Source of the DNA: Pirellula sp.
Lineage (GTDB): Bacteria > Planctomycetota > Planctomycetia > Pirellulales > Pirellulaceae
DNA length: 38,580 bases
Assembly: GCA_025459245.1 (NCBI GenBank)
Contig: JALOQZ010000007.1
Coordinates: forward strand, 1 to 38,580
Direction of reading: 5' to 3'
Numbering within the stretch: the first letter of the stretch is position 1; each line of letters begins with the position of its first letter. The position numbers were made by a program, and so were the translations under genes. The notes beneath the pieces were generated by a model. It worked only from the letters and a program-made list of their open reading frames with translations, made no database searches and was not told the origin of the DNA. This document shows, one piece after another, positions 1 to 38,580 of the stretch.

Positions 1-614
1 GCGGTTAATCCATGCGCCATGGCGTGGACCGAGCGAGCAGACGGCTCGTTGGTTGACGAGCAAGCATCCAAAGCTGGCTGGTTCAATCGCCGCATAAAAA
101 AATCAGCTCGCTCCTCCGCCCTGATCCTTCTTATCTCGATCGACTCGTTACCCAGGTCGGGCGCGAAGCCTTGCGAAATCAACCACCCAAGCTCGCGCTC
201 GTGATCCCAACAAAAGACGACGTCATAGAGCCCGAGCACCGCAATGGGTAGAGAGAATTCGTCGTGGCGAGCGCGGGGAATTCGCTCGAAACACCGCCCA
301 AACTCATAGCCCATGTAACCAGCGACTCCACCTTGAAAGGGCGGCAAGTCCGCTTGCGCCCGGGAATGAAGCTTCGATAGCCACCCTTCGAGTTTCGCCA
401 AAGGATCCGCCGTTGGGCTTTGCACTTCAAGAACATCGATTGGATCGCAGCACAGGAACGAGTATCGGCCACGGGGGGGACCGACCAAAGCCGAGTCGAG
501 CCAGCAACAGTAAGGTAAACTCCGTAAACGCTGAAAGGCAAAGAGAGGATCGAATTCCTTTGGCAACGAAACGACTTGGGGCTCGAAGATTAGCTCGGTG
601 GATGACTCGCTCAT
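1..614 (-). CDS. pabB: Aminodeoxychorismate synthase component I / anthranilate synthase component I-like protein, N-terminal part (runs off the left edge)
   Basis: Open minus-strand frame from ATG at 614 with no stop to position 1: MSESSTELIFEPQVVSLPKEFDPLFAFQRLRSLPYCCWLDSALVGPPRGRYSFLCCDPIDVLEV...PPFQGGVAGYMGYEFGRCFERIPRAR. The PYCCWLDSA / GRYSFL..DP / FQGGVAGYMGYE motifs are typical of the PabB/TrpE N-terminal region. It is missing from the ORF track because it is not closed inside the window. Confidence 0.85.
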   Translation of the reverse strand, partial: MSESSTELIFEPQVVSLPKEFDPLFAFQRLRSLPYCCWLDSALVGPPRGRYSFLCCDPIDVLEVQSPTADPLAKLEGWLSKLHSRAQADLPPFQGGVAGYMGYEFGRCFERIPRARHDEFSLPIAVLGLYDVVFCWDHERELGWLISQGFAPDLGNESIEIRRIRAEERADFFMRRLNQPALDACSSTNEPSARSVHAMAHGLT

Positions 615-676
615 GCATGTATTGTAGAGAACGAGCTTGAGCCTCTCCAAGTGCACCTGCGACTCTATCTTGTTCG

Positions 677-706
677 CTGACACGATTCGCGAAGTTCCGC
701 TATACT
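677..706 (+). promoter_or_regulatory. Candidate sigma70-type promoter (CTGACA - 18 nt - TATACT) upstream of the DHH gene
   Basis: CTGACA at 677-682 and TATACT at 701-706, each 5/6 to consensus with an 18-nt spacer, in the divergent intergenic region ~114 nt upstream of ATG 820. Confidence 0.4.
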
Positions 707-819
707 TGGTCAACGGAACTGGTCATAGAAGACGATCGATCTCGCGACACGAACCCACTGGGTGGCTTTCGATTGACCAGAGAAAAGAAACGATTACTGC
801 AAACATTAGAAATGTCTAC

Positions 820-1818
820 ATGAACTTGGACTGGGACTCTCTTCGAGCGATTCTAAACAAACATAAGCGTTTTATCCTGACGAGCCACATTCGTCCGGAC
901 TGCGATGCTCTCGGCAGCGAAATGGGAATGGCAGGAATTCTCCAAGCCATGGGCAAAGAGGTGACCATCATCAATGGCCACCAAACCCCTCCCAGCCTTT
1001 ACTTCATGGATCCCGCGCAGTCCATTTTGGTCATTGGCGACACGATCACTCACGAAGAGATCGAAGGAGACTGCTTGATCGTTTTGGATACGAGCGCTTG
1101 GGCTCAACTCGGGCCGATGGCCGAGGTCCTTCGGAAGTTCAATGGTCCTAAAGTGGTTATCGATCACCACGTTGGTGAAGACGATTTGGGGGCTCAATTC
1201 TTCAAAGACACCAGTGCGGAAGCGACCGGGCATCTAGTTGCGAAGCTTGCGGAACATTTAAACGTCCCTATCTCCCGTACCATGGCCAATGCGTTGTACG
1301 CCGCGATCGCAACGGACACCGGCTGGTTTCGCTTCGATTCCACAACGAGCGAAACCTATCGAGTCATCGCCAAACTTGTCGATGCGGGCGCATCCCCCTC
1401 CACGATCTATGGCGATCTTTATGAACGAGATACGGTCGGTCGAGTCCGGTTGCGAGGTCGAATCTTGGCGCGTGTACAAGTCGAGTGCAATGGCCAACTG
1501 GTCCACACACACGTTCGAAAGGAAGACTTCGTCGAGTCAGGAGCATTGGCTAGCGACACCGAAGACGCAATCAATTTGACCTTGGCCATCGAAGGAACCA
1601 AAGTTGCCATCATTCTGATCGAACAACTCAAAGGTGGATTCAAAGTTAGCTTCCGTTCTCGCTGTCATGTCGATTGCAACGAATTAGCTCGACAGTTCGG
1701 AGGGGGTGGTCACCGAGCTGCGGCCGGTGCTTTCATCGAAGCGGAGTTCGCAGACGTCCAAGCGAGGGTGTTGCAAGCCGCAAGACAGGCAATCGCGAAC
1801 AAGCCGGGCTATGCTTGA
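820..1818 (+). CDS. nrnA: DHH/DHHA1 family phosphoesterase, NrnA-like bifunctional oligoribonuclease/PAP phosphatase
   Basis: SHIRPDCDALGSEMGMAGIL, IVLDTSAWAQLG, DHHVG and GGGGHRAAAG motifs. The ORF track opens at 637, but ATG 820 (MNLDWDSLRAILNKHKRFILTSHIRPD) fits the family N-terminus. Confidence 0.88.
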   Translation: MNLDWDSLRAILNKHKRFILTSHIRPDCDALGSEMGMAGILQAMGKEVTIINGHQTPPSLYFMDPAQSILVIGDTITHEEIEGDCLIVLDTSAWAQLGPMAEVLRKFNGPKVVIDHHVGEDDLGAQFFKDTSAEATGHLVAKLAEHLNVPISRTMANALYAAIATDTGWFRFDSTTSETYRVIAKLVDAGASPSTIYGDLYERDTVGRVRLRGRILARVQVECNGQLVHTHVRKEDFVESGALASDTEDAINLTLAIEGTKVAIILIEQLKGGFKVSFRSRCHVDCNELARQFGGGGHRAAAGAFIEAEFADVQARVLQAARQAIANKPGYA

Positions 1819-2464
1819 TCCCATCCGAATTGCTTTTGCGCTCCTCCCCCTAAGCGCTTATTTGTCGGTCCTCGGAATGCTGCGATGGAGAAAACATCCC
1901 ACCGTCCTAAGCAGGTCGTTTGACCTGCTTTTGCTCGGCATGGGAATCGCAGGGATGGTCGCGGTCGGACCCATCGAACTCTTTTTTCCGCGAGCTGCCT
2001 ACTCGCTGGTTGGTAATTGGATTTGGTTTGTTCTGCTAGCGCTCTACTTTCTCGTCCTGCTATTGATCGTCTTTCACGTCCCACCGGGCATTGTGGTTTA
2101 CGGCATGCGAAAAGAGGGCCTTCGAATGACAATCGAAAGGTGGCTTGCCGAGCAAGGGATCACTTACTCCACGCAAGCGGACACGATCTTCATCGAATCG
2201 CTCGGAATCCACGCCTTGCTCGTAGATGCTGGAAAAAGAGACGTCGCATCGCTCCAAGCCATCGGAGCCCGTCAAAACTTATTGGAATGGATACGCTTGG
2301 AGCAAGAGATCGGCCGTGCGGTTCGGCACGAGACAATCGCGTCGGTGAGCCAAGGCGTCCCATACCTTCTTCTCAGCGTTTCCTTCATGCTGGTCGCGTT
2401 CTGGTTTTTGGCGAGCGACACGCAGGCGCTGCGAGATGCCATGACGGCTTTATTCGCCGAATAG
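1811..2464 (+). CDS. Uncharacterised multi-TM membrane protein
   Basis: ATG at 1811 overlaps the stop of the preceding gene by 8 nt (translational coupling). Several hydrophobic segments (IAFALLPLSAYLSVLGML, LLLLGMGIAGMVAVGPIELFF, WIWFVLLALYFLVLLLIVF, YLLLSVSFMLVAFWFLA). Confidence 0.7.
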   Translation: MLDPIRIAFALLPLSAYLSVLGMLRWRKHPTVLSRSFDLLLLGMGIAGMVAVGPIELFFPRAAYSLVGNWIWFVLLALYFLVLLLIVFHVPPGIVVYGMRKEGLRMTIERWLAEQGITYSTQADTIFIESLGIHALLVDAGKRDVASLQAIGARQNLLEWIRLEQEIGRAVRHETIASVSQGVPYLLLSVSFMLVAFWFLASDTQALRDAMTALFAE

Positions 2465-2495
2465 TAGCGTTCCTCAGATGGATACAATCCCACGC

Positions 2496-3635
2496 CTACG
2501 ACAGCAGGTCACCAAGCTGTCGAGCATTCGCAAAGACTTGAATGGGGACCGTAAGTCCATGCCGCCGATAGATCGCTTCTAGACGCTTGCCATCAAGCGG
2601 ATTGGCTTCGATTTGACGAATGCAAATCCTGGCTACTTGTTTAGGAAACTTCGATGCTAGTTTCGCGTAGATCTCGGGATCTCGCTCGCCGCTATCGCCG
2701 ACGAATACGAAAGTTCGATTCGGCATGCGCTTAAGCAAACTTCGAATGACTCCCCCCTTGCTCTTGCGCCGGATGATCTGCCAACGTTTGAAGATCTCGT
2801 CGCGCAATCGAAACCATTTCAAATGCATACTCCCTTGAGGGAATCCTGCCTGCGACAGGAACCGAGAAATGGGACGATAGATCTGCCACGGACTACTGCT
2901 AACGTAATGAAACAATGCACCTTGTTCGCTCCATCGTTGATAGGTTTCCGCCATACCGTCGATCGACTCAAAAGGTTCGGAGAACGTCCTTTGCAGCATG
3001 CGGCGGCGGAAGTTGACCTCCGTCAATTTGATCGTGTCGTCGATATCGGTAACGACACTCACACCTCGATCTTCTGCCAAAAAAATGGGACAACCTACCA
3101 AAACCTCAGCCGCGTCCAAAAGCGGAGATGACAAAGGTGCAGCGGCTTGTTCGTGCTGCGAAAAAGGACGGGGATCGCCAAATCTACGCAAACCTGATAT
3201 TTGCCGTGCAGGAAGATCGAGTTTACAGTTGAAGAGCCCGCTTCCTTTGGATTTTCTGCGAAGGACATAGTGTTGCCCCCCTAACGCGACTTGCACTCGC
3301 ACGCCGGATACGGGGCACGCCAAAAAACCGTCGACACGTTCGCTGAAGATCTGTCCATCGACGACCTCTTTCGAGATATCCAAGGCTCGGACCAACCCCT
3401 TCAACAGTAGCCTCTTGCTGAACGACGCGGGGGCTTCTTGGCAGATCCGACCTTGAACCCAGACACGCCACACTTCACCACCTGCAGTCGGCGTGGCGAT
3501 CGTGGGAAACAAAACAACACGAGAGTCCAGTTCCGCCCGGTTCGGCACCTCAGGGTGCATGTGCAGAACCATCGGATTAGGATTGAAAAATTCTGTTCCC
3601 ATGCGAAGAGGACTACCCATGCTGGAACTCTCCAT
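2496..3635 (-). CDS. App1 family (DUF2183) phosphatidate phosphatase-like protein
   Basis: SVVTDIDDTIKLTEV (DxDxT), FHYVSSSPWQIYRPISRFL, GSMHLKWFRLRD, FVFVGDSGERDPEIYAKLA; this motif order is typical of App1 catalytic domains. Confidence 0.85.
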   Translation of the reverse strand: MESSSMGSPLRMGTEFFNPNPMVLHMHPEVPNRAELDSRVVLFPTIATPTAGGEVWRVWVQGRICQEAPASFSKRLLLKGLVRALDISKEVVDGQIFSERVDGFLACPVSGVRVQVALGGQHYVLRRKSKGSGLFNCKLDLPARQISGLRRFGDPRPFSQHEQAAAPLSSPLLDAAEVLVGCPIFLAEDRGVSVVTDIDDTIKLTEVNFRRRMLQRTFSEPFESIDGMAETYQRWSEQGALFHYVSSSPWQIYRPISRFLSQAGFPQGSMHLKWFRLRDEIFKRWQIIRRKSKGGVIRSLLKRMPNRTFVFVGDSGERDPEIYAKLASKFPKQVARICIRQIEANPLDGKRLEAIYRRHGLTVPIQVFANARQLGDLLS

Positions 3636-3680
3636 ACCTTCGAACCCGAGACCATACTCGGGTTACAGACAGTTCTCGAA

Positions 3681-4796
3681 TTACACCTTATCCACGGCGA
3701 TCGTCTTTCGCTGATCGATCGAACGATAGATAGCCTCGATAGCAAGAAGATCTTTGAGGCCTTCCTCACCGGAAACCTTGGATGGACGCTTCTCCAAAAT
3801 GCATTGCGCAAAGTCATCTAGCTCAGCAGCGAAATGATCGACCTGCCCTAAATCGATCTTCTCTTTCGATGTCTCCATGCGGATTCCGGAGTAGCTAAAA
3901 GCTGGATCCAGTTTGATGTATCCATCGCTGCCAAAAGCTTGCACGCGATTGAGCCCATTGAAGTTGTAGCTGGTGCTGCAGTAGGCTTGAGTACCAGACG
4001 CGAATTGCATCAACCACGTGATCGATTCATCGACTTCAGCAAACTTCTTCGCGTCTGTCTTCGTCTCTTGTGCGGTGATTGCAATCGGTTCCTCTCCTGT
4101 GATCCCGCGGCAAGCCTGCAACGCGTAGATTCCGACATCCATCAACGCCCCGCCACCGGCCAACTCTCGCTTAAGCCGCCATTGCGTAGGATCGCCGATC
4201 TTGAAACCGAACCCGGCTTCAATCATCCGAATATCACCGAACGATTTGCCCTTGGCCAACTCCATCATCTTCAGATGATGCGGTTCGAATTGACAACGAT
4301 AACCGATCGCCAACATGCGCTGAGCAGCTTGGCAAGCTGCGATCATTTCGCGGCATTCCTGCGAAGTATTCGCCATCGGCTTTTCACAAAGAACATGCTT
4401 GCCCGCTTTAGCAGCGCGGATGGTAAACTCGTGGTGCATGCTGTTCGGGAGTACCACATAAACCAGGTCGACGGTATCGTCGGAAGCGATCTTATCGAAT
4501 CGTTCGTAGTTGTAGATGTGATCCTGCTTCACACCGTACTTCTCGCTCCAAGTCTTTTCTTTGGCTGGTGTGCCCGTCACGATGGCCGCCAACTGACAAT
4601 GCTTTGTTTTTGCCAAGGCTGGAGCGATTTGATTGGTGCTCAAGTTACCGAGCCCCACCAATGCAACACCTAACTTTCGATTCGAACTGGCTCGGGCGGT
4701 CTCGGAGAAGAAACCTCCTGTTGCAAGCCCCGCTGCGAGGGCGGCGGAAGTGGTGGTCGAAAGAAATTCTCGGCGGTTGGCATTCAGTCTTTGCAT
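3681..4796 (-). CDS. Gfo/Idh/MocA family oxidoreductase with Tat-like signal
   Basis: Likely ATG at 4796: MQRLNANRREFLSTTTSAALAAGLATGGF (RREFL Tat-type motif), then LGVALVGLGNLSTNQIAPAL (Rossmann) and HVLCEKPMANTSQECREMI (EKP motif). Confidence 0.9.
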   Translation of the reverse strand: MQRLNANRREFLSTTTSAALAAGLATGGFFSETARASSNRKLGVALVGLGNLSTNQIAPALAKTKHCQLAAIVTGTPAKEKTWSEKYGVKQDHIYNYERFDKIASDDTVDLVYVVLPNSMHHEFTIRAAKAGKHVLCEKPMANTSQECREMIAACQAAQRMLAIGYRCQFEPHHLKMMELAKGKSFGDIRMIEAGFGFKIGDPTQWRLKRELAGGGALMDVGIYALQACRGITGEEPIAITAQETKTDAKKFAEVDESITWLMQFASGTQAYCSTSYNFNGLNRVQAFGSDGYIKLDPAFSYSGIRMETSKEKIDLGQVDHFAAELDDFAQCILEKRPSKVSGEEGLKDLLAIEAIYRSIDQRKTIAVDKV

Positions 4797-4933
4797 CGGA
4801 TTGAATCTACTTGCGAGGAATGGGTAGGGGGGAGGACGTCCGTTGGAACTCCCCCATTCTAACGCGCACAAGCTCGATTCAGATACGTGAAAGAATTGGA
4901 GTTCCGAAAAAGACACTCCCTCTCGCTCGGAGC

Positions 4934-6064
4934 TCAGTTTTGTGGGGCAGAGTCCCCGCCGCGAGCTGCGTCCTGACGAAGGGCTTCGATCTCCTGCTGG
5001 AGCGGCCCCAAGTCAAGAATGGGCTCTACGAACATATCCCGCCCTCCAGGCCCAATAGGTCGTTGCTTGCATGAGAAAAAGTGGGAAACGTACCGCTGCC
5101 ATCCCTGCTCTTCAGGCACTTTGAATCGATCCCCTTTTTGCAAAATCGGTCGGTAGTCATGCATCTGGCCAAACTGCTTCTCGCCAGCGGCTTGGCACGG
5201 AAACCAATGCCCTACTCCCTCCTCATCTTCCAAATAAAACTCGGGATAGCAATGCTCTGGAATCCACACGCAACGCGCGGGAATATCGCTCGCTCGGCAG
5301 ACGGCCACAAAGATACCCGTCATCTCTTCGCAATCACCCTGCTTATCTTTCAGGGCATCTCGAATATTGCGCACTGGACCGTTGCGATATTCGATCGTTT
5401 CTCGCACCCAGTCATAGATCATCTCGACATGCTTCCAAGCATTCTCGGGCTTTGCATCCGCAATTTTCTTGGCTGCCTTTTTAATGTCGGGCAAGTTGAT
5501 CTCGATGTAAGGACTCGACTCCATATACCATCGCAACTCCTTGTGGATGTTCTTTGGTATGCGAAAGACCGATGTGTCTGCGGGCGCGTTGATAAACGAC
5601 TTTTCAACTTGAACATTGACGATCAAGTTCATCTGCGCGTTGGGCCCTAATGAATTCATCCGCATGACCAATTGCCGCGCTCCCGCGGGTAGATCTCGGA
5701 AATCCCAAGCCATCTGATCGGGGATCTCATGACTGAGCACGGTGATCTTCTGCTCAGGCCAATCCATTGGAAACGGAATCGTAGCGAGAATGTTCGAGGC
5801 AAAGTTCTCGTTCGACTCAAAAGTCATCCCAAACTTCATCTCCATCGTGCGGGGTGCATAAAGCTGAATTCCATTCGTCGCCTCTAAGACACGCCCGACG
5901 ACCACCTCAGGGGCAGGTTTTTTCGAAGTCGATTTGCCGGAGGCTTTTGGTTTTGAAATGCCGGTCGCTACTCCGCTCCCTTGTTCCTGAGCCAAACACC
6001 AGATTGGTGCACACAAGAGAACCGCAATAGCAAGTGTGGTTGTTCGAAGGTCACCCAATTTCAT
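4934..6064 (-). CDS. Secreted transglutaminase-like domain protein
   Basis: N-terminal signal (MKLGDLRTTTLAIAVLLCAPIWCLAQE). Transglutaminase core IYDWVRETIEYRNGPVRNIRDALKDKQGDCEEMTGIFVAVCRASDIPARCVWIPEHCYPEFYL, with Cys and His in the expected context. Confidence 0.82.
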   Translation of the reverse strand: MKLGDLRTTTLAIAVLLCAPIWCLAQEQGSGVATGISKPKASGKSTSKKPAPEVVVGRVLEATNGIQLYAPRTMEMKFGMTFESNENFASNILATIPFPMDWPEQKITVLSHEIPDQMAWDFRDLPAGARQLVMRMNSLGPNAQMNLIVNVQVEKSFINAPADTSVFRIPKNIHKELRWYMESSPYIEINLPDIKKAAKKIADAKPENAWKHVEMIYDWVRETIEYRNGPVRNIRDALKDKQGDCEEMTGIFVAVCRASDIPARCVWIPEHCYPEFYLEDEEGVGHWFPCQAAGEKQFGQMHDYRPILQKGDRFKVPEEQGWQRYVSHFFSCKQRPIGPGGRDMFVEPILDLGPLQQEIEALRQDAARGGDSAPQN

Positions 6065-6257
6065 TCGCCTATCTCCCGTTACGAGTCACCTTTCAGAATA
6101 AGTCGAGAAGATGCGTTGTGGCAAACTCTTTGAAAAACGGACGAAAATTCAATGGCAGCCAATCGAACAATCCCTCTCGATTGAACGGGATCTGCCAGTT
6201 GTAACGACTTTGCCTGACACCTTGCCCAACCTTAAGTCGTCAGCTTCTCGATCGCAA

Positions 6258-6878
6258 TTAATACCCAAACCGATCGAGCCACTCCTTCGTCTCGTCTGGA
6301 CCGATCGGCCTCCCTGTATCCGTCGGCTTTTCCACCGAACCGCCTCCCCCCTGCACATGATCCAGGAATTCGGAGGCATCCCCAATGGGACCGAGCTTGT
6401 CGTCGATGGATAGCCCGCCAGGAGAACGCTCGTCGGCGAACAACTCGCTCGGGCACTCCGGCAACCGATGTGTCACCCAATCCTCGCTTTCCATCACGCG
6501 GGCCCCTCGACCAAGGCCCGCTCTTTGAATTTGATGATCCGACGAAACGACGGTTAGTTTTTTTGGCGTCGGATGGGAGCGAATCGCCTGTATTATGAGC
6601 TCGTCCGCACTCGAATGATCGCGGGAAAAAGTAACTCGGATACCGCGATAGAAATGCTCTTTAGGGAGCCCGAGATCCGCCTGGGAATCAAAGACAATCC
6701 AAACTCTCGACCGATCCCACTCAGACATACGAGCCGCAATGTATTCCAAACAATATTGCCTCGCTTCTCGCAACGCCAATGCCCCACGGCGAGCATCGGG
6801 TGCTCCAATGCTCTGGAACATTAAGTTGTAGCCATCGATCAAGGTCGCGATCGTGGGCTGCTTGCGATCGCGAGCCAT
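6258..6878 (-). CDS. YacP-like NYN (PIN-like) domain nuclease
   Basis: TIATLIDGYNLMFQ start; RVWIVFDSQADLG, VTFSRDHSSADELIIQAIRS and LTVVSSDHQIQRAG match the NYN_YacP pattern. Confidence 0.8.
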   Translation of the reverse strand: MARDRKQPTIATLIDGYNLMFQSIGAPDARRGALALREARQYCLEYIAARMSEWDRSRVWIVFDSQADLGLPKEHFYRGIRVTFSRDHSSADELIIQAIRSHPTPKKLTVVSSDHQIQRAGLGRGARVMESEDWVTHRLPECPSELFADERSPGGLSIDDKLGPIGDASEFLDHVQGGGGSVEKPTDTGRPIGPDETKEWLDRFGY

Positions 6879-6885
6879 AAAAAAA

Positions 6886-9800
6886 CTAACGAGTCTTGGA
6901 GTGCAGGTTATCCGGTGTCCCCTGAATCTTTGAATTCTCTTTCGAGTCAGGTTTCTGCTCCAATGTTAGGAGGGCGAACAGATCTGCCAACTCTTGCGGG
7001 GTCATTTGATTCTCTAGCCCCTCCGGCATAAGCGACTTGGAATCCTGCTTGAATTCGTCGATCTCCTCTGCAGCAATCGTCTGCTCCTTGCCACCCTGCA
7101 CCTTCACCACCACTCGCTTATCGGTTCTCTCTACCAGCAAGCCAGTGATGATTTCGTCATCCTTCGTACGGATCGTTACACTCTTATACGCCTCGCCAAT
7201 GACCAAGCTCGGGTTGAACACACTTACTAACAGTTGCTCGTAGGAACCGCGGCCATTGGAGGTGATATTCGGTCCCACCTCGTTTCCTCGACCATGCATC
7301 ACGTGGCACTGGCCGCAAATACGATCGTAAACCAACCAACCTTTCTCGGCATTGCCTCGAGCATCCCATCGGAGAGCATTTCCGACGCGTTGGATCACGG
7401 CTTCTCGCTCTTTCGAAGACTCCGTGTTGACGCTTCCCCAGATCTGACCGACGAGCGTCCTAATGTTTGGCTGATTGCTCGCGGCTAATAATCGGATCCG
7501 ATTCGGACTCAGCAGCTCTTTGCGAATCAAGCCCTCCTTTACACCCTTCAGAAACACTTCCGCAGACTCCGACCGCTGGCAAAGTCGTTCTGCAATCGCA
7601 GACTGAATCGCTCCCTTCATCTTGGGCAATCGGGCGACCAGATTAGCTACCTGCTCCGTCGAAAGCGGTCGCAATCCTAAATCCAATACGGTATCGCGAA
7701 GACCACCATCTACCTCACGCTGCCCTTCCAGCTCCGAAATCAGCTGCTCGGTCGCGGCCAGCAAAATGGAATCATCGAGCATAGAGGATACTTGAACCAA
7801 CTGCTTCTTCCATTCAGGCCGAACATCTGGATGCACTACCAACTCCTTGGCCAATTTCATTCGTTGAGCATCGCCAAGTGCCAAATGCACTTGAAAAAGT
7901 GCATGCTCCCAGCCGGTCCAGGCTTTCCAAGCTTTGTCGTCTGGAGCCTTTTTCATCCCATTGCCATCGCTGCTAGCAATCCAGCGTTTGAACAAAGGTT
8001 GAATGGCAGCGATCGATATCTCGCCGCTTCGAACTCGATCCAACAACGCATTGAGTACCCGCGTTCCGGATTCGGAATCTTCCTTCGCGATCAAGCTCGC
8101 GGCAGAAAGGACATTGTTAACGCTCGCTTGGCTCCGCTCGTCTTCTAAACGATTGTTTACTTGCGATAACAAAAGAGTCGCGAAGCGCGGCACCAACGAA
8201 TCCCATTCCCCTCGCATTCCCTCCTGTTTCATCGACGACAACACGGAATCTTGCTCGCGAACCAGGTCAGGTAGCATGTTTTGCCAAACGACCCGACTGA
8301 GAATCGGATCGGGCTCGCTATGGGAAAGAACCTTCATTTGCTGTTGGATATTCCATGCCGATTCTTGCTTTGCTCGAGCCAGCTTCGGGCTGGCAATCGA
8401 AACTTCAACCCGCACACGAGGGTCCGAATCGCTGGCCAAGCTCTCGAGCCAGCCTCTCACGGCAGGAGTGTCGATGACCTGCCGACCGACCGTCCTTACT
8501 CCCCAAGCACGCAACTCTGGCTCACTCGCATGTAGCAACTCCTTCGCCATGGATTCAGTTAAACGCGTCGATCCGACCAAGGACCATAAGGCGTGAAGCC
8601 GAGTTTTTATGGCTAGCGATTTGTCGAAAACTCTTTTTTGAATCATTCGCGCCGTCTCGGACTCAGGTGCAACATTACGTTCCTGAAGCTTTAATTGAGC
8701 CCGCTGACGATTGAATATGTTCGGATCGGCAAGCAATGCGACCAACTGAGAATCGGTAAGTTTGTCGAAGTCTGCAACACGGGGCTTGGGACGCTTCTCA
8801 TGCACCACTCGGTAAAGTCGTCCGTGGCCGCGATCTACCCCTTTGGGATCGGCATTGGCGTCTTGATAACAGTGATATCGGTCATACCAATCCAAGACGT
8901 ACAAACAACCATCCGGGCCAACCTTCTGAGCAACCGGCATAAACCAGACATCGTTTGCGGTCAAGAAATCGGGCTCCCCCTTCCCGCGATACGTCGCACC
9001 GAATCGCTCTATCGAGTCGCTATTCAGACATCCTCCGTGGATATTCCCCATGTACAGCTTGTTGTTAAAGCTCGATGGGTACGCATCCGTATCCAGGAAT
9101 TCAATTCCACAATATGCAGCCATCTGATGCTTGTGCTTCACAATCGACTCTGCATAGAAGGTATGGGGAGGATAGGGGCCACCCTGTCGCAAGTAATAGG
9201 CGCTTTCGGTGAGGTGCCACAAGTGATCGATCACGCACGCACTTACGAATGCACTACCCTCGGTATCAAAAGCGATCCCCCAAGGATTGCTGGTCCCTTC
9301 ACAAAATAAATCGAATTGCCGCGTCTTGGGGTCGATTCGAAAGAGGGCACACGTAAACTCGAAAGTCTTACCCCCCTGAGAAACTCGCGATGGATTAAAA
9401 ACGCCATTCAATCCATAAAGCGCGCCGTCAGGGCCCCAAGTCAACGCGTTGGGCAACTCGTGCGTGTCGTCGCGACCAAAACCTGTCACCACGACGGTTT
9501 GTTTATCCGCGACATCATCACCGTTGGTGTCCTCGAGAAAGAGAATATCAGGTGCGTTGGCAACCCATACGCCCCCATGGCCCACAGCGATCCCCGATGG
9601 AATGTTGAGTCCCTCCGCAAAGACCTTCACCGTCTCCGCAAAACCATCCCCATCCTTGTCCTCCAAGATCTTGATGCGATCGCGACCGGGCCCCGGCTCG
9701 CGACGCGGATATTCAAAACTCTCCGTCACATAAATGCGCCCTCGATCATCAAAAGCCATCGCTACTGGATTCTGAATGGAAGGCTCGGACGCGACCAACT

Positions 9801-9963
9801 CCACTCGAAAGCCATCCGGAACTTGCATGGCGGCGATCGCCTCGGCCGGAGTTTTGGGTGGACCTGGGGGGGCCGTTTGCTTGCGCGGAATGAAGTCTTG
9901 GCCGGCCGATGTGGCGGCGGTCGTCACAGCTAGAAGCAATGCAGCAAATCTCGTTCGGCGCAC
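6886..9963 (-). CDS. PVC-type heme-binding CxxCH protein with N-terminal beta-propeller ('membrane-bound dehydrogenase' domain), HEAT-like middle and C-terminal cytochrome c
   Basis: Signal peptide; propeller motifs (GFRVELVASEPSIQNPVAMAFDDRGRIYVTESFEYPRREPGPGRDRIKILEDKDGDG); C-terminal YDRICGQCHVMHGRGNEVGPNITSNGRGSYEQLLVSVFNPSLVI. Confidence 0.92.
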   Translation of the reverse strand: MRRTRFAALLLAVTTAATSAGQDFIPRKQTAPPGPPKTPAEAIAAMQVPDGFRVELVASEPSIQNPVAMAFDDRGRIYVTESFEYPRREPGPGRDRIKILEDKDGDGFAETVKVFAEGLNIPSGIAVGHGGVWVANAPDILFLEDTNGDDVADKQTVVVTGFGRDDTHELPNALTWGPDGALYGLNGVFNPSRVSQGGKTFEFTCALFRIDPKTRQFDLFCEGTSNPWGIAFDTEGSAFVSACVIDHLWHLTESAYYLRQGGPYPPHTFYAESIVKHKHQMAAYCGIEFLDTDAYPSSFNNKLYMGNIHGGCLNSDSIERFGATYRGKGEPDFLTANDVWFMPVAQKVGPDGCLYVLDWYDRYHCYQDANADPKGVDRGHGRLYRVVHEKRPKPRVADFDKLTDSQLVALLADPNIFNRQRAQLKLQERNVAPESETARMIQKRVFDKSLAIKTRLHALWSLVGSTRLTESMAKELLHASEPELRAWGVRTVGRQVIDTPAVRGWLESLASDSDPRVRVEVSIASPKLARAKQESAWNIQQQMKVLSHSEPDPILSRVVWQNMLPDLVREQDSVLSSMKQEGMRGEWDSLVPRFATLLLSQVNNRLEDERSQASVNNVLSAASLIAKEDSESGTRVLNALLDRVRSGEISIAAIQPLFKRWIASSDGNGMKKAPDDKAWKAWTGWEHALFQVHLALGDAQRMKLAKELVVHPDVRPEWKKQLVQVSSMLDDSILLAATEQLISELEGQREVDGGLRDTVLDLGLRPLSTEQVANLVARLPKMKGAIQSAIAERLCQRSESAEVFLKGVKEGLIRKELLSPNRIRLLAASNQPNIRTLVGQIWGSVNTESSKEREAVIQRVGNALRWDARGNAEKGWLVYDRICGQCHVMHGRGNEVGPNITSNGRGSYEQLLVSVFNPSLVIGEAYKSVTIRTKDDEIITGLLVERTDKRVVVKVQGGKEQTIAAEEIDEFKQDSKSLMPEGLENQMTPQELADLFALLTLEQKPDSKENSKIQGTPDNLHSKTR

Positions 9964-10326
9964 TTGAAAAAACCTTCTGGGGGGAGGGGATGGCTGGAGA
10001 GAAATCGGGGTGAGACGAGCCTCATCGCCTATGCGAAGAAACCGGAGTCTATTTTACATTATGGAGCCGATGCCTGCTGGTCCTCGCCGAGCTAGGATCA
10101 TCGCATGCTGTGCAATTCGCTCCATTGAATCCAGCACATGTGCCAATCAGGCACAACCGTTCCTCGAGATTGTTCCCTATCGATCGAAAAGCGATTGCTC
10201 ACCGCCATTTAAGACAATCGAATTTGCATTAGAATTCCGTGGGAAATCGAAGAGCTTAGAATTTTCGTTCGATGAATCCTGAAGAATTCACATCATTCGC
10301 CCGAAGTTTGCAGCTAGCACAATGGT

Positions 10327-10399
10327 GCGGCCTGCTCTGTTGGCGTCACGCTGTGGTTTCCGTCGCGTGGTACCCACTTGGGCGCTTGGGGCAGGCCGC
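10327..10399. other. Intergenic inverted-repeat (structured) element of unknown function
   Basis: Perfect 9-nt arms GCGGCCTGC (10327-10335) and GCAGGCCGC (10391-10399) flank a GC-rich 55-nt interior in the gap between 9963 and 10446. Confidence 0.35.
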
Positions 10400-10445
10400 G
10401 CTTTCTCGAACGCTTATCACCCCCGCCCGCCGAGCAGAGCCCACC

Positions 10446-11390
10446 TTAACCTCGCTCTAGAAACGCTTTATCCGTTTCACTGAGTTCGAAAGTTAGGGCG
10501 TTGAGCAAGTCTCGAACTTGCTTCTCATTCCGCATCCCAACAATGGCACCCGTGATGGCGGGATGGCTAAGCACCCAAGCAATCGCGATCACACCTGGAT
10601 GCGTTCCAAGCCGTTGGGCTAACTCCGTGACACGCGCGGCGCTTTCTAAATTGCGAGTGAGCAAAGGCTCTTGAAAGAATGGGCTTCGACGGCGCCAATC
10701 GTCCTCTGCAAGGTTAGCGATACGCTCCCGGCTCATCGCCCCCGTTAGCATCCCTGATCCCATAGGAGAGTACGCAATGACACCAATGTTGTTTCGAAGC
10801 GCATAGGGCAGAATATCCTTCTCTACCTCCGGTCTCACCAACGAATAGGGGGGTTGAAGCGATGTGATCTTCCCCAGAGGAGCAATTCGTTCCATCTGCT
10901 CTACATTGAAATTGGATACACCAATCCAACGCACCTTCCCCTCTTTTTGCAATGCGACAAGAGTCTCCCAACCTCGCTCAATATCCGATTCTGGCTCGGG
11001 CCAATGAATCTGATAAAGATCGATCACGTCCACCTGCAATCGCTTCAGACTCGCCTCACATTCCTGGCGAATAGAAGATGGCTCTAGCGATTTGACGATT
11101 TGTCGATTCTCGTCCCAAGCTCGTTCGCACTTCGTGAACACGTAAGGCTTTGAGCCGCTCCATGAACGAAGCGCCTGAGCAACGACTTCTTCGGAATGCC
11201 CAAGCCCATAAACGGCAGCTGTGTCGATCCAATTGATTCCAGCGTCCAAAGCAGCGTGAATCGCCCGAACGGAATCTCCGTCATCCTGCTGACTCCACGA
11301 AAAGGACCAGCCAGCCCCGCCCATCGCCCAAGCTCCCACGCCGATCGAGGTAAGCTCCATATCCGAATAGCCAAGTCGTTTTGTTCGCAT
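10446..11390 (-). CDS. Aldo/keto reductase
   Basis: MRTKRLGYSDMELTSIGVGAWAMGG, GINWIDTAAVYGLGHSEEVVAQAL, DVIDLYQIHWPEP, GKVRWIGVSNF, IGVIAYSPMGSGMLTG. Confidence 0.93.
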   Translation of the reverse strand: MRTKRLGYSDMELTSIGVGAWAMGGAGWSFSWSQQDDGDSVRAIHAALDAGINWIDTAAVYGLGHSEEVVAQALRSWSGSKPYVFTKCERAWDENRQIVKSLEPSSIRQECEASLKRLQVDVIDLYQIHWPEPESDIERGWETLVALQKEGKVRWIGVSNFNVEQMERIAPLGKITSLQPPYSLVRPEVEKDILPYALRNNIGVIAYSPMGSGMLTGAMSRERIANLAEDDWRRRSPFFQEPLLTRNLESAARVTELAQRLGTHPGVIAIAWVLSHPAITGAIVGMRNEKQVRDLLNALTFELSETDKAFLERG

Positions 11391-11620
11391 GTATCTCTTT
11401 CGTCTTGTAGGAGGAGAAGGATGGGCCTGATGAAAATTTCATAGGAAATTCGCAAATCAGAATCCGCATGCCTTCAGCGGTTTTTGAGTATAGTCGATCG
11501 TACTTCCCGCGCCTTGGTCGCGTTAAAATGAGGCCGCTTCGTAATAGAAGACGCACCTCAGAGACACAGAGGTCTTTGTCAACCTCACTGCGGTGCGCGA
11601 ACTGATTTTGTGAGCAAACT

Positions 11621-12364
11621 ATGCAGCAATCTTCATTGATCCCCTCCAACTGGAACTCTTTTCCCGACGAGTTTCGATCAAGGCTCGGGACGTCCGTTGG
11701 TAGACAGCGGGTCATGACCGCAAATGCCCACCTTCTTATCGTCGCCCACCACCCTCCCGAAGCCGATGAGACAACGCGAAAAGGAATTCTCTTTTGGCTA
11801 GATCCTTCAGGAGAGTGGCGAGCCAGCAACGGCGATCCCGGTAAAGCCGCACTGCAAATGCACTTGGACAGGTTCTCCAAGAAACTTGATTTCTTCGAAC
11901 ATGAAGAGGCCAAGGCCCTCAAAGCCGACGATTATCTCCCCATTCTTGACGGCCTGGCACCTCTCATGCGTACGACCAAGAATTTGCTTGCCACGCTGGA
12001 GGAAGCACGCAAAGCTTTCCCCAACGCTCGTGCCATTATCGACCACCGCGACCGTGCATACGATCTCGCACGACAAGCGGAATTGCTCTACGAAGATGCG
12101 AAAAACTCGATGGATGTCGCTGTCATACGGCGTGCGGATGAGCAAGCGGCGGCAACGCATCAGATGATGGTCGCCTCGCACCGTTTCAATATGCTCGCGG
12201 CTATCTTCTTTCCCTTCGCAACTCTCGGATCGATCTTTGGTACCACGTTGACGGACAACTGGAGTTGGTCTCAAACGCCGCTCGGCTTCGTTGCCTTTCT
12301 CGTGGGCGGCGCTTTGCTGGGCAGTTGCTTGATTCAATTCGTGGCACGACCAATTTCCAAGTAA
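11621..12364 (+). CDS. CorA-like two-TM membrane protein with degenerate GMN-type motif
   Basis: Long helical region, then RFNMLAAIFFPFATLGSIFGTTLTDNWSW and a second TM (PLGFVAFLVGGALLGSCLIQFVA). The C-terminal topology resembles CorA, with FGTT where YGMN is expected. Confidence 0.6.
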   Translation: MQQSSLIPSNWNSFPDEFRSRLGTSVGRQRVMTANAHLLIVAHHPPEADETTRKGILFWLDPSGEWRASNGDPGKAALQMHLDRFSKKLDFFEHEEAKALKADDYLPILDGLAPLMRTTKNLLATLEEARKAFPNARAIIDHRDRAYDLARQAELLYEDAKNSMDVAVIRRADEQAAATHQMMVASHRFNMLAAIFFPFATLGSIFGTTLTDNWSWSQTPLGFVAFLVGGALLGSCLIQFVARPISK

Positions 12365-12391
12365 CGAAGCTATCGCTGTTCTCAAAAAGCC

Positions 12392-13819
12392 ATGATTCCA
12401 ACAACCCCAATTCCATTTGCGGCAAGATGCAGCGTCGCATGCGTTGTCGGTTGGTGCTTCCTACATGGACCTGCACTCCTCTCTCAAACTTTCGACGAGA
12501 TTGAAAAGGAAGCGACACGAATACTGCAATCGAAATGCTTCGCTTGCCACAATGAACAAACGGCTGAGGGAGGCTACAGTATCCACGATGGTCACGCTCT
12601 CTATCGCCCCGGTGACTCGAATGCGCCACCGATTGTAAATGGCAAAGCATTGGAGAGTGAACTGTGGCGTCGAATCGCATCGAGCGATGATGAGATGCGA
12701 ATGCCCAGCGATAGCGATCCTCTCCCCGAAAATGAAATTCAAATTTTGAAACGCTGGATCGAAGGTACCCCCGCATGGAGCTCCTTTAAAGACCAAAGCT
12801 TGCTAGAACGCGCTTCACCCGATCATGTCGTTCGGTTCGATAAAGCGTCTTCAGCACTGGACACTTACGGAGGTCAGCATCCTGCCTTGCTCGCTACCTT
12901 CAGTGAAAACAGAAAAAGGGTTTATGTTGCAGGCTGGGGAGAACTGCTTGTTTGGAATACAGAGACAAACGTTCTCGAAACGCGATGGACCGGATTTGGA
13001 AGACGTTTTTCGGCGATCGATTTATCGGTGGACGAAAGGTGGTTGGCTGTCTCTTCGGGGCAACCAAGTGTTTCAGGAAGCGTCTACTTGATCGATCTAG
13101 ATCATCCTACTCATGCGATGCGGGTTTGGACGACAACCGATCTGCCCCCAGCGCTCCGTTTCTCTCCCAATAGCAAAACGCTTGCGATCGGCTCGATGAC
13201 TGGGCAATTGGTTCTAGTCGATGTGCAAACCCAAAAAGTCGAGAGAGAAGAATTAGCGCACGCTGACCAAATTCTCGCCGTTGAATGGAATAACGATAGC
13301 TCCCGATGGATCACGGGCTCAAGGGATCGAACAGCACGCATTTCTGAGTATCCATCGGGTGAGCTCAAGGTCGCATTGGGAGGGCATGAACGAAGCGTCT
13401 GCGGTGTGGGATTCACTTCCCTCGGCCCCATCACACGCGATGAAACAGGCACGCTCCGGCTTTGGTCCCATGATGATTCCGGCCGTACACTCACCAAACG
13501 CAGCGATCTACCGCCGCGATTGCAGCCAATCTTCGTGCAAGAGGATCTCGTCCGTTGGCCGACAACTTCTCACTGGATGGCAGCGTCACCAACCAAAACC
13601 GTCGTAGAGGAAAAGGAAAAGGATGAGAAGGGAAATCCGAAAACAAAAACCAACTACGCTTTACAAAAACAGGACGCAGTCGATCTTCCCAACGAAGTTG
13701 TGAGTGTGCATCGGATAAACGCGAAAGGTTGGATCGGGTTGCTTACGAAAACAGGGCAGCTCCATCTAGAACAGGCAGCCGGAGGGAGCGAAATCACTCT
13801 GAAAAGACTCTACCCCTAG
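12392..13819 (+). CDS. PVC-type cytochrome c domain fused to WD40-like beta-propeller
   Basis: Signal-like N-terminus; ATRILQSKCFACHNEQTAEGGYSIHDG (CxxCH) and MPSDSDPLPENEIQILKRWIEGTPAW; WD40-like repeats (HADQILAVEWNNDSSRWITGSRDRTARISEY, GHERSVCGVGFTSLGPITRDETGTLRLWS). Confidence 0.85.
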   Translation: MIPTTPIPFAARCSVACVVGWCFLHGPALLSQTFDEIEKEATRILQSKCFACHNEQTAEGGYSIHDGHALYRPGDSNAPPIVNGKALESELWRRIASSDDEMRMPSDSDPLPENEIQILKRWIEGTPAWSSFKDQSLLERASPDHVVRFDKASSALDTYGGQHPALLATFSENRKRVYVAGWGELLVWNTETNVLETRWTGFGRRFSAIDLSVDERWLAVSSGQPSVSGSVYLIDLDHPTHAMRVWTTTDLPPALRFSPNSKTLAIGSMTGQLVLVDVQTQKVEREELAHADQILAVEWNNDSSRWITGSRDRTARISEYPSGELKVALGGHERSVCGVGFTSLGPITRDETGTLRLWSHDDSGRTLTKRSDLPPRLQPIFVQEDLVRWPTTSHWMAASPTKTVVEEKEKDEKGNPKTKTNYALQKQDAVDLPNEVVSVHRINAKGWIGLLTKTGQLHLEQAAGGSEITLKRLYP

Positions 13820-13892
13820 CTGGACTTCGGGGCGATAAGCTTCTCGCGCTAAGGATCGCTCGAGCAAAGGTTGAGGCGAAAGAGGAGTGAAT

Positions 13893-15164
13893 TCAGTTCT
13901 GACGATAAAGCTTCGCTTTATCGAAAATGTACATTCGACTAATCGTTGGATCTTTAAGATCAAAGTCCTCCCGGTTTTCTGGCGGTATACGGCTGTAGGC
14001 GTCCAATATCTGCTCGCTGGAAGGACGTTGGTTTGGGGCTAAGTTATTAAAGAGGATTTGCAATTGTTCCATCGGCTTCAAACCCGACATCAAAACGATC
14101 GCATCGTCTGAAAGGTTTGCCATCAAGGGATTCACCAAGGTTGCCTGCCGCTCTTCGTCCCAGTTTCGTACCATGTACAAAAAGAAGCCATTGATCAACT
14201 TTTTGATGTCCCGCTCTTTGAACCGGGAATTGATTTCGACGATGGCGGGTTCAAGATAATTGATACTCCAATCCGTGATCGCTTGCTGATCTGCATGCGC
14301 GATAGCTTGCGTGAAATAATAGTCCGCAGCTCGGAAATAGATTCGGCCTTTGAGATGCTGAACGCGGTCTTCAAACGGCATTCCCTCCAAAGCGCGTCTC
14401 TCCGAATTGGCAAGCTGATCCATGACGAGGCCCACTAATCGAACAACCTCTTGCACCTCATCCCCGTTGGGTAGCTCTTCGATTCGATCTTCGAGCATGC
14501 GGTACTTCGTCAGGGATTCGGGATTCATGCGTTGAACGATTTCTCGCTCGCTCATCAAGTGCGCTTGCTGGGCAGGCGAGAGTTGCTGAACCCAGCTAGC
14601 AAGCTCTCGCGTTGTCGTCGGCACATTGGACGTAACACGATCCGCGTAACGGGCTTTCAAATAACGGATAACAATCTTCTCTTCGCTCAAGCGCTTGGCT
14701 ACTTCCAAGTCGTTGACGTCAACAAGTCCCGAGATATTCGCGATCAAATTCAATCTTCGCAGCTCAACTTGGTTCGAAACACCCCGAGCCAAAACACCGG
14801 CAATCCCTCCAACACAGACGGATGTCCCGATGAGAATGGCCAAGTGATATTTCTGCCAAACGACCCGCCACGGCGATGGAACAGCGATCGCTAACGAATC
14901 CTCTAGGGCGGGCGACTCCTTGACTTTCTGAATCACATGCTCGATCGTACTTTGCGTGAACCGTTGATCATGCGGAGTCTCAGGCAAATCATCGAGCAAG
15001 TCGTAGGCGCGTCGCAACTCCGCCAAACGCAACCGAAGAGACTCATCGTGTACCAGTTTCTGCTCCAACCGGCTCGATTCGACAGAACTCAACTCACCAT
15101 CCAAATAGGAAGTAAGCTGCTCGTCGATTTCGTCTGCGAATTGGGACTCGAGATTTGGATTCAT
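13893..15164 (-). CDS. Anti-sigma factor-like transmembrane protein
   Basis: N-terminus ADEIDEQLTSYLDGELSSVESSRLEQKLVHDESLRLRLAELRRAYDLLDDLPE; a single TM (LAILIGTSVCVGGIAGVLA); the start overlaps the ECF sigma stop by 4 nt (ATGA). Confidence 0.75.
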   Translation of the reverse strand: MNPNLESQFADEIDEQLTSYLDGELSSVESSRLEQKLVHDESLRLRLAELRRAYDLLDDLPETPHDQRFTQSTIEHVIQKVKESPALEDSLAIAVPSPWRVVWQKYHLAILIGTSVCVGGIAGVLARGVSNQVELRRLNLIANISGLVDVNDLEVAKRLSEEKIVIRYLKARYADRVTSNVPTTTRELASWVQQLSPAQQAHLMSEREIVQRMNPESLTKYRMLEDRIEELPNGDEVQEVVRLVGLVMDQLANSERRALEGMPFEDRVQHLKGRIYFRAADYYFTQAIAHADQQAITDWSINYLEPAIVEINSRFKERDIKKLINGFFLYMVRNWDEERQATLVNPLMANLSDDAIVLMSGLKPMEQLQILFNNLAPNQRPSSEQILDAYSRIPPENREDFDLKDPTISRMYIFDKAKLYRQN

Positions 15165-15850
15165 TCTCGCGGTGCCTCGCTATTGAATTGGGGCGTTTCA
15201 TCGGATTCCACCGGCGTTGTTCCCAAAGGTGAGCCATCCGACACGTAGGGCTCGAGGAGATTCTTCAGATTGACTCTCGCTCTGCTCAATAGTGATTTGA
15301 CAGCTTGAACACTCATTCCCATGGTATCCGAGATTTCCTGATAACTCATTCCTTCGAACTTACTCAGCATAATCGCCGTTCGCTGGCGTTCCCCCAAGGC
15401 TTGCAATGCCTGCAAGACGATATTCGACCTCTCGCTTCGATCCATCGAACGGGTGGGCTGAAATCCGCTGGGGGCTACAGCCATGTTCTCCAGCATCACG
15501 CCGGATGTCGAAGTATCGGCTCCTTTAGAGAGTTGATACTCTTTTCGGTGGGCACTGTCTCGCAAATGATTCGAGGCAATGTTGTGGGCGATTCGATAGA
15601 GCCAAGTGGTAAACTTCGCGGTGGGGGAGTATGTCTTTCTAGCCTTGAACACGCGTAGAAACACGTCCTGCGCGAGATCCTCTGCCTGCTGGGGATTGGA
15701 AACCCAACCCAACATGAAACGTATAATTTTGCCCTGATGCCGATCGATCAACATCTCAAATGCAACAGCATCATCTTCTCGAACGCGTAGCATCAAGCTT
15801 ACGTCCGGGTCGATGGCCGCCGCATCCGTCGTGTTGGTTTGGTCGCTCAA
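15161..15850 (-). CDS. ECF-family RNA polymerase sigma factor
   Basis: Region 2: FEMLIDRHQGKIIRFMLGWVSNPQQAEDLAQDVFLRVFKARKTY...FTTWLYRIAHNIASNHLR. Region 4: LGERQRTAIMLSKFEGMSYQEISDTMGMSVQAVKSLLSRARVNLKNLL. Confidence 0.93.
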   Translation of the reverse strand: MSDQTNTTDAAAIDPDVSLMLRVREDDAVAFEMLIDRHQGKIIRFMLGWVSNPQQAEDLAQDVFLRVFKARKTYSPTAKFTTWLYRIAHNIASNHLRDSAHRKEYQLSKGADTSTSGVMLENMAVAPSGFQPTRSMDRSERSNIVLQALQALGERQRTAIMLSKFEGMSYQEISDTMGMSVQAVKSLLSRARVNLKNLLEPYVSDGSPLGTTPVESDETPQFNSEAPRE

Positions 15851-16040
15851 ATTCTCTGCTCTTGCAACTGGGGTCTAGCTAGAAACACGAAGGAGGGGAA
15901 AAAGTTCCTGACTGGCGGCCACAACTTCCCCTTTCTCTATCATAGCAGCTTCGGTTCGCTTGTCGGGAGTCCCAAAAAACCAAGCAGCCACTCCTCCCTT
16001 GCTGCGCTTTCTCCACGATGGAAAATCTCATGCCGACACG

Positions 16041-16074
16041 AAAAAAGAGGGCTTGGTACACCAAGCCCTCTTTT
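16041..16074 (-). terminator. Rho-independent terminator for the giant VWA gene
   Basis: Perfect 14-bp stem AAAAGAGGGCTTGG (16043-16056) / CCAAGCCCTCTTTT (16061-16074), 4-nt loop; the minus strand continues into a T run (complement of AAAAAA at 16041-16046). It lies ~60 nt past the stop at 16136. Confidence 0.88.
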
Positions 16075-16135
16075 GAGATTTTCTACGTCGTTTTCGACTG
16101 CCGGAAGGCAATTCGATTGCTGCAGGACGATTGGC

Positions 16136-19100
16136 CTAGAAGAGGCCACCGCCGCCGAAACCGCCACCGCCGCCTAGACCACCGAGTCCTCCGCCACCTC
16201 CGAGACCGCCACCTCCCTGACCGTTTCCAGTCGCACCGGTTGCAATATTAAAGGTGTCGACCGAAATGATGTCGTTGAAGCTCGGTGGCTGCACGAAGCC
16301 AATTCGAACGTAGCGCCGGTCACCGGAGATAACCGCCAGTGGCATCATGAACGCACCGGATGGAATCACCGTGATCTGAGGCTGGTATCCAACCGCTCCC
16401 GGGCCAAAGAATGGCAACCGACCATTATTCAGACCGTTGTTATTCCTTTGAGCAGCCCAATATCGAGCCCAGAAAAGTTCGTAGTCACCCAAAGAACCCG
16501 AGTCGCCGTTGTTGCCCGCCGCCGCCCCGCCGTTGTTCGCTGCATTTCCCGCTTGTTGAGCGAGAATCGCAGCTCCCATAGCGGTCTTCGCCGTTCGAAC
16601 CTTCGCCAAGTGAGCTTCCTCAATCGGCTGAGATCGATGACCTTTCTTCACGTGAGCGATCACGACCGCCATCGGAGCTGATGGCCCCATCTCGACGACC
16701 TGCTGAATCACCTTCTGATCGGGAGTACCGTAGTCGGACAAGATATTCACGGTCACCTTGCCACCCGCCACTTCACCCCAAATCTTCTTGATGATGATCT
16801 TGTAGGCTCCTGCATACCCCTGGCCGCATACATACGACTCAGAGAACCCGTCTTTCGACGACTTGCTCAACGACGACCCGTCGCCCAAATGAACGCCACC
16901 GGATGCTGTGTACGAGTTATTTTGATCGCAGACCGTCCCCGCTGGCTCTTCCACAGAGATGTCCAAGTCGGCTTCGCCGGTCCAAACCACACGGACGACC
17001 AAGTCTCTCGTTCTCGCATCCTTAAGCTCTTGCTCAAAGGTGTAAGCGTTCATCGTTTCCTTGTTTTCCGTCATCCGGATGTAGCAAGCCCGCGCTGCAA
17101 GCAGCGCTTTTTCAATAAGCGGCAAGGCCTCGTCCGACCAGCTCTGACGGAGAACACCCGTCGAAGCCCAACGCATCCCCTCTAAGTCCTCCATATCGGT
17201 GGCAATCGCCAACGCCAAGGAGAGCGCGTCTTTGTTCATCGGGTTGGACAGATGAATGTCTCGCAAGACTTTCAACGCTTCCTTTTTCATTCCAGCTCCA
17301 CTCAAGTATCGTGCGATCTTGATGGCATCCTCCTGCCCAGCTCCATAGTCCAATGCTGAAAGCAAGACTCGTCGGATCGATTGAGGCGGATACTCGTTGG
17401 CTTGCATCGCCGTGCTGAGCGCGTCGTACATCCAAGCCGCTGGCAAGGAACGTCGCATCGCTTCGCTGACCGTATCGACGACTTCTTGGAAGTGCTTGGT
17501 TGCCTCGGCCCCGTTGCCACCTTCGATGGCCTTCTTACCAGCCGACATCTTCGACGAAACCCACTTCGCCAATTCCGCTTCTGCGGAGAGCTTTACGCTC
17601 TCATCATCCGATGCAATCTCATCGAGCAACTGAGAAGGCGACTTGGGTGCTGCATCCGCAGCGGGCGACTTCTTAGGAACATCGTTCACATCGAACATGC
17701 CCCCCATGCCGCCGCCCATACCGCCCATGCCCCCCATACCCATGCCTCCCATGCCGCCCATACCTCCCATGCCGCCCATACCTCCCATGCCGCCCATACC
17801 ACCCATGCCTCCCATGCCGCCCATACCTCCCATGCCGCCCATGCCACCCATCATTCCTCCACCAGCCATGCCGGGGAGAACAGGGATGACAAGGTCACCG
17901 ACGGGATAGACACGGACCACGTTGGCCGAGCTCTGCTTAGTGGTGATTCGCATGACTTCGTCTTCGATGACGTAAGTCAGATTCAATGGCTCCAAAATCA
18001 GCTTCAAAGCCGAGCGGAATGAAACGTCGGCTGCCAGCTGCAAGGTGATGGGTTCTTCCAGCGAGACGGTTTCTTCTTCCAGAGCCTTCTCGTCGGGAAC
18101 GATCGGAATTCCCTGTTCGTCGGCGAATCGCTTGAGAACCGTCGAAAGCGGAGTGCCGTTGAAATCGACATTCACTTTGTTGTCCAACGAACGATAAATC
18201 TTTTGCTCGGTCAGCTTCCCGCCCGAAAGGTCGATAGTACCGTAACGCTCCAACCGTCGGCGGCTCAACGCTTGCCAAACGTCGTGCGGTGGATAACGAA
18301 TAGGTGGCTCATCCACGAACGGAACCAATCCAACTTCGTTCAAGTAAAGGGAGTCGACGAAAGCCCTGTTTCGCTGATTGATGACATCCTCAATCAATCG
18401 GGCATTCGCCGCCATGTTCGACTCGATGTTCGTAACCACATCTACCACCGAATCACGATCCAAGGACGTGATCTGCGGAGCTACTTCAGTATTCGCAGCG
18501 GAATACATTTGCTGCCGCATCAATGAGTCGTATCGATCCACAAGCTGCTTAATGGTCTCTTCCCGTCGCTCCGATTCTGCCAGCAAGCGTTGGGTGGCCG
18601 ATTGAGCAGACCGAACAGCCTCGGTCCTAGCAATCTCTTCTCGCTTGGCTTCCTCCGCTCGAGCGGCGTTCTGAATCGCTTCCGCTACCGTCTTTTCAAG
18701 CCGAACTCGGCTCCCCGCATCCAGCTCCGGTGCCCGTCGAACTTGATCCAACAACGACTTTAGCGAGATCTTGATCGAACCAAAATCCGCGGCTGGTGCA
18801 CCAGGCATGCTGGCGCGCCTCGCGGCGTTGGTCTCCGCCTTGACCTGCGCATCAAGCTGTTGTGCCGCAACGCGACGCAACGCTTCGTCCTCACGCAATA
18901 ATTCGCCGGCATTTGCAAGCTCATCGTATGCGACGCCGGTCGTTCCAAGCATGCTGCCAGGTGCAGCCCCCACAGGAGGAGTAGATCCCGACCCAACGGC
19001 TGGTCCACTTTCCGACGGGACTGCAGGAGTCGATGGCGGAACAACCGCAGGTGGAGAAGCAGGCTTATCGTCCCCAAATGGATCTTGCGCTGGTTGCGAT

Positions 19101-20449
19101 GCGGGCGTTCCAAACGGATCATCTCCAGCCTGGAACGAAATGAATTTCACAATCTTCGGCGCCGCACTCGGTGCCTTCACAGGTTTCTCTTTCGATGGCT
19201 CCGCCCCCTTGCTGCCCGAAGGAGAAAGAGGTGCCTGAGAAGCCATCGCGGCGTCCAAAATGTTCTTCGCGCTCAAACTGTTCGGAGACCGCTTTAACGC
19301 TTCGCGAGCAATCGCGATCGCGGAATCTCGATCGCCAATTCCCAACGCATACTCCGCATCCTTGACCAACTCTTCCGAACTGGACATCAAAACGCTTCCA
19401 AGCGATTTGAGAGCATCCGACCCGGCGGTCGGCAACAACAAACCACCGTCGAATCCAGCCTTCTCAACCACCTTGGGGAGAAACGCTAAATCGGGATTTG
19501 TTCCTTCGGTGCGTACAGACCAATCCAACGAAGCTTCACGTCCAGCGACGATTCCTCGCAACGTTACACGTCCCTCAGCCGAAGCTCCCTTCAAAGTACC
19601 AACCACGATCGAATCCCGATCCGTTCGCATCGGCGGAACCAGCTTGGGATATGCCACGGCAACTGACTCCGGCCAAGTCGCATCGGTCGGCCAAAATACA
19701 GGGACCGTGCACTCTTTCGCCAACTGAACGGCCATCTGCTGATTCGACACACCGGCGATGTTGCGGTGCACATGCACCATGCCCCCCGTGTGATTCGCGA
19801 TCGTCGCCAAAAACTCGACGTCCGCATCCGGTCCAATCGCCATCGCATTGACGGTCGTTCGCGTTTCCCGCAACGTCTGAATCAACGACTCAAAACCTCT
19901 CGGCTCCAACAAATTACAGCGATGAAAGCCATCGCCAATGTACAAAATACTCGCGTCGCTCCCCTCACCCAAAACGGAACGAGCCTTGGTCAACGCGGCA
20001 ACCAAATCGGTCGTCCCCAACGGAACCGTCTGCTTGAGCTTTTCAAGCCCCCCAGCGATCTCCGCGCTGCTAGGTGCCCCCACTCCCAATACCGATGGCT
20101 CAATGTCGCAACTCAACAAGGCGACCAGCGAAACATCCGACAAGCCCGCCAAGACTCGCTCGGCCAACTCCAGCGAATCAGCCCGGAATGCACCGCTCTG
20201 AGAAGCCGACGTGTCGACGACCACCGCAACCCGCCTCGCATCAGCCGGCACCGCTCCCAACTGAGACGTCGTCAAACTCAACGCGAAATGCGTTTGTCCG
20301 CGATCCTCATAAGTAAGCATGCGTGAACTCTGATCCGCTGCCGACGCCGCGCAGCTCCATAGAAGCCCGACGCCAAGCAAAAGAGCTCGATTCATACCAA
20401 GAAACAGTCGCATAACAATTCGCTCCAAACCGGCTCGAATGGATGACAA
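16136..20449 (-). CDS. Giant secreted VWA-domain protein with STN-like domain, Gly-Met repeat and DUF2135-like C-terminal domain (start may be an internal ATG such as [14 protein letters not shown])
   Basis: Signal ([27 protein letters not shown]); VWA ([29 protein letters not shown]); STN-like [26 protein letters not shown]; GGM repeats; [27 protein letters not shown]...[15 protein letters not shown]; terminal Gly-rich tail. Confidence 0.88.
   Translation of the reverse strand: [1437 protein letters not shown]
17698..17872 (-). repeat. In-frame minisatellite encoding (GGM)n / (GMG)n low-complexity tract
   Basis: 9-nt and 18-nt periodic units (CCCATGCCGCCCATACCT on the + strand), encoding GGMGGMGGM... 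in the VWA protein. Confidence 0.93.
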
Positions 20450-20535
20450 GAAAATGGTCCAACTACCCGCTTAATCGTATTTCTCGCCAAGGCAGGATGC
20501 CATAAAAAACATCGCAATTCCCTAACAAAACACCC

Positions 20536-20582
20536 CCGCGGCTCCCCAACAGTCCCCCTCAAGGGGGGCCGAACGGCCGCGG
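20536..20582. promoter_or_regulatory. Nested hairpin in the divergent intergenic region upstream of the giant VWA gene
   Basis: Outer arms CCGCGGC (20536-20542) / GCCGCGG (20576-20582); inner stem CCCCC-TCAA-GGGGG (20554-20567). Located in the 20450-20928 gap. Confidence 0.35.
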
Positions 20583-20928
20583 TCGATGGGAACGTACTGC
20601 GTATTCCGTTCCAAAAATGAAAAATCAGGGGAGAAAGTTGGAGAGCCCCAAAAAAACCGCTTGAGAATCCACATGGGAGCTTCGCAAGTTCCAAGGAGAA
20701 AAGATTGAAGTTTCGTTTTGCTGTTGTTGATTGATGAGGGTGTAGCAATATCGTACGCAGGGGCCGCGTTTTCGGAAAAGTCCGCAACTTCTGCCTATTC
20801 GCTTCAGCTTCTCACTCCCAAGACCCGATACGACGATACGAAGGCCTCTTGCCCCACTAAGCACTCCTGGCTGCTCGAGAGTTGCTGCCCGAGCGCCTTC
20901 GCAGTAGAAAAACTCATGGAGATGATCA

Positions 20929-23607
20929 ATGTCACTCGTAGGAATTCCACTCGTTCGTCCATGCAACCTGCCTGGATGCCTGATCGCGGTCCTCCTCCTG
21001 GTTACCTGCTGGGGCGGCTCCTCCCAAGCCCAATCGGACGACGCCCCCGAACCGACCGCAAACGAACCCTCCAACGCCAAACCCGGTTTCTCCAACCCGC
21101 TCTCCAAACTCTTCGCCAGAAAACCTCCCGAAGAATCGGACGAACCGACCAAGCCCTCGCGCCCCTCGATGAGCCTGAAACCCGGTTCCACCCTCTTCCG
21201 GAACGGACGTGCCAAACCGACTCCAAATTCGGCACCAAACACTCCCGACACCGAAGCTCGCGGCGGCCTTTTGGTCCCTCTCAAATCATTTACGAACCGC
21301 GTCTTCCGAACTTCGGATGAGACCTTAGACGAATCGAGCGACTCCCCCGCGACAGCGACTCCTCCAAAACCTCTCGCCGAAGAATCGAATCGCCCATTTC
21401 GCGAACCATTCAAAAACCTCCCTCGCCCGCGCTTTTCGAACAACCGAGACGAAAGCGATATCGAACTGGAAGAAATCACCATCCCAGAACCAGCGTCCCG
21501 CCCCGCCTCCATTCCAACCGCGGCTCCCTTGGACCTGCCCCCTCCTGTCGTGAGCCGCAGCTCACCAACCAGCAACCAACCTCGCGACGGATTCGAAGGT
21601 TTCGCTCCCTACAAAGGCGCCGCCAGATCGGACTCATCCGCTTCGGCGGATCGCGAAACGCCCATCCTTTCGAAATCCACCACCCCCCCGACAACGAACT
21701 CCGTTCCGTCGAACTCCCGACTCCCATCGAACAACTCGTCGCGCCGAAGCTCCGATCTGGGGCAACCGCCTGCCGCCAGCGAATCCGCGGGAGAAAGGGA
21801 CGCGGGCGAAGGCCCTTCGCTACTCGATCTCTCCTCCGGGCCCCTAACCACACAGCGCCCGACGAAAGCGACTCAGCAATCCGCCAAGAAAGACACGAAT
21901 CCCACTCCTTCTCCACGCTCCAACACCATTCCCCCCATCGAGACAGCCAAGGCAGATGATATTGAAGTCCCTCGAGTCATCACCAATCGAACTAGCAACA
22001 GCAAAATCCAAAGCCAGCCAATAAGCTCCCGTAACACGACACCCAAGGATTCAATGCCGACCTCCGCCAACACGGAGAGCAAACCTGCTGCAACACTTCC
22101 GCCGCCAAAAACCGTAGCAGACGCCGAACGAACCTCTGCACCTAAGCCGAGTATTGCTGAGCAGCCCAATAGTACCAAACCATCCGCTGTTGATACTCGC
22201 GCCTACAAGTCATCTCTCGGTACGATGCAACTCCCTGGGGTTCGCGTGTCGGTTCAAGGCCCCGAATCCTTGCTCGTCGGACAAGATTCGACGTTTGAAA
22301 TTCTCGCAAAGAACGAAGGTGCTATCGACTTGAATGGACTCCTGCTTCGTATCGCGGTTCCCACCTCGGTAGAGATCGGTCAATTGATCGCCTCCAACGG
22401 ACAAGCGCAACCAGAGAATGCACCGGAGGAGACCGCGATCGGCTGGGAAATTCCTAAACTCCAAGCAGGGACCCAGGTCAATCTCCGACTCACGCTTCGA
22501 ACGAACAAACCAGAGCACTTCGCAATGGGAATCGAATGGACCGCCGTTCCTCAATCCCAAGAATACGCGATCCGCGTGCAACAACCGCAACTGAACGTCG
22601 CTCTCGAGGGGCCCTCGGAAGCGGAATTCGGCTCGCCTCAAAACTACCGGCTGAGAATTCGAAATCCAGGCACCGCGGTCGCTAAGAATGTCGAGGTCTT
22701 GCTGCAAGCAGGAAGCTACGGCAGCAACCAATCGTCAATCGGTGATATCCAGCCAGGCGATGAGCGGGTTATCGACGTCGAATTGCTCTTCGAACAAAAC
22801 GGCAGCATCCCCGTGGTGGCTACCGCTCGAAGCGAGGCTTCGAAACTCGAAGCGAAGGGAGACATCCAGGTCAAAGTTAAGCAATCCGCTCTCCAAGCGA
22901 CTTGGACGGGCCCCTCCGAGTTTTATCAAGGTACCGCAGCAGATTACCGTATCGTTGTCGCCAATCGAGGAGACATCGTCGCTCTCCAAATCGATTGCCA
23001 TCTGAAACTACCAGACGGAGCGATGCCATCTAGTCTGCCCGCAGGTGCGATCCGGAAAGGCAACGCGATTCACTGGGAAATCAAACGCCTTGAACCAAAC
23101 GAATCGGTCGCTATCCCCATCGGTCTTTCGATGAACGAAACGGGTGAAAACATCCTTGAATTCTCGGCCGCTTGCAAAAACAGCCTCCCACTCACTTCGA
23201 CCTACAAAACGATGATCGATTCGATCGTCGACCTAAAACTCTCGGTCAAAGACCCTGTCGCACCAGCACCGGTCGGTCAACCAGTCGTCTATGAAATCGA
23301 GATCTACAATCGAGGAAGCAAAGCGGCCTCGGGTGTCACGGTATTGGCTCAATTCTCCGAAGGAATTGAACCTGTTCGATTCGAGGGCGCCGAAGGTCGC
23401 ATATTACCCGGCCAAGTTCTATTCGAACCAATCGAGGTCGTCGATGCCGGGGCCAAAGTAACTCTTCGCGTTTTTGCGGAAGCCGCTCAGCAAGGGGTGC
23501 ATCGATTCCGTGCGGAAGTAAAATGCGACTCCGGCGAAGCCAACCTCCTCCAGGAAGAATCGACCCGCTTCCTGGCTAGCGGTTCATCCGGTTCTGAGAA
23601 ACGATAA
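20929..23607 (+). CDS. Secreted protein with long disordered Pro/Ser/Thr-rich N-terminal region and DUF11/CARDB-like Ig-type repeats
   Basis: Signal-like N-terminus (CNLPGCLIAVLLLVTCWGGSSQAQ), ~400 aa low-complexity region, then repeated Ig-like units (VSVQGPESLLVGQDSTFEILAKNEGAIDLNGLLLRIAVP; VALEGPSEAEFGSPQNYRLRIRNPGTAVAKNVEVLL; LSVKDPVAPAPVGQPVVYEIEIYNRGSKAASGVTVLAQF). Confidence 0.85.
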   Translation: MSLVGIPLVRPCNLPGCLIAVLLLVTCWGGSSQAQSDDAPEPTANEPSNAKPGFSNPLSKLFARKPPEESDEPTKPSRPSMSLKPGSTLFRNGRAKPTPNSAPNTPDTEARGGLLVPLKSFTNRVFRTSDETLDESSDSPATATPPKPLAEESNRPFREPFKNLPRPRFSNNRDESDIELEEITIPEPASRPASIPTAAPLDLPPPVVSRSSPTSNQPRDGFEGFAPYKGAARSDSSASADRETPILSKSTTPPTTNSVPSNSRLPSNNSSRRSSDLGQPPAASESAGERDAGEGPSLLDLSSGPLTTQRPTKATQQSAKKDTNPTPSPRSNTIPPIETAKADDIEVPRVITNRTSNSKIQSQPISSRNTTPKDSMPTSANTESKPAATLPPPKTVADAERTSAPKPSIAEQPNSTKPSAVDTRAYKSSLGTMQLPGVRVSVQGPESLLVGQDSTFEILAKNEGAIDLNGLLLRIAVPTSVEIGQLIASNGQAQPENAPEETAIGWEIPKLQAGTQVNLRLTLRTNKPEHFAMGIEWTAVPQSQEYAIRVQQPQLNVALEGPSEAEFGSPQNYRLRIRNPGTAVAKNVEVLLQAGSYGSNQSSIGDIQPGDERVIDVELLFEQNGSIPVVATARSEASKLEAKGDIQVKVKQSALQATWTGPSEFYQGTAADYRIVVANRGDIVALQIDCHLKLPDGAMPSSLPAGAIRKGNAIHWEIKRLEPNESVAIPIGLSMNETGENILEFSAACKNSLPLTSTYKTMIDSIVDLKLSVKDPVAPAPVGQPVVYEIEIYNRGSKAASGVTVLAQFSEGIEPVRFEGAEGRILPGQVLFEPIEVVDAGAKVTLRVFAEAAQQGVHRFRAEVKCDSGEANLLQEESTRFLASGSSGSEKR

Positions 23608-23648
23608 CGATTGGGATGCATGTGTCCCAGCAGTAGCAACAATCATTT

Positions 23649-25130
23649 ATGCTCTGGGACACACCCGCTTTCGATGCCCTGCTCCACTCCTTCTATGTAA
23701 GCATGGGGACCGCAACGCTCAGTATGCTATTGAGCGTTGTCTTGGCATTCGCGGTGGAAGTCATCAAGATTCCCGGCAGCCGCATGCTTCGCACGGCGAC
23801 CATGTCGCTCGTCTTGGTTCCAATCTATGTCCAAGCCACGGCGTGGAGCGCGGGTTTCGGCGACCAGAGTTGGTTACGATGGAATCAAGTGACGGCCGCT
23901 CAAAACCCCACCTATGCGATCTTGGCATGTATCTGGATTCAGGCAGCGAGCTGGCTGCCTCTCAGCTTTCTTTTAATCTCGATCGCCTTTCGACGATCCC
24001 TCAATGAATCCTTTCGAGTCGCCTGGATCGATCGAGGTCTTTGTGCCGCTTTCTTGGGAATCAGCCTGCGCCACTCGATGCCTTGGCTAACTCTGGCTTG
24101 GCTATTGATCACGGTCCTCACGACCAACGATATGGTCGTTACCAATCTGTTTCGAGTCCCCACTTGGACGGAAACGATTTACCAGCAAGTGCAGTTTCAG
24201 AAGACGCGAACCGGTCCGTTGTTGGGCATGGTCTTCTACGCATCAACCATCGCCGTCATCACCGCACTTGCCACCTTCCTGCTGGCAAAGGGAACTCGAG
24301 GTGAGTCGAGCGAACCCTCCCAGCATCCCACTTGCTCTCGAAAAGTTTCGCTCCTTTTTTCGTTGGCTGCATGGAGCGTCGCAGCCTGCTTTATAGGCCT
24401 CCCTGTCTTGTCTTTGGTGATCAAAGCAGGTTGGCATGTCGCGCAAGTAGGAGATGACATTGAGCGAACTTGGCGAATTAGTACCGTCGTCGCTTCTCTT
24501 TTCTCGGCATCGGAGTTTCGCCCTGAACTGCAATGGAGTTTGGCCATCAGTGGCTATTCAACGTTACTCGCACTCCTCCTAGCATTCGCAGGAACGACAA
24601 TTGTATTTAGCGGTTCAACTCGCTTCCTGCTCCATCGCAGCGCGGCCATGATCGCCTTGTTCACGTTTTGTTTCGCTCTCCCCGGGCCACTTGTCAATTG
24701 GTGCATCCAAAAGTCATTGGTCGATCAAAGCGGCTGGATCGGTTGGATCGGCAATGACACACTCGCCCCCCCCATTCTCGCGTTGCAAACTCGGTGCGCT
24801 CCTGTTGTCTTTGCCATCCTCTGGACAGCCGCTTGGAGATGGGAACAACGCTTTCGTCCACTCCGATCTCTCGACGGTTCGTCTTGGACGAACCATTGGC
24901 AAGCCTGGATTCGTCCTCTCACAATGGGTGTTGGGGCCGCTTTCTTTGTGAGCTTTGCCAATCTGGAATCGTATTTGCTAGTTCTTCCACCCAGCGTGAC
25001 GCCTGTCTCGATGCGTATGTTTGAACTCTTGCACTACGGTGTACAAAACAAAGACGCCGGGCTGGCGCTAATGCTGATCCTCGCAAGCTCGCTTGCAACC
25101 TACGGCTTAAGTCGACGCAGCCGCGATTGA
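23649..25130 (+). CDS. ABC transporter permease-like protein (two BPD_transp_1-type halves, Fe3+/thiamine type)
   Basis: About 10-12 hydrophobic segments; first half SFYVSMGTATLSMLLSVVLAFAVEV and degenerate EAA loop NESFRVAWIDRGLCAAFLGISLRHSMPWLTLAWLL; second half SLAISGYSTLLALLLAFAGTTIVF. Confidence 0.68.
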   Translation: MLWDTPAFDALLHSFYVSMGTATLSMLLSVVLAFAVEVIKIPGSRMLRTATMSLVLVPIYVQATAWSAGFGDQSWLRWNQVTAAQNPTYAILACIWIQAASWLPLSFLLISIAFRRSLNESFRVAWIDRGLCAAFLGISLRHSMPWLTLAWLLITVLTTNDMVVTNLFRVPTWTETIYQQVQFQKTRTGPLLGMVFYASTIAVITALATFLLAKGTRGESSEPSQHPTCSRKVSLLFSLAAWSVAACFIGLPVLSLVIKAGWHVAQVGDDIERTWRISTVVASLFSASEFRPELQWSLAISGYSTLLALLLAFAGTTIVFSGSTRFLLHRSAAMIALFTFCFALPGPLVNWCIQKSLVDQSGWIGWIGNDTLAPPILALQTRCAPVVFAILWTAAWRWEQRFRPLRSLDGSSWTNHWQAWIRPLTMGVGAAFFVSFANLESYLLVLPPSVTPVSMRMFELLHYGVQNKDAGLALMLILASSLATYGLSRRSRD

Positions 25131-27763
25131 GACTTGCTGTAGCGCCGAACATAGAACCAAATCGCGACCACTCCGAAGAGCGGGAGCAACCAACCTAAGG
25201 CACTTGGCAGGTTCGGTGCATCGGATTGTTGAGCATTCTCAGGAGCTGTGTACAAATCGCGCAACACTAGCAACGGGACTACTTGCCGATGCTGTTGCCC
25301 CAAGCTTCCGGACATCTCTTCGGTCTTGTAACTCCAGAATCGATAAAGCCACCCCTTGGATGTAAAACGGAATCTTGGAAAACTGATAGCCGTGTCGGTC
25401 AATTCATCGCCAATCGTGCCAGCTCGATCCTGTGACTTTGCCAGCCAAAGCCAATCGGGCAGTGCCAAAACCAATCCCGTTGCCGGATACTCGTGCCGAT
25501 AGACGATCGGACCTCGCTCTGCTGGTATCTCAAAGGTGGTATTTCCGATATCGACCATGCAGTCCAGCTGAAAATAATGGTCTTGCCCAAGCAGCTCTCG
25601 TTGTGACTGGCTATCGACATCAATTTTGGAAATGCGAACGATTCGACCTGTCGTTTCGATCGGTTGCAGGCAAGTAGAATCCCCCAATTCCTTTTGATTT
25701 CGCAATGCCCGCTTCAAAAGACTAGCCAACTCTTCTCGAGCCAAGTCTTGAAATCCGGATCCAGCATTTTCCTGGCTATGCAATTTCAAAAGAGAGAAAA
25801 GGGCGGGCAACTCGGTCGGAGACAGCCCGCGGGGAGGACGCTGCAAGCTCGACACATTCTGCTTCTGCTCGAGCGACCATCCTTGTTCTAACAGATGCCT
25901 TGATGGCGGAGCAATCGGTGGCTGCCACTCGACACGTGCACTCTCCAAATCTGCAGACCACGACTTAGGTAGCCGCCAAAGCAATTGGTCGGTGACGAAC
26001 CTCGTTACGCTTTTTGATTCGCCCGACTTGCGCTTTAGCAAAAAGCCTCTCAAAGAAACAGGTTGCCGCAGTTGTGCAACGTTCCCATCGAATGCGACCA
26101 GCCACTCCCTTGGAACCTGATTGCAATAAACCTCCATCGGCCCTTGCGTAGGTGCATCTTCTTGCTCGCCCGCGCGAGAGGCAATTGGAGCCGGAAAGGG
26201 ATCAACCCGAAGACGATACACAGATTTCAAATCGGATCTTAGCAATGCCCCTAAACCACTCGTCGTTTCAATATCCGTCCTCGGGATGGAGGCTAGTTCA
26301 ATTCTTTCTGCGCTCACGGCGATCCCCGATCGCTCGGCAATCTCGACATCCTCGGTAACACGCCAAGGCGAATGGCCGGCCAACAGAGAATCTACCAAAC
26401 TCTGCAGTCGTTGCGACTCAACGAGAAGCGAACCTATTTCATGGGTGAGCGGACTGTCGGTAGGGCTTTTCGATTGGCTCGCGTTCTGAAGCGATGTCGT
26501 CACGGCGCCCAAGATCGCCTTGTAGGGAGCTTCGACATCCTTAGGCGGCTGCCAAACGGGGATGCTGGGCAAGCTCCTAAGCCATCGTGAGTAAGGCCCC
26601 GATGGTGCAACGACGGATTCATCCGAAGTACGCAGCCCTGCCGCGATCAAAGCGGGTGCTACTTCGCTGCCTCGTTGAGACTGATAAGCGAATCGCTTGC
26701 AATACATCCCAATGACTTCGATGGTATCCCCGGCCTTCCACTCTCGGTCGGATTCATTCTGCTGTTTGGGATTAAAAACGGCGATCGGTTGGCTGCTCGC
26801 ATCGTCTGGTTTCACCCACAACACGTCATACTCGAAAACATCCCAGCCCGCTCTTTCGACTTTTCCATCGCGGTCATCTAACTTCCCAACCGTCCCTCGC
26901 AACTTGATCGGTACCCCCCGAATCGATTCGCTGAAAGAAGACATCAATTGCGAGCTCTGGATCGATGGCACATCATTCCACAACCAAGCCTCTTTGCGCA
27001 ACAATTCGGCTAGCCGTCGCGCGCGACTTGCAGTTCGCAAAAGCGCGATTTGTTCGGAAGGTCGCCAAACGCTGTTATCTTGAAAATCCGCCAACAGTCG
27101 GTGGTCCAGCGCGAGGAGAAAGTCCCTTGCATCCATTTTCCGATCCGAATCTTCATCAAGGACGGACACAAGCTCGCGATACACTCCTTTTGAGGCGTCG
27201 GATTGTGGATCCTCTTCGCCAGTTGCCAATCGCAGCCAACTTTGAACGGTCTCTAGACTGCTATCCCGCCAAGCCTGCTCGGGCGCGTTCGCTTGTTCTG
27301 CAGCGATGGACTTCGTATCCGTTTTTGTATCGACACCAGAACTACTAAAGTGAACCGCTGCAAGCAATTCGACAGTTTGATCCGATGCAGGCTTTAATAA
27401 CTCACTCCACATCTCTATACGTGACTGAAATGATTTGTTCGCGCTCTTTAATCTCAAAAACTCAAATTCAATCAATCGTTCCGCAGAAGCGGCATCTTGT
27501 AGTTCCTGCTCTTCGAACGAAGTCAAGGCGTGGGCATTGGCTTCTGTCGTTTGGATTGCTGATGCAGGAAACAATCCAACCGCTCTACCAACTTTTTCGA
27601 TTTGATTCACATCCGAGGCACGCTGAATCAAAATCACAACGAGAGCTAATAGCATGGCCAACGAAACCAAACGCCGCGTACCTGTCGATTTTTCGTACGC
27701 GATCGATCGCGACTTAGCTTGACTATCCAAACTGTACCATCGTTCTCTCGGTTTTCTCGGCAT
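25100..27763 (-). CDS. Large uncharacterised membrane-anchored protein (N- and C-terminal TM, repeated beta-rich/OB-like segments)
   Basis: Likely ATG at 27763 (MPRKPRERWYSLDSQ). TM LVSLAMLLALVVILIQ and C-terminal LGWLLPLFGVVAIWFYVRRYSKSQSRLRR. PIKLRGTVGKL.../PVSLRGFLLKR... repeated segments. Confidence 0.72.
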   Translation of the reverse strand: MPRKPRERWYSLDSQAKSRSIAYEKSTGTRRLVSLAMLLALVVILIQRASDVNQIEKVGRAVGLFPASAIQTTEANAHALTSFEEQELQDAASAERLIEFEFLRLKSANKSFQSRIEMWSELLKPASDQTVELLAAVHFSSSGVDTKTDTKSIAAEQANAPEQAWRDSSLETVQSWLRLATGEEDPQSDASKGVYRELVSVLDEDSDRKMDARDFLLALDHRLLADFQDNSVWRPSEQIALLRTASRARRLAELLRKEAWLWNDVPSIQSSQLMSSFSESIRGVPIKLRGTVGKLDDRDGKVERAGWDVFEYDVLWVKPDDASSQPIAVFNPKQQNESDREWKAGDTIEVIGMYCKRFAYQSQRGSEVAPALIAAGLRTSDESVVAPSGPYSRWLRSLPSIPVWQPPKDVEAPYKAILGAVTTSLQNASQSKSPTDSPLTHEIGSLLVESQRLQSLVDSLLAGHSPWRVTEDVEIAERSGIAVSAERIELASIPRTDIETTSGLGALLRSDLKSVYRLRVDPFPAPIASRAGEQEDAPTQGPMEVYCNQVPREWLVAFDGNVAQLRQPVSLRGFLLKRKSGESKSVTRFVTDQLLWRLPKSWSADLESARVEWQPPIAPPSRHLLEQGWSLEQKQNVSSLQRPPRGLSPTELPALFSLLKLHSQENAGSGFQDLAREELASLLKRALRNQKELGDSTCLQPIETTGRIVRISKIDVDSQSQRELLGQDHYFQLDCMVDIGNTTFEIPAERGPIVYRHEYPATGLVLALPDWLWLAKSQDRAGTIGDELTDTAISFPRFRFTSKGWLYRFWSYKTEEMSGSLGQQHRQVVPLLVLRDLYTAPENAQQSDAPNLPSALGWLLPLFGVVAIWFYVRRYSKSQSRLRRLKP

Positions 27764-27788
27764 AGCGCGATCCCGTTCGTATTGGGTA

Positions 27789-30083
27789 TCAACGTTCGTA
27801 TTGTTGGTAGAAACGACGAGCCGCTTCATGGTACGGCAAGCCTTGCCAATTCGCCGCAAGCTCCAACGGAATAAGTCCACTGATGCTCGCTCCAGTAGGG
27901 CTCTGGTGGTAAATGGCTTGCAACGATTTGCTCACCAATCGCGAAGGAGCATCTCTGCGCACGACCAGCAAAGCGGTCGTAGCAAGTGTCTGCACCGATC
28001 CGAGCGTCTCGAGCCCGTAATCCTTCATCGAAATTTCGTAGGGGCGGAACATAGGCTCCTCGAGCGCGAGCATCGCAGCGTTGCTGATCGGTAACATTTC
28101 GAATCCTTCCGCCTGCAGCATGCCTCGTACCCCCTGCTGGCCGACTTTTACCACCACCAAAACGACGTCCGCCTGTTTGCGCAATTCATCTTGAAACCAA
28201 TCGCCATCGATGATTTGGAGCTCGTCGACATCGATTTTGAAATGGGAGAGTAAACGCGTTGCCGCTTGACGGGTCCCTGACGCTCTCGAGCCAAGCATGA
28301 CACGCTTCGAAACAATCTCCTCGATCTGCTTAATTCCAAGCTCTTTACGGACCAGAATATGAACCGCTTCATAAAACAAGGGAGCTACCACTGCCACTTG
28401 ATCGGACCGAACCGCAGACTCTTGCATAATCGCCAAGTGGACCTTGCTCTCCTGCAGTTGCTTTAGATTATCCAGCGACCCATTGGTAGGAATCACATTG
28501 GGGTGCAACCCAGTTTCCCGTTCGATCTCGGATGAAATTTGGCCTGCGATTTGAAAGTACATGCCTCCCGGTGAACCTGACGCGATAGTGACTCTTCGGG
28601 GAAGAGTGTTGTCACGAACAACCTCGACCATGCGCGGTCCAACTAGCCAAAACACGAGCCCTGCGAGCAACATAAAGAGGACCACATTTTGCGCCAACCT
28701 TTGGGACCGCGTCGGCTCCATATTTCGAGTGCCGGAAAGAGCCGCGACGATAGGGACGTTGGAAAGCCAATATTTAGCTTGCCTCCATACCGAAGGGGGT
28801 CGAGCCGAAATCGGTGAGCCTTGGTAGAAGCGTTCTAAATCGTCCGCTAATTCGCGAGCGGTGGCATATCGTCTCGACGGCGATTTTTCCAAACACTTCA
28901 TGACAATTGTATCCAGATCGGGATGAACATCGGGTCTGGATAGACGCACACTGGGGGCAGGTCGATTCATGACTTGCATCATCGTCTGCAAGACAGTCTC
29001 CGCCTGAAATGGAGGCTTGCCAACGAGCAACGCATACAGGATCGCCCCCATAGCATAAACATCGGTCGATGCACCTTGATCCTCGCTCTTCCCTGCAGCT
29101 TGCTCAGGAGACATATAGCTCGGTGTCCCCAAGGCAGCGCCTGTCGCCGTCAATCCTTCATCGACTCCGATTCGCTTGGCTAATCCAAAGTCGGTCAATA
29201 CAACTTCATCTTCGTGCGTGATGAGGACGTTGGCGGGTTTCAAGTCCCGGTGCACGACGCCTTGCGAGTGTGCATAGTCGATCGCGCGCGCCACATCTCG
29301 GACATACCGAACCGCTTCCCGGACGTTCATCGGACCTTCACTCAGCTTTTTTGCCAAGTCGGTACCTGGGACGTAGTCCATCGAAAAGAAATGATGTCCT
29401 TCGTGCTCACCACAATGGTAGATAGTAATGATGGCTGGATGCATCAAACTGCCAGCACTGCGAGCTTCCGCGTAAAAGCGAATGACTTCATCGTCGCTCG
29501 CCAAAGCCCCCGAGCGAATCATCTTCACGGCGACTTGACGATTCAGGTTGGACTGGGTCGCCAAGTAAACGACCCCCATGCCACCGCGACCTAACACCTT
29601 CTCCAACACGTAATCGCCGAAGCGGCACGGAAGCGTCGCTTGGGTATTGTCCAAATTCGGTAGCGCAGAAAAACTTCCTTGCCGAGTGATCGATCGAACG
29701 GGGGGAGGCAATGTCGATTCGTCGGGCGACAAGGACCTCCCTTCCCCCGCGCCGGTTCGTCCAACGGGAATAGTGACCGCATTGGGATCGGCCGAGGATT
29801 CAGGCCCCGACAACTCTTGCCCTTCTGGCTTGTTGGGACCGCTCACGCCTCGGCCGCTCTCGTCGGCTTGGGCAAGCATCGGACCAGCCATCGATTCGAT
29901 CCAATCGGCCGTATCCAACAATTCACTTAACCGGTTCGCGTACTGCGGGTATCGCTGGAGGAAGGTCGCACGATCCTCCGGATTCCCGACGTCGTAACGG
30001 CGCATGAACTCGAGCAGCGCTCGATCCAACTCCAATTCGGAGTCATCGTCAGGTTCATCGTTCATGCGGAGGGTTTCGTCCAA
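27789..30083 (-). CDS. Eukaryotic-like Ser/Thr protein kinase fused via one TM helix to a TAXI-type TRAP solute-binding domain
   Basis: Kinase motifs GRGGMGVVYLA, VAVKMI, HRDLKPAN, DFGLAK, GTPSYMSPEQ; TM NVVLFMLLAGLVFWLVGPRMV; then VTIASGSPGGMYFQIAGQISSEIERETGLHPNVIPTNGSLDNLKQLQESKVHLAIMQE and VSKRVMLGSRASGTRQAATRLL (TAXI-like). Confidence 0.9.
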   Translation of the reverse strand: MDETLRMNDEPDDDSELELDRALLEFMRRYDVGNPEDRATFLQRYPQYANRLSELLDTADWIESMAGPMLAQADESGRGVSGPNKPEGQELSGPESSADPNAVTIPVGRTGAGEGRSLSPDESTLPPPVRSITRQGSFSALPNLDNTQATLPCRFGDYVLEKVLGRGGMGVVYLATQSNLNRQVAVKMIRSGALASDDEVIRFYAEARSAGSLMHPAIITIYHCGEHEGHHFFSMDYVPGTDLAKKLSEGPMNVREAVRYVRDVARAIDYAHSQGVVHRDLKPANVLITHEDEVVLTDFGLAKRIGVDEGLTATGAALGTPSYMSPEQAAGKSEDQGASTDVYAMGAILYALLVGKPPFQAETVLQTMMQVMNRPAPSVRLSRPDVHPDLDTIVMKCLEKSPSRRYATARELADDLERFYQGSPISARPPSVWRQAKYWLSNVPIVAALSGTRNMEPTRSQRLAQNVVLFMLLAGLVFWLVGPRMVEVVRDNTLPRRVTIASGSPGGMYFQIAGQISSEIERETGLHPNVIPTNGSLDNLKQLQESKVHLAIMQESAVRSDQVAVVAPLFYEAVHILVRKELGIKQIEEIVSKRVMLGSRASGTRQAATRLLSHFKIDVDELQIIDGDWFQDELRKQADVVLVVVKVGQQGVRGMLQAEGFEMLPISNAAMLALEEPMFRPYEISMKDYGLETLGSVQTLATTALLVVRRDAPSRLVSKSLQAIYHQSPTGASISGLIPLELAANWQGLPYHEAARRFYQQYER

Positions 30084-30175
30084 GGGCTTGGAAGGGCAAA
30101 GAACATGTTATCCGGTCCTGCCGAATCGAACTCCAGGATACCCGATAACGAGACTTCGCTCCACTGGATCGAATC

Positions 30176-31669
30176 TTAGCTGGATGTCCGTTTATCTTCG
30201 GAAATCGCCAATGCCAGCGTTGCCTCAAACAGCTCGACTGATATCTGAAACTGGGGCGTTTCGGAACGATGTCTTTTGCAATGCTCTGTAATGAGTCGAT
30301 ACATGAACCGGAAAAGATTGCGGGGAGTCCCCAGCGACTGAAAGGCCGCGACCATCCGCGCCTCACTCAGTCCGCTTTCGAATAACGAACGGGGGCTGAC
30401 AGGAATAGGGGTGTTTGCACAAGCCTTCATTCGAGCAGCGAGCAAGTCGTAGAGGGCCTCGCCGGTCCAATCGAACGAAGGTACCACATTTTGCTTATCC
30501 AACCTGGCTCGTTCGTGGAACTCTCGCGTTTCGCGATCGACGAAATACTGCAGCTCGCTCGGCAGCAACATCTTGATTCCAAAATGATCATGCTTCAGTA
30601 GCTTGTTATCCAACAGCGGCCAAACAAGCAGCTTCATCCGCTCCGCCAAACCATTGACCAAGTCGGGCTCGTCCACTCGATCGACAATGACAATCATCCC
30701 CGGATAGCCAAGCGATCGCAAAAGCAATTGCAACTTTTCCAATAGCGCGTATCGATCGTCGGAACGGTTCGATACTGGCAAGGGCTGCTCATCGAGCTCC
30801 TTGGACGAAAACCGCATCATCAAGCCGCGGAGCTGTCCCGAGTCGCGAGGAATGACTCGTAGATTGCGCACGATTCGCCGTGCAATTCGGAAGTACCGGA
30901 ACCAACGAATGGCATACAAACTCCAAGCGATGGCTAACCCGATCGGGATAAACCACAACATCCGCTTGAGCTGGAGCACCTCGGTTTGGACCAAGAATAT
31001 TCCAAGCCCGATCACCATCAAAGTTCCCAAGATTCCCAGCAATAATGGAAACCAAGTCGAGAGGGAGTAGAAACGCAACTTGGAACGGAGGCGACCGATG
31101 CGATCGATGTGAGTACCGACGGAAGAGCGGTCATAGATCGAAGCCAAGAGCAAAAGGTCTCGCTTCTGACCTCGGTCGAGCGATGCGAGCTTTTCGGTTG
31201 CCAAGTTATGCTCGACAGGCCGAACGGAGGACTGAACCCCTAGAATCTGATCGACCAATGGAGTCATCGCTTCCGAGAGAATCGCGTCCATGTGATCCCA
31301 TAGATGAAGCCCCTGAAGAACCTTTTCCGGATGCGTCTGAACGCGTTTCGAGAAGCGCTGCTGAAAAGGTCCCAGGTAGGCGTTGAAGTCATCCAACTCG
31401 ACGAGATAGACCTTCGAGCCAGGATTCTTTTCGTTATGGCTGGCGATATGCTTCTTTAACTGCAACCGGATGGCGGTCTTCCCCGAACCCTTTGGTCCGA
31501 AAACAATAGAAGTCGCAGGTTGGCTCGCGTCTCCGACAACTTTGCTCCACGAGGGATGGAAGATTCCGGAGATGCAGAAGTCCCGAAAAACAGCGTCGGT
31601 TTGGGCGTCCTCATCGGAAAACGGATTCCGCGTGAGCTGATGATGGAGCAAAAATTCTTGTTCTGTCAT
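30176..31669 (-). CDS. Membrane-inserted P-loop NTPase, KAP-like
   Basis: Walker A VFGPKGSGKTAIRLQL; two adjacent TMs inside the NTPase region (FPLLLGILGTLMVIGLGIFLV, MLWFIPIGLAIAWSLYAI); Walker-B-like MIVIVDRVDEPD. Confidence 0.75.
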   Translation of the reverse strand: MTEQEFLLHHQLTRNPFSDEDAQTDAVFRDFCISGIFHPSWSKVVGDASQPATSIVFGPKGSGKTAIRLQLKKHIASHNEKNPGSKVYLVELDDFNAYLGPFQQRFSKRVQTHPEKVLQGLHLWDHMDAILSEAMTPLVDQILGVQSSVRPVEHNLATEKLASLDRGQKRDLLLLASIYDRSSVGTHIDRIGRLRSKLRFYSLSTWFPLLLGILGTLMVIGLGIFLVQTEVLQLKRMLWFIPIGLAIAWSLYAIRWFRYFRIARRIVRNLRVIPRDSGQLRGLMMRFSSKELDEQPLPVSNRSDDRYALLEKLQLLLRSLGYPGMIVIVDRVDEPDLVNGLAERMKLLVWPLLDNKLLKHDHFGIKMLLPSELQYFVDRETREFHERARLDKQNVVPSFDWTGEALYDLLAARMKACANTPIPVSPRSLFESGLSEARMVAAFQSLGTPRNLFRFMYRLITEHCKRHRSETPQFQISVELFEATLALAISEDKRTSS

Positions 31670-31868
31670 ACCTAGATGCAACCTCTCTTTTTCCGCAGTC
31701 TCCCCAATTTACCACGCTTCCAGAAGGCATCTTGGAAATTTTTCCGGGATTTGCTAAAGGTCGAACAAACCGGTGCGCTTTGCACCGGCATCCGCCCCCT
31801 TCAAGCCAGCGACCGAGCCGAAGGGGAGCGATTCCGCCTTGATTTGGAACATTTGGCAGGAGGCCGAC

Positions 31869-32288
31869 ATGATTTCTCCCCTGGATATCAGCACAAGCGC
31901 TTTGGTGGCACAGCGAGTCCGCTTGAACACCATCTCCGGCAACATTGCGAATATGTCCACCCTGAAAAACGAGGCCGGAGAGAACAAACCGTATCAACCA
32001 CGCTTTGTCGTCTTCAAAACGGACGAAGCCCAAGCGGAAGGAGGGGCCGCAGGGGTAAAGATCGACAAGGTGGAGATCGACCAGTCGGAACCGAAATACC
32101 GCTATCAGCCCGATCACCCGCTGGCAATCACTGAAGGGAAGTGGAAGGGTTATGTCGCATATCCAAACATCGATATGAACGAGCAGTTTGTCGATGCACT
32201 CGAAGCCTCGCGGGCCTATGAGGCCAACGTTGGGGTGATCGAAGTCACCAAAGGTATGTCGCGCCAAACCCTGAGCATCCTGGCGTAG
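31869..32288 (+). CDS. flgC: Flagellar basal-body rod protein FlgC
   Basis: MISPLDISTSALVAQRVRLNTISGNIANMST and C-terminal NIDMNEQFVDALEASRAYEANVGVIEVTKGMSRQTLSILA. Start set at ATG 31869 inside ORF 31773..32288. Confidence 0.92.
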   Translation: MISPLDISTSALVAQRVRLNTISGNIANMSTLKNEAGENKPYQPRFVVFKTDEAQAEGGAAGVKIDKVEIDQSEPKYRYQPDHPLAITEGKWKGYVAYPNIDMNEQFVDALEASRAYEANVGVIEVTKGMSRQTLSILA

Positions 32289-32304
32289 GTACCTAGGCTT
32301 CATC

Positions 32305-32634
32305 ATGCAACTTCGAGGCCACGAACTCTTTTCTCACCACCAAGATCGAGTTCAGCAAATGCTGGATCAGATCGCCTCGCGTCAAAAGGTAATCGACGAT
32401 CAGCCCGAGGAAGAGTCTCCCTTCGCCTCCTTGCTCACCGATGGAATCGGCCGTGTGAACTCCATGCAAATGGACTCGCAAGACCTCATGGAACAGCTTC
32501 TCGCCGGGGAAGATGTCAACCAAGCGGAAGTATTTACCAGCGTTCAAAAGGCGGACATGTCCTTTCGATTGCTAGTTCAGATTCGCAACAAACTGATGCA
32601 AGCCTACGAAGAACTCAACTCCATTCGCGTTTGA
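32305..32634 (+). CDS. fliE: Flagellar hook-basal body complex protein FliE
   Basis: FASLLTDGIGRVNSMQMDSQDLMEQLLAGEDVNQAEVFTSVQKADMSFRLLVQIRNKLMQAYEELNSIRV; position between flgC and fliF. Confidence 0.9.
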   Translation: MQLRGHELFSHHQDRVQQMLDQIASRQKVIDDQPEEESPFASLLTDGIGRVNSMQMDSQDLMEQLLAGEDVNQAEVFTSVQKADMSFRLLVQIRNKLMQAYEELNSIRV

Positions 32635-32720
32635 GTCTCGCGACTCTCGAAACGCCACCCAAATCTACGCCTCCGATTTTGTACATCGTCGATTCGTTGA
32701 AAACCTAAGAAACCTAGAAC

Positions 32721-34433
32721 ATGAACCAACTCACCAAGCTCACGCAACAACTGCAAACCTTGTTTGCAGGTATGACGCCCCAAGCTCGTGTTCTCGCCGT
32801 TCTCTTGGTCGCGGCGATCGCAGCCAGCGCCGGCATGCTCGCGACGAATTACAGCTCAGGCAGCGGTGAAACTACCTTTCTGTTCGATGGCGAGACTTTT
32901 AGCGAAGAACAATTAAGCCGATTCGATATCGCGTTTGGCACAGCAGGTTTAAAGGGTTGGGAACGCGTCGGGAATCGAGTCCGGATTCCCGCAATCCATA
33001 AAACCGACTTCCTCAAAGCAGTCGCCGATTCCAATGTCCTCCTCGGCGGACTTCATTCGCAGATGGACGAAGCCTTGAAAGAGAGCAACTTCCTCGAGTC
33101 CACTCGCACCACCGAAGCGAAACAACTATCGGCCAAACTGGGCTCGATCGCTCGGTCGCTGGAAACGATGCCTTTTGTTCACAAAGCCTTTGTGACATTC
33201 GACGAAAAGCGAGAGGGCTTTTCATCGAAACGTCCCAAAGTTGCCTCGATTGCGATTCTTCCACGGCATAACAATCCTCTGTCAAACGATCAGTCGCGGA
33301 GCATCATGCAATATGTGCAAAAATCGATTGCAGGACTGGGGGCTGCGGACATCGCGCTGCTAGACCTTAGCACGGGCCAAACTCGCATGGGGGAAGATGA
33401 CCCATTGGTTCTGGAACAAGAACGCTACTACCAAATCAAGAAGCAGCAAGAACAGGACTTGAAACGCCGCGCGCAACAACTGCTCACCGATTACGGAAAC
33501 GTCCGAATCGAAGTCAATGTGGAGATCGACCCCACGCTGGGCAAAGAAACGAGCAATATCAAATACGATCCGAAACCGACCACCGTGCAATCGAGCACGA
33601 CCAAACGGGATGCCGATCTACAAAAGATGGGACCGGGAGGTAGACCCGGAACCGAACCAAACGCTCTGGCCAATCGCAGCGCCTCGATCAGCCCCACTCC
33701 GGAACAAATCAACAAAGAAAAGGAGTCGACCGAAAGCACGAAGCAAGTCGTCGGGAGTACCCTCTCGACAATCCGCGAGGCAGGACTGCAGACCAAACAA
33801 GTTTCATTCTCTGTGCTACTACCCTTTTCCTACTATCGCACCGCCTATTTAGGGGAGTGGCTTCAACTCAATCCGGACAAGAAATCGGAGGACGCCCCCC
33901 CATTCGATGAAGCGACTTTGGCCACTGTAAAACAAAAAGTGGAAGCAAACGTGAAGAGTGTGCTGACTGCCATCGTCCAATCCTCCACCGCAGGCGAAGA
34001 CAAAGTGCCCAACATCACGGTGAGCCACTACGTCGATTTTCCCGGCGAAGAAATCGCAGGCCCTTCGATTATGACGCAAGCCTTAGACTGGTTGCAGCAG
34101 TCTTGGCAATCTCTCATGCTGGCTGCTGTCGCTCTTGCTGCGATTGTCTCGATGCGAAGCTTCGCGAAAACAGTTCCAGCGACCGACAACCGTCCCTTTG
34201 AGAACGGATTTGATATTCCAATCGACGATGCCATTGATCTCAACTTGACCAGCCTGACCGGTGAGGACGAAGATGCCGCCTCAGGTGCATCAGATGGTTC
34301 AGAATCCGGCGAGCCGCCCACATTCAAAACTACAGGCGGCGATTTGAAGAGCAACCTCACCAATATGGTAAGAGAAAACCCAGACGCCGCAGCCACTTTG
34401 CTCCGCAACTGGATCGGCGGAACCCAATCGTAA
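32721..34433 (+). CDS. fliF: Flagellar MS-ring protein FliF
   Basis: N-terminal TM; YscJ/FliF ring-domain-like LFDGETFSEEQLSRFDIAFGTAGLKGW; KAFVTFDEKREGFSSKRPKVASIAI; second TM; C-terminal VRENPDAAATLLRNWIGG (FliG-binding type motif). Confidence 0.9.
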   Translation: MNQLTKLTQQLQTLFAGMTPQARVLAVLLVAAIAASAGMLATNYSSGSGETTFLFDGETFSEEQLSRFDIAFGTAGLKGWERVGNRVRIPAIHKTDFLKAVADSNVLLGGLHSQMDEALKESNFLESTRTTEAKQLSAKLGSIARSLETMPFVHKAFVTFDEKREGFSSKRPKVASIAILPRHNNPLSNDQSRSIMQYVQKSIAGLGAADIALLDLSTGQTRMGEDDPLVLEQERYYQIKKQQEQDLKRRAQQLLTDYGNVRIEVNVEIDPTLGKETSNIKYDPKPTTVQSSTTKRDADLQKMGPGGRPGTEPNALANRSASISPTPEQINKEKESTESTKQVVGSTLSTIREAGLQTKQVSFSVLLPFSYYRTAYLGEWLQLNPDKKSEDAPPFDEATLATVKQKVEANVKSVLTAIVQSSTAGEDKVPNITVSHYVDFPGEEIAGPSIMTQALDWLQQSWQSLMLAAVALAAIVSMRSFAKTVPATDNRPFENGFDIPIDDAIDLNLTSLTGEDEDAASGASDGSESGEPPTFKTTGGDLKSNLTNMVRENPDAAATLLRNWIGGTQS

Positions 34434-34489
34434 TCAGCCCCTCCAACTGCAGACAGCGAATTACTGGCATTCGAGAGGGGACATTCCCC

Positions 34490-35284
34490 CTAGAGGGCGG
34501 CCATTAAGGACTTGACCAAAGATTCGATTTTAGCCAACGCTCCAGCTTGATCGGTGGCTGCGTTCTCCATCATCCTTACAATCGCGGAACCGACGATCAC
34601 TCCATCGCTCACCGGCGCTAAGAGCTTCACATGCTCCGGTTTGGAGATACCAAAGCCGATGCAAATGGGGAGTGTCGTTCGCTCTCGTAACCATGCAACG
34701 CGATCAACAAGATCGGTGGGCAGTTCCGTTCGCTCTCCTGTAATGCCGGTGACGCTGACGAAGTACAGAAAGCCGGTCGATTGCTCGGCGATCTTCAAGG
34801 CTCTCTCGCGTGGAGTGGTGGGTGTAACAAGCTGAATGAGATTGAAGTCCTTTTGGCGGCAGATTCGGGACAACGCATCGCTTTCTTCGACAAGCAAGTC
34901 TGGGACAATGGCTCCGGCAAATCCCGCCCCCTTGGCCGCATCGATGTATTTCTCTGGTCCAATACGGTGGATGATGGCGTAGCTCACCATCGACACGAGG
35001 GGCATCGACACTTTCGGCGCCACTCCTGATATCCCATCGAAAATCTGCTGCAGCTTGAGCTTCTTGCCGAGCGCTCGTGTGTAGGAGGCTTGAATCACAG
35101 GACCGTCTGCAATCGGGTCGCTATACGGAATCCCAACTTCTGCCATAGAACATCCGAGCCGATGAAGAAGCTCGATGACTTGGCAAGTAAACGCCATGTC
35201 GGGGTCGCCCGCGGTGATAAACGGCATGAATGCCTTGCGTCCCTCGCCGCGGAGCTTGGCAAACAGGTCATCGATAGCGGTCAT
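34490..35284 (-). CDS. trpA: Tryptophan synthase alpha subunit
   Basis: AFMPFITAGDPDMAFT, MAEVGIPYSDPIADGPVIQ, FLYFVSVTGITGERTELP, PICIGFGISKPEHVKLLAPVSDGVIVGSAIVRMM. Confidence 0.97.
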   Translation of the reverse strand: MTAIDDLFAKLRGEGRKAFMPFITAGDPDMAFTCQVIELLHRLGCSMAEVGIPYSDPIADGPVIQASYTRALGKKLKLQQIFDGISGVAPKVSMPLVSMVSYAIIHRIGPEKYIDAAKGAGFAGAIVPDLLVEESDALSRICRQKDFNLIQLVTPTTPRERALKIAEQSTGFLYFVSVTGITGERTELPTDLVDRVAWLRERTTLPICIGFGISKPEHVKLLAPVSDGVIVGSAIVRMMENAATDQAGALAKIESLVKSLMAAL

Positions 35285-35356
35285 AGCAAGTCGGCTTTCC
35301 AGACAAGAGCAGGGGAGTAGTGAGAGAATTCCTATCCAAGGGATGAACGCGACAGC

Positions 35357-36598
35357 TTACCACTGTTGGCCGCGAAGTCGAGCCAGCTCAGCGGCGTCTT
35401 TGTCCCCTCGACCGGACAAGCAAATGACGAGATGCTGGTCAGGCGACATTCCCTTGGCAATCTCCACCGCTTTCGCAACGGCATGGCACGTTTCAAGAGC
35501 ACAGAGGATCCCCTCGTTTCTCGCCAAATAATCGAATGCCCCCAATGCTTCGTCGTCGCGGCACGAGGTGTACTCCACGCGATGCGTGTCTTTCCAGTAG
35601 CTATGCTCTGGACCAACACCTGGGTAATCCAGCCCCGCAGAAATCGAATGAACGTCGCTGGTCTGACCGTCGTCGTCTTGCATGACGTAGCTATAGGATC
35701 CATGCAGAACCCCAGGGCTTCCGAAAGTGAGCGGCGAAGCATGCTCTCCCGCGCTCGGTCCACGGCCGCCTGCTTCCACACCGATCATTCGAACCGATCG
35801 GTCCTCGACAAACGGATAAAACATACCCGCAGCGTTGCTTCCTCCACCGACGCATGCCACGATCGTATCGGGCAATCGACCGATCGAGGTGAGACATTGT
35901 TCGCGACACTCGCGTCCGATAACGCTTTGAAAATCTCGAACCATCATCGGGAACGGATGCGGTCCAATTACCGAGCCAATGATGTAATGGGTGTGCTCGA
36001 CCGAAGCCATCCAATCTCGCATGGCTTCATTCACAGCGTCTCGCAATGTCTTCGAACCGCTTTCCACAGGTCGAACCTCTGCACCCATCAGCCGCATGCT
36101 GAACACATTTGGCTTTTGACGACGGACGTCTTCGGCACCCATGTAAACCACGCAGGGCAACCCAAAGTGAGCACACGCTGTCGCGGACGCGACTCCATGC
36201 TGCCCGGCTCCGGTCTCTGCGATGACTCGCGTCTTTTTCATTCGAAGCGTCAACAATGCCTGGCCAAGCGTGTTGTTGATCTTGTGAGCTCCAGTGTGAT
36301 TCAAATCCTCTCGTTTGAGCCAAATCTGGGCTCCGCCCATCTGCTTGCTCAAGCGTTTGGCGTGGTAGAGAGGGGATGGCCGGCCAACGAACGTGTGCAG
36401 CAGCTCGTTCAATTCCGCTTGGAAGTCGGGGTCTTTCTTCGCTCGATCGTACTCGAGAGTCAGCTCCTCCAGTGCACGCGTTAGCGTTTCCGGTACAAAT
36501 CGCCCCCCGAAATCGCCGAAACGACCCGAGAGATCCGGAACTTGTTTCGTGGCAACTTCGGTAGAAGATTGCGAGGTCGACGAAGGAGCTAGGCTCAT
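35357..36598 (-). CDS. trpB: Tryptophan synthase beta subunit
   Basis: [91 protein letters not shown] 36598 (MSLAPSS) preferred over the track start. Confidence 0.97.
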
Positions 36599-36681
36599 GC
36601 GAGATTGGAGTGTTGGAGGGAAAAACGATTCTCGAATCGCGAGGTGCGAACGAGGCATTGTCGATCGGGCCGCGGGGAGGG

Positions 36682-37854
36682 TCAAGCGACAAATGAAGTC
36701 AGTTTGTGGTAGGCGTCGATCAACTGTCCCGCAGCGATCTCGATTTCGTGCTCGGAGTTAAAACGCCCAATCCCAAATCGAATGCTCGCTCTCGCCTCGT
36801 CGTCCGTTCGACCGATAGCCCGTAAAACGTGGCTGGTTTCAGGATTGGCGGAGGTGCAGGCGCTGCCGCTGCTCACGGCAATTCCTTTGGCCTCCAACAT
36901 GAGCGATTGGCCTTCTACCTTGGGAAAACACACGTTCAAGTTTCCTGGCAACCGATGTTGCTCGTCCGGTCCGTTCCGTTGCAACCCGGGGATTGCTGCG
37001 GAGAGCAAATCCCAAAGTCGGTTTCGCCAAAGCCCGTGCAAAACGGATTCCTGCATCTGTGACTCTCGTGCGATTTCCAAGGCTTTGGACATCCCAATAA
37101 TGGAGGAACTCGCCAGGGTCCCAGATCGCAAATTCGATTGCTGGCCACCCCCGACGATTTGAGGAGCCAGCCGCATCGGACCGTTCTGGCCTCGGATCAG
37201 CAACCCGCCGATCCCCTTGGGACCGTAAACCTTGTGGGCCGAATAACTCAACAAATCGACTCCGAGGCTATCGAGGTCGACCGGTATTCGCCCAACGGCT
37301 TGCGTTGCATCGGTGTGGAACAGGACTTCGTGCTGGGCACAAAGCTTCGCAATCTCGCGAATGGGCTGCAGAACGCCAATTTCGTTGTTGGCCAGCATGA
37401 CACTTACGAGGGCGGTGTCGGAATCGATTTCCTCTGCGACTTGTTGCAAATCGATTTGGCCGGGAACGCAATGGTTTTGAGATTGCACAGGCAAAAGTTT
37501 TACATCAAAACCCGCCTTCTGGATCTTTTGAAGAGGCCCCAACATGGCTTGGTGTTCGGTAGCGACCGAAATCACTTTTCTTCGCTTTTGCCGAGGATGA
37601 AGGCATACGCCGAAAACCGCCAGATTGTTGCTCTCGGTGGCCCCGCTTGTAACGATTAGCTCGTCCGGCTCCGCATGAAAGAATCCTGCAATTCGAGCGA
37701 GTGCTTGGTCGATCGCTTCCTTGGCCAAACGTCCAGGCTCATGCGTCGTGCTACCTGGGTTTGCATACCAAGTATCAAACCAAGGGATCATGGCCTCAAC
37801 GACGCGAGGATCGACGCGCGTCGTCGCATGATTATCCAGATAAATTACATTCAT
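36682..37854 (-). CDS. nifS: Cysteine desulfurase (NifS/IscS family)
   Basis: [95 protein letters not shown]. Confidence 0.93.
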
Positions 37855-38038
37855 CCCCCCATTCTAATGAGGGTTCCAGTTCGGTAGAAGCAGAAGACGA
37901 ATGCTTGGTGTGCAGAACTTGGGAACTCAAACCGCATCGTATCGGAGACATCGTTTTCTCTGCTCCACCTTCGGCAGAGCGTGTACGCTTATTGGCTGAC
38001 TGTTAAACGATTTGTCCTTAAAGGACTTCAGCTATTAG

Positions 38039-38065
38039 CCCGGGGTAAGCTAGCGCCACCCCGGG
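38039..38065. repeat. REP-like palindrome (CCCGGGGT...ACCCCGGG)
   Basis: Perfect 8-nt arms around AAGCTAGCGCC in non-coding DNA beyond nifS. Confidence 0.55.
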
Positions 38066-38160
38066 TTGGTTACACTAGAAGCCTTCTATCCCGAGAGGGA
38101 TGAAAGCGATTCTGGGTGCAGCTGGCATCCTTGCCAGGATGCGAAATCCATTTGCGATAG

Positions 38161-38192
38161 ACCGGTGATATCGCTTACGCTCAATCACCGGC
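38161..38192. repeat. REP-like inverted repeat (CCGGTGAT ... ATCACCGG)
   Basis: Perfect arms CCGGTGAT/ATCACCGG around ATCGCTTACGCTCA; it forms the 3' end of the adjacent transposase-like fragment. Confidence 0.55.
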
Positions 38193-38495
38193 TACAAGTT
38201 TCCATGCCTTGGGAATGAAGGACATAACCGCTCTTATCCTGCTCTCGATATAGTCACCTTTTTCAGTAAACATCTCAACCGGTCGAGGTCGAGCTTTGGT
38301 CCAGCCATGGATGGTAGATCGAGGCACACCAATTTGTCTCGCGGTCTCCGTTCTTCCAGATTGGAAGACCGACTCTCGCAAACGGAGGTCGTACGAGTTA
38401 GGTTGGCTGAAGGCCATTAACTTCTGTTGGCTGAAGGCCATAAACATCGAAGCCTGTTGTTTCACGCTAGGTTGCTGTGAGAGAAGTTTGGACAC
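38181..38495 (-). pseudogene. Truncated transposase-like HTH fragment
   Basis: SYDLRLRESVFQSGRTETARQIGVPRSTIHGWTKARPRPVE is an HTH of transposase N-terminal type. No catalytic domain follows; the ORF ends in REP-like sequence. Confidence 0.5.
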
Positions 38496-38580
38496 TCTTG
38501 ACCGAACGAGTATTCCAAGAAGGAGCGAACTTGTTCAAGTCCCAATCTTGTGACATAAGCCCGCTGTCATAAACATCAGT

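Follow-up and report, generated by a model that had tools for sequence, protein, structure and literature searches.

A planctomycete kinase–TAXI fusion protein as a probable transmembrane receptor Ser/Thr kinase for an amino-acid-like ligand

The minus strand of the window, by which we mean the whole 38,580-nucleotide stretch of Pirellula sp. DNA analysed here, encodes a Hanks-type Ser/Thr kinase domain, a single transmembrane (TM) helix and a TAXI (NMT1_3) solute-binding domain in one reading frame (ORF 27789–30083). We propose, at a probability of roughly two in three, that the product acts as a transmembrane receptor in which a single protein both detects an amino-acid-like ligand and carries the Ser/Thr kinase, and that an ECF sigma factor is probably linked to it. 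The receptor role taken by itself is quite likely, and the TAXI domain would both sense the ligand and regulate the kinase.

An earlier, sequence-only reading of this DNA had placed the ORF at exactly these coordinates, where it is indeed found; that reading left the strand unstated, and the plus strand across the same region is stop-rich. The listed ORF extends to a TTG codon at 30083. Because the orthologues start at the M of MNDEPDD, the ATG at 30065 is favoured as the start, and the protein is probably 758 residues long as predicted from this comparison (Table 1). Helices are found at residues 7–59 in a model of the 758-residue protein, at low confidence, and the variable linker of the N-terminal segment is probably disordered. 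The full-length AlphaFold model was poor (pLDDT 55) and was set aside as a basis for a mechanism of kinase–TAXI coupling.

Table 1. Features of the kinase–TAXI locus in window coordinates.
Feature	Coordinates	Strand	Basis or remark
Kinase–TM–TAXI fusion gene, probable CDS	27789..30065	-	ATG at 30065; listed ORF extends to TTG 30083
N-terminal segment, residues 7–157	29613..30065	-	Conserved helical stretch, then variable linker
Hanks-type Ser/Thr kinase domain, residues 158–409	28857..29612	-	Pkinase E 7e-52 (Pfam)
Single transmembrane helix, residues 463–481	28641..28697	-	Hydrophobicity; helix 453–486 in full-length model
TAXI (NMT1_3, TRAP_TAXI) solute-binding domain, residues 500–760	27804..28586	-	Pfam, NCBIfam, AlphaFold, Foldseek
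Tyr509, VcGluP Tyr45 equivalent, ligand contact	28557..28559	-	Alignment; Tyr45 role from PMC11574862
Ser536, VcGluP Ser75 equivalent, alpha-carboxyl contact	28476..28478	-	Alignment
Gln554, VcGluP Gln93 equivalent, strongest determinant of glutamate binding	28422..28424	-	Alignment
Glu572, VcGluP Glu125 equivalent, amino-group contact	28368..28370	-	Alignment
Downstream gene, no Pfam family	25100..27763	-	ORF listed to 27880; ATG 27763 is 25 bases past the kinase–TAXI stop
Upstream gene, P-loop ATPase-like	30176..31681	-	Adjoins the fusion only in closest relatives

The kinase half was recovered by the Pfam Pkinase profile and contains every motif listed by the sequence-only reading, namely GRGGMG (residues 165–170), VAVK (184–187), HRDLKPAN (278–285), DFG (298–300) and SPEQ (325–328). 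It has the hallmarks of a Hanks-type Ser/Thr kinase, a Pkinase domain with the G-loop, the VAIK lysine, HRD and DFG. In the glycine loop, the catalytic Lys, HRDLKP, Asn and DFG no variation occurs among the full-length fused proteins (49 of 49). Judged by these residues, the kinase is catalytically intact and its activity is predicted. One hydrophobic helix follows, close to the 28630–28690 segment in which a single TM helix had been expected.

The TAXI peptides quoted previously are present in the translation of the ORF, and the C-terminal half matches Pfam NMT1_3 over residues 500–760 (E 1.5e-27; 97 bits against a cut-off of 27) and NCBIfam TIGR02122, TRAP_TAXI, at 104 bits against a curated cut-off of 84; the scores thus lie above the curated cut-offs of both PF16868 and TIGR02122. 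An AlphaFold model of this domain, built from an alignment with 11 orthologues, was of high confidence (pLDDT 91, pTM 0.89) and shows a two-lobed solute-binding protein (SBP) fold. Its seven top PDB matches in Foldseek are all TAXI SBPs, with TM-scores (TMq) of 0.75–0.82, and glutamate-bound structures (8u79, 1us4, 9ibo and 8s4j) are among the seven. A sequence-profile search recovered the same TAXI structures. Separately, the TAXI domain weakly resembles in fold two Pandoravirus proteins of BFVD annotated as Ser/Thr kinases (A0A0B5J011 and A0A2U7U9Y4; E 4e-5 and 5e-3), matches that hint at independent fusions of binding proteins and kinases.

A search for the same architecture in other planctomycetes, suggested by the sequence-only reading, located the fusion in at least 20 genera of the window's family. 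Fifty non-identical fused ORFs were read from these genera, 49 of them full-length, and all share the architecture, the spacing and the TM helix; they include ORFs from closed single-contig genomes (for example L079, L080, L084 and L088). A scan of named genomes gave 11 loci, all 11 fused, of which ten are complete and one (L008) is cut at a contig end. More broadly, 146 of the 241 genomes of the family encode a TAXI relative, many of the matches lying in frames of 700–830 codons. The fusion might have arisen by chimeric assembly or by the chance joining of two genes, and such errors do occur: the kinase–TAXI ORF of a relative (G887, locus L117, contig C381) was rejected as lying on a chimeric contig, since a single linker residue is all that distinguishes it from that of G611 (L101) from YMSPEQ onwards, and the kinase specified by its 5′ half is unrelated. 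However, an artefact of this kind is refuted for the family by the 50 ORFs with their closed genomes, and we give it almost no weight. Kinase and SBP are not two genes, the frame being unbroken in the window as it is in dozens of further genomes.

The fused TAXI domains form one clade (SH-aLRT 98), and a single origin therefore fits. Two metagenome genomes whose assignment falls outside the family, G848 with two copies and G881, likewise carry the fusion along with an ECF gene. In one closed genome of the window's genus (G467), the kinase–TAXI gene is interrupted by an IS66-type transposase gene (L072:7042-8505), which separates the part for the N-terminal region from that for the kinase domain and is bounded on each side by a short repeat; the kinase–TAXI gene is therefore dispensable in that genome. 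Most other planctomycetes carry instead a membrane-anchored TAXI protein of 430–490 residues with no kinase (L014-L042 and L093-L111). In these proteins a TM helix at the N-terminus precedes the domain; as a rule a second one follows it, together with a charged C-terminal tail. At these loci they are not linked to kinase or ECF genes.

The ligand pocket was compared with that of VcGluP, a glutamate-binding TAXI protein of Vibrio, in which Tyr45 and Gln93 weigh most in glutamate binding, their mutants losing 213- and 990-fold in glutamate affinity, respectively (PMC11574862). Among the fused ORFs the equivalent of Tyr45 is kept in 49 of 50, Ser75 in 48 of 50 and Gln93 in 50 of 50, while Glu125 is kept in 47 of 50 and is Asp in the other three. 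Overall conservation of the fused TAXI domains is low, with a mean column conservation of 0.53 and a median pairwise identity of 34%, yet the four side chains that were mutated in VcGluP rank between 1 and 22 among 274 columns. Retention of these contacts against such a background suggests an amino-acid-like ligand. Three other contact positions of VcGluP are not kept: Tyr200, the second aromatic clamp, and Met201 are both replaced by Val, and Gly203 by Lys. The ligand may therefore differ from glutamate, and glutamate itself is a prediction; overall, a ligand of the amino-acid or glutamate type has somewhat less than an even chance.

These pocket changes would also suit a TAXI domain that has lost small-molecule binding and serves as a module for protein or envelope interactions, and many planctomycete kinases do carry interaction domains on the periplasmic side, such as WD40 and TPR, according to the main text of a survey (PMC11032199). 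The high ranks of the four contact side chains speak against such a module, which we consider unlikely. A receptor kinase whose ligand is a small acid other than an amino acid, for instance a keto acid or dicarboxylate, and whose output is something other than an ECF sigma factor would be a less distant alternative, though still an improbable one. Other TAXI systems are associated with phthalate, butyrate, fumarate and acetate (PMC11574862), and part of the gene neighbourhood described below would accommodate another output. However, Gln93, the main glutamate determinant of VcGluP, is present in only 54% of TAXIs (PMC11574862) and is invariant in the fusions, and an ECF gene is the neighbour most widely kept. 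An amino-acid-like ligand thus continues to be our preferred reading.

The usual partner of a TAXI protein is a TRAP permease, and in one case it is a GltS symporter (PMC12344293). Accordingly, the fusion could be a tethered binding protein for uptake, in which the TAXI domain passes its substrate to a transporter that the kinase regulates; POT and OPT transporter genes adjoining the likely partner ECF gene in the window's genus would be in keeping with such a role. By contrast, the earlier remark that no TRAP permease is visible holds genome-wide, as no DctM match was found in the assembly (82% complete), and DctM is absent from at least 18 fusion-carrying genomes of the genus, including closed genome G467 with its IS-split copy. 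None of the 27 genomes of the genus examined has GltS, whether linked or fused to the TAXI domain or beside it, and comparison of neighbourhoods across loci revealed no recurrent permease gene beside the fusion. To our knowledge, GltS is the sole membrane partner of TAXI proteins besides DctM. The fusion holds the only TAXI domain in the window's genome. With no other TAXI domain and no TRAP permease in the genome and no GltS in the genus, a transport role is therefore unlikely, and we regard regulated uptake as distinctly improbable. The receptor-kinase interpretation put forward by the sequence-only reading is thus supported in each of its premises (kinase, single TM helix, SBP fold and no transporter partner) and gains from the maintenance of the fusion as one clade in at least 20 genera, with catalytic and ligand-contact residues intact.

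The genes around the fusion point to a possible output. In 18 of 24 loci of other genera, and also in three loci assigned outside the family, the fusion is immediately preceded by a co-directional ECF sigma gene (TIGR02984, plancto1 type). In the window's genus no ECF gene is adjacent to the fusion. Genomes of the genus do hold a solitary ECF elsewhere, and this orphan in the window's genome is the reciprocal best match of fusion-linked ECFs in five of five genomes tested, at 47–52% identity. The solitary ECF (L112, L113, L114) adjoins a POT peptide-transporter gene in three genomes (G000, G467 and G480), followed in G467 by an OPT gene. The ECF gene inside the window (15161–15850) was considered as the partner and rejected, matching partner-type ECF at only E 4e-10 compared with 1e-49 for the orphan ECF (G000:C230). 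We conclude that the receptor kinase is probably linked to an ECF sigma factor; that this factor is the direct or indirect output of the kinase is an even call. All 18 fusion-linked ECFs retain, in sigma region 2.2, the acidic DxxD pair whose loss (DAED to uncharged residues) characterises ECF43. The charge-restoring phosphorylation known for ECF43 is therefore not predicted, and the kinase would have to use a different phosphosite or act indirectly.

Other neighbours are more restricted. Directly downstream of the fusion in the window's genus is a gene (25100–27763) for a 926-residue protein with hydrophobic stretches at both ends, a possible operon partner. In several other genera (L083, L086, L088, L090) the genes directly downstream, on the same strand, encode a CHASE4-HAMP histidine kinase and a REC-GGDEF-EAL protein. 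These neighbours suggest a connection with c-di-GMP in the genera concerned and hint at a wider sensory locus. It is these downstream genes that would favour an output other than the ECF sigma factor. The upstream ATPase-like gene and the 926-residue gene were rejected as universal partners as they lie beside the fusion only within the window's genus, and the former is probably outside the kinase–TAXI system. Its product shows a partial match, far below the cut-off, to the anti-phage family NF053860. Elsewhere in the window, 16136–20449 encodes a large protein that combines a VWA domain with a long Gly-Gly-Met repeat and a C-terminus rich in Gly, and 32721–34433 a YscJ/FliF-like (flagellar M-ring) protein.

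These features can be assembled into a working model of the receptor kinase. The TAXI domain would lie outside the inner membrane, and its Venus-flytrap would close on a small ligand resembling an amino acid, with L-glutamate or a compound close to it the likeliest. This closure may alter dimerisation or the juxtamembrane region, and the change, relayed through the single helix, would switch the kinase, which would then act on a cytoplasmic target, with substrate and direction of regulation both conjectural; the plancto1-type ECF sigma factor is the best candidate, and the response might comprise genes for peptide or amino-acid use. More tentatively, and with the odds against the full statement, a glutamate-binding TAXI domain may have been captured essentially once to become the covalent sensor of an ECF-controlling Ser/Thr kinase, founding a widespread planctomycete family that provides a one-protein route from an outside amino acid to transcription. 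In the kinase–TAXI family the fold and the pocket residues of the sensor are known and its candidate ligands are few, and the stimulus of the kinase is therefore directly testable. It would also extend the TAXI fold from transport to signalling, with a probable transcriptional output provided.

No description of a kinase–TAXI or kinase–SBP fusion was found in the open-licence literature. NCBI product names suggest that some actinobacterial kinases are fused to ABC-type binding domains. Transmembrane receptor Ser/Thr kinases are already known, and against that literature it is the TAXI sensor on one that appears to be new. The fusion shares with the TAXI SBPs VcGluP and TtGluBP (PF16868/TIGR02122) a common domain family, the fold and the four main ligand-contact side chains. 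However, the latter are free or lipid-anchored periplasmic transporter proteins, whereas the fusion is tethered by a TM helix to a kinase and is without a transporter partner. The BP0403 TAXI-GltS system of Bordetella pertussis (PMC12344293) likewise puts a TAXI domain to use without TRAP, together with additional domains and a pocket whose Tyr and Gln are conserved. That system is one of transport with the GltS gene linked or fused, whereas the fusion joins its TAXI domain to a kinase, in a genus that lacks GltS.

Among planctomycetes, other membrane kinases are built on the same scaffold of an N-terminal kinase, one TM helix and a periplasmic C-terminal domain, the last being WD40, TPR, DUF1080 or one of several further domains, as set out in the main text of a survey that counts 105 accessory domains in planctomycete kinases (PMC11032199). 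NMT1 or solute-binding domains go unmentioned in that main text, and the supplementary domain tables may list one. The PASTA kinases PknB, PrkC and StkP share the layout of a cytoplasmic kinase, one TM helix and an extracellular C-terminal sensor, but their sensor consists of PASTA repeats that bind peptidoglycan fragments. The fusion has no PASTA repeat, and the Stk1/PknB profile NF033483 matches only its kinase part, below the cut-off. The analogy to PASTA kinases drawn by the sequence-only reading therefore stands for topology only, the closer functional analogue being GlnH-GlnX-PknG (PMC6069109).

In that actinobacterial system a periplasmic binding protein senses Asp/Glu and controls a Ser/Thr kinase (PMC6069109, PMC9769921), which its authors described as a new role for SBPs (PMC6069109). 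GlnH, GlnX and PknG are three separate proteins, a binding protein of a different SBP family, a membrane mediator and a soluble kinase, whereas the fusion unites sensor and kinase in a single polypeptide. For the output, PknS phosphorylates EcfK, and kinases encoded beside ECF genes phosphorylate the corresponding factors (PMC13147305). In PknS-EcfK and PknT-EcfP (PMC13147305, PMC8103513) a transmembrane Hanks kinase is encoded beside an ECF gene, as is the fusion in most other genera. Their sigma factors belong to ECF43, while the fusion-linked ECFs are of the plancto1 type (TIGR02984) with the DxxD pair kept, and the periplasmic region of PknS is described as TPR-rich where the fusion has its TAXI domain.
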